Source: Chthoniobacter flavus (lineage in GTDB: Bacteria > Verrucomicrobiota > Verrucomicrobiia > Chthoniobacterales > Terrimicrobiaceae). Taken from it: a stretch of DNA of 44,995 bases. The position numbers were made by a program, and so were the translations under genes. The DNA is taken from positions 1 to 44,995 of the forward strand of contig CAMCXK010000022.1 in the NCBI GenBank assembly GCA_945883435.1, written 5' to 3'. The notes under the pieces were generated by a model that saw only the letters and a program-made list of their open reading frames with translations, had not been told where the DNA came from and did not search any database. Position 1 is the stretch's first letter. Each line of letters begins with the position of its first letter. Shown here piece after piece: positions 1 to 44,995 of this stretch.

Positions 1-47
1 TCGCGGATGAAGAGGAGGTCGGAGGGTTCGAAGGTGTAGGTGTTCAT
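1..47 (-). CDS. cmr3: Cmr3 (type III-B CRISPR RAMP protein), 5' end only
   Basis: Only the first 15 codons lie inside the window; the gene continues past the left edge. The visible N-terminus reads MNTYTFEPSDLLFIR. An 'xPxDxLxFR' start is typical of Cmr3, a Cas5-like RAMP subunit that sits near the crRNA 5' handle in the Cmr complex. The ATG overlaps the stop of cmr2 as ATGA (44-47) and is preceded by AAGGAG seven bases upstream, so the start is well supported. Identity rests on this short motif plus the position directly after cmr2, the usual Cmr gene order. The rest of the complex (cmr1, cmr4, cmr5, cmr6) and any cyclic-oligoadenylate effectors would have to lie beyond the left edge. Confidence 0.75.
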   Translation of the reverse strand, partial: MNTYTFEPSDLLFIR

Positions 48-2842
48 CGTTCGTCTCCTTGGCGGGCGAGGAAGGCTTCCATCGCGAAGAGGGAGCAGAA
101 GTCGCCGAGCGGGCGTTGGGTTTTCTCAAGTTCGGCCAAGTATTGCGAGCAGAGCTCGAGGAGATTGGCTTGGGAGTAGTTGCTTTGTGGTTCTTCGTCG
201 GAATTTTGTTTGGCGATCCAAGCGAGTTCTTTTTCGGCGATCTCGCGGAGTGCGGGGGTGAGTGCCGTTGGCTTTCCATTCGCTTCGTAAACGGAAAGCA
301 TCGAGCACACGCGATAGGGAAACTTGCCGCTGATCGGCATCTCTTTTTTAGGTTCGTTGGCAGGCGGTCGGTAGTGCTCCGAAAAGTAATCCAGCAGGGC
401 GAAAGATGCTGAACCGAATTTGGCACCCCAGCGGACTTGCTCGCCGCTGCGCTTGTAGAGGCGGACAGAGACCGCGTCGCGGCCGAGTTCGCGCTTGGCG
501 TGTTTTTCGGCGGATTGGGCTTCCTGGATCATGTCTTGAAGCGGTTCCTTGATGTGGCCGATCGAAATTCCGACCGACACGGTGGCGGTGGGTCCGGGAA
601 CAAGCAGCGTCCAACTTGGCTCGGAGGGTTTTGCATTTTTCAAGCGAATGAAACCCTCCCGCGCATGCTGGAAAGAGTTTGGATAGTCGTGTGAAAGCGA
701 GGGATCGCCTTGGAAGGCTTTGCGGAGGCCGTTCGCGCAGTCGATGGCCGCATCCGCTGGCAGGATGGCAAGCACATCGTCACCCCCGGAGTAGATGAGA
801 TGGCCGCCGTGGTGCTCCACAATGCGGCGGGTGCAGTGGAGACCGAAATTCGCGAGGGCCTCGCTGAACTGAAGGTGGTAGCCGGGGGAGAGCGGACGGT
901 GTCCGTCGAGCCACGGCATAGCTTCCTTGGGAAGGTTGGCCTCGAACCATTCGACAGTTTTACCCGTGACGAGATCGCGCATGGCCGGAGTTTTCTCGCC
1001 CGAGAGCCATTTGCCGATCTCATCGCCATCGAGGGCAAGCACGGCGTAGTATTTTCCGGGGGCTGAGCCGACGGATTTCAGAAGGGACCGCAAGGTGGTG
1101 ATGGCGGTATCGCGCTCCGGCGATTCGGGCATGGATTCCCAGGTGCTGGCGTGGAAGACCGAGGCATCAATTTTTTCAAGCCAACGGGACTCGCCGTCGG
1201 CATCAGGGAGATCAAAGTCCAGAAGATGCCGAGCGGCCGCGATGGCTTTTTTGAAATCGAGAAAATTCGCCAAGGGTTCGTGAGAACTGGCAATTTGCTC
1301 GCGACATTTTTCCAACCAAGGCGCTGCGGCTACCGCGGGAACGGAGGGATAGGAAAACGCCTTTTTGTCGAACCCGTGTTTGGCGGCCAGATGGACAAGG
1401 TGCCAGACGCGCTTGATGAGATTCGGCGCGCCCAGCGGATGCGAGTGCCGGAAGAGGTGACCTGCTTCCGTGTGCTTGCTGGCCTTTTTAAACCAATCGT
1501 CAAATACCACTGCCTCCTCCTTGCCGCTAAAGGCGTCTTTCACATTAGTGTTGCGACCCTCCCAAGCTCCGAACTCGCGGGTCTGGCGGCGGGCGTCGAG
1601 TTGGTATTGGCAGAGTTGATAGTGGGCGCTCCATGCCCAACCGGAGTTAAGTTGGCCATCGCGGAAACAGCGCCCATCCTTGTCATTTCTTTCCTTGAGC
1701 ACATCCGCAACATTTTTGGCCTTGAAGATCGCGGCGTCTTTGACGCCGGGAATTTGCGAAAGCGCTTCGAGTGCCGCGTTGGCATCGGACCACGGAAGAA
1801 CCTGCCAGTGGATTTTCCAGTGGTTTGAAATTTGAAAATCCCAAAGTTTCTCGCTTGCTTCAGGAAGCGGCAGGTTTTTTTCCTTCAGCCATGCAAGGCA
1901 GTTGGTGGCGATGGATTGCCACTCGGCTTCGAAGGCGGCGCAGATGTTTTTTTCCACATCAAAATCCGCTGGAACAACAGCAAGGAAACGATTCGGAAAT
2001 CCCGGTGTGAGGGGCAGGGATTGGTTGCCTTGGAGGTGCAAATCCTCCCAAAAGCTCTTGGATTCCGTGCCATCCGCAGCCGTGAATTTCGCGGCTTCAA
2101 GATGATGGCGCTCGAGCCAGTCGTAGAGCGGTTGGCCGCGCAGCGAGGGGAAAATGATTGTATCGGGGCCGAGGTGCCCAGCGCAGGCTTTCATGGCGTG
2201 GGCCATGAGCCACGAGAGAAGAAAACTGCCGCTCCAAAGGTCGCGTGTGCTTTGGGCTTGGGCGATGAAGTCTTGGACAGGGCCTATTTGAAACAGCAGG
2301 AAAGCCGGGGCAAGCCTTCCATTTGCATCGCGCGAGGCCTCGAGCGCACTCGTCACCGAACAATGATTCCAAATCGATGTGTCTGGAATGCGGGTGTCTG
2401 CAGGCAGGTAGGTAATGCGGTCCGCGTTTTGGGTCTGCCCCGACTTGTGCGTGCCCGCGTAATGAAGCCACAGACGCCATGCATGCCAGAATTTCGTTTG
2501 AAAATCTTCCACTCCTTGAAACGATGGGATCGAATCTGAAATAATTTTTGAGGCATCCGCGTGGCCTGGAAAATCAGCCGCCTGAAGCGAGCAACTTCTG
2601 CCCGCCAGAGGATGATTAAATCCCACTCCTCCACCGAGTGAGATTCCGGGTCCGCCTTTTGGTGCAATGAAGCGATCCGCTGCCGAGGCCGACCAATCGG
2701 ATTCTTTCGTTGTATTCTCGGCGGATAGGCCGAACGCTTGGGAGATTGATGCAGCGCGTTTTTCGTGCTCCGGTGAATAATCGTAGGCCTTATCAGGAGG
2801 GTCGTGCAGGAACGCGCGAAGTTTGTTTTTCCAGAGAGTCAT
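44..2842 (-). CDS. cmr2: Cas10/Cmr2, large subunit of type III-B CRISPR effector
   Basis: This 932-residue protein is the signature subunit of a Cmr interference complex. On recognising target RNA, Cas10 family proteins can cut ssDNA with an HD domain and make cyclic oligoadenylate with a Palm domain. The N-terminus carries the Cmr2 'LHDPPDKA' motif with H13-D14, so the HD site looks present. The Palm catalytic motif GGDD is intact at residues 686-689 (bases about 776-787), which suggests active cyclic oligoadenylate synthesis. Length is normal for Cmr2. An AGAGGA ribosome-binding site sits 8 bases before the ATG. It is the first gene of the operon in this window and overlaps cmr3 by four bases. 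Family assignment is firm; enzymatic activity is inferred from the motifs. Confidence 0.95.
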   Translation of the reverse strand: MTLWKNKLRAFLHDPPDKAYDYSPEHEKRAASISQAFGLSAENTTKESDWSASAADRFIAPKGGPGISLGGGVGFNHPLAGRSCSLQAADFPGHADASKIISDSIPSFQGVEDFQTKFWHAWRLWLHYAGTHKSGQTQNADRITYLPADTRIPDTSIWNHCSVTSALEASRDANGRLAPAFLLFQIGPVQDFIAQAQSTRDLWSGSFLLSWLMAHAMKACAGHLGPDTIIFPSLRGQPLYDWLERHHLEAAKFTAADGTESKSFWEDLHLQGNQSLPLTPGFPNRFLAVVPADFDVEKNICAAFEAEWQSIATNCLAWLKEKNLPLPEASEKLWDFQISNHWKIHWQVLPWSDANAALEALSQIPGVKDAAIFKAKNVADVLKERNDKDGRCFRDGQLNSGWAWSAHYQLCQYQLDARRQTREFGAWEGRNTNVKDAFSGKEEAVVFDDWFKKASKHTEAGHLFRHSHPLGAPNLIKRVWHLVHLAAKHGFDKKAFSYPSVPAVAAAPWLEKCREQIASSHEPLANFLDFKKAIAAARHLLDFDLPDADGESRWLEKIDASVFHASTWESMPESPERDTAITTLRSLLKSVGSAPGKYYAVLALDGDEIGKWLSGEKTPAMRDLVTGKTVEWFEANLPKEAMPWLDGHRPLSPGYHLQFSEALANFGLHCTRRIVEHHGGHLIYSGGDDVLAILPADAAIDCANGLRKAFQGDPSLSHDYPNSFQHAREGFIRLKNAKPSEPSWTLLVPGPTATVSVGISIGHIKEPLQDMIQEAQSAEKHAKRELGRDAVSVRLYKRSGEQVRWGAKFGSASFALLDYFSEHYRPPANEPKKEMPISGKFPYRVCSMLSVYEANGKPTALTPALREIAEKELAWIAKQNSDEEPQSNYSQANLLELCSQYLAELEKTQRPLGDFCSLFAMEAFLARQGDER

Positions 2843-2885
2843 GGGGTATTCCTCTAATCGAAGTTTCGGAAAACCTATACATCAC

Positions 2886-2903
2886 CGACATCCGCAGATG
2901 TCG
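2886..2903. promoter_or_regulatory. Inverted repeat upstream of cmr2
   Basis: A perfect 7-bp inverted repeat (CGACATC, four-base centre CGCA, GATGTCG) lies 44-61 bases before the cmr2 start codon in the 149-bp gap to the GH35 gene. On the minus strand it overlaps a TCGACA that could act as a -35 box, with a TATAGG 19 bases further on as a poor -10. It could be a transcription-factor operator or a leader hairpin for the cmr operon. The symmetry is seen directly; the role is inferred. Confidence 0.4.
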
Positions 2904-2991
2904 AGAATTCATCTTTGCTTCATAAAAATGGCTAAGCCCCCGAGTGGGTTGGGGAGTTTTGCGCCTTGAAAAAAGTCCGCCGGGTTTGCCT

Positions 2992-5316
2992 TTAGGGTTC
3001 GGGGCGAGGCGGGCTGAAGGCGAGCGCGGGGGTGGATTTCTCCGGTTGGACGAGTTCGACGCGGTGGAGTGCCAGAGCTGTTCCGCCGGGGCCGAAGGCC
3101 GGGCGCGAGCCCTTTTCAAAATAGACCGGCATGGATTCCTGCAGGGGGAGAATCTCCAAATGAAGGTCGCCGGTGAGAATGTCCGGCCCGTGCCGGCGGA
3201 GGCCGATTTCGAACACCGAGCCGTTGTGGAAATCATCGCTGAGCAGGCGGCCGCGGTGGGTGAGCCGTGCCACGTCGCCGCTGTAGTGGATGCGTAAAAT
3301 CGGGTTGGCGGCGAGGTCGAGGCCCGGCGGAAGCTGGATTTTCCAGACCGCCGCCGCTGCGAAATCGGCCGCGCCGGGGGCCACCGGCAGCGGAAACGAA
3401 GGATCGGGGGAGCTCCAGTTGCGAAGGGGGCCCGCGGGTTTCAAGGGCTCGGATTCGACAGCGAGGGTGCGGGTTTGAGCGGGGGCTTCGAGGAATGGTT
3501 GTCCGGTCGCCGGATCGCGTGCCAGTGCCAGCGAGTCGCCCTCGTTGAGAAGCACCACGCGCAACTCGCGGCCATCCCGCGAGCGAAGACGCAAGGGGGC
3601 TTGGGGATAGCAATCCGCCCGCACCACCAGCAGCGGATCGAAGCCGTGAAATCCCTCGAGCGTGGCCGTGTCGAACGCGAATTCCGCCGGAACGCCCGCT
3701 GTCTCGGCGAAAAAGACCGTCCAGCCACCATCGGGGTCGCTCCGTTTCATCAATGGTTGGGCGGTGGCATAGGCCAATGTGATGCCATTCAAGGGAAGGC
3801 GGAACGGCCAAATGAACGATGCGTCGGCGGGAATGGTGACGGGTCCCGCGGGGATCGACAGGCGGCGGTTGCCGGGCAGGTCCAGATCGAATTGCACGTG
3901 GTGGCGGGCGGGCATCGGGCGCAGGCGCTCGTAGTTGTTCACGAAGAGGAAGCCGGCTTCGCCATCCGAACGCACGCTCCAGCGCAGGGGGGCGCGTCCG
4001 GAGTCGTCGGGCCGCGGTGGCGGGAGGGTGGCCGGCATGCGGGCAAGATCCGGGCCAAAGTCCTCGAGGAACAAGTTCAGCCTGCGCAAGCCGTGGTAGT
4101 GCGGGCGGAGCTGCCCGAAGGTCCCGACGGGAGCCTGGAAATCGTAGGATTTTTCCGTGATGTCGAAGACATCGCCCAGCGTGGTGGACTTGTGAAGCGG
4201 AGCGAGGCGGCCCTCGGGGTTTTCCCCGCCGTGATACATGTAGTAGCCGATCCCCGCGCAGCCGCTCCCGATCTGGCACAGCGCGAGCGCCACGATATCC
4301 CGGGGATCCAGCCGGTTGCGGCGGTGGTAGGACACAAACATGCCGGAGCCGGTCTCGGCCGTGAGAAAGGGATAGCGCGCGCGGCTCTCGGCATCCTCGC
4401 CTCCGGCAACGGGATTCACATCGCTGGCGATCGACTCGTCGATGCGTTGAGCGCGGAATTCATAATTGTAGCCCATGGAGTCGAGGGGCGCGGTGGTTCC
4501 CTCCCAGGCGGCCTCCGCATACGCTCCGTAAAAAGGAATGATTTCCCCGGCGGGGAGGGGATCGATCATGCGGGGCCATCCGGTTTTGGTGTAAAGCGGG
4601 ACATCCATCCCGCTGCGGAGGGCGAGGCTCTTCAAGTCGAGCAGATAGCGGGAGGGGCCCGAATATTCATTGTCGAGCTGGATGCCCACGACCGGGCCCC
4701 CGTCCTTCCAGAGCAGTCCCTGCATGTGCGAACCGATTTGCGAGTAAAGGCGCTCCACCGCCTGGAAAAAACGGGGGTCGGCGGGGCGCATGCCCCACTG
4801 TGGAGGGCGCGGCCAATGGGGGCTTTTCTCGATCCAATCGGGGAATCCTCCGTAGCGGGCCTCACCGTTGCACCAGGGGCCGCAGCGCACGATGGCCAGC
4901 AGTCCCTCGTTGCGGCAGGCTTCCAGAAACGCCCTCAAGTCCCGCTGTCCGCTCCAGTCCCACTCGCCCTCCACCTCCTCATGGTGGTTCCAAAAGACAT
5001 AGGTCGAAACGATGCGGATGCCGCCCAGGCGCATTTTCCGAAGGGACTCCGCCCACTCGGCGCGGGGATGGCGTGAGAAGTGGAATTCGCCGATCACGGG
5101 AAACCAGGGCTGTCCGCCGAGAAGAAGGTGGCGGCTGTTGATGGATATTTCGACGCCTTCGGGATTCTTCGCCGCGCCGAGACGGAAATAGCCCGAGGCG
5201 GGTTCGGCGGGGCGGGCAACCGCCATGGGGTGGCGCTCGACCGCCGGCGGAGGAGGTGAGGTGAGGGTCATTCCCAAGCCCGCCACGGCAAGGGTTTTGA
5301 GCGCGCTGGTGATCAT
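2992..5316 (-). CDS. Secreted GH35 beta-galactosidase-like glycoside hydrolase
   Basis: The 774-residue product has a short hydrophobic N-terminal segment (about residues 4-20) resembling a signal peptide, then a GH35 TIM barrel from about residue 55. Typical GH35 blocks are visible: 'GEFHFSRHPRAEW', 'STYVFWNHHE', 'IVRCGPWCNGE', and 'GIQLDNEYSGP', where E217 is the expected acid/base. The nucleophile is probably E321 in 'FLTAETGSGM'. The C-terminal 300 residues are beta-rich, as in multi-domain GH35 enzymes. The family releases terminal beta-galactose from polysaccharides or glycans by a retaining mechanism. It is transcribed alone, between msrA and the cmr operon. The exact substrate cannot be read from the sequence, and the signal peptide has a weak cleavage site. 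Confidence 0.85.
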   Translation of the reverse strand: MITSALKTLAVAGLGMTLTSPPPPAVERHPMAVARPAEPASGYFRLGAAKNPEGVEISINSRHLLLGGQPWFPVIGEFHFSRHPRAEWAESLRKMRLGGIRIVSTYVFWNHHEEVEGEWDWSGQRDLRAFLEACRNEGLLAIVRCGPWCNGEARYGGFPDWIEKSPHWPRPPQWGMRPADPRFFQAVERLYSQIGSHMQGLLWKDGGPVVGIQLDNEYSGPSRYLLDLKSLALRSGMDVPLYTKTGWPRMIDPLPAGEIIPFYGAYAEAAWEGTTAPLDSMGYNYEFRAQRIDESIASDVNPVAGGEDAESRARYPFLTAETGSGMFVSYHRRNRLDPRDIVALALCQIGSGCAGIGYYMYHGGENPEGRLAPLHKSTTLGDVFDITEKSYDFQAPVGTFGQLRPHYHGLRRLNLFLEDFGPDLARMPATLPPPRPDDSGRAPLRWSVRSDGEAGFLFVNNYERLRPMPARHHVQFDLDLPGNRRLSIPAGPVTIPADASFIWPFRLPLNGITLAYATAQPLMKRSDPDGGWTVFFAETAGVPAEFAFDTATLEGFHGFDPLLVVRADCYPQAPLRLRSRDGRELRVVLLNEGDSLALARDPATGQPFLEAPAQTRTLAVESEPLKPAGPLRNWSSPDPSFPLPVAPGAADFAAAAVWKIQLPPGLDLAANPILRIHYSGDVARLTHRGRLLSDDFHNGSVFEIGLRRHGPDILTGDLHLEILPLQESMPVYFEKGSRPAFGPGGTALALHRVELVQPEKSTPALAFSPPRPEP

Positions 5317-5436
5317 GGGGGAAATCTCCTGGTTGAAAGCGGGGTTGATCTAAGGGGTCATATCGGGAAACGGCCGGGAGGGTCTCCCGAGGCTGTTCTG
5401 AAAGGTGAGACACCCGGCACGGCCATTGTGTTCAAG

Positions 5437-5452
5437 CCTTCCCGCGGGAAGG
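5437..5452. other. Perfect 16-bp palindrome downstream of msrA
   Basis: CCTTCCCG followed by CGGGAAGG forms an uninterrupted 8-bp inverted repeat nine bases past the msrA stop codon. Read on the plus strand it is followed by GGATTTTTT, a terminator-like arrangement, but no plus-strand gene precedes it. Read in the msrA direction there is no T-tract after the stem. It may stabilise the msrA 3' end or be a protein-binding site in front of the GH35 gene. Confidence 0.35.
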
Positions 5453-5460
5453 GGATTTTT

Positions 5461-6027
5461 TCAGGGCGATTGGAGCTTTTTGAGCTTCGGAGCGATCACC
5501 GCCCGCACATAGGGATGGTCTGGATTCCGTGCGGCGAATTCCTGATGGTAGTTTTCCGCAGGGTAGAACGGCACCGGGTCGATGATCTCGGTGACGATCG
5601 GGTTGCGGAAGCGGGGTTGGGCCGCGGCTTTGGATTGTTCGGCGGCGGCTTTCTGGCCGGGATTCCGGGCCACGATGATCGAGCGGTATTGGGTGCCGCG
5701 ATCGGCCCCTTGACGATTCAGCGTGGTGGGGTCGTGTGCGCTCCAGAACACCTCGAGAATTTTTTCATAGGAGAGGATGGACGGATCGAAGGTGATTTCG
5801 ACGACTTCCGCATGGCCGCTGTTTCCGGAGCAGACCTCGTCGTAGGTCGGGTAGGGCTTGGCGCCGGCCGCGTAGCCGCTGGAGACCGAGACGACGCCCG
5901 GCAGGTTTTCATAGACCGCTTCGACGCACCAGAAGCACCCGCCGCCAAGAACCGCTTTTTCCGTGGGATTTTCCATACCCATCGCTACGAGCGCCGGGAG
6001 TAAAAAGACAATCGCAATTGCTCTCAT
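5461..6027 (-). CDS. msrA: Peptide methionine-(S)-sulfoxide reductase MsrA, exported
   Basis: MsrA reduces methionine-S-sulfoxide in oxidised proteins. The catalytic motif GCFWC is present, with C31 as nucleophile and C34 nearby, followed by the family block 'VSVSSGYAAG'. The first 17 or so residues (RAIAIVFLLPALVA) form a signal-peptide-like helix, so the enzyme probably acts in the periplasm or as an anchored protein. I chose the ATG at 6027 because it overlaps the upstream stop as ATGA, the coupling used widely here; an ATG two codons earlier (6033) is possible. The protein has 188 residues, normal for MsrA with a leader. A separate msrB lies about 8.5 kb away at 14481. Confidence 0.93.
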   Translation of the reverse strand: MRAIAIVFLLPALVAMGMENPTEKAVLGGGCFWCVEAVYENLPGVVSVSSGYAAGAKPYPTYDEVCSGNSGHAEVVEITFDPSILSYEKILEVFWSAHDPTTLNRQGADRGTQYRSIIVARNPGQKAAAEQSKAAAQPRFRNPIVTEIIDPVPFYPAENYHQEFAARNPDHPYVRAVIAPKLKKLQSP

Positions 6028-6338
6028 GACCACGCTTTTGCCAGATCGGCCAGGTCCTCGGCGAGCGAATCCATTTTTTTGATGTCTTTGCGGCGTGCTT
6101 TGGCGGGGTCGACATTGTGGCCACGCAGAAGCGTGAGCATGTCCCGCAGACCCCGCCGGTGGGCATCGGTGGGTTTTCGCAGACCGGACAAGGCTGTCAC
6201 GCGGGTGGTGAGTTCCTCAAGCCGCTGGTCCATCTCTCTCGCCCGGCACTCCATCAAATCACGATAGGAGGCGCGGAAATCCTCGATTTCCTTGAGGACC
6301 GATTCAGTGGGCAGAAGGTCGGGAGAGGGTGTCTTCAC
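6024..6338 (-). CDS. Small helical protein of unknown function, coupled to msrA
   Basis: I do not recognise this family. The product, about 104 residues from the GTG at 6338 (or 122 from a TTG at 6392), is highly charged and predicted helical, with heptad-like stretches such as 'EIEDFRASYRDLMECR' and 'EMDQRLEELTTRVTAL' that suggest a coiled coil. The C-terminus is Lys/Asp-rich and ends 'DLADLAKAWS'. There is no signal peptide, membrane segment or metal motif. Its stop codon overlaps the msrA start as ATGA, so the two are probably translated together. The start is uncertain because neither candidate has a clear ribosome-binding site. Confidence 0.6.
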   Translation of the reverse strand: MKTPSPDLLPTESVLKEIEDFRASYRDLMECRAREMDQRLEELTTRVTALSGLRKPTDAHRRGLRDMLTLLRGHNVDPAKARRKDIKKMDSLAEDLADLAKAWS

Positions 6339-6435
6339 ACGATCGCCACTAAACACAGGTTGTGCCGCTGTGCAAGTGCGGGTATCCAACAAATCCCGAC
6401 CGGGTGGCCTTTGACAAGCCTCCGGAGCAGGTCCG

Positions 6436-7206
6436 TCAGGTCACGGTCCAGTGGAGCAGCGACTCGACCGCATCCCGCAAGAGGCTCGAGATGCCGATGC
6501 AGGCGGCGAGAAAATCCGACGCGAATCCGCGCCACGTGACACCCGGCGAGGTCAGCACGAGGAGACTCGCGATGAACGCCAGATTGCCGATGTAGATCAC
6601 CACCAGTGAAAAAAAGTGGCCGCCGTATTCGAGGTCCGGTTGGCCGCGAAGGATCATCCAGATCGTAAATGCAAGATGCAGGGCCCAAGTGAACCCGATG
6701 CCCGCCAGAAGCAGGCTGGCATTCGCCGGCACGCCCGGAATGAGGCGCGCCACCCCGTAGGAAACGATCCACAGCGATGTGAAAATCGGGAAAAAATATG
6801 GCGCGAGGACAATCGCGGTGTTGGTGCGGTCGGTTTCGATTTTGCCACCGGACCAGCCGGACTCGAAATCCAGCACCCTTCCCCGGTGGAGCCAAACCCA
6901 GAGCGCGTGGGTGAGTTCATGGCCCATCACATAAAGAACCCGCAGCGGGGGAAAGGCAAAGAACCACACGGTCCCCGCCGCCGATCCAGCCAAGAGCCAC
7001 AGTCCCTCGGGAGAGGCCCAAAATGCCGACAAGGCGGACTTTTCAACCGTCCGGAGGGTGGCCAGCGTCAGGGCCAGGGCGGGAAAAAGAAGAAAAACCG
7101 CCGCCGGGAGTTTGACGAATTTTTTGGGAACCGGGCGCCCGGTGAATGTGGCGATCTCCGCATGCAAGGAACGGCGGGATGGGCGGAGGCGTCGCGATGA
7201 TCCCAT
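6436..7206 (-). CDS. Integral membrane protein with HExxH motif, M50-like
   Basis: This 256-residue protein has about six hydrophobic segments, the first near residues 33-52. The sequence 'VMGHELTHALWVW' carries H96-E97-x-x-H100 at the end of a membrane helix, the zinc-site layout of intramembrane site-2 (M50) peptidases. A conserved-looking 'NTAIVLAPYFFPIFT' follows about 30 residues later. I do not see the second M50 motif (NxxPxxxLDG), so this could be an M50 relative with a different third ligand or a non-proteolytic homologue. It is transcribed on the minus strand between rpsT and the msrA pair. The membrane topology and motif are clear; proteolytic activity is inference. Confidence 0.65.
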   Translation of the reverse strand: MGSSRRLRPSRRSLHAEIATFTGRPVPKKFVKLPAAVFLLFPALALTLATLRTVEKSALSAFWASPEGLWLLAGSAAGTVWFFAFPPLRVLYVMGHELTHALWVWLHRGRVLDFESGWSGGKIETDRTNTAIVLAPYFFPIFTSLWIVSYGVARLIPGVPANASLLLAGIGFTWALHLAFTIWMILRGQPDLEYGGHFFSLVVIYIGNLAFIASLLVLTSPGVTWRGFASDFLAACIGISSLLRDAVESLLHWTVT

Positions 7207-7283
7207 GACAATGCCCGGAAGTGAGGGGAATCACACCGGATGCCGCCGGTCCTCGCGCGGCGGCATCAGCGGGGAAGAAGGGG

Positions 7284-7559
7284 TCAGGCTTTGGGAGCCT
7301 TCGCCGCGGTCAGCGCCTTGTTCAAACGCGCCTTGCGGCGGTTCGCAACATTGCGGTGGATGATGCCGCGTTTGGCAGCCTTGTCGAGGGCCGACGAAAG
7401 GGCGTCGAACTCGGTCTTGGCGACGGCCGCGTCACCGGAGACCAGTGAGGCGCGAAGTTTTTTCTGACGGGATTTGATGCCGGTGATCACGGCGGTGTTG
7501 CGGGCGTGGCGCTTCACACTTTGGCGGGCGCTTTTCTCGGATGATTTGGTGTTGGCCAT
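7284..7559 (-). CDS. rpsT: 30S ribosomal protein S20
   Basis: The 91-residue, Lys/Arg/Ala-rich protein begins 'MANTKSSEKSARQSVKRHA' and has the family block 'IIHRNVANRRKARL'. S20 binds 16S rRNA early in 30S assembly. The start is fixed by the conserved N-terminus. The gene begins only 10 nt after the encoded CCA of tRNA-Met on the same strand. Those 10 nt (ACATTTCCTT) contain no Shine-Dalgarno sequence, so after tRNA processing the mRNA would be almost leaderless. Confidence 0.97.
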   Translation of the reverse strand: MANTKSSEKSARQSVKRHARNTAVITGIKSRQKKLRASLVSGDAAVAKTEFDALSSALDKAAKRGIIHRNVANRRKARLNKALTAAKAPKA

Positions 7560-7569
7560 AAGGAAATGT

Positions 7570-7644
7570 TGGTGCCAGAGGGGAGAATCGAACTCCCGAC
7601 CAAGGGCTTATGAGTCCCCTGCTCTACCGCTGAGCTACCCTGGC
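7570..7644 (-). tRNA. tRNA-Met (anticodon CAT)
   Basis: A full cloverleaf folds on the minus strand: acceptor GCCAGGG with CTCTGGC, D-arm GCTC/GAGC, anticodon loop CTCATAA, T-arm GGGAG-TTCGATT-CTCCC, discriminator A and an encoded CCA. The paired G1-C72 argues against the initiator tRNA. An A31-G39 mismatch closes the anticodon loop. A CAT anticodon also occurs in lysidine-modified tRNA-Ile2, which cannot be fully excluded by eye. It is immediately upstream of rpsT. Confidence 0.92.
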
Positions 7645-7759
7645 TGGTAACAAAGACGTCGCGATTTGCGAGTCGGTAAAGGTATCCATGTTGCGACGCG
7701 GGGACAAGAATTTTTCGCCACCCGGGGAAATGGTCGAGATGCTCGCACGGTCTGGACGA

Positions 7760-10700
7760 TCATGGGATGGTCACCTTAAGGCGGAGAAACTTCCGGTTTT
7801 CCCCTGGTTCCACCGGCACCGTGGCGCGCCGGATTTCATAGATCCCAGCATCGGTAAGGAGCGAGTCGGTGACGCTGGAAGTCGACCAGACCGCGTCGGT
7901 CGTGAGTTGGGACGTCCACTCCACGCGGCCGCTGGATCCGCTCAGGGCCTTGCTGCGAGGGTAGTCGAGCACAAGAAGACCATCGCCTGTGTGGAAGACG
8001 ATTCCGGCAGTTGACGGTCCAGCTGCATCCAGTCCGAGGAAATATTCAAGGAGGTTTGAGAGACCGTCGCCATCGGGATCGCCGTTGGCGGATGGGTCGG
8101 TGAGGCTGGTCGCCCAATCGGCAAATGTGGGAGCAGTCACGGAGAGCATGCCTGGTTGGTAAACGAGATCGTAGTTGAAGGGGCTGAAAGTGCCGCCGGT
8201 GGCGTCTGAGGGGATGATTTCGTAGGTGCCAGCGGCGTCGTTGGCCAGCGTGCCGCCGTTGGCAGTGAGGGTGACGGAGCCGATGGTTTCATTGCCGACG
8301 AGTCCGCTGGAGGTGAAGGCGGAGGTGCCGAGCGCGAGGGATTGGCCAAAGGGTTTGGAGCGGTTCGACGCCGTGACGGTGAGGAGTTTTTGGCGGACGG
8401 TGGAGGATGGAACGGGGAGGGTGACGCGGGTGGCATTCGCGCTCGAGCAGAGGATGGTGCCGGCGTAGGAATCGGCGGCGATGCCTGCGGCGAGGCGGAG
8501 GTGGAGGGTGACGGGGCCCAGGGTGCCGTTGCCGGCGAGGGTTTGGGTGGCGGCGTAGCCGGTGGTGCCGTTGGCGGTTTGGGAGATTTCGAATCCGGGA
8601 GGCGCGGTGACGAGGATGCCGGAGTTGATGTGGGTGCCGGACACGGTGAAGGTGGAGCTGGCAGAGGCGTTGCCGTATGTGGCGGAGACTGCGGTAAGGG
8701 AGCTGTTTGCGGTGAGGACGGGCGCGGTGGCGGAGGGGGCATCGGTGATCAGGAAATCATCGATGTTTGTGCGGCGGTTCGAGGCGCCTGTGGCCTCGGT
8801 GCGTATGCGGGCGCGGACATTTCCACTTTGATTGATGGTGGCGGAAAAGGTGGCGGCGCCGGCTCCGGCGGTGAAGCGTCCGGCCTCTGTCCATGTGGAT
8901 CCCGAGTTCAGGCTGTATTCCACGATCCACTCGATTTGGGTGTCGGAGCCATAGCGGCGGTTCTGAAAGCTGATCGTTCCAATGCCGCCGGCTTTGTCGG
9001 CGAGCATGGTGATGGCGGATGTGGAGTGGCCGCGAAGGCGAACCGATTTGGTTCCGTTTTTGAAGTCGCTGGCATCCGATCCGATCAGGGCCTCGGTGAA
9101 ATTCCAGGAGATGCCATTGAGGCTCACATTCGCTGAGGCATAGGCGCTTTTTGTTCCATCCTCGAAATCGGCGAAAAAGTTTGTTTGTCCTCCGCCTCCG
9201 TCGCCTCCACCGCCTGCGGTGATGGTGAGGGCGAGTGTTTTATTACCGGTGCCTGTGGGGTTGGTGGCGGAGAGGGTGTGGGTGGTGGTTCCGGCGAGGG
9301 ATGGGGTGCCGGAGATGAGGCCGGTGGAGGAGTTGACGGCGAGGCCGGCGGGGAGGTCGGTGGCGTTGAAGGAGGTGGGGGAATTCGAAGCGGTGATTTG
9401 GTAGGAGAAGGATTGGCCGACGGTGCCGTTGGCTGTGCCGGGGCTCGTAATGGCGGGCGGGGAGGCGGAGCCGAAGGACGAGTTGCGGGGATTCGGAGCG
9501 CCGATGGTGAAGTCGGCCTTGTTGTCACCCGAATCGGTGGCACCTCCGCCGGTGCGGAAGAGGGAGGTGGTGGAGGAGGGCGATGAGGCGGCTCCGGACC
9601 CTTCGTAGGCTGTGGCGGTGCCGTAGCCGACGAAGTCCTGAAGACCCGCTTGGCCGGCAGGGGATGCTCCCGTGAAGGTGTTGGTGGAATCGCGCAGGGC
9701 GATTTTGCCATTCGTGCCGCTCATGTTGCTGGTTCCGGTGGAGTCGGCGGTAGGGAGGGCGGCGCCGGTGTTGCCGCCGGCAAGTTTGACGAGATGGTAT
9801 TTCCCGGGGGCGATCGAGCCGGTGAGCGGTGCGGCGGACCATGTGGTGCCGGAGGCGGACGCGTATTGGATGGACCAACCGGAGAGGCTGACGGTGGAGT
9901 TGCCGCGGTTGTAAAGTTCGACGAAGTCGGCGTTGTAGACGGCGCCGGAGTTTCCGCCCGCGCCGTAGGCCTGGCTGATCAAAACGGGATTCTGGATGAT
10001 GGAGAAGCTCGAGGTGCTGGTGACGTTTCCGAAGGTGTTCGTGACAGTGATCGTGCCGCTGGAGGCTCCAGCGGGGACTGTCGCGGAGAGGAGGGTGGTG
10101 GATGTCGCGGTGAATTGGGCTTCGATGCCGTTGAAGGCGACGGATGTGACGCCGGCGAAATTCGTGCCATTGATGGTGACGACATCCCCGGCGCGGCCAT
10201 TGGCGGGGCTGAACGAGGTGATGGCTGGCGACCCGTTTCCGGAGAGGACGAAAACGGTGGCGGCAGTGGAAGTCGCCGAGGCGCCCTCGGTGTCGGTGGC
10301 CACGGCCGTGAGGCTGAAAGTGCCAGCGTTGGTCGGGGTCCAGGAGGCCGAATACGGAGCCGTGGTGTCGATACCGAGCGAGGTGTTGCCGCTGAAGAAT
10401 TGAACGCTCTGGACGGTGCCACTGGCTTCGCCAAGGGTCTTGTCCGTGGCGCTGGCGGCGAGGGTGAGGGGAGAGTTCGGGAGAACGGTGGTGCCGCTGG
10501 AGGGCGAGTCGAATGTCACCGTGGGCGGAGGGTTGGTCTCGATATTCGCGCCACCTGTGATGATCAGCGAGTAGGCTTGCGAGGCGGTTGTGAGATTTCC
10601 CGAGAGCGAGACGGTGGCGGTAAAAGTGCCGGCCTGCCCTGGCGAAGAGATGAGGACTTGCTCAACGGTGTCGACATTGTTTTTTCCGCGTATGGACGCG

Positions 10701-12409
10701 AGAGACAAGGCGGAGTCGGTCCAGTTGCCAACATAGGGCATGACGAACGGCAAAGTGGCGTTGCCGTTCGGGGAGGTGATCTGGAGGTCGAGGTTGTGGC
10801 GGAGGTTCGGGGTGCGGGAGTCGGAGGCGGTCTGGGCCGCGCCGGCCGGCTCTGTCCAGCAAAGAGTGGCGCGGATCGGCGAGACGCCATCCCACTGGAA
10901 CGAATGGGTGGTGGTTTTGGTCGAGTTGTTGAGGGCTCCCTCGATCATTTTGGGGGCGGCGAGGCTGGCCTTGTGGGCGAGGATGACATCGGCGGCGGCT
11001 TTCACGTTGAGGAGCCCCCAGCCGTTTTTGTAATCGGGTCCTGTGGTGCCGAGGTCGTCCGCCGTGTGAATAAGGAGGGCTTTCAGCATGCTTGCGCGCA
11101 GGCGCTGGTTTGAGAACTCCCGGGCGTAAAGTTGGACGAGAAGGGCGGCCGAACCCGCGGCCGAAGGAGTGGCCATGCTGGTGCCGTCGTAGGTGTCGTA
11201 GCTGGCGTCGCCCGTCGAGATGGACGAGTAAACAGTGACACCGTTTGCCACAAGGTCCGGCTTGATGCGCCCGTCGTCGCAGGGGCCCCAGCTTGAAAAG
11301 GAGGACATGGCGGCTTTTGAGGTGTCGCGGTTGCCCGAGGTCACGGCATCGTTCACCGCGCCGACGGTCAGGATGTTTTTTGCAAGGCCGTTGAATGTGA
11401 TGGATTGATAACCGCCCTTGGAGGTCAGGAGGTCTTGTTCATTTCCCGCCGCCCAGCAGATGAGGTAGTAGGGGAGGCTGTTGGCGAGGTTGTCGGTGGT
11501 CACGCATTCCGATTCATAGCGCCCCATGTCGGCCGAGGCCGCACTGTAGCCGTAGGAATGGTTCGAAAGGGGAATCCGGGCAATGTCACTGGCTGTTGCG
11601 GCTCCGGCGGATGTCATTTCCGGGTAGTCGCTGTTCCAGTCGTAGGAGTCGATCGAGACGAGCGGAGCCATTCCCTTGGCGCTCGCGGTGGTGCCATTGG
11701 CTCCGATTGTTCCGGCGACATGGGTGGCGTGGTCGTCGACGGCGACGGAGCTGTTTCGTTTGACGACGCGGGCGGTGTTGAATTCCCGGTGGGTGTTGCG
11801 GACGGAGCCGGCATCCCAAATCCCGACTTTCACGCCGGATCCATCCAGATTGTAGGGGGCTGATTGCCGGATGGCGGCCGCGCCGCTGCTGACCGCGGCA
11901 TTGGTATTTTGGGTGGTTCGGTAGAGCGGGACTTCGCCGCGGAAGGAATACAGGATCGAAACCTTGTGACCGGGCCCATCAATTCGGAGGGGAACTCCCA
12001 GCCGGGCGGCCTTTTCGAGCACGGACTCGTATCGGGCCTCTTCCATTTCTGATAAACGTGCCGCGACGAAGTCCCGCTCCACCGGATTGGAGAGATCCGC
12101 CGTGGCAAAGAGTTCATCCGGTGTTTTTGCGGAAGAAAATGCGGCAGCCGCTTCGTCGGGCGTTGTGATTTTTGTGGAGGTGGTGAGTGCCGGGTCGGGC
12201 TGAGTATGAGGTGGTGGAGTGGAATGGTTCGCTGATTCCCCCGAGGTTTGCTCCCCTTTGCCGGGCGGGGTTCCAGCATCTTGTGATGATGGTGATGTTT
12301 CAGCCGAGCCTGCCGGAGAGTGGGATGCGTGAGGCAGCGGCTTTGCAATCCAGAGAACAAGTGCAAACAACGCACCGATGAGAATTGCCACAGGGAAGAA
12401 CTTCCTCAT
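7760..12409 (-). CDS. Large exported subtilisin-like (S8) protease with lamin-tail and Ig-like domains
   Basis: The 1549-residue protein starts with a signal peptide/anchor (about residues 4-24) and a Ser/Pro/Thr-rich stretch. The S8 domain has D199 in 'VGIWDAGS', H227 in 'DDHATHVAGTIG', oxyanion N323 in 'AAGNE', and nucleophile S411 in 'YDGTSMATPSAAG'. Next come IPT/Ig-like repeats ('ITSFSPANGRAGDVVTING'), a lamin-tail domain ('ADFVELYNRGNSTVSLSGW'), a putative-Ig domain ('PAGLAVNSSTGLISGTP') and MBG-type repeats. The tail has 'DPSANGDPDGDGLSNLLEY', common at the end of exported Verrucomicrobiota proteins, and a final beta-strand ending 'FLRLKVTIP'. It likely digests proteins outside the cell or at its surface. 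AAGGA lies about 7 bases before the ATG. Substrate and anchoring are unknown. Confidence 0.92.
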   Translation of the reverse strand: MRKFFPVAILIGALFALVLWIAKPLPHASHSPAGSAETSPSSQDAGTPPGKGEQTSGESANHSTPPPHTQPDPALTTSTKITTPDEAAAAFSSAKTPDELFATADLSNPVERDFVAARLSEMEEARYESVLEKAARLGVPLRIDGPGHKVSILYSFRGEVPLYRTTQNTNAAVSSGAAAIRQSAPYNLDGSGVKVGIWDAGSVRNTHREFNTARVVKRNSSVAVDDHATHVAGTIGANGTTASAKGMAPLVSIDSYDWNSDYPEMTSAGAATASDIARIPLSNHSYGYSAASADMGRYESECVTTDNLANSLPYYLICWAAGNEQDLLTSKGGYQSITFNGLAKNILTVGAVNDAVTSGNRDTSKAAMSSFSSWGPCDDGRIKPDLVANGVTVYSSISTGDASYDTYDGTSMATPSAAGSAALLVQLYAREFSNQRLRASMLKALLIHTADDLGTTGPDYKNGWGLLNVKAAADVILAHKASLAAPKMIEGALNNSTKTTTHSFQWDGVSPIRATLCWTEPAGAAQTASDSRTPNLRHNLDLQITSPNGNATLPFVMPYVGNWTDSALSLASIRGKNNVDTVEQVLISSPGQAGTFTATVSLSGNLTTASQAYSLIITGGANIETNPPPTVTFDSPSSGTTVLPNSPLTLAASATDKTLGEASGTVQSVQFFSGNTSLGIDTTAPYSASWTPTNAGTFSLTAVATDTEGASATSTAATVFVLSGNGSPAITSFSPANGRAGDVVTINGTNFAGVTSVAFNGIEAQFTATSTTLLSATVPAGASSGTITVTNTFGNVTSTSSFSIIQNPVLISQAYGAGGNSGAVYNADFVELYNRGNSTVSLSGWSIQYASASGTTWSAAPLTGSIAPGKYHLVKLAGGNTGAALPTADSTGTSNMSGTNGKIALRDSTNTFTGASPAGQAGLQDFVGYGTATAYEGSGAASSPSSTTSLFRTGGGATDSGDNKADFTIGAPNPRNSSFGSASPPAITSPGTANGTVGQSFSYQITASNSPTSFNATDLPAGLAVNSSTGLISGTPSLAGTTTHTLSATNPTGTGNKTLALTITAGGGGDGGGGQTNFFADFEDGTKSAYASANVSLNGISWNFTEALIGSDASDFKNGTKSVRLRGHSTSAITMLADKAGGIGTISFQNRRYGSDTQIEWIVEYSLNSGSTWTEAGRFTAGAGAATFSATINQSGNVRARIRTEATGASNRRTNIDDFLITDAPSATAPVLTANSSLTAVSATYGNASASSTFTVSGTHINSGILVTAPPGFEISQTANGTTGYAATQTLAGNGTLGPVTLHLRLAAGIAADSYAGTILCSSANATRVTLPVPSSTVRQKLLTVTASNRSKPFGQSLALGTSAFTSSGLVGNETIGSVTLTANGGTLANDAAGTYEIIPSDATGGTFSPFNYDLVYQPGMLSVTAPTFADWATSLTDPSANGDPDGDGLSNLLEYFLGLDAAGPSTAGIVFHTGDGLLVLDYPRSKALSGSSGRVEWTSQLTTDAVWSTSSVTDSLLTDAGIYEIRRATVPVEPGENRKFLRLKVTIP

Positions 12410-12516
12410 TGCGTCATCCTTCCCGGCGGCGACGAAGGATCAACGCCCGCGAAGTGACGATCCCGTTACACAAAAACCAGACTTCCCGTGCCAGTGGCCA
12501 GCGGCAAGGTCGAATC

Positions 12517-12985
12517 TTACATGTCGGTGAACTGGTCGCTCTCGCGATGGCTGAGGAGCGGTATTTTCTTTTCGGCAAGACTTGAGACCAAGCGCTCACT
12601 CAAGTGGGCGCCTTGTTCGCTGCGGCGGATGGTGGCCTCGATTTTCTCCGTGGTCTCGCGGGCCGCGCTTGCGCTTCGTTAAGCGAGGTTGCGGACCTCT
12701 TCTGCCACCACAGCAAATCCGGCTCCCGCCTCGCCGGCCCGGGCGGCCTCCACGGCGGCATTGAGGGCCAGAATATTGGTTTGAAAGGCGATTTCGTCGA
12801 TGGTGCGAACGATTTTGACCATTTCCCCGCCGGCGGTTTGGGTGTCCCGAACGGCGTTCGAGAGTTTTTCAACCGAGGCCTTGATTTCGTCCAAGGTGTG
12901 CAGGAGTTCCTGCATCTGGCGGCTTCCAAGGCAATCGGCAGGGGCGCACCCCTTGGCGATATTTTGGTGAAATGCTTGCCGACGT
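12517..12985 (-). pseudogene. Methyl-accepting chemotaxis protein remnant with internal stop
   Basis: One minus-strand frame encodes the hairpin tip of a chemoreceptor signalling domain: '[20 protein letters not shown]' and then '[13 protein letters not shown]'. The next codon, normally Gln in 'NLAQRSA', is TAA at 12681-12679. The frame then continues with normal family sequence (RSASAARETTEKIEATI, then SEQGAHLSERLV) to a stop at 12519-12517. A single CAA-to-TAA change explains the break. Upstream, family similarity stops near 12920 and the frame runs into floA, so the sensor, membrane and HAMP parts are missing; the C-terminal half of the signalling domain is also gone. This is a decayed fragment and cannot encode a receptor. 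Confidence 0.85.
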
Positions 12986-13003
12986 GTGCAAGGTTGGCTT
13001 TCT

Positions 13004-14020
13004 ATGACTGGTGCCTTTCTCTTTTACTTCCTGTTTGCAATTGTGCTCCTCGGAGCGTTGGTGGTTGTTTTCCTGTTGCTGAATTTCTTCGGCACCTGGC
13101 TCCGCGCGAAGTTGGCGGATGCGCCGGTATCATTCGCGAAGCTCATCGGGATGCGCCTGCGCCGGGTTCCGATGGGTTTGATTGTGGACAGCCGGATCAC
13201 GGCTGTGAAAGCCGGCTTGGCACTCGACACCGATCCTTTGGAGGCCCACTACCTTGCAGGCGGCAACGTGTCTCATGTTGTTCTCGCCCTCATCGCCGCA
13301 GACAAGGCGAAGATTGTTTTGGATTTCAACCGGGCCTGCGCGATCGATCTGGCTATCAAAGGCACCAGCAAAACTGTCTTGGAAGCGGTGCGCACGAGCA
13401 TCAACCCCAAAGTCATCGACTGTCCCAATCCGGCCACGGGAAAAACCACCATTGACGCGGTGGCCCGGGATGGAATCGGCGTCAAGGTGCGGGCGCGCGT
13501 GACGGTGCGATCCAACCTGAACCGCTTCGTTGGCGGTGCCACCGAGGAGACGATCATCGCCCGCGTGGGCGAGGGCATCATCACCTCAATCGGATCCGCC
13601 GCCTCCTACAAGGATGTGCTGGAAAATCCCGACACGATTTCGCGCACCGTTCTTGCCAAGGGATTGGACACGGGGACGGCATTTGAAATTTTGTCGGTGG
13701 ATATCGCCGATGTGGATATCGGCGACAACATCGGCGCCAAGTTGCAAGCCGAGCAGGCCGAGGCCGACAAGGTTGTTGCCCAAGCCAAGGCGGAAATGCG
13801 CCGGGCGGCGGCTGTCGCCACCGAGCAGGAAATGAAGGCCCGAACCCAGGAAATGCAGGCCAAGGTTGTGGAAGCCGAGGCCCAGGTGCCCGAGGCCATG
13901 GCTGAGGCCTTCCGCTCCGGCAATTTGGGAATCATGGATTACGTGCGTATGAAAAATCTGCAATCCGACACGGCGATGCGGGAGTCGATCGCCTCCCCGG
14001 GGACCACACCGACTATTTAA
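13004..14020 (+). CDS. floA: Flotillin-like protein FloA
   Basis: This 338-residue SPFH-family protein has one N-terminal membrane helix (about residues 5-28), the FloA block '[10 protein letters not shown]', an SPFH core with 'ITAVKAGL' and '[18 protein letters not shown]', and a C-terminal coiled coil rich in Ala/Glu ('[20 protein letters not shown]'). FloA scaffolds ordered membrane patches in bacteria. I prefer the ATG at 13004; a GTG six codons earlier (12986) is in frame. It heads a plus-strand cluster with a small membrane-anchored protein 6 bases downstream, then msrB and a HIT hydrolase. The decayed chemoreceptor lies just upstream on the other strand. Confidence 0.93.
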
Positions 14021-14026
14021 TCGCAC

Positions 14027-14476
14027 ATGGAACAACTTGTCCTCGTCCTCCTGATTGCGGCGATCAGCCTCATCAACTGGCTGATCGAGCAATCCGGAAA
14101 AATGAGGGAACGGCGCCGCCTGGAAAAGCAGCGTGGGCCCGCTCCGGAGGTCGATCCCGAGCCGTTGACGCATCAACCTCGCGAGGCGGTTCCTCCCCCT
14201 TTTCTTGAGGAATGGAGAACCCTTTCGGACACTGCGGAGCCTGCCCCTCCCCCGCCTCTTCCACCGGCTGCGGTCGCACCGGTGGTTTTCCCCGTTCCCG
14301 TTCGAGACCCGTTGCCGGCGGTTCAGTTGCGTCCGGGGCCGCGGGTGCGCCCTGCAAAAGCCCCTGTTCCGGGCGGATCCGCTCTCTTACCGGATCTCAA
14401 AAGTTCCGTCGCGCTCCGTCAAGCCGTGCTGGCGCGGGAGATTCTTGGGCCGCCGCGGGGGCTTGCTTCGTATTGA
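14027..14476 (+). CDS. Membrane-anchored Pro-rich protein with C-terminal EILGPPRGL motif
   Basis: The 149-residue product has an N-terminal membrane helix (about residues 3-20), a basic stretch ('[12 protein letters not shown]'), a long Pro/Ala/Val-rich linker (about residues 37-115) and a short conserved-looking tail '[18 protein letters not shown]'. Similar 'EILGPP' tails are known at the ends of uncharacterised membrane-anchored proteins in PVC and Bacteroidota genomes. It starts 6 bases after floA, so a role with FloA (a client or adaptor of the flotillin patch) is a reasonable inference. No enzymatic motif is visible. It ends four bases before msrB. Confidence 0.75.
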
Positions 14477-14480
14477 TGGC

Positions 14481-14882
14481 ATGCTGACGCCGATCCAAGA
14501 ACACGTGACCCGCCGGAATGGCACGGAGCCGCCTTTTCAAAACCCGTATTGGAATCACAAGGAAGAGGGGCTTTACGTGTGTGTGATTTCCGGGGAGGCG
14601 TTGTTTTCCTCGCGCGACAAATTCGATTCCGGAACCGGTTGGCCCAGTTTCACCAGGCCTGTTCAAGCCGGCGTGGTCGCCGAGGTGGTGGATTGCTCGC
14701 ATGGGATGGAGCGGGTTGAAGTGCGGTCGATTCCGGGCGCTTCGCACCTGGGCCACGTCTTTCCCGATGGTCCCGCCCCCGGTGGATTGCGGTATTGCAT
14801 CAATTCCGCCGCTTTGAAATTCGTGCCGGTGGGAAGCCTGAATCCCATGCAAACGCAGCTTTTTTGCCATGCCAAAAGCTGA
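14481..14882 (+). CDS. msrB: Peptide methionine-(R)-sulfoxide reductase MsrB, zinc-less form
   Basis: MsrB reduces methionine-R-sulfoxide, the stereoisomer MsrA does not act on. The family blocks '[11 protein letters not shown]', '[11 protein letters not shown]' and '[11 protein letters not shown]' are present, with C106 as the catalytic cysteine. Both CxxC pairs that bind structural zinc in many MsrBs are lost: the first reads CVIS (residues 34-37) and the second has no cysteine before 'HLGHVF'. This is the zinc-free subtype. The start is ATG 14481, four bases after the floA partner gene. There is no signal peptide, so it is likely cytosolic, unlike MsrA here. It overlaps the HIT gene by 14 bases. 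Confidence 0.93.
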
Positions 14883-15393
14883 CGAATCCTTTCCCCGGGC
14901 GGAGGTCGAGGCGCTGTGGGCACCTTGGCGAGTGGAGTATTTCGAGGCCGAGCATCGCACGGGTGTCGATTTCCTGACCGAGGCGTCCGAGACTTCGGAC
15001 GACCGTGCCCACTTGGTGGTGGCGCGGCGGGCGACCGCCTTTTTGATCATGAACAAATACCCGTATTCCGCGGGTCACTTGATGGCGGTGCCGAATCGCA
15101 AGGTGGCGGCCACGGGAGATCTTGAAGATGCGGAAATCCTCGATCTGTGGCGCTTGTGCGCGCGGGCCCAACAAATCCTGGCTGTGGCGGTGCGCGCCCA
15201 GGGATTCAACATCGGCTGGAATACCGGACGGGTTTCGGGGGCCGGTGTGGAGACACACTTGCATGTCCATATTGTGCCACGCTGGATCGGTGATTCGAAC
15301 TTCATCGCGGTGATTGGCGGCACACGCATCATTCCGGAGGGCTTGATGCCCCTTTACGAACGTTTGGTGAGGGTGGACGCGGACTTGTCCTGA
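14869..15393 (+). CDS. HIT-family nucleotide hydrolase/transferase
   Basis: This 174-residue protein has the histidine-triad signature '[12 protein letters not shown]' (H130, H132, H134; the middle His is the expected nucleophile) and the upstream block '[15 protein letters not shown]'. The N-terminal '[10 protein letters not shown]' is typical of the bacterial HIT subgroup related to Ap4A phosphorylase. Such enzymes split dinucleoside polyphosphates or nucleoside phosphoramidates. It is the last gene of the floA cluster and starts inside msrB. It meets the TPR gene tail to tail with a 13-base gap. Exact substrate is not readable. Confidence 0.88.
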
Positions 15394-15399
15394 GGAGAT

Positions 15400-15420
15400 C
15401 CGCCGCTCAACGCGCGGCGG
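15400..15420. terminator. Hairpin between convergent HIT and TPR genes
   Basis: CCGCCGC and GCGGCGG form a 7-bp GC-only stem with a 7-base loop between the two convergent genes; the loop and right arm include the end of the TPR gene. No T-tract follows on either strand, so if it ends transcription it is not a classical intrinsic terminator. Confidence 0.35.
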
Positions 15421-17866
15421 AGGGGAAGCGCTCGGCGAGTTCGTCCGTCGCTTTGGCGGCTTCCGCCGTGTTGCCTGCGGCCTGGTAGGCGGCAATCGCC
15501 CGGCGCAGGGCATCGGGCGTCAAAACGGGGTCGTCTGTGAGAACGGCAACGGCCATGTAGGCGCGCGCGGCGGAGGCGGGATCGTGGGCGGCAAGATGGA
15601 TGTCGCCCGAGAGAAGCCGAGCCTCGGCATTCCAGCGGCCCTCTGGCTGATGGTAAAGCGCCTGATCAACGGCGGTGCGCGATTCGGCGGAGCGTCCTTG
15701 AGCCAGTAGCGCGCGGGATTTCGCGATCAAGCCCCGGGCTTGGGCGGCCGGTTCGGTGGCGAGCGACAAAAACTTTTCCGCCGCAACGACGGCCTCCGGC
15801 GCCTTGCGGGATTGGTTTTTGGCTTCTGCCAGAAGAATCCAAGCCTCGGCAGGCACATTGCCCGGGGAGGCCGCCAGGGGATCGAGCCACTTTTCGGCCA
15901 GAGCCGGTTTTTGATCGTTCAAGGCACCCTGGGCAAGCCACAAGACGATTTCCGGAGGCAGGGCCTGGCGGAGCGAGGCCGCTTCGCGGGCGGCAGCTTG
16001 TCGGTCCTGCAGTTGGTAATGGGCCAGCACCAAACGGAGAGCCGCCCGGTCGCCGTAGTTGGTGGAATCGAGGAGTCTCGCCTTGTCAAAAAGGGGGATC
16101 GCCTCGGCATATTTTTTTTCCTCGAAAGCGGCCCAGCCCAGCCAGAAATGGGCTTGTGCGGAGGCGGAGGTGTTGGGGAATCTTTCAAGCAACTGACGGA
16201 ATGCGGCAGCCATTTCGGCATGGCGCTCTTTTTGGCCCAGCGCGAGGGCCTTTTGAAGAAGGGCGAGTTCCACCTCCTTGCTGTAAGGGTGGGATTGGAT
16301 CACGGTTTCAAAATCCCCGACCGCGCCGTTGGTGTCCTTGAGTCGAAGCTTGCACAGCCCCCTTTGAAGAAGCGCCGAAGCTGCCAATTTGTCGGAAGGG
16401 TGCTTGGCAAGAAATGCGCCGAAGGACTGGATGGCCGCTTCGTTTTGACCGCTGGCAGCCTGGCTCCAGGCCAGTTTGTAAAGTGCCGCCGATGCCTGCT
16501 CGGGGCGCAGCGAGGGATTCGCGGGCAGCGGCATGTAGGCGGCGGCGGCTTCGGCATAGCGCCCCTCTTGGAAGAGAAACTCGGCTTTCAAAAGCATCGC
16601 CGATGCGGCTTGTGCGGCCGGGGGGCGGGTTTGCAAAAAAGCATCCACTTCGGCCGGAATCGAGGGATCGCGGGTCGCATGCAGGCTGAGAAGGCGCTGG
16701 AAGCGGGTGTCCGAACCGGCCTCCGCAGGATGCTCCGCCAGAATCTTGTCGTAGATTTCGCGGGCGCGGTTGTCCTGGCCGGACTCTCGCCATGCCGCGG
16801 CGATCCAGCGCAAGGCCTCTGCACGGGCCTCTCCGGTCAAAGTCGACTCGGCCAATGCCGAGCGGGATGTCACGCCGTTGAAGTCCTTGGATTCGAAGAG
16901 CATTCGCAAAGTGGTTGAGACCGCCTCGGCACGCACTTGAGGGTCCGGGGATTGCGAGGCAGCCTGATCAAGAAGGGGAAGGGCAACCTTGGATTGGCCG
17001 AGTTCCCGTGCCAGACGGGCTCCTTGCAATGCGGCACGGGCTGAGATTTCGGATGTCTCGCCGTGGATTGCCAAAAAACGGGATGTCTCGAGGGCCCCCT
17101 GCTTTTTTCCGGATTTCATCTGCAAGGCGGCAAGCGCCAGCGCGGCATTTTGACGGTGGGCATGGGTGCCGAAATCGTTCATCAGCGCCCGGTATCCAGC
17201 TTCGGCCGCCGCTTGATGGCCGGCGAATTCGTGGTTGCGGGCAGCCGAGTAAAGAGCCGCGAGGCGAACGTTGTTCTCATTCGTCTCGCGGGCGGCAAGT
17301 TCGAATTGCAATGCGGCGGGTTCGTATCGTTTTTCGCCGGACAGGGCTTCCCCCAGGCGGAAAGCGGCGGCCGCCACCGAAGGACCGTTTTGAAACTCGG
17401 AGACCAGCTTTTCACAGGCCGCACGCGAGGCGCCCGGGTTGCCTGTCAGTCGATGGCATTCCGCCAACCGGAAAAGAGCCACATCCCGCCCGGTCGCTCC
17501 GGGCGAAGAGACCAGAAAGCGCTCGTATTCGGGAATCGCCAATTCGTAAAGCTTGCGCGCAAACAATCCATCGGCCTTGGAAAATCCCGTCTCACCCGGA
17601 GAGGAGGCCGCCGCAGCGGGCATGGTCTCCAGCGCGGGCGTTGGAGGCGGAGTTGCAACAGGAGGCGGTTTTGGCACCGCCTCGGCGCGCCTTACTGTCA
17701 CGGGCTGGGCCGGTGCCACCTGGTCGACCCAAGAGGGATTCCGGTAGTTGTCGATATCGGGGGAGCCCACTGGCAGCGCTCTTCTCACCTCCTGGGCGTT
17801 CCCGAACTGGATCGCCAGAGCCAGGGCCGCCAAAACCGCATGCCTTGGGATGAGCGGGCGTTTCAT
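15407..17866 (-). CDS. Exported tetratricopeptide-repeat protein of an ExbBD module
   Basis: The 819-residue product has a signal peptide ('RHAVLAALALAIQFGNAQ'), a Pro/Ala-rich linker, then many TPR units to the C-terminus (for example 'AEFLFQEGRYAEAAAAYMPL', 'AWSQAASGQNEAAIQSFGAF' and 'AHFWLGWAAFEEKKYAEAIP'). TPRs form protein-binding superhelices, here probably in the periplasm. The ATG at 17866 overlaps the exbD stop as ATGA, so exbB-exbD-TPR are translated together. ExbB/ExbD/TPR clusters occur in several Gram-negative phyla, where the TPR protein may link the proton channel to an envelope machine. No enzyme motif is seen; the partner is unknown. Confidence 0.85.
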   Translation of the reverse strand: MKRPLIPRHAVLAALALAIQFGNAQEVRRALPVGSPDIDNYRNPSWVDQVAPAQPVTVRRAEAVPKPPPVATPPPTPALETMPAAAASSPGETGFSKADGLFARKLYELAIPEYERFLVSSPGATGRDVALFRLAECHRLTGNPGASRAACEKLVSEFQNGPSVAAAAFRLGEALSGEKRYEPAALQFELAARETNENNVRLAALYSAARNHEFAGHQAAAEAGYRALMNDFGTHAHRQNAALALAALQMKSGKKQGALETSRFLAIHGETSEISARAALQGARLARELGQSKVALPLLDQAASQSPDPQVRAEAVSTTLRMLFESKDFNGVTSRSALAESTLTGEARAEALRWIAAAWRESGQDNRAREIYDKILAEHPAEAGSDTRFQRLLSLHATRDPSIPAEVDAFLQTRPPAAQAASAMLLKAEFLFQEGRYAEAAAAYMPLPANPSLRPEQASAALYKLAWSQAASGQNEAAIQSFGAFLAKHPSDKLAASALLQRGLCKLRLKDTNGAVGDFETVIQSHPYSKEVELALLQKALALGQKERHAEMAAAFRQLLERFPNTSASAQAHFWLGWAAFEEKKYAEAIPLFDKARLLDSTNYGDRAALRLVLAHYQLQDRQAAAREAASLRQALPPEIVLWLAQGALNDQKPALAEKWLDPLAASPGNVPAEAWILLAEAKNQSRKAPEAVVAAEKFLSLATEPAAQARGLIAKSRALLAQGRSAESRTAVDQALYHQPEGRWNAEARLLSGDIHLAAHDPASAARAYMAVAVLTDDPVLTPDALRRAIAAYQAAGNTAEAAKATDELAERFPSAAR

Positions 17867-18276
17867 TCCGGGCGGCTCGTGGCAAAGGCCACATTCCAAA
17901 TATTGGCCTTCCGGCAGATGTCCAGAACAGCCACCACATGGCGGTAATCGGTGTTTTCATCCCCCCTGAGGATCACAGCCTGGTCGGGATAGAGAGCGGC
18001 GATTTTTTGAAGCGCCTCACCAAGGGCAGCGGCATCCAGTGGGCGTCGGTTCATGATCGTCGAGCCATCGGCCTTGATGTTCAGAATGACTTCGCCGACC
18101 GCACGGCGGGTCTCCTTTCCCTCACGCGCTTTTGGAACCTTGATGTCCAGTTCGGTTTCGCTGCGTGAGAAATTCCACGTCACCAGGAAAAAAATAAGGA
18201 GCAAAAAAACGATGTCCACCATCGGCGCGATCTGGAAACCCGGCGGAGCGGATTGGACGGGCGGACGGAAGTTCAT
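17863..18276 (-). CDS. exbD: ExbD/TolR-family proton-channel subunit
   Basis: The 137-residue protein has a single N-terminal membrane helix containing the family motif 'APMVDIVFLLLIFFLV', with D21 as the expected proton-carrying aspartate, followed by a periplasmic domain ('GEVILNIKADGS', 'AVILRGDENTDYRHVVAVLD'). With ExbB it forms a proton-driven complex that energises outer-membrane processes (TonB-, Tol- or gliding-type). It starts 3 bases after exbB and overlaps the TPR gene by 4. Which envelope system it drives cannot be told; no tonB or tolB is in the window. Confidence 0.9.
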   Translation of the reverse strand: MNFRPPVQSAPPGFQIAPMVDIVFLLLIFFLVTWNFSRSETELDIKVPKAREGKETRRAVGEVILNIKADGSTIMNRRPLDAAALGEALQKIAALYPDQAVILRGDENTDYRHVVAVLDICRKANIWNVAFATSRPE

Positions 18277-18279
18277 GGA

Positions 18280-18978
18280 TCAGTCCCGGCGGACGGATGA
18301 AAGTTGCGCGATCAAAATCGTCGTGGCGGCCTCCAAATCCGAGATCATCGTCTGCACGCGCCCACGGAAAAACGCATAGGCCGCCATCGCGGGGATTCCG
18401 ACAAAAAGCCCGGCGGCGGTTGTAATCAATGCCTCCGAAACCCCCTCGGCCAGCATCATCGGGCGCGATGCGGCGATATCGCTGGCCACGACCGTGAAGG
18501 ATTTGATCATTCCCAGGACAGTCCCCAGAAGTCCCAGCATGGGGGCGATCGAGCCGATGTCGGCGAGGTAGCTGATACGCTGGTTCCAGAGTCCGGCGAG
18601 GCGAATGCCCTCGGCCTGGGCGATTTCCCGGGCCTCCGCAAGCGTGGCGGCGGGGTGTTTTGTCAGGAACTCCAAGGTGCGTTCCATCACGCCCGCGACC
18701 GCCTCGCTGTGGCGATGGGAAATGGCCAGGAGTCCGAGCAGGTCGTTTTTCCGCAGCAGGGTGTCGGCCGACTGCATGTAGCGCGCCGATGCGACCCGGC
18801 CTCTCCGCAGCGTTCCCAGATAAACAAGGATTAGGGCCAGCGCCAGAACCGAGATCGCCGCCAACGGCATCATCATGATGCCTCCCGACTGGGCCACTTG
18901 CCAGAGGTTGGTCATACCGGCGCTTTCTCCAGCAGGAGATGTGGCACCGGATTGTGAGAGGGCGGCAAGGAGTTTCAT
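18280..18978 (-). CDS. exbB: ExbB/TolQ-family proton-channel subunit
   Basis: This 232-residue MotA/TolQ/ExbB protein has three membrane segments (about residues 33-55, 140-165 and 183-205). The core block 'LADIGSIAPMLGLLGTVLGM' and 'GVSEALITTAAGLFVGIPAM' are classical. It forms the pentameric channel around ExbD. It is first in an exbB-exbD-TPR operon with very tight spacing. No Shine-Dalgarno sequence is evident before the ATG at 18978. Confidence 0.92.
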   Translation of the reverse strand: MKLLAALSQSGATSPAGESAGMTNLWQVAQSGGIMMMPLAAISVLALALILVYLGTLRRGRVASARYMQSADTLLRKNDLLGLLAISHRHSEAVAGVMERTLEFLTKHPAATLAEAREIAQAEGIRLAGLWNQRISYLADIGSIAPMLGLLGTVLGMIKSFTVVASDIAASRPMMLAEGVSEALITTAAGLFVGIPAMAAYAFFRGRVQTMISDLEAATTILIAQLSSVRRD

Positions 18979-19018
18979 CGGGCGAATGGTAGCAATCGGT
19001 GGATTCCCGGCAAGGGGG

Positions 19019-20605
19019 TCACTCCCATTCGATGGTCGCGGGCGGCTTGCTTGAGATGTCGTAGCACACCCGGTTGACGCCGTTGACCTCGTTGATGATG
19101 CGGGTGGAAATGCGGGCCAGGATTTCGTGGGGCAGGCGCACCCAGTCCGCCGTCATCCCGTCGTGGCTGTTCACAATCCGGAGGGCCACTGTGTAATCGT
19201 AGGTGCGCTCGTCACCCATGACACCCACGGAGCGGACCGGCAAAAGGACGGCGAACGACTGCCAAACCTTGTAATACCAGTCCGAAGCGCGCATTTCCTC
19301 GAGAACGATGGCATCCGCATCACGCAGGATGCGCAGTCGGCCGGGTGTGATTTCTCCCAGGATGCGCACGGCGAGACCAGGGCCGGGGAACGGTTGGCGG
19401 TGGACGATTTCCTTTGAGAGACCCAGCTCCTCACCGACCTTGCGAACCTCGTCCTTGAAGAGTTGGCGCAGGGGCTCCACCAATTCAAACTTCATTTTTT
19501 CCGGAAGGCCACCCACGTTGTGGTGGCTTTTGATCAAGGCTGCCGGATTGCCCGAGATCGAGACGCTTTCGATGACGTCCGGGTAAAGCGTGCCTTGGGC
19601 CAGGAACCGGTAATGGCCGGGGTCGGATTTTTTCAAATCCCGCGCGGCTTGCTCAAAAACCTTCACAAACTCGTTGCCGATGATCTTGCGTTTTTTCTCG
19701 GGATCGGTGACGCCCTTCAGTCTTTTGAGAAAGCGGTCCGAGGCGTCCACGGTTTGCATGCGAATGCGGAATTCCCCGGCGAAGAGTTTTTCCACCGCAG
19801 CGACCTCGTTGGCGCGCAGAAGGCCGTTGTCCACAAAGATGCAGGTGAGTTGGTCGCCAATCGCCTTGTGAAGGAGTGCGGCGGCCACTGAAGAGTCCAC
19901 CCCGCCGCTCAGGCCAAGAATGACGCGGCCGTCCCCAACCTGGTCGCGAATCCCGCGGCAGGTCCGTTCGATGAACGACTCCATGGTCCATTGGGAGCGG
20001 CATCCACAAATGCGGTGAACGAAGTTCGCGAGAATTTCCCCGCCGCGCGGCGTGTGAACGACCTCGGGGTGGAATTGAAGGCCATAAATGTGGCGTTTCG
20101 GATCGCCGATCACCGCATGGGGGGAGTTTTCTGTTTTTCCGAGGGCTTTGAATCCGGCCGGGAGCTTGGTGATTTTGTCGCCATGGCTGTTCCAGACCTC
20201 GAGACGCGCAGGAAGTCCCTTGAACAATGCGCAGGAGGCGTCGCCTCGAAGCATGCCGGGGCCGTATTCCCGCGCCTCGGCCTTCTCCACCTTGCCACCG
20301 AGTCCGTGGGCGAGAAGTTGCATGCCGTAGCAAATTCCAAGAACAGGCACTCCCAGATCATAGATCGCACGATCCACTTGAGGGGCTCCTTTGGCATAAA
20401 CGCTGGCGGGACCGCCCGACAAAACAATGCCCGAGGGGCGCAACTTCGCAATGGCGGAAGCTTTTGTGTGAAACGGCAGGATTTCGGAAAACACCCGGCA
20501 TTCCCGCACCCGGCGGGCGATGACTTGGGTGTATTGGGAGCCGAAATCAAGGATGAGAATCCTGTCTTCGGCGGGCGGCGCGGGTTGGGATTTGGGCTTG
20601 GGCAT
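19019..20605 (-). CDS. guaA: GMP synthase (glutamine-hydrolysing)
   Basis: GuaA converts XMP to GMP using glutamine ammonia. The 528-residue protein contains the class I glutaminase ('[17 protein letters not shown]', nucleophile C92, and '[11 protein letters not shown]'), the ATP pyrophosphatase P-loop '[16 protein letters not shown]', and the C-terminal dimerisation block ending '[17 protein letters not shown]'. Length and domain order are normal. Its ATG overlaps the stop codon of the upstream lipoprotein gene as TAATG (20603-20607). It is the last gene on this strand before the ExbBD module. Confidence 0.98.
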
Positions 20606-20781
20606 TAGCGGTATTCGGGGCCGAAGTCGTCGGAGACCGGGTCGTTGGGAACAATTTGCCCGCGGCCTTGAAGTCCTTCCTCGAGGCGGGAGCCGACTTC
20701 GTCCACCGAACTTCCGGTGACCGAGCAGGCGCTGAGAAGCAGCGATATCTGAGCCGACAAAGCGAAAAGCAAACGTTTCAT
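20605..20781 (-). CDS. Small lipoprotein upstream of guaA
   Basis: The 58-residue product begins '[20 protein letters not shown]', a lipoprotein signal peptide with lipobox LSAC and lipidation cysteine C19. The mature part is about 40 residues, acidic, and ends '[13 protein letters not shown]'. I do not recognise the family. It stops one base inside the guaA start (TAATG), so it is co-transcribed and probably coupled with guaA; no functional link between the two is evident. The lipobox and tight coupling make it credible despite its size. Confidence 0.7.
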
Positions 20782-20828
20782 GGGGCGATCGTATTTTCCC
20801 GCACCGGACATGGCAAATCCGATTCCTT

Positions 20829-20862
20829 GGCTTTGCCGCATGAGACTCCGTGCGGCAAAGCC
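20829..20862. terminator. Perfect 12-bp hairpin downstream of the chitinase gene
   Basis: GGCTTTGCCGCA and TGCGGCAAAGCC pair without mismatch around a 10-base loop, 20 bases past the chitinase stop and about 50 bases before the lipoprotein start. No T-tract follows on the minus strand, so it could be a stem-only terminator, a 3'-end stabiliser, or a leader structure for the lipoprotein-guaA mRNA. Confidence 0.5.
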
Positions 20863-20881
20863 GATCGGCAGCGGTGGCACC

Positions 20882-23743
20882 TCAGCGATTTGCCGTCGGC
20901 AGGATTTTTTCGCGCACCACAGGAAGGAGCCCGCTGCCGTCGAGAAGATCTCCCGAGAGTTCCCAGAACATGGCACCGCGGAATCCCTCCTGATTGATGT
21001 AGTCGAGCTTGTGGGAGATGGATTCGCGGTCTTCGTAAGTGATGAAAAGACCCCCTTGGAGATTCGGGGCATGGATCCAAGGAACCTTTGCGCTGCTGTC
21101 CCAGTGGCGGCGGTAGTTGGCCGGGTCGGCAGCGAGCCGTTTTTCGATGTCCCAGTAGTCGAACATGCCGGTATTGTCCCAGGTGCCGGTGGCAGCGCCT
21201 GGCGAGGGTTGGCGGAGTCCGTTGTTTAATGATGGCACCCCACGCCAGCTCAATCCGTAGAAGGGAAGTCCCACCGCGAGCTTCTCGCGGGGCACACCAG
21301 CATTCAAATAAGCATTCATGGCGGCGCGAACGGTCAATGCATCCCCCGGTGTGCCATTGAGAGGGGCGGCATGGTTGGTCGTGGATTCCCATGCCCCGTG
21401 GAGGTCGTAGGTCATGACGTTGATCCAATCCAGTGTGGCGGCCACTGCGGAGGGTTCGATATTGGCGATTTTGTCGGGTCCCGCCGGCGCGGCAATGGTG
21501 AGATAATACTTGCGGGCGTCGGCAAGCGCGGCGGCATCCAGTTGGCGTCGGAGTTCCTGCAGTAGCAGGGTGAAATTCCGTTTGTCCTCGGGACGTGAAA
21601 CATTGGACGGAAGGCCGCCTCCACCGGGGTATTCCCAATCGATATCGACTCCGTCAAAACCGTATTTGCGGATGAAGGCGATCGCGGAAGCTGCGAATCT
21701 TTGGCGCGAAGTGCTTGTGAGGGCGATATCGGAGAACCGGCCTGATAGCGTCCACCCGCCCACCGAGATCATCGTGACAAGATGGGGGTTGCGGGACTTG
21801 AGCTTTTTAAGCTGGTTGAAATTGCCCTTGAGGGGCTGGTCCCAAGTGTCGCCGGGGTAGGACTTCTCAACCGCCGCGTAGGAATCGTAAAGGACCACCT
21901 CTCCGGCGGACGAGATATCTGCGAATGCGTAGTTGATGACATTCAGGTTTCCGGCCGGAATGTCCTCCACATGGTAGTCGCGAGCGTAGATTCCCCACTC
22001 CGGAAAATAGCCGACGATGACTTTGCTCAAATCCTTCGCGCCAGAGACAGGCGAGGGGGTCGGAGTCGGCAGTGGAGTTGGCGCTGGAGTGGGAGTTGGC
22101 GCTGGAGTGGGAGTTGGAGTGGGAGTTGGAGTGGGAGTTGGAGTGGGAGTTGGAGTGGGAGTTGGAGTTGGAGTTGGAGTTGGAGTTGGAGTTGGAGTTG
22201 GAGTTGGAGTTGCGATCGCAACGGGTGTCCCTCCGGTGGAGGTTTGCACACTCAGGTTTTGAAGGGATGCCGTGGCATTTGCCGGATTTGCGATAAAGCC
22301 AATCGTGATGGATTGTCCCGGTTGAATGGTGTTGTTCCAAGGTTTGGGAGTCACCCGGTAGGCCGGGGAGGATTTTGCAACCATGAGATCACCTTCCCAT
22401 AGCGAACTGATCGTTGAGGGGTAGTTGAATGAAATGGCCCACCCGGAAACTGGCACTGGGCCATCATTCCGAATCACAATGCGGGCCTGCATTCCACTGC
22501 TCCAAAGATTGTCGATGGCATGGGAGACGTTGAAGTTGCCCAACGCTGGCGCTGGAGTTGGAGTTGGCGCTGGAGTGGGAGTTGGCGCTGGAGTGGGAGT
22601 TGGCGCTGGAGTGGGAGTGGGAGTGGGAGTCGGAGTCGGAGTCGGAGTCGGAGTCGGAGTCGGAGTCGGAGTCGCGGAGGGAGTGATAGAGAGGTTGCGA
22701 ATGTTGGCGGCGGAACCTCCCGGTTGAATGAGGTAGCCGATACTCACGGTGGCCCCCGGAGCGATGGTGGAGTTCCAGGACTCGGGTGCAAGGGTGTATT
22801 TTGGCGATACTCCGGAGGTTGAGAGTTTCGCATTCCACTGGCTGGTGATTTGTCCTGTGGCGTCGAAGTGCACGCGCCAATCCGTCGCGGGAGTGGATCC
22901 GTTGTTTTTAATGCGGATCTCGCCTTGGGCTCCTGATCCCCAGTCGCCCGTGGAGACTTGGCTGACGGTCAGACTGGCTGTGGATGGAGGCGTGGAGGGC
23001 GAGGGGGAAGGAGAGGAAACGGGAGTGGGCGAGGGCGTGGGCGTGGGATCCGGGCATGTGCAACCCGTGCCGCAGCCTCCGGCGATACTGGCTTTTTGGG
23101 GAGCGGGTGGAGGAACGGGCTGCAATGCGGGATCGAAATTGTAGCCGCTGAAATCGAGGTCGCTCAGTGAGAAAAATGCCTCTCCGGCTGGATCGTTCCG
23201 TTGCCAGATCACGTAGAGAACATGGCGTCCGGTGCGTGGCGGCAAGTCCATGCCAAACCGGTAGGTGTTGCCATCCAAAACGACATCGCCCTCGATGGGA
23301 AGGGGTTCAAGATCGTCCCAGCGAAGGGGTTTTGTCGGATCATAGGAGTTTTTCGACAGATAAACCTCGAAGCGGCTGGGTGAGTGGGGCACGGTTGCCG
23401 AGAAGCAGGCATCGTAGCGGCCCGGCTGGACTTTTGTGGCTGGCCAATCCACCCGTGGTTGGTCGAGGCCTGCGTATTTCGAGCGTCCCGCGCTGGCAAG
23501 CTGGCCATCGGGAATCAAGTCCCGGTAGTTGCGTTGCGGCACCAGCAGGCTGACCTCATGCCAATCATAAAATGCCTGCGTGCCACCCGCCGCAACAGCA
23601 GCCTTGGCTGCCGGACTCGAGGGAGACATGGGGTTTTCGAGGAAGACCTGATAAACGCGGCTGATCGGGTTTCCCATGGAGCCGTGGGCGAGACAGGCTG
23701 CTGACGTGGTCAAAAGGACAAGGAGGGAAAAAAGAGCCTTCAT
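20882..23743 (-). CDS. Multidomain chitin-degrading protein: LPMO (AA10), two CBM2, GH18
   Basis: The 953-residue exported protein starts at ATG 23743 (AAGG five bases upstream). A 19-residue signal peptide ends before H20, giving the N-terminal His an LPMO needs. The AA10 domain spans about 20-200, with the second His-brace residue H120 ('[16 protein letters not shown]') and the tail '[19 protein letters not shown]'. Two CBM2-type modules follow (about 245-345 and 395-495; e.g. '[16 protein letters not shown]'), separated by Pro-Thr linkers. A GH18 domain occupies about 567-953, with 'SVGGW' and catalytic '[11 protein letters not shown]' (E704). LPMOs cut crystalline chitin oxidatively and GH18 hydrolyses the exposed chains. 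Divergent from typA. Substrate chitin is inferred from the domain combination. Confidence 0.94.
22057..22212 (+). repeat. Hexanucleotide repeat tract encoding a Pro-Thr linker (first)
   Basis: About 26 near-exact copies of a six-base unit (GGAGTT, with GGAGTG, GGAGTC and GCGCTG variants on the plus strand) encode the Pro-Thr/Pro-Ala linker before GH18 on the minus strand. Six-base units keep the reading frame if copies are gained or lost, so linker length can vary without breaking the protein. Confidence 0.92.
22546..22674 (+). repeat. Hexanucleotide repeat tract encoding a Pro-Thr linker (second)
   Basis: About 21 copies of the same kind of six-base unit encode the linker between the two CBM2 modules. 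Variants are grouped: GGAGTC copies at one end (22629-22672) and GGAGTT/GGCGCT copies at the other, the pattern expected from local slippage amplification. Confidence 0.92.
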
Positions 23744-23847
23744 GAAGCCTTGGACAATAAGTGAAGCCCCGCCGTTCAATGTTTCGCGCACGGTTGTGCG
23801 TGTCCGGCTTTCCAGCCTGTCTGTCGCAAAGTGTTGCGCGGGGTTTG

Positions 23848-23876
23848 TTGACACACCGGATGCACCTCCCCATAGT
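23848..23876 (+). promoter_or_regulatory. Sigma-70-type promoter for typA
   Basis: TTGACA (23848-23853) and CATAGT (23871-23876) are separated by exactly 17 bases and lie 36 bases before the typA ATG. The -35 is perfect and the -10 matches four of six positions. This is the best vegetative promoter I can see in the window. Confidence 0.6.
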
Positions 23877-23911
23877 CTGCGCCCGCTCTGGAACAGGGCA
23901 CCCATCTACTT

Positions 23912-25732
23912 ATGCAAAACATCCGCAATATCGCCATCATCGCCCACGTCGACCACGGGAAGACCACGCTGGTCGACCAGCTGCTCAAGCAAGCCGGCAC
24001 CTTCCGCTCGAATCAAAAAGTGGATGAACGCGTGATGGACTCGATGGATCTGGAAAAGGAAAAAGGCATCACGATCCGCGCCAAGAATGCGGCGTTCCGC
24101 TGGAAAGATTATCACGTGAATATCGTCGACACCCCCGGTCACGCCGATTTCGGCGGAGAGGTCGAGCGCATCATGAAGATGGTGGATGGCGTCTTGCTGG
24201 TGGTCGATGCCTACGAGGGTCCCCAGGCCCAGACGAAATTTGTTTTGCGGAAGGCGATGGAAAACGGCCTCAAGCCAATCGTTGTCATCAACAAAATCGA
24301 TCGCGAAAATGCACGCCCGCACAAGGTGCTCGACATGGTCTTCGAGTTGTTCATGGAATTGGAGGCGAATGACCAACAGCTGGACTTTCCCCATATTTAT
24401 GCCAGCGCCAAAGCAGGGTTCGCCAAGATGGAACTTGATCAGGAGAGTTCGACGATGGAACCGCTCTACGAGGCTATCGTGACCCACATTCCTGCGCCAC
24501 CGAAGCCGGAGGTGGAGTATTTTCAGATGCTCGTCTCGAATCTCGACTACAGCGATTACCTAGGCCGTATTGCCTACGGCCGCATCATCAGCGGCACGGT
24601 CAAACAAGGGGAACCCATCGTCTGCATTCACGAGGGAGGAAAAAAAGAAAAGGCCAAGGTAACGGCCATCTTCTCCCACGAGGGCTTGGAGAAAATCCAG
24701 ATTTCCGAAGCCTCGGCGGGCGACATTGTCGGTATCAGCGGCTTCGAGGAGGTGTTCATCGGGGAGACCCTCGTGGACAACGAGGAGCGCGAGGCCTTGC
24801 CATTTGTGGAAATCGACCCGCCAACGATCTCGATGAAAATCTGTGTGAATGACTCCCCTCTGGCCGGACGCGAGGGAAAGTTGCTTACGGCGCGCCAGAT
24901 TCGCGACCGCTTGGTGAAGGAAACCCGCGGCAACGTCTCGCTGATCTTTCAGGATACCGATACCGCCGGCCATTTCGACGTGAAGGCGCGCGGTGAAATG
25001 CAAATTGCCATTCTGGTCGAGCAAATGCGGCGTGAGGGCTTTGAGTTGCTGGTATCGCGTCCGGAGGTCATTTTCAAGCGAGCGGAGGATGGTTCGGTGC
25101 TCGAACCGATGGAGTCGCTCTATGTGGACGTGCCGCCCGACAATCTGGGCGATATTCTGCAATCCCTCGCCGGGCGCAAGGCGGAGATCGTGAACATGGA
25201 GCACAAGCCCCACAGTGTTTACGTGCAATCCGTGATCCCGACGCGCGGTCTGATCGGATTCGAGACCGATCTTGTGAACCTTACAAAAGGCCATGGAATC
25301 GCGAGCCACCTGTTCAAGGAATACGGACCCCACAAGGGAGAGATTCCGAGCCGCAACAACGGAGTTTTGGTTTCCATGGAGGCCGGCACCAGCATGGCCT
25401 ATGCTCTGGAAAGCATTCAGGAGCGGGGCCGTCTTTTCATCGGGCCTCAAGAAGATATTTATGAGGGCATGATCATCGGCGAGAACTCGCGCCCGGATGA
25501 CATGCCGGTGAATCCCTGCAAGGCCAAAAAGCTCACGAACATGCGCAGCCAAGGGGATGGCAAGGGAATCTCCCTCGCCCCTCCGCTGGTGATGAGCCTG
25601 GAGCGTTCGCTGGAATACATTGCCCCCGACGAATACGTGGAAATCACTCCCAAGTCGCTTCGGCTCCGCAAAAAAATTCTCGATGCAAACGCCCGCAAGC
25701 GTGCGGAAAAGTCGGCCGGCGTTTTCGCCTGA
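23912..25732 (+). CDS. typA: Ribosome-associated GTPase TypA/BipA
   Basis: The 606-residue translational GTPase begins '[20 protein letters not shown]' with the P-loop AHVDHGKT, followed by '[16 protein letters not shown]' (G3) and 'VVINKIDR' (G4). EF-G-like domains and the BipA-specific C-terminal domain follow ('[17 protein letters not shown]'). TypA binds 70S/50S ribosomes and helps subunit assembly and stress or cold adaptation. Length is normal. It is a single gene, divergent from the chitinase and convergent with rluE 10 bases away. The ribosome-binding site is weak. Confidence 0.97.
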
Positions 25733-25742
25733 ACCGCGTTCG

Positions 25743-26327
25743 TCAAAAACTTGGGCACCGGGATTCGAGCGTCAGGCGTTCGGAATCCCGGGCGCTCAGT
25801 TCCCTCCAGGAGCCGGCGGGCAGAGATTCCATCGTCCAGTCCCCCACGGCGGTCCGGATCAATCGCAGGGTGGGGTGTCCCACGGCCGCGGTCATTCTCC
25901 GAACCTGCCGGTTGCGCCCCTCGTGCAAACGCAATTCGATCCACACGTCCTCGACCGATTTGCGGAGCCTGACGGGAGGGTCGCGCGGTGGCCACTCCGG
26001 CGGGGGGGCCAATCGCCGGGCGTGTGCCGGCAAAGTGGGCTTGCCGTCAAGGGGAATTCCGGTGCGGAGTTTCGACAAAGAATCCTCTGTCGGTCGCCTT
26101 TCGACCAAAACATGGTATGTCTTGCAGACGTGACGGCTTGAATCGAGCAGGCGGGAGGTCCAGCGGGCCTCGTCGCTCAGCAGGAGGAGTCCCTCGGAGT
26201 CGGCATCCAGCCTGCCAATCGGGTAAACGCGTTTGGGCAGTCCGAATTCCGCAAGCGTCCGGTGGGGGCTCCCGTTCGGAGTGAACTGCGAGAGCACTCC
26301 GTAGGGCTTGTGGAATGCCAGGATCAC
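25743..26327 (-). CDS. rluE: 23S rRNA pseudouridine synthase, RsuA/RluE type
   Basis: The 194-residue protein has the RsuA-family blocks 'FHKPYGVLSQF', 'VYPIGRLDADSEGLLLLSD' (catalytic Asp in GRLD) and 'LHEGRNRQVRRMTAAVGH'. It has no N-terminal S4 domain, which with its size points to RluE, the enzyme for one 23S uridine; RluF/RsuA-like specificity is not excluded. The start is GTG 26327, overlapping the kdsD stop as GTGA. Third gene of the cimA-kdsD-rluE operon. Confidence 0.88.
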   Translation of the reverse strand: MILAFHKPYGVLSQFTPNGSPHRTLAEFGLPKRVYPIGRLDADSEGLLLLSDEARWTSRLLDSSRHVCKTYHVLVERRPTEDSLSKLRTGIPLDGKPTLPAHARRLAPPPEWPPRDPPVRLRKSVEDVWIELRLHEGRNRQVRRMTAAVGHPTLRLIRTAVGDWTMESLPAGSWRELSARDSERLTLESRCPSF

Positions 26328-27331
26328 ACCACTTTCAAACGCGAGAGGTCCTGCGAGTCCACCATTCCGATGGGATGACGATTCCCATCGAGCACCACCA
26401 GGTCGTCGATCCGGTGTTGCTCCAAAAGTTGCAGGACCTCCGCGGCCAGGCGGTCTCCAGTGATCGATACCGGCCTCAAGGTCATCAAGTCACCGACCGG
26501 CATGGAACCAATACCGGGGTTGCCGGGAAAATGGCGGGCGAAGTCGCCATGTGTGAAAATTCCCGCCAGTGTTCCGTCGGGGTGGACAACAACAGCAGCT
26601 CCGGTGCGTTGCGCCGTCATCGCCTGGATCGCCTCGACAACCGGCGTTGTCGGGGAAATCACGGCGAGCGCGGTTGCCGGCCGCATGATTTGATCGACCT
26701 TGAGAAGCAGAGACCGGCCGAGTGATCCGCCGGGGTGGAATCTGGCGAAATCCTCTTTTTGAAATCCCCGGCTTTCGAGCAATGCCATGGCCAAGGCGTC
26801 TCCGAGAACCAGCATCGCGGTCGAACTGGACGTGGGGGCAAGATTCAAGGGGCAGGCCTCCTGCGAAACCGATACATCGAGCACCGCGCTGGCCACTTTC
26901 GCCAGCGACGAGTTTGCATCGCCGGTGAAAGCGATGATTGGCAAGCCGAGGCGCACGAGTGCCGGAAGAACCGAGAGCAATTCCTGGGTTTCCCCGCTGT
27001 AGCTCAGGGCCAGCACCACGTCGCCCTCGGAGACGATGCCGAGATCCCCGTGCAAGGCGTTCACCGAATTCAAAACCACAGCGGTCGATCCCGTGCTGGT
27101 AAGGGTTGCAGCGATCTTCTCGCCGATGTGGCCGGACTTTCCAACGCCGAGCACGACCACCTTGTTGCGGCGTTCCACCGCATCCCGCACAAGGCGCACG
27201 GCCGTGTCGAATCGCTCATCCAAACGGGCGGCGACCGAGGCCGCTTCGGACAATTCGATTTCAAAAACCGAACGCGCTCTTTCCAGTGGTGTCATGCGGC
27301 GAGGTTCGGATGTGTTGCTGCGGGAGTCCAT
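26324..27331 (-). CDS. kdsD: D-arabinose-5-phosphate isomerase (KdsD/KpsF/GutQ)
   Basis: KdsD interconverts ribulose-5-phosphate and arabinose-5-phosphate, the first step to Kdo of lipopolysaccharide. The 335-residue protein has a SIS domain (about 40-180; 'VVLGVGKSGHIGEKIAATL', 'LALSYSGETQELL', 'PTSSSTAMLVLGDALAMAL') and a CBS pair (about 210-335; 'DLMTLRPVSITGDRLAAEVL'). Length and order are typical. It lies 18 bases after cimA and overlaps rluE. It implies a Kdo-containing outer membrane. The specific symbol among KdsD, KpsF and GutQ is chosen from chromosomal, non-capsule context. Confidence 0.92.
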   Translation of the reverse strand: MDSRSNTSEPRRMTPLERARSVFEIELSEAASVAARLDERFDTAVRLVRDAVERRNKVVVLGVGKSGHIGEKIAATLTSTGSTAVVLNSVNALHGDLGIVSEGDVVLALSYSGETQELLSVLPALVRLGLPIIAFTGDANSSLAKVASAVLDVSVSQEACPLNLAPTSSSTAMLVLGDALAMALLESRGFQKEDFARFHPGGSLGRSLLLKVDQIMRPATALAVISPTTPVVEAIQAMTAQRTGAAVVVHPDGTLAGIFTHGDFARHFPGNPGIGSMPVGDLMTLRPVSITGDRLAAEVLQLLEQHRIDDLVVLDGNRHPIGMVDSQDLSRLKVV

Positions 27332-27349
27332 GGGGTTGAATCCTGTGTG

Positions 27350-28915
27350 TCAGGCTCCGCGCCGGCGGGCGGCGTGGAATTCATAACTGTCCACCAGCGC
27401 GAGCCAACTGGCCTCGATGATGTTGTCCGAGACGCCGACAGTGCCCCACGAGGTGTGGCCGTCGGTGGAAACAATCAGCACACGGGTGCGTGCCGCAGTG
27501 CCACGGCCACCGTCGATGATCCGCACTTTGTAATCGCTCAGGCGGACGTCTGCGATCCACGCGCAGGAAGGCGCGAGAGCCTTCCGCAAGGCCGCGTCCA
27601 AGGCGTTCACGGGACCGTCTCCGAGATCCACGGTGTATTGTGCCTCGCCGGCGGCCTCGAGTTTGACTGTGGCCTCGCAGGTGGCGAATCCATGGCGCGC
27701 GGACTGGCGATATGAACAATGGTATTCCTGCAGGCGGAACAGCGGTTCGTGGCGTCCCAGAGTGCGGCGGATCAACAGATCGAAGGAGGCATCCGCCGCT
27801 TCGAACTCGTAGCCTTGGGATTCGCTTTCCTTGACGGTTTTAAGGATCAGTGAGACTTCGGCCGATCCTTTTTCGAGATGGAAGCCGAGTTCGCCCGCCT
27901 TCGCGAGGATGTTGCTCTGGCCGGACATGTCGGAGACGAGAATCGTCTGGGAATTGCCGACCAGGCGGGGATCCATGTGCTCGTAGCTCCGTGCGATTTT
28001 TTGCACGGCATGGACGTGCAATCCACCCTTGTGGGTGAATGCCGCCTCGCCCACGTAAGGGGCGCGGATATCGTGCGGGACATTGGCGAGTTCATCCACG
28101 AAGCGGGAGACCTCGCGCAAAGCGGTCAGGTCGGTAACGCAGGAAACGCCCATTTTCACCTGCAAGGTGGGAATGATGGTGGTGAGGTTGCAGTTGCCGA
28201 CCCGCTCTCCGTAGCCGTTGATGGTGCCCTGCACCTGGCAGGCTCCCGCCTCGATGGCTGCCAGCGCATTCGCCACGCCCAACCCGCAATCATTATGGGT
28301 GTGGATGCCCACAGGGCACTGCAATTGGCGGATGACATCGGTCGTGATGCGATGGATTTCGCCGGGCAACGATCCTCCGTTGGTGTCGCACAGAACCAGC
28401 AGATCGGCCCCGGCGCTTCTCGCTGATCGAAGGGTTTTCAGCGAGTAGTCCGGATCGTCCTTGTAGCTGTCGAAAAAGTGCTCCGCGTCATAGAACACCT
28501 CGCGCCGGTGCGACTTGAGATGGGCCACTGTGTCGGCGATCATGGAGAGGTTCTCCTCCGCCGAAACCCCCAGAACTTCGGTGACATGGAGCAACCAAGT
28601 TTTTCCAACAATCGTCACCACGGGTGTTTGGGCATCCAGAAGGATTCGCACCTGGGCATCGGCCTCGACCGCGATACCGCCCCGCCGGGTGCTTCCGAAG
28701 GCGGCCACCCGCGCGTTTTTCCAGACCACTTTCGAAGCTTCCGCGAAAAATGCGGCGTCCCGGGGATTGGAGCCCGGCCACCCGCCCTCGATGAAATCGA
28801 CCCCAAACTCGTCGAGCTTCCGGGCGACGCGGATTTTGTCGAGCACCGAGAAGGAAATGCCGGTGCCCTGTGTGCCGTCGCGCAGGGTCGTGTCGTAAAT
28901 CGTGACCTTTTTCAT
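27350..28915 (-). CDS. cimA: (R)-citramalate synthase
   Basis: CimA condenses pyruvate and acetyl-CoA to citramalate, feeding isoleucine synthesis without threonine. The 521-residue protein starts 'MKKVTIYDTTLRDGTQGTGI' (metal/catalytic 'DTTLRDG'), has 'FIEGGWPGSNPRD' diagnostic of the CimA group, metal ligands in 'GIHTHNDCGLGVANALAAIE', and a C-terminal regulatory LeuA dimer domain (about 400-515, 'VDLGDGPVNALDAALRKAL'). It is close to 2-isopropylmalate synthase, but the 'GGWPGSNP' block and length favour CimA. First gene of a three-gene operon. Confidence 0.92.
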   Translation of the reverse strand: MKKVTIYDTTLRDGTQGTGISFSVLDKIRVARKLDEFGVDFIEGGWPGSNPRDAAFFAEASKVVWKNARVAAFGSTRRGGIAVEADAQVRILLDAQTPVVTIVGKTWLLHVTEVLGVSAEENLSMIADTVAHLKSHRREVFYDAEHFFDSYKDDPDYSLKTLRSARSAGADLLVLCDTNGGSLPGEIHRITTDVIRQLQCPVGIHTHNDCGLGVANALAAIEAGACQVQGTINGYGERVGNCNLTTIIPTLQVKMGVSCVTDLTALREVSRFVDELANVPHDIRAPYVGEAAFTHKGGLHVHAVQKIARSYEHMDPRLVGNSQTILVSDMSGQSNILAKAGELGFHLEKGSAEVSLILKTVKESESQGYEFEAADASFDLLIRRTLGRHEPLFRLQEYHCSYRQSARHGFATCEATVKLEAAGEAQYTVDLGDGPVNALDAALRKALAPSCAWIADVRLSDYKVRIIDGGRGTAARTRVLIVSTDGHTSWGTVGVSDNIIEASWLALVDSYEFHAARRRGA

Positions 28916-29032
28916 GAGGCCCCCAGACTAGATCCTGTGTGGCTTGGCATCAAGACCCCGCACAGCCTATCCAGGAAAACCAACGGATTCTCAGGGCTTG
29001 TCGGATGACCCGGTAACCGCCACCTTCCGCCC

Positions 29033-30217
29033 GTGGGAAAACGCGTTTTGATCCTCTCCGCCTCCGTGGGTTCGGGCCATGTGAAAGCCGCCGACGCGTT
29101 GGCCCGTGTCATGCGGGGGCGTCCCGATGTGGATGAGATTCTTTCCGACGATTCGCTCGACCACACGAATGTCCTCCACAAGCAATTTTACTCGAAGCTC
29201 TATGCCAAGCTCTCGGCCATGCTCCCCGAGTTTCTGGGGTGGTGGTATGAGACGAGCGACGACCCTTGGGTTGCGGACAAGGGACGTCTCGCTCTCGATC
29301 TTCCGCAGGCCCTGCCCTTGATCAACCTCGTGCGCGAGTTCCGCCCCGATGTCATTCTCTGCACCCACTTCATGCCGGCCGGTGTGATTTCCTGGTTGAT
29401 CGCGACGGGCCGCCTCGAAGCCCGCCTGGGCGTGGTGGTCACCGATTTCCATTTTCACGCGTTTTGGATCACCCGTGCGTTCAATTGGTATTTTGTGGCC
29501 CAGGAAGAGGACAAAATCCACATGGAAGCGCTCGGGCTTCCTTCCGATCGCATCGAGGTCACGGGCATTCCCGTGGAACCCGAGTTCGGGACGCCCGTGG
29601 ACCGCGCTGCGGTCTTGGCCCGCTTTGGATGGACGCCCGGTCGGCCAACGCTTCTTCTCGCCGGAGGTGCCTTGGGTTTGAGCCCGGCATCGGCTGTGAT
29701 CCGTCAACTTCTGCAACTCGACCGGGATGTCCAGACGTTTGTTGTTTGCGGCCGCAATGAGGAAATGCTCGCCGAGGTGGGCGAACTCGTGCGCGACCGT
29801 CCACGGGATTTCCGGATTCTCGGCTACACCACGGAAATGCACGATCTCATGGGGGCCAGCGACGTGCTTTTGAGCAAACCGGGGGGGCTCACAACCGCCG
29901 AGGCCTTGGCGCGCGGGCTTCCCATGGTCATTCTCGATCCGATCGGCGGTCAGGAGGAGCGCAACTCCGACGTTCTTCTCGAGGCCGGGGCTGCGTTGAA
30001 ATGCACGGAGGTCACGGTGCTGGGTCACAAACTCCGCCGTCTTCTCGACGATCCCGCCATGCTCCCGCGGATGTCGGAGAACGCCCGCCGCCTGGGACGA
30101 CCCGCCGCCGCGCGGGATATCGCCCGCATTGTGCTTGAGGAGCCCGACCGCAAGCCGGTTGTCATATCGAAGCTTCGCGAAAAAGCCCTTCGCAAGCGCA
30201 TCGCCGCCGGAGGTTGA
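29033..30217 (+). CDS. MGDG synthase/UgtP-type glycosyltransferase
   Basis: The 394-residue protein begins 'MGKRVLILSASVGSGHVKAA' (GTG start), the N-terminal block of monogalactosyldiacylglycerol synthase and diacylglycerol glucosyltransferases. 'HFMPAGVISWLI' and 'TDFHFHAFWI' follow, then the nucleotide-sugar site 'DVLLSKPGGLTTAEALARGL' and 'PIGGQEERN'. These GT28-type enzymes transfer glucose or galactose to diacylglycerol at the inner membrane. It could serve glycolipid synthesis in place of some phospholipid. GH1 starts 6 bases later on the same strand. Sugar and acceptor are not determined. Confidence 0.88.
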   Translation: MGKRVLILSASVGSGHVKAADALARVMRGRPDVDEILSDDSLDHTNVLHKQFYSKLYAKLSAMLPEFLGWWYETSDDPWVADKGRLALDLPQALPLINLVREFRPDVILCTHFMPAGVISWLIATGRLEARLGVVVTDFHFHAFWITRAFNWYFVAQEEDKIHMEALGLPSDRIEVTGIPVEPEFGTPVDRAAVLARFGWTPGRPTLLLAGGALGLSPASAVIRQLLQLDRDVQTFVVCGRNEEMLAEVGELVRDRPRDFRILGYTTEMHDLMGASDVLLSKPGGLTTAEALARGLPMVILDPIGGQEERNSDVLLEAGAALKCTEVTVLGHKLRRLLDDPAMLPRMSENARRLGRPAAARDIARIVLEEPDRKPVVISKLREKALRKRIAAGG

Positions 30218-30223
30218 TTCCAG

Positions 30224-31741
30224 ATGGCCGGAAATTCATTTTTAATCGGAGTGGCAACCTCCGGCTACCAATCGGAGGGAGGATTCAACGGCACGGCTGA
30301 GCCCCATAACAACTGGGGCGGGGCCGAACAGTCCGGCCGGGTGGAACGCACGGGCCTCGCGGTGGATTTTTGGAACCGCTACCGAGAGGACTTCTCCCTC
30401 GCCCGCGGCATCGGATTGAATGCTTTCCGGCTCAGCATCGAGTGGAGCCGTGTGCAACCTTCGTTTTCCAACGACCCGTCTCCACCGCCGGCATTCGATG
30501 AGGTGGCGATCGATGCGTATGCCGACCGTCTTGCCGCGTGCCGGGAGGCCGGCATGGAGCCGGTCGTGACGCTTCACCATTTCACCCACCCGGCATGGCT
30601 TGGGGTTGATGCCTGGCTGCGGGACGACACGCCGGGTTTTTTTGAAAACTACGTGCGTCATGTGGTTGGGCGATTGAACCGGCGGCTTTCAAGCGTCCAT
30701 GCCCAGCCTCCCTTGTGCTGGTATGTCACGCTCAACGAGCCCAACATGCTCGTTCTCAACACCTATTTGAACCGGCATTTTCCGGGCGGGCCGGAGGCGG
30801 GGATTCCCGTCGGTCTGAGGGCCTACAACCGCATGTTGGCGGCCCATGTGAGGGCCTACCACGCGATCCATTCTTTGCACGAGGAGCATGGATGGGAATC
30901 GCCCCGCGTCACAATGAACACATTTTGCAGCGATGTTTACTGGTCGGAAAAAATGCTTCTCGACCTGCTTCACTTGCGAGTGGCGGATATCCGTGAAAAC
31001 GGGCTCCCCGAATACCTTCAATCCCGCTCGCTGGATTTGTCCCGCCAGTTCACCTCGCTGGCCGCGCACCGCCGCTCCGATCCTGCCGCATGGGCGGCGG
31101 CCGGTTTGCACCGGTTGGCAAATTTTTTTGCCTCCCGGGCGGCGACAGTCGAGGCGTTCCGGTTTTTTCTCGACGAGGCGGCCCGCATTCCGCGCGCCCG
31201 TTTCATGGACTATCTGGGACTCGATTATTACGATCCCTTCCTCAGCCATGCGCTGCGGGCGCCCGACTTTTCGGATTTGGAGTTTAAAAGTTCAAACATC
31301 GCGTCCCATGTGCTTGATGTGTTGGCAAGCAAGTGGTGGGACTGGCATTTCCTGCCTCAAGGCATGACGGTGTTTTGCGAGCACTACGCCAGCAGTTTTC
31401 CGGGCATGGGGATTTTGATCGCCGAAAACGGCATGGCTCTCCGGAGTCGCCGCGACCAGCGGGGAGGGGAGCTTCGGCGGGATCGCCTGACGCGCAGCGA
31501 CTATCTTCGAGCCCACCTTGGGGAGGTGGCTTCCATGCGCGGCCGCGGAGTTCCGCTGCTCGGCTACCTCCATTGGTCGCTCACCGACAACTACGAGTGG
31601 GGTTCGTTCACACCCCGATTTGGATTGTTCCGGATCGATTTCACTGACCAGTTGCGCAGATGCGAGGTGGATCATCTGGGCGACAATCCCTCGGCCACCT
31701 ACCGGGAAATCCTCCGGAGTTGGAATGTCCCTTCCGCTTGA
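30224..31741 (+). CDS. GH1 beta-glucosidase-like enzyme
   Basis: The 505-residue protein has no signal peptide and starts 'MAGNSFLIGVATSGYQSEGG', the first GH1 barrel strand. Catalytic residues are present: acid/base E172 in 'YVTLNEPN' and nucleophile E401 in 'ILIAENGMA'. 'NAFRLSIEWSRV' and the C-terminal 'GYLHWSLTDNYEWG' are also GH1 blocks. GH1 enzymes hydrolyse beta-glucosides, galactosides or glycolipid head groups. It follows the glycolipid glycosyltransferase by 6 bases, so it may act on related cytosolic glycosides or intermediates; that link is inference from position. Length is slightly above the usual 450. Confidence 0.92.
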   Translation: MAGNSFLIGVATSGYQSEGGFNGTAEPHNNWGGAEQSGRVERTGLAVDFWNRYREDFSLARGIGLNAFRLSIEWSRVQPSFSNDPSPPPAFDEVAIDAYADRLAACREAGMEPVVTLHHFTHPAWLGVDAWLRDDTPGFFENYVRHVVGRLNRRLSSVHAQPPLCWYVTLNEPNMLVLNTYLNRHFPGGPEAGIPVGLRAYNRMLAAHVRAYHAIHSLHEEHGWESPRVTMNTFCSDVYWSEKMLLDLLHLRVADIRENGLPEYLQSRSLDLSRQFTSLAAHRRSDPAAWAAAGLHRLANFFASRAATVEAFRFFLDEAARIPRARFMDYLGLDYYDPFLSHALRAPDFSDLEFKSSNIASHVLDVLASKWWDWHFLPQGMTVFCEHYASSFPGMGILIAENGMALRSRRDQRGGELRRDRLTRSDYLRAHLGEVASMRGRGVPLLGYLHWSLTDNYEWGSFTPRFGLFRIDFTDQLRRCEVDHLGDNPSATYREILRSWNVPSA

Positions 31742-31838
31742 TGCCCGCGGATCAAGTTGGCGTTGCATCCGTCCCCGCACTTTGGCTGAATGAACCGGTT
31801 GTGACACCGTCCACCTTCCAACCGGGAGGGCCTTCCCG

Positions 31839-32693
31839 ATGATCGGAGTAATCGCCCATGTTGAAAAGCCCGATGCCCGTCAGGTCGTGCGCGCCTTTGT
31901 GAACGAGTTGGACAAACACGGTCTTCGGGCCCTTCTTCATGAAAAAACCGCGCCCCTTGCAGGCCGGGAGTCAAAATTTTCCGCCCGCCAACTTGCGGCG
32001 GAATGCGACGTGATCGTCGTGCTGGGTGGTGATGGCACCATCCTGCGTGTTGTGCAGGAGCTGGGAGACCGGTTGCCGGTTGTTTTTGGCATCAATATGG
32101 GAACGCTTGGATTTCTCACTTGCCTCGGCTCGGGTGAGATTCCCCGTGCGGTGGAATGTTTGCGCGACCGCAACTTTGCCATCAGCCCCCGGCCTTTGTT
32201 GCGCGCCGAGCTTCGCCCCGCGAAGGGGCGCTCCGGCATCATGTATGCCTTGAACGACACTGTGGTGAGCCGGGGCGAGCGTTCCCAGTTGGTTCAGTTG
32301 CGTGTCACCCTTGGTGGGGTGCCACTCACCGACTACAATGCGGATGGCCTGGTGGTGGCGACGCCCACTGGTTCCACAGCTTACTCGCTTTCGGCCGGCG
32401 GACCGATTTTGATGCCCGATTCCGGATGTTTTGTGATCACTCCGATCTGTCCGCATGTTTTGACCAACCGCTCGGTGGTTGTCGGTGATTCCTCCGAAGT
32501 CGTCATCCGGGTGGCACGGGCGGACCAGATGGCCCAGGTCTCGGTGGATGCCCAAGGGTGGTTTTCACTCGCATCGGCAGATGAGTTGCGAATCAAAAAA
32601 AGCCGTCGCGTGCTGCCACTGGCCATGCTTCCCGAGCGACCGTTCACCGAAGTTCTTCGTCAAAAGCTCAAGTGGACCGGCAGCAATTTATGA
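31839..32693 (+). CDS. nadK: NAD kinase
   Basis: NadK phosphorylates NAD to NADP. The 284-residue protein has the GGDG motif in 'DVIVVLGGDGTILRV', 'VFGINMGTLGFLTCL', the NE/D block 'MYALNDTVVSRGERSQL', and 'YNADGLVVATPTGSTAYSLS'. GGGAGGG sits 7-14 bases before the ATG. It overlaps the following EIIA gene as ATGA. About 100 bases separate it from GH1. Confidence 0.96.
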   Translation: MIGVIAHVEKPDARQVVRAFVNELDKHGLRALLHEKTAPLAGRESKFSARQLAAECDVIVVLGGDGTILRVVQELGDRLPVVFGINMGTLGFLTCLGSGEIPRAVECLRDRNFAISPRPLLRAELRPAKGRSGIMYALNDTVVSRGERSQLVQLRVTLGGVPLTDYNADGLVVATPTGSTAYSLSAGGPILMPDSGCFVITPICPHVLTNRSVVVGDSSEVVIRVARADQMAQVSVDAQGWFSLASADELRIKKSRRVLPLAMLPERPFTEVLRQKLKWTGSNL

Positions 32694-33157
32694 CATCCCT
32701 CCGAAGTATTCTTGCTCCCGCGCAGACCCGTCTGGCCCTCCAGGCTCCCGACTTGGAGGCGGCCACCCGCGAGGTGCTGGAGCTTCTCCGCGGCGATCTG
32801 CGGGTGCTTCAGTGGGACGCCCTGGAAAAAGCCGTCCACGACCGTGCCGCCGCTCCTCTTTGCGCCAAGGGATGCTGCGGCATTCTCATTGCCCATGGCC
32901 GCACCAATGCTGTGGGATCGCTTGTTCTCTCCGCCGGTCGCTTTCCTGCTGGAATTGACGACCCTGCAACCGGCCAGCGGGTCCACTTGGTTTTCGTGGC
33001 GGGCATACCTGCTTCTTTCAACAACGACTATCTCCGCATTGTCGGGACGATTGCGCGTGTTTGCGGGAATCCCGAGAAAAATCGCTCCCTTCTTCAGGCT
33101 ACAATTCCTGCGGACTTCATTGAAATTCTGGCCTCGGGCGAGACGGAGTTGGGATAA
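32690..33157 (+). CDS. PTS EIIA-type (fructose/Ntr) protein, orphan
   Basis: The 155-residue product resembles PTS EIIA of the fructose/mannitol/PtsN group: 'CCGILIAHGRTNAVGSLVLS' around the phosphorylatable His H69, then 'VHLVFVAGIPASFNND' and 'YLRIVGTIARVCGNPEKNRS'. No sugar permease, HPr or EI gene is nearby, so it is more likely a regulatory EIIA (PtsN-like) than part of a transporter. The ATG at 32690 overlaps the nadK stop as ATGA, so its level follows NadK. An in-frame ATG six codons earlier lies inside nadK. Regulatory role is inference. Confidence 0.8.
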   Translation: MTSLRSILAPAQTRLALQAPDLEAATREVLELLRGDLRVLQWDALEKAVHDRAAAPLCAKGCCGILIAHGRTNAVGSLVLSAGRFPAGIDDPATGQRVHLVFVAGIPASFNNDYLRIVGTIARVCGNPEKNRSLLQATIPADFIEILASGETELG

Positions 33158-33395
33158 GGAACGGCAGTCGGGTTCCGGTCGACGCCAGCACCACCCGGAA
33201 TCCAAAGCTTGAGTAGCGCGCTGTTGAACCACGATGCTCCTGGAGTGTGCTGCATTTTTTGGCAATAGGGGCCAAATCCTTGGACCGGGTCTGCCACACA
33301 CAAAAGAGCGTCTTGGACCGCGGGACCAGCACAAACGGCATTCCAAGGAAATTCACGAGCGGAACGGCCTTTATGGCGTAAAAAAAGTCAACCAT
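33117..33395 (-). pseudogene. Shrunken SUMF1-family ORF, probable internally deleted remnant
   Basis: A 92-residue minus-strand frame begins 'MVDFFYAIKAVPLVNFLGMP', with AGGAG five bases before the ATG. Its first half, 'NFLGMPFVLVPRSKTLFCVW' then 'QTRSKDL', matches the N-terminal entry of SUMF1-like domains and the intact gene at 43095 ('NSVGLSFVPVPRFKTLVC', 'RVQDY'). Its second half, 'GSTARYSSFGFRVVLAST', matches the domain's C-terminal strand ('SIGFRIAFA' at 43095). The roughly 190 residues between them, the whole core of the fold, are missing. The frame is open and has a ribosome-binding site, so a short peptide may still be made. It overlaps the EIIA 3' end by 41 bases. It fills most of the gap between EIIA and aspC. 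Confidence 0.5.
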
Positions 33396-33526
33396 TCCGC
33401 TCCTGGGAATACGACATTTTTCACGACTTGCCGCGAGGTTGGGGAAGATGCGAGTTGACGCCCTTCCCGTCGGGCGGATAGTTTCCGCCCTCCGCCCCGT
33501 TGGGCGCCCACACTTATCCCACACCT

Positions 33527-34690
33527 ATGGAAATCGCGAATCGTCTCCAGCAACTCACTCCATCCCTCACCCTCGCCGTCGACAGCAAAGCCAAAGCCAT
33601 GAAGGCGGAAGGCATCGAAGTTTTTGGCTTCGGCGCCGGAGAACCCGATTTCGACACGCCTGAGCACATCAAGGCCGCCGCCATCAAAGCTCTGCAGGAA
33701 GGCAAAACCAAATACACCCCGAGTGCGGGCATTCCGGAGCTGCGCCAAGCGATCTCCCAGAAATTTCTCAAGGACAACGGCCTCGACTACAAACCCAGCC
33801 AAGTCGTTGTCAGCAGCGGCGCGAAGCACTCCTGCTTCAATGCCATTGCTGCTGTGGTCAACGAGGGCGATGAGGTCATCATCCCCGCTCCCTTCTGGCT
33901 CAGCTATCCCGAGATGGTTCGCATTGTCGGCGCCGAACCCGTCATCGTGCCCACGACCCAGGAAAACGACTGGAAGATCACGCCCGAGCAATTTGAAAAT
34001 GCGATGTCGCCAAAGACGAAAATGATCATTTTGAACTCGCCAGGCAACCCGACCGGTTCGGTCTACACCCGCGAAGAGCTCAAGGCGCTCATCGAAGTCG
34101 CCGCCGAGGAGGATATCTTCATTCTCTCCGATGAGATTTATGAGAAACTTACCTACGATGGCGCCGAGCATGTCAGCGTCGCTTCGATCACCCCGGAGGC
34201 CTACGACCTCACGATCACCGTCAACGGATTCAGCAAGCCCTACTCGATGACGGGATGGCGTTTGGGTTATCTTGCCGCTCCCGAGCCCATCGCGCGCGCG
34301 ATTGATTCGATGCAGAGCCACATGACCTCGAACGCTTGTTCCTTCGCCCAATACGGCGGTCTGGCCGCGCTCACCGGCGACCAACAATGCGTGGTCGACA
34401 TGCGCGAGGAGTTCGACATCCGCCGCCAATACATGTTCGAGCGCCTGACCCAGATTCAGGGCCTCTCGGCGGTTCGTCCATTGGGCGCATTCTATGTTTT
34501 GGCAAACATCGCGGCGCTTGGTTTGAAGTCCCAAAATTTTGCCGATCGTCTACTGAGCAAGGCCAGCGTGGCTGTTGTTCCAGGAATCGCCTTCGGTGAT
34601 GACCGCACCATCCGCCTCAGCTATGCCACCAGCTTGGATGTGATCAAAAACGGCTTGGATCGCATCGAGGAGTTCTGCAAAACGCTCTGA
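33527..34690 (+). CDS. aspC: Aspartate aminotransferase (class I, subgroup 1-beta)
   Basis: This PLP enzyme interconverts aspartate/2-oxoglutarate and oxaloacetate/glutamate. The 387-residue protein begins at ATG 33527 ('MEIANRLQQLTPSLTLAVDS') and has 'FGAGEPDFDTPEHIKAAA', 'NSPGNPTGSVY', 'LSDEIYEKLTYDG', the Schiff-base Lys in 'NGFSKPYSMTGWRLGY' and 'IRLSYATS'. The features fit the 1-beta aspartate/prephenate aminotransferase group, so prephenate may also be a substrate. A TTGACG lies about 70 bases upstream. It is a single gene, convergent with gatB. Confidence 0.92.
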   Translation: MEIANRLQQLTPSLTLAVDSKAKAMKAEGIEVFGFGAGEPDFDTPEHIKAAAIKALQEGKTKYTPSAGIPELRQAISQKFLKDNGLDYKPSQVVVSSGAKHSCFNAIAAVVNEGDEVIIPAPFWLSYPEMVRIVGAEPVIVPTTQENDWKITPEQFENAMSPKTKMIILNSPGNPTGSVYTREELKALIEVAAEEDIFILSDEIYEKLTYDGAEHVSVASITPEAYDLTITVNGFSKPYSMTGWRLGYLAAPEPIARAIDSMQSHMTSNACSFAQYGGLAALTGDQQCVVDMREEFDIRRQYMFERLTQIQGLSAVRPLGAFYVLANIAALGLKSQNFADRLLSKASVAVVPGIAFGDDRTIRLSYATSLDVIKNGLDRIEEFCKTL

Positions 34691-34824
34691 CCGCTCGCTC
34701 GCTCCCTCCCAAAGGGCGAGGTGGGGAATTTTTCCTTCCGGGAGGTGGGGGGCCGTTCTTGGCCACCCGCTTCCGCTGTGCCCTCTGCTGAAATTTCCGG
34801 CTGCGGACACTTCCGGGGCAACCC

Positions 34825-34843
34825 GTCTGAGTGGTTTTCAGAC
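34825..34843. terminator. Hairpin between convergent aspC and gatB
   Basis: GTCTGA and TCAGAC form a 6-bp stem with a 7-base loop 14 bases beyond the gatB stop codon in the 166-bp gap between the convergent genes. No T-tract follows on either strand. I see no gene in the gap. Confidence 0.3.
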
Positions 34844-34856
34844 CGTGATGCGCCGG

Positions 34857-36311
34857 TCAGGTGAGCTTTTTTTCAAGAATCTCCCCTGCGAGGGCCGGGT
34901 TGGCTTTGCCTTTTGAAAGCTTCATGACCTGTCCCTTGAGAAAATTGAGGGCGGAGGTTTTCCCCGCCTTGTAATCGGCAACCGGCCCGGGGTGGGCTTC
35001 GATGGCTTGATCAACGAAGGCTTCGATGGCTCCCGCGTCACTTTCCTGTTTGAGTCCCTTTTCCTGCACAATGGTGGCGGCGGCCTTGCCGGAGCTGAAC
35101 ATCTCGGCAAAGACCTCCTTGCCTTGTTTCGAATTGATGGTTCCGTTGTCGATCAGGTTGACGAGTTCGTCGAGCGCGGCGGGTGGCACCGGGCACTCGC
35201 GGATCAACGCACCTGTCGAGGAAAGGGCGCTTTGAAGATCGTTGAGAATCCAGTTCGCCACATTTTTCGGCTTTTTGGCGGCGCGGGCGGCGGATTCAAA
35301 ATACGAGGCCAGATCCAGATCGTTCGCAAGGACAGCCGCGTCATAGTCGCTCACTCCGAAGTCCGACACAAAGCGGGCCCGTTTCTCCCAGGGGAGCTCG
35401 GGCTTGCGGGACGAGGCGGCCGCCACCAAGTCGCGGGTCTTGACGGGCAGGAGGTCGGGGTCGGGGAAATACCGGTAGTCGTGGGCGCTTTCCTTGATGC
35501 GCATGAGGGAGGTCTCGCCCCTTGCATCGTCCCAGCGGCGGGTTTCCTGCTGGAGGGTGCCGCCGCTCCGGAGAACTTCAATCTGGCGGGGAATCTCGTA
35601 GGCCAAGGCGCGGCGAACCCCCGAGATCGAGTTGAGATTCTTGACCTCGATCTTCGTGCCGAACTTTTCCGTGCCCACCGGCCGGACCGAGACGTTGACA
35701 TCGCACCGCAGTTGGCCTTTTTCCATGTCCGCATCGCTGATGCCTCCGTAGATCATGACCTGCTGGAGCACGGTCAGGTAGGCGAACGCCTCCTCGGGCG
35801 AGGCGATATCGGGCTCGCCGACGATTTCCAAGAGCGGCGTTCCGGCGCGGTTGAAATCGATGCCGGTGGCTGTTTCCATGTGAAAACTTTTGGCCACATC
35901 CTCTTCCAGATGGATGCGGACAAGGCGGACCTTCTTGTCCGGGGTGGCGATGGATTTTTGAGCGTCTTTGGGATACGCGAGATCGTGGAGGGGCACATGC
36001 CCGCCGAGGCAGAACGGTTGGTCGTATTGGCTGATCTGGTAGTTCTTCGGCATGTCCGGATAAAAATAGTTTTTGCGGTCGAACTTGCAGACGGGGCCGA
36101 TCTCGCAGCCGAGCATGATTCCCGCGAGGGCGGTCAGTTGCAAAGCTTCGGCATTCATCACCGGCAGTGCGCCGGGCATCCCGAGGCAAACCGGGCAGAC
36201 GTTGGTGTTCGGTTCGGCACCGTATTCGACGGCGCACGCGCAGAACATTTTGCTGCGGGTTTTGAGTTGAACGTGAACCTCGAGGCCGATGGTGGCGATG
36301 AATTCGGTCAT
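34857..36311 (-). CDS. gatB: Asp/Glu-tRNA amidotransferase subunit B
   Basis: GatB with GatA and GatC converts misacylated Glu-tRNA(Gln) or Asp-tRNA(Asn) to the correct aminoacyl-tRNA. The 484-residue protein starts 'MTEFIATIGLEVHVQLKTRS', has the zinc-type cysteines 'FCACAVEYG' and 'VCPVCLGMPG', 'KNYFYPDMPKNYQISQYDQP', and a C-terminal YqeY-like tRNA-binding tail ('FLKGQVMKLSKGKANPALAG'). Normal length. It is last in an aroC-cvpA-gatB run and overlaps the cvpA-like stop as ATGA. gatA and gatC are not in the window. Confidence 0.97.
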   Translation of the reverse strand: MTEFIATIGLEVHVQLKTRSKMFCACAVEYGAEPNTNVCPVCLGMPGALPVMNAEALQLTALAGIMLGCEIGPVCKFDRKNYFYPDMPKNYQISQYDQPFCLGGHVPLHDLAYPKDAQKSIATPDKKVRLVRIHLEEDVAKSFHMETATGIDFNRAGTPLLEIVGEPDIASPEEAFAYLTVLQQVMIYGGISDADMEKGQLRCDVNVSVRPVGTEKFGTKIEVKNLNSISGVRRALAYEIPRQIEVLRSGGTLQQETRRWDDARGETSLMRIKESAHDYRYFPDPDLLPVKTRDLVAAASSRKPELPWEKRARFVSDFGVSDYDAAVLANDLDLASYFESAARAAKKPKNVANWILNDLQSALSSTGALIRECPVPPAALDELVNLIDNGTINSKQGKEVFAEMFSSGKAAATIVQEKGLKQESDAGAIEAFVDQAIEAHPGPVADYKAGKTSALNFLKGQVMKLSKGKANPALAGEILEKKLT

Positions 36312-37171
36312 GGTGTGGCGGATTGGGATGGCGGATTCTTGCGTGCAGGCAGGGCGTAATCGAGCGCTTTTTGGAGGTCCGTGGAAAGAACCAGTTTTTG
36401 CAGGGAAGGGTCGGTGGCCGCTTGGAAAAGCAGCGGGTTTTTAACCAGGGCCGGAATGTCCTTGTTCTCGGCGGCCGACACGATGCCGGGATCGTTCAGA
36501 AGGGCCTGCATGCGGGGATGGGCAAGGATTTTTTGCACATCGGGAACCTCCAGAAACCGCAGCATGGCCTCGGTGTTGTTCGTGAGTTGGCCGAATTTCA
36601 CCAGACGGTCGTAAGTGTCGGTCGGAAGCACATCGATACGCTCGACAAACTCCCCCACGGGACCGAGTTCCAGCGAGTCCTTGAGAATTGCCAGGGTGCG
36701 GACCGTGGAAGGCGCGCCGGAGGCGGGCTTGCCGGCGAGTCCCGATTGGGCGATCGCGCCGGAGGTGCGGATGAGCGAAATGGCTCCCCAGAGCAGGAAC
36801 AGGCCGGTGAGAACACCAAAGAAGGCTCCACCAATCCCGAAAACCCACCGCATGAGCCCGGGCGGTTGCTGGGAGGTCCGTTTGAAAACCAGAGCGCTGG
36901 CGAAAAGACAGACTCCCAGGACGGTGAGCGCCAATCCTCCGCCGACGACAAATCCGCAAAAAAAGGCCAATCCCGGCAAGATCAGGCCCACCATGGCTGC
37001 CACGGCCTGTCCGGCCAGCAGTCCAAGAAAGCCGGACAGAACAAATGCCCCGAAGTGCAGCGCGCTGCGGACAAGCCCCCGGCGCCAACCGACAAAGGTT
37101 TCCCAGAGAAGAAAGAGAGCGCCTGCGTAAAGAAGGACGTTTTGCCAAAAGGGGGTTCCGAGATCCGTCAT
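36308..37171 (-). CDS. CvpA-like integral membrane protein
   Basis: The 287-residue protein has four membrane segments in its first half (about residues 8-25, 33-60, 65-92 and 107-135), matching the CvpA (colicin V production) fold, then a soluble C-terminal region of about 140 residues ('LGPVGEFVERIDVLPTDTYD' and a helical tail to 'LDYALPARKNPPSQSATP'). CvpA proteins affect envelope stress and septation in some bacteria, but the biochemical role is unknown. It lies 13 bases after aroC and overlaps gatB by four. The assignment rests on topology and size. Confidence 0.7.
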   Translation of the reverse strand: MTDLGTPFWQNVLLYAGALFLLWETFVGWRRGLVRSALHFGAFVLSGFLGLLAGQAVAAMVGLILPGLAFFCGFVVGGGLALTVLGVCLFASALVFKRTSQQPPGLMRWVFGIGGAFFGVLTGLFLLWGAISLIRTSGAIAQSGLAGKPASGAPSTVRTLAILKDSLELGPVGEFVERIDVLPTDTYDRLVKFGQLTNNTEAMLRFLEVPDVQKILAHPRMQALLNDPGIVSAAENKDIPALVKNPLLFQAATDPSLQKLVLSTDLQKALDYALPARKNPPSQSATP

Positions 37172-37184
37172 GGGTGGGGGTCGG

Positions 37185-38276
37185 TCAACGTGGAAGCAGG
37201 TCCTGGGCCCGTTGACGCATGGCGTGGTCGACCAGCACCAGCGCTGTCATGGCCTCGACCATCACCACCGCCCGGGGCAGAACACACGGATCGTGGCGCC
37301 CCCGCGCCGCCAGGCGGGATTCCTCGCCTCCGATCGTAACGGTGGATTGCATCTTGGCGATCGTGGCGGTGGGTTTGAAGGCCACCCGGAAGAGCAGGGG
37401 TTCTCCGTTGCTGATGCCGCCTTGAACGCCTCCGGAGCGATTGGACGCGGTGTGCACGGATCCCTCGCGCATCACATAGGCATCGTTGTGTTCACTGCCT
37501 TTTTGCCAAGTGCCGGAAAATCCCGAGCCGATTTCAAATCCTTTGGTCGCCGGCAGGCTGAGCATGGCTTTTGCCAAATCCGCCTCCAACCGGTCGAAAA
37601 CCGGTTCGCCCAGCCCGGGAGGCATTCCGCGGACCACGGCATCGATCTGGCCTCCGATACTGTCCCCCTCGCTTCGGACCGCCTTGATTCTCTCGGTCAT
37701 GAGCGCGGCCGCCCGGTCATCCGGGCAGCGAACGGCATTCGCCTCGATCTGGTCGGGTTTCACCGTGGCGGGATCCACATCGGAGGCGATATCGTGGATG
37801 CGCGAGACCCACGCGAGGATTTCGATCCCGGGATAAATGGAATGGAGGACTTTTTTGGCCACCGCCCCGGCGGCGACGCGTCCGATCGTTTCGCGGGCCG
37901 AGGATCTTCCGCCTCCCTCCCAGTTGCGCACCCCGTATTTCGATTGGTAGGTGAAGTCGGCGTGGGACGGGCGGAAGTGGGTTTCCATTTCCGAATAGGC
38001 TTCCGGGCGGGCATCGGTGTTGGGCACGAAAACCGAGATGGGAGTGCCGAGCGTGACGCCCCGGAAAACGCCACTGAGGATTTTGCAGGTATCGGATTCC
38101 TTGCGTGGCGTGACGATGTCGCTTTGTCCCGGCCGGCGCCGGTCCAAGTCGGGCTGCAAATCCGCCTCCGAAAGCGGCAACCGGGGTGGACATCCGTCGA
38201 TGACCACACCCACGCCGCCGCCGTGGGATTCCCCCCAAGTTGAAATCCGAAACAGAGTGCCATGAGTGCTCGCCAT
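37185..38276 (-). CDS. aroC: Chorismate synthase
   Basis: AroC makes chorismate from EPSP using reduced FMN. The 363-residue protein starts '[20 protein letters not shown]', with the family signature, and continues with '[19 protein letters not shown]' and '[21 protein letters not shown]'. I use ATG 38276, matching the usual N-terminus; a TTG four codons upstream also exists. No good ribosome-binding site precedes it. It heads the aroC-cvpA-gatB group; the 97-bp gap to the receptor gene shows no gene. Confidence 0.97.
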
Positions 38277-38373
38277 AAGTTGTAACAAAAGAGAAAAGAT
38301 CAGCCCCTCCGGGCAGGCAAATCAAAAGATATGCCCGGCGTGCCTTGCGCGGCGCGGTCCCGTGGACGGTGCT

Positions 38374-39489
38374 TCAAGGCGCGGCGGCGGCTCCGAGCCA
38401 GCGCCTTTGCGTATCGGCCCACATGGTGGATTGGGTGAATTCCAACACGGCATCGTTGAAACGCCGGTAGTCGGGATGGTCGTTCCGGAAAGGCACCGCT
38501 ATAAACGACTCCCGGAAGTTGAACCGGGCCAGTTCGAAATGTTTGGGTGGCCGCAGCTGGGAGAAGCTCCGCAGAGCATAGGCGAGCGCGTAGCGGTCCT
38601 CGATCACCGCCTCGATCCGCCGGGCGTGCAAATCCTCAAGCGCCGCGTCGATCGACTCGTATTCGTGCGTTGCAACGCCAAGCGTCTTCAAAACCCCGGC
38701 GGCCTCGGAATCCTTGAGAACACCGCAGGAGATTTCCTGAAAGTCGGCGATGTTCTGAAGCGAGTTGGAAAGTCGGGCCGCGGAAAGCGAGGACGTCACG
38801 CTGGCCGTGAAGCCCGAGACCAAAACCACTCCTCCCAGCATCCAGAGAAACGCGATGAAGCGGCCCGCAAATGTCGCCGGCGTTTTGTCCCCGTAGCCAA
38901 CCGTTGTCATGGTGACTGCGGAAAACCAAAGCGCGGATCCGATACCACGAAGGCCACCGGCAAAATGCCGCGCATCGTGCTGCCGTTCCACAGCCCAAAT
39001 AAGAACACTGACGAGAAGCATGGTGGCGACAATCCCCGCCACAAGCTTGGCAATCGTGGGATTTAAAAGGTCGCTTCGCACGGCCAGCCAGGCGGATTTC
39101 CAGTCCTGCCGGTTGAAGGCCGCCGTGATGCTGGAGTTCAGATAAGGGAGGGCAAAATCAATCATCCGCTCCGCCGCGGGTGTGACCTCGCTTTCCCCGG
39201 CCCCTGCATCAAAATCCCCAGCGGCCACGCCTTGGATCACATCCTCGTAGGGCACCTCGACGAATTCGTAGTCGATCCCGGCGATCTTCGACACCCCCAT
39301 CCAAAGCGAGGGAGCCAGTCCCGCCCAGGAGCCATCCTGGTTCTTGATCGCATAGGGCGGTTTCTCATGAATGGCCACCCGCAGCCGGTTTGATGCCGTC
39401 GAGGGGGACTCGCCCCAGGCAAACACCGCGGACAGCAGAACCCCGGACAGCACCATGAAAACCCGCAACAAAGATTGTGGTCCGCTCAT
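38374..39489 (-). CDS. GluR0-type ligand-gated ion channel (prokaryotic glutamate receptor)
   Basis: The 371-residue protein has a signal peptide (about 1-26), a split periplasmic-binding domain (S1 about 35-130, '[20 protein letters not shown]'; S2 about 240-365), and between them a membrane core: helix about 147-167, pore loop with selectivity filter TVGYGD (196-201) in '[20 protein letters not shown]', and helix about 209-229 ending '[11 protein letters not shown]'. This is the architecture of bacterial GluR0, where amino-acid binding outside opens a potassium-type pore. Unlike animal receptors it lacks a third helix. It starts inside the ruvB stop as ATGA. Ligand is unknown; potassium selectivity is inferred from the filter. 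Confidence 0.9.
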
Positions 39490-40523
39490 GATCCGGAGTT
39501 GAACAAATCCGCCTGTTCCGGCGTGGTTGGCGCGGGAAGGCCGATTTTGCGGTAGGCCTTGGGCATCGCCACGCGTCCTTGCGGGGAGCGCTTGATGTAT
39601 CCTTGCATGATAAGATAGGGCTCGTGGACCTCCTCGATGGTGCCGGGTTCCTCGCCGATCGCCACGGCAAGGCTGTTCAAACCGACCGGTCCTCCGTCGA
39701 AAAGCGAAATGATCGCGTCAAGGATGCGTTTGTCCATTTCGTCGAAGCCATCCGCATCGATATCCAGGGTTTGCAGGGCCTCGGCCGCGGATTGGGCGGT
39801 GATCCGGCCACCGGCACGAACCAATGCGTAGTCGCGCACCCAGCGGAGAAGGTTGTTGGCGATGCGGGGTGTGCCCCGGGCGCGGCGGGCGATTTCGAGA
39901 TCGGCTCCCGATTCGAGTTCGCTACCAAGCAGTCCCGCGCTGCGGGAGACGATCGCGGCCAGGGTGGGCGTGTCGTAGTAGTCCAGGCGGCAATTCATTC
40001 CGAAGCGCGATCTCAGGGGGTCGCTGATCATCCCGGAGCGGGTGGTCGCGCCAACAAGGGTGAACGGGGCCAGATTCAGGCGCACGGTGCGCGCGCTGGG
40101 GCCTTGATCGATCACGATGTCGAGTTTGAAATCCTCCATGGCCGGATACAGGTATTCCTCGATGGCTGGTTGAAGCCGGTGGATTTCATCAATGAAGAGC
40201 ACGCCTCCGCGCTCGATGTTGGTCAGGAGGCCCGCGAGGTCGCCCGCTTTTTCAATCATCGGCCCGCTGGTTGTGCGGACCTCCGCTCCCATGGCGTTCC
40301 CGATGATGTAGGCGAGCGTGGTTTTGCCGAGGCCCGGTGGTCCGCTGAGAAGGATGTGCTGGAGCGTGTCGCCACGCGTCTTGGCGGCCTCAACCATGAT
40401 TTGAAGCCTCTCCACGGTCTTCTTTTGGCCCGCGAACTCCTCGAACATCGGTGGCCGGAGGGAGATCTCGAATGACGGGTCAAGTGGTTCGGCGGTCTGG
40501 ATCAATGGGGCGGTCTCGGCCAT
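39486..40523 (-). CDS. ruvB: Holliday junction branch-migration helicase RuvB
   Basis: RuvB is the AAA+ motor that drives branch migration with RuvA. The 345-residue protein has Walker A '[14 protein letters not shown]', Walker B '[10 protein letters not shown]', sensor '[20 protein letters not shown]', and the C-terminal winged helix ('[20 protein letters not shown]'). I chose ATG 40523; an ATG three codons earlier (40532) is equally possible. ruvA and ruvC are not adjacent. Its stop overlaps the start of the glutamate-receptor gene. Confidence 0.97.
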
Positions 40524-40622
40524 GCTGTGCATTCTTGCCCCAAAGCCGCCGACCCTGCAATCCCCGCCCGCTTTTGAGAAAGTGCCGTGCGGCGCGGCTT
40601 CAGCCAACAAACCCGAGCCGGT

Positions 40623-42131
40623 TTATTCGGTCCTCGCAACCGATGCAGGATTTTGAAAAACAGCATAGTGCTCCCCCATCCAGACAAGAGGCCATTTTCC
40701 TTGAAGAATCTCCTTGGTCGCCTCCTCAACCCCCGGCTGGGCGAACGTCCAGCGCTTGTCGATGTCGGCGACAACGGCAAAGCGCGCTTCGGAAAGGTCC
40801 GGTGCGTATAAAAACTGGTCTTTCCGTAGTGGCACACGAAATGGCCAGGTGGGGATGCCCTGCCATGTTGTGGATTGAAGGTAGTCGGCTGTGCGGCAGT
40901 GCAGCAGCCAAGCAATATTCTGGTGGCATATCACCAGGTCATGCGGTCCGGTATGACGGTTGACCCATGTCGCTGCCGCCTCGACCTCGGGGATCGATTG
41001 GGTGGTCCAAAAATCGATCCGCGTCGGAATTTTTCCAGAGAGTGACTTGGGAACCATGCCGATTGCAAAAGCGATGCCCAACAAGAGAGGAGACACTTTC
41101 AGCAAACGGCAGACCGGCTTGGAAAGGATCTCCCGTTCCGAAGCCCACTCAATCCATCGCGACAAACCGGCGCCGATGCCCAGGCAAAGCAGTGGAGTGA
41201 TCACGATGGCCTGATAGTAAAAAACGGTCAGGTTCGCCCTGTTCTGCAGCAGGAGGATGGCGATCAGCAAGGTGCCCGCCGCAAGGCATCTCGAGCGGCC
41301 GCGCAGGGCGGACAGTGTCAATCCCAGAGCCAATAAATGAAAACCATCTTGAGTGAAAAACCGCCAAAAGTGAGTCAGCAACCCACCGCTGTTCTCCCGG
41401 CTGGCGTGGCTATAAAACCCGGCTGTGGCTTGCAGGTCGCTCCAGACATACTCCCAACCATGGAGCATGGCCCCGGTGGCCATCGATGCTCCCGTGGCAA
41501 TCGCGAACGGTATCGCAATCGGAAGCCAGGAACGTGGTCGATTCCAGCTTACAGCCAATGCGGCTGCCAAGCCATAAACCGCCAAAGGCAGGGCCATCGC
41601 ACCAATTGCCAATCCCATTCCTGCAATCCACCCGCTGCGCCTTGTCCGCCGCCCGCTCAAGGCGAGAAAGGTGATACAAAATCCCAATGCCACGAGGTTG
41701 TGTGTGAAGATCCAACGAAAATGAATCACGCTTTGCTCGAATCCAAGAAACAAAACCGCCGAGCCGAAGGCCGCCATCGCTGACATGATGCGCCGCCCGC
41801 CGAATGCGATCAAAACAGCAAGAGCAAGGGCGAGAATGGCATTAAACAACCGGCCGCCGATAATGTCACCTCCTGAGATCCAGGAGGCAGTCCCGACAAT
41901 CCACTCGTAAAGAGGCTGGTAGGGTGCATAAGGATTCCAAAAAGTGTTCTTGAAGGAGCCGTGGGCGGCCACGCCATGTGCCAACTTCAAACCCGCTGTG
42001 AGGGCAAGCCCCTCATCCCCATACCACGAGGGAGCGGTTCGCAAATGCGGCAGGTAGAGAACCGACCACTGAAGAATCAAAAAAACCGTCACAGCCAGCG
42101 CAAGCCGGCGGCGGCCGATGACCGGCTTCAT
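40623..42131 (-). CDS. GT39/ArnT-like membrane glycosyltransferase
   Basis: The 502-residue protein has 10 or more membrane helices and, after the first, the loop 'APSWYGDEGLALTAGL' with the acidic D-E pair typical of polyprenol-phosphate-sugar-dependent GT-C enzymes (GT39/ArnT/PMT). The C-terminal 120 residues look soluble and extracytoplasmic. Such enzymes transfer a sugar from a lipid carrier to protein or lipid outside the inner membrane. The ATG at 42131 overlaps the HAD gene stop as ATGA, so both are translated together. Donor and acceptor are unknown. Confidence 0.75.
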   Translation of the reverse strand: MKPVIGRRRLALAVTVFLILQWSVLYLPHLRTAPSWYGDEGLALTAGLKLAHGVAAHGSFKNTFWNPYAPYQPLYEWIVGTASWISGGDIIGGRLFNAILALALAVLIAFGGRRIMSAMAAFGSAVLFLGFEQSVIHFRWIFTHNLVALGFCITFLALSGRRTRRSGWIAGMGLAIGAMALPLAVYGLAAALAVSWNRPRSWLPIAIPFAIATGASMATGAMLHGWEYVWSDLQATAGFYSHASRENSGGLLTHFWRFFTQDGFHLLALGLTLSALRGRSRCLAAGTLLIAILLLQNRANLTVFYYQAIVITPLLCLGIGAGLSRWIEWASEREILSKPVCRLLKVSPLLLGIAFAIGMVPKSLSGKIPTRIDFWTTQSIPEVEAAATWVNRHTGPHDLVICHQNIAWLLHCRTADYLQSTTWQGIPTWPFRVPLRKDQFLYAPDLSEARFAVVADIDKRWTFAQPGVEEATKEILQGKWPLVWMGEHYAVFQNPASVARTE

Positions 42132-42733
42132 GCTCCGGCGGAGCGGCGTTCCAAGGGATTGGGCACGTAGACCCATTGCATTCCGGCCGCTCGTGCCGCC
42201 TCCAAACCCGTGGGACTGTCTTCAAAAACCAGACAGGACGCGGCGGGCACGCCCAACCGCCCGGCTGCCGTGAGAAACGGCTCTGGAGACGGTTTCCCGT
42301 GCCTGTAGTCCTCGGCGCACACCACCGCATCGAACCAGGTGGCGATTCCCAACATTTGCAAAGTGGCTTCCACCATGTGTCGATGCCCGCCGGAAGCCAC
42401 GGCCATGGGTTTGGTTCCCCTTGCGGCACGGGCGATCTCCACGACGGCCTCCAAGGGTTGCACTTGCGGCACCAGCTGAAGGTAGTTTTGTTCTTTCAGA
42501 TGCACCGTCTGCTCGATGTTTAGATCCGTTCCAAAGCGTTCATTCAAGAGGGAGACGATGTTTGCGGTCGGACGCCCTCCCCAGGAGTAGAAAAGTTCCT
42601 CCGGGAAAACGCCTCCCAGCTCGTTGACCGCCTCCGTCCAGGCCTGATAGTGCAGGGGCATGTTGTCGGTCAGCGTGCCGTCACAGTCGAAAATAAAAGC
42701 GGCGAAGTCGCCGTCGGGAATTTGAAGTGTCAA
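42128..42733 (-). CDS. HAD-superfamily phosphatase, beta-phosphoglucomutase-like
   Basis: The 201-residue protein has the HAD motif I 'FIFDCDGTLTDNMPLHYQAW' (D16, D18), motif II near 'MAVASGG', Lys in 'RHGKPSPEPFL' and motif IV 'LVFEDSPTGLEAARAAG'. This is the subfamily of beta-phosphoglucomutases and sugar-phosphate phosphatases. No ATG is available before motif I; the best start is TTG 42733, 19 bases after the tRNA-Arg 3' end and without a Shine-Dalgarno sequence. It is coupled to the GT39-like gene, so a sugar-phosphate substrate in the same glycosylation path is plausible but inferred. Confidence 0.88.
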   Translation of the reverse strand: MTLQIPDGDFAAFIFDCDGTLTDNMPLHYQAWTEAVNELGGVFPEELFYSWGGRPTANIVSLLNERFGTDLNIEQTVHLKEQNYLQLVPQVQPLEAVVEIARAARGTKPMAVASGGHRHMVEATLQMLGIATWFDAVVCAEDYRHGKPSPEPFLTAAGRLGVPAASCLVFEDSPTGLEAARAAGMQWVYVPNPLERRSAGA

Positions 42734-42752
42734 AATAAAAAAATTGGGCTTG

Positions 42753-42825
42753 TGTCCCCAGGCAGAGTCGAACTGCCATCTGAGCTTTAGGAGAGCCCCG
42801 CTCTATCCACTTGAGCTATGAGGAC
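42753..42825 (-). tRNA. tRNA-Arg (anticodon CCT)
   Basis: The minus strand folds as a cloverleaf: acceptor GTCCTCA with TGGGGAC, D-arm GCTC/GAGC, anticodon stem GGGCT/AGCTC with loop CTCCTAA, T-arm GGCAG-TTCGACT-CTGCC and discriminator A. CCA is not encoded (CAA follows). It reads AGG codons. A T-rich stretch follows at 42734-42746, just before the HAD gene start. Confidence 0.93.
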
Positions 42826-43094
42826 TTTGAATCTTGATAATTTTCAGGAAAACTACCATGCTCTCCGCACGAGGGCAGACTGCAAGGTTGTCCGGGTCCA
42901 GTCAATGCTGATGTCTCTAATACGTCCAACCAAAATATTGATGTGGAGCCAATGATCAAATCGGAGAATGAGATTCTGAGACTCTATGTTCGATGAACTT
43001 GCCCACCCGGTTCGTTACAAAAAGTCTGGAGTTTTTGGGTTGAAGAGGTAAGGTGTAGACATCATCTGCGCGTTCGATAAAGACAGGACTCTGA
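42826..43094. other. A/T-richer gap between tRNA-Arg and the SAM-SUMF1 gene
   Basis: This 269-bp gap is visibly richer in A and T than the rest of the window and holds no ORF I can support. It must contain the divergent promoters of tRNA-Arg (minus) and the SAM-SUMF1 gene (plus). The last bases give the AGGA ribosome-binding site at 43085-43088. I see no long direct repeats or integrase remnants in it. Confidence 0.5.
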
Positions 43095-44021
43095 TTGATC
43101 GACATCACTCTACAACTTGAGGCGATTCTCAAAGCTGAGAACCGCGAACACCTTCTCAAAAATTTTATTGACGAGGGTGTGGACGACGCCGTGCTCGGAT
43201 ATCTCACCGATGACGATCTGGTCAACCTGGGCGTCAAGCGGATCGGGGACAGGCGGCGGTTGCTGGCGGCCTTTGCCAAGGTAGGTGCGGAGCAGGGTCT
43301 GGTGCTGGCTTCACCGATGCCGAAGGCTTCAAAGGAAAAACCGCATGTGAACAGCGTGGGTCTATCGTTTGTTCCGGTGCCACGCTTCAAGACCCTGGTG
43401 TGCACAATTCCGCTCCGGGTGCAGGACTACAGGCTTTACTGCGTCGAAAAGGGCATTGATTTTCCCGATCAGAAAAATCCGACCGACTCGACACATCCGG
43501 TGGTGAATGTTTCCTGGCACGAAGCCATCGAATATTGCCTGTGGCTCACTGCCAAGGAACGGGAAGCGGGACTCATGGGGAACGACCAGTTTTACCGGCT
43601 ACTGACCGACCTGGAATGGAGCGCCGCCATCGGGCTGCCCATGGAGGCGGAGGAAACTCCAGCCGAGCGGAGCAAGCAGAAACCGGGCTACCCCTGGGGA
43701 CCGGGCTATCCGCCACGCAAAGGCGTTGGCAACTACCATCCTTCGCTCAAGGTCGACGAGTGGGAGTTCACCTCGCCGGTGGATGCCTTTCCCGCAAACG
43801 AACTGGGCCTTTACGACCTGAGCGGCAATGTGTGGGAGTGGTGCATGGACAACTACAACACTTCGCGCACCTACCACACCTTGCGTGGAGGGGCGTGGGA
43901 CTTTTACGGAAGCGGGCTCATGTCGTCGGCCCGGAACGCCAACGATCCCAACGGCCGGGGCACAAGCATCGGATTCCGCATTGCGTTCGCAATCCAGGAT
44001 CCCCACCACCACTCGAAGTAG
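43095..44021 (+). CDS. SAM-domain/SUMF1 (formylglycine-generating-like) fusion protein
   Basis: The 308-residue protein joins an N-terminal sterile-alpha-motif-like domain (about 6-65; 'LLKNFIDEGVDDAVLGYLTD' and 'NLGVKRIGDRRRLLAAF') to a SUMF1/FGE-fold domain (about 85-300; 'VVNVSWHEAIEYCLWLT', 'GLYDLSGNVWEWCMDNY', 'HTLRGGAWDFYGSG', 'SIGFRIAFA'). SAM domains usually mediate oligomerisation; SUMF1 folds include copper oxidases, EgtB/PvdO-type iron enzymes and ligand-binding lectin-like forms. The two C-terminal active-site cysteines of true FGE are absent (no Cys after C250), so it is not a classical sulfatase activator. The start is TTG 43095 with AGGA six bases upstream. There is no signal peptide. 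Function unknown. Confidence 0.85.
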   Translation: MIDITLQLEAILKAENREHLLKNFIDEGVDDAVLGYLTDDDLVNLGVKRIGDRRRLLAAFAKVGAEQGLVLASPMPKASKEKPHVNSVGLSFVPVPRFKTLVCTIPLRVQDYRLYCVEKGIDFPDQKNPTDSTHPVVNVSWHEAIEYCLWLTAKEREAGLMGNDQFYRLLTDLEWSAAIGLPMEAEETPAERSKQKPGYPWGPGYPPRKGVGNYHPSLKVDEWEFTSPVDAFPANELGLYDLSGNVWEWCMDNYNTSRTYHTLRGGAWDFYGSGLMSSARNANDPNGRGTSIGFRIAFAIQDPHHHSK

Positions 44022-44031
44022 CCACGGCGAA

Positions 44032-44995
44032 TCAACGCGCTGCGGGGCGTCCGCCGCCCAGGCTGGCGCAAAGAAAAATCGTCAAAGCCATCAGGCCCGC
44101 CGCTGCCAGAAAAGGTGTTTGGCCATAAAGGCCGCTGAATCCGGCGGCGTCGAGTTGCAGAAGATATCCCCCGGTGACCGGACCGAGCCAGCGGCCGAGA
44201 CTACCGGCGGATTGCAGAAATCCCAGAGCGCGGCCTTGCCAGTCGGCGTCCACATTTCGCGAGGCCAGGCCGGTCAGGGTGGGGGAGAGCAGGCTGTTGC
44301 CAAGCGCGATCCCCGCGCAGGCGGCGAGCAGGCCCGGCAAGCCGCTGGCAAACGGCGTGGCGGCGAGGCTTGCTGTGAGAATGACCGATCCCGCCAATGC
44401 AAGACGGGCTTCGCCGATTGTCTTGACCAACCGCCCGATCAGGCCGCCTTGCACCACCGCGCCGATGACGCCCAGCATCGCGAAAAGATAGGCGGTCCGC
44501 GTGGCGTCGAAATCGTGTCTCCGGGCCAGAAAGAGCGCAAACACACCGGTCATGATCGAGAATCCCGCGATCAAAATGAAATAGGTCGCCAAAATGGTGA
44601 AATACGCTCGGGGTCGCACATGCCGCGCCAAGCCTTGAAAAAACGACTCCTCGTTTGCCGCAGGCGCGGCCTTTGATTTGGATTCGGGCAAAAAAACCGC
44701 AATCAGAATGGCATTGGCCAGTGCCAGTGCCCCGGCAACGAACAGAGGCGCGGATTCCCCGAAATAAGCGGCCAGAAGGCCTCCCAGAGCGGGACCGAAG
44801 ACAAATCCCATTCCGAACGCCGCTCCGAGGATTCCCATCGCGCGGGAGCGGTTCTCGGGAGAGGTGATATCCGCCACGTAAGCCTGGGCGGTGCCGACAA
44901 CCCCGCCGGAAAGTCCGTCGATGATCCGTCCTGCAAAGAGCATGGCCAGCGAGCCTGCGGCTCCCATGATCACAAATCCCGCAGCGGTTCCCAGC
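44032..44995 (-). CDS. Major facilitator superfamily transporter (N-terminus beyond window)
   Basis: About 320 residues of an MFS permease are visible; the frame stays open to the right edge, so the first helices are missing. The visible part starts 'LGTAAGFVIMGAAGSLAMLF' and has the TetA-like blocks 'GRIIDGLSGGVVGTAQAYVA', 'GFVFGPALGGLLAAYFG' and a central loop ('FLPESKSKAAPAANEE'), then the second six-helix bundle. It resembles the DHA1 drug-proton antiporter group, but the substrate cannot be read. It is convergent with the SAM-SUMF1 gene 10 bases away. Confidence 0.85.
   Translation of the reverse strand, partial: LGTAAGFVIMGAAGSLAMLFAGRIIDGLSGGVVGTAQAYVADITSPENRSRAMGILGAAFGMGFVFGPALGGLLAAYFGESAPLFVAGALALANAILIAVFLPESKSKAAPAANEESFFQGLARHVRPRAYFTILATYFILIAGFSIMTGVFALFLARRHDFDATRTAYLFAMLGVIGAVVQGGLIGRLVKTIGEARLALAGSVILTASLAATPFASGLPGLLAACAGIALGNSLLSPTLTGLASRNVDADWQGRALGFLQSAGSLGRWLGPVTGGYLLQLDAAGFSGLYGQTPFLAAAGLMALTIFLCASLGGGRPAAR

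Follow-up and report, generated by a model that had tools for sequence, protein, structure and literature searches.

A SAM–SUMF1 fusion gene of a Verrucomicrobiota genus and the near-cognate start codon of its orthologues

The gene, its surroundings and its relatives

The window (the whole stretch of DNA analysed here, 44,995 nt) belongs to a genome of 2.84 Mb that is 97.6% complete. Close to the end of the window lies a gene (43095..44021, + strand) that encodes 308 amino acids when called from a TTG codon, with TAG as its stop. This TTG is immediately followed by an alternative start, ATC (43098..43100, +), whose homologous codon is an ATH start in the orthologues and an ATG start in paralogues with 62–66% identity; a Shine-Dalgarno (SD)-like AGGA (43085..43088, +) is located 6 nt upstream of the TTG and 9 nt upstream of the ATC. 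The product is a small cytosolic protein, consisting of a SAM domain of putative polymer type (residues 6–66; 43110..43292, +), recognised by profile match and AlphaFold2, and a non-catalytic SUMF1/FGE-sulfatase (C-type-lectin-like) domain (residues 82–300; 43338..43994, +) from which the Cys pair of formylglycine-generating enzymes (FGE) is absent. These component domains are of known kinds. In the literature searched, which comprises open-licence papers only, we found no report of SAM paired with SUMF1/FGE, nor of the conserved ATH start of this family.

The gene is flanked by a tRNA-Arg(CCT) gene (42752..42825, −) and a convergent gene for an MFS transporter (44032..44994, −). Neighbouring genes differ among most orthologues, and this tRNA-Arg and MFS pair is peculiar to the window; a tRNA-linked island was rejected because these neighbours are not common to the orthologues. 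An earlier note, made from the sequence alone, had pointed to the tRNA gene and to a locally A/T-richer stretch. The tRNA-Arg gene is genuine, yet none of the orthologues and close paralogues examined has it as a neighbour, and the GC content at 43–44 kb is indeed 57.3% but lower still at 24–25 kb and 2–3 kb of the window, so that neither feature carries significance. A promoter scan around the gene returned nothing exceeding chance. The gene is under strong purifying selection, and this coding constraint rules out a pseudogene with a lost start; within its genus of Verrucomicrobiota, SAM–SUMF1 is an ordinary gene of the chromosome. Elsewhere in the window, positions 38374–39489 encode a glutamate-receptor-like ion channel (SBP_bac_3 + Ion_trans_2 + Lig_chan).

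The survey of neighbourhoods proposed in the earlier note brought little shared context to light. The recurrent companion is a gene for a CobW-type (G3E) GTPase (PF02492 + PF07683), found beside SAM–SUMF1 in 6 of 15 related loci. On the same strand, it follows SAM–SUMF1 after ~33–48 bp in the orthologous loci L082 (1200–2159) and L067 (7365–8324) and in three of the four loci of the 62–66% paralogue (among the CobW genes located are those of L089, 4151–5098, and L092, 1470–2417), and is also directly downstream in the fourth, L090. It is absent beside the remaining orthologues, the window included, and the orthologue neighbourhoods compared hold no other conserved effector or NTPase partner.

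Of the 16 genomes of the genus, 11 carry an orthologue, that of the window included. Ten orthologues are 75–84% identical to the window protein, apart from 71% for that of G005, which has lost its 3′ end at a contig edge. Named relatives come from MAGs labelled Terrimicrobiaceae, Spartobacteria or Chthoniobacter. The same genus also holds the 62–66% paralogue, a SAM-less paralogue (45–55%) and more distant SAM–SUMF1 genes (25–35%), which often form tandem pairs (L052, L053, L054, L055 and L059), one copy often being weaker in SUMF1. Strong SAM matches in the family are all fused to SUMF1, with the sole exception of a fragment in the window's own genome (L132 4827–5003, G000:C112), broken by a contig end. 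In an even draw across the phylum, this type of SAM domain was found in 3 of 288 genomes. The nearest SUMF1 domains of the same order, 37–45% identical to that of the window, stand behind Ser/Thr kinase domains; in these fusions, kinase (and PEGA) domains replace SAM. A second, different bacterial SAM cluster is present at L131 3229–7323 (G069:C33), where three successive genes carry an N-terminal SAM domain followed by VWA, PA14-like and DUF5077-like regions, and are preceded by ExbB/ExbD-like genes. A phage origin was also considered and rejected: matches to the best viral contigs lie in SUMF1, at 26–38% identity, and none of the viral contigs fetched has a SAM domain by the SAM profile. One viral contig, L133, has a SUMF1 gene (5001–5732) that is 36% identical to residues 83–303.

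The SAM and SUMF1 domains

The earlier note had proposed a SAM domain in front of a SUMF1 domain without FGE cysteines, and profile searches, structure prediction and structural comparison agree with it. Neither of the two outcomes that the note had named as refuting, a missing SAM match and homologues with the FGE cysteines retained, was observed. Pfam SAM_2 matches residues 14–61 (E 8.9e-6, 26.2 bits, cut-off 20.5) and SAM_1 residues 18–59 (25.0 bits, cut-off 23); a SAM profile built from the gene and its relatives, and including the window gene itself, gives E 8e-31 on the window protein. In the AlphaFold2 model (mean pLDDT 80.7), residues 6–66 are predicted to form five helices (6–14, 18–26, 31–36, 39–44 and 50–66), as expected for a SAM domain, and Foldseek matches the N-terminus to the SAM domains of ANKS3/ANKS6, tankyrase and Shank. 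By profile and fold, the region belongs to the SAM family (PF07647/PF00536). It combines an acidic patch (residues 26–41, net −7) with a basic helix (residues 48–62, net +5), and G51, R53 and R55 are invariant. This charge split and these invariant residues suggest that the SAM domain may self-associate through its mid-loop and end helix, and the earlier note's cytosolic module, one of whose domains probably oligomerises, stands. The polymeric SAM domains of ANKS3/ANKS6, tankyrase and Shank have the same fold and the same two-faced acidic/basic charge pattern, but are eukaryotic, whereas the window SAM is bacterial, fused to SUMF1 and only predicted to polymerise.

The C-terminal body adopts a SUMF1/C-type-lectin-like fold in the AlphaFold2 model. 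The Pfam FGE-sulfatase profile matches residues 128–297 (E 3.9e-29, 102.5 bits, cut-off 23.3) and the core motifs GNVWEW, RGG and GFR are present, placing the domain in the SUMF1/FGE-sulfatase superfamily (PF03781). This fold and these motifs are common to FGE (SUMF1) and its non-catalytic paralogue SUMF2/pFGE; the best phmmer match is pFGE (1y4j), which likewise lacks the catalytic Cys pair. No Cys of the SAM–SUMF1 protein lies beyond C250, and none occurs in LRGGAWDFYGSGLMSSARNANDPNGRGTSIGFRIA, the C-terminal segment where the FGE pair would sit. The same stretch has at most one Cys in each of 26 aligned relatives, and the pair in none. With no Cys beyond residue 250, the protein is therefore not a formylglycine-generating enzyme, and it further differs from FGE and pFGE in being cytosolic and bearing a SAM domain.

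Among solved structures, the SUMF1 domain is closest to SUMF1 folds other than FGE, namely TvpA and related variable proteins of diversity-generating retroelements (DGRs), PorK/GldK and CarF; Foldseek matched the SUMF1 body to Treponema TvpA (E 3e-8), PorK and CarF. Despite the likeness to TvpA, the protein was rejected as a DGR target. The C-terminal segment is almost invariant among orthologues, no reverse transcriptase was found in the 97.6% complete genome of the window, and a search for a template repeat or second copy of the segment found neither. SAM–SUMF1 differs from these relatives in having no DGR, no lipoprotein-type N-terminus and a conserved C-terminus.

Start codons of the orthologues and of infC

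When open reading frames are called from ATG, GTG or TTG only, many orthologues are shortened to near residue 30, because their 5′ ends contain none of these codons. In a DNA alignment of the ten orthologues with complete 5′ ends, the window among them, an ATH codon occupies the same place in all ten (5 ATC, 3 ATA, 2 ATT), as in loci L021, L023–L028 and L031. Upstream of this codon, the first, second and third codon positions diverge to the same extent between pairs (.72/.71/.73), so that coding constraint is absent there; at the codon itself the divergence is 0/0/.69, and over codons 1–28 it is.23/.10/.60, resembling the remainder of the SAM domain. From this profile, the reading frame starts at the ATH codon, which is shown as far as sequence comparison allows. 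Eight of the ten have no canonical codon where coding constraint sets in. A canonical codon stands immediately before ATH only in the window (TTG) and in G013 (ATG); the rule therefore holds for 8/10 rather than 10/10, and the window's own start is ambiguous between TTG (43095) and ATC (43098). In G015 and G003, an in-frame TTG occurs farther upstream.

Nine of the ten orthologues have an SD site before ATH, G006 being without a clear one. At the correct distance, anti-SD pairing averages −6.1 kcal/mol across the ten, versus a background of −1.4 (sd 0.8) from pairing elsewhere upstream; in the window it is −4.0 kcal/mol. At the homologous position, the 62–66% paralogues carry ATG. The orthologue tree requires only about four third-base changes at the ATH codon, not enough to prove that ATG is avoided.

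We asked of 137 coding ORFs with homologues in the fetched loci, mostly from genomes of the genus, whether a canonical start is present where conservation begins. Eleven were flagged, five of which are SAM–SUMF1 orthologues with an ATH start. In the six others (L051, L053, L054, L055, L099 and L113:1378), the aligned region contains an in-frame Met close to its start, so that these flags represent alignment spill-over, leaving no other gene family truly without a canonical start among the 137. The classic AUU-start gene is infC, which encodes translation factor IF3. Its start is ATT in 16/16 genomes of the genus (loci L239–L254), and the stretch from the in-frame stop to the conserved RINE motif contains no ATG, GTG or TTG near the ATT in these 16 genomes; the infC of the window's genome alone has two GTG codons, far upstream.

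A candidate scaffold and its alternatives

From these sequence features, we infer oligomerisation, ligand binding, low abundance and control by IF3. The explanation that we favour, at about an even chance, is that SAM–SUMF1 acts in the cytosol, without enzymatic activity, as a scaffold or sensor, oligomerised by SAM and displaying a ligand-binding SUMF1 domain, with low output set by a near-cognate start that IF3 discriminates against. SAM domains would assemble head-to-tail, the acidic mid-loop face against the basic end-helix face, so that the SUMF1/C-type-lectin-like domain would be displayed many times over and could bind a ligand or partner; such a ligand-binding, oligomerising role is plausible. 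The near-cognate start (AUA/AUC/AUU), together with a good SD site, would hold the gene at low output throughout the genus. IF3 rejects near-cognate starts, and synthesis should therefore increase whenever active IF3 is scarce in relation to 30S subunits, as for infC.

The same protein could instead have an ATH start that merely fixes a low expression level, with IF3 as no physiological regulator, which we judge possible though somewhat doubtful. Near-cognate starts are weak by nature, we found no link of the protein to translation, and two orthologues carry a canonical codon immediately before ATH; the genus-wide retention of the codon with a good SD site, and an infC of the same start class, however, fit regulation. 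There is very little room for the start being illusory, through either an upstream start with frameshifting or an internal GTG near codon 28. Such an in-frame GTG does occur in some orthologues but is not conserved, codons 1–28 are constrained like codons 28–60, and the upstream sequence is unconstrained, with stop codons just upstream of ATH in several orthologues.

Other alternatives concern the function of the protein. A partnership in metal handling with the downstream CobW-type GTPase, for which the lectin-like domain would be a metal-dependent client or partner, is suggested by the position of cobW directly downstream in L082, L067 and all four loci of the 62–66% paralogue; this argument comes from gene order alone and the GTPase gene is missing beside the other orthologues, including that of the window, which makes the partnership unlikely. 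The earlier note had suggested a sensor or effector of a conflict system, a role that we now consider quite improbable. FGS domains do occur in conflict systems, where they function as effectors or bind ligands (PMC7159879), and the best solved relative of the SUMF1 domain is the DGR variable protein TvpA. However, PADLOC matched no defence model, there is no reverse transcriptase, template repeat or conserved effector or NTPase partner, and the gene is widespread and strongly conserved in the genus rather than a patchy island, with a nearly invariant C-terminus.

Returning to the scaffold with a discriminated start, we put forward, tentatively, that SAM–SUMF1 joins infC as the second conserved AUH-start gene of these bacteria, and that synthesis of the SAM–SUMF1 protein depends on the free IF3/30S state. 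Only under relaxed initiation fidelity would the polymerising scaffold then exceed its threshold for assembly. IF3 represses non-canonical starts, with infC and Streptomyces sigR (GTC) as conserved cases (PMC5472188). Like infC (AUU/AUC) and sigR, SAM–SUMF1 combines a lineage-conserved non-canonical start with an SD site; IF3 repression was shown for those two genes (PMC5472188) and would extend to SAM–SUMF1 by analogy. The latter encodes neither a translation factor nor a sigma factor, and its host belongs to the Verrucomicrobiota. Very few bacterial starts other than AUG, GUG and UUG are kept across a lineage, infC and sigR being the documented ones that we found, and gene finders miss or misplace such starts. 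In some of the genomes an ATG paralogue accompanies the ATH gene and offers a natural control, which makes IF3 control beyond infC directly testable; G001 and G014 each hold an ATT copy and an ATG copy.
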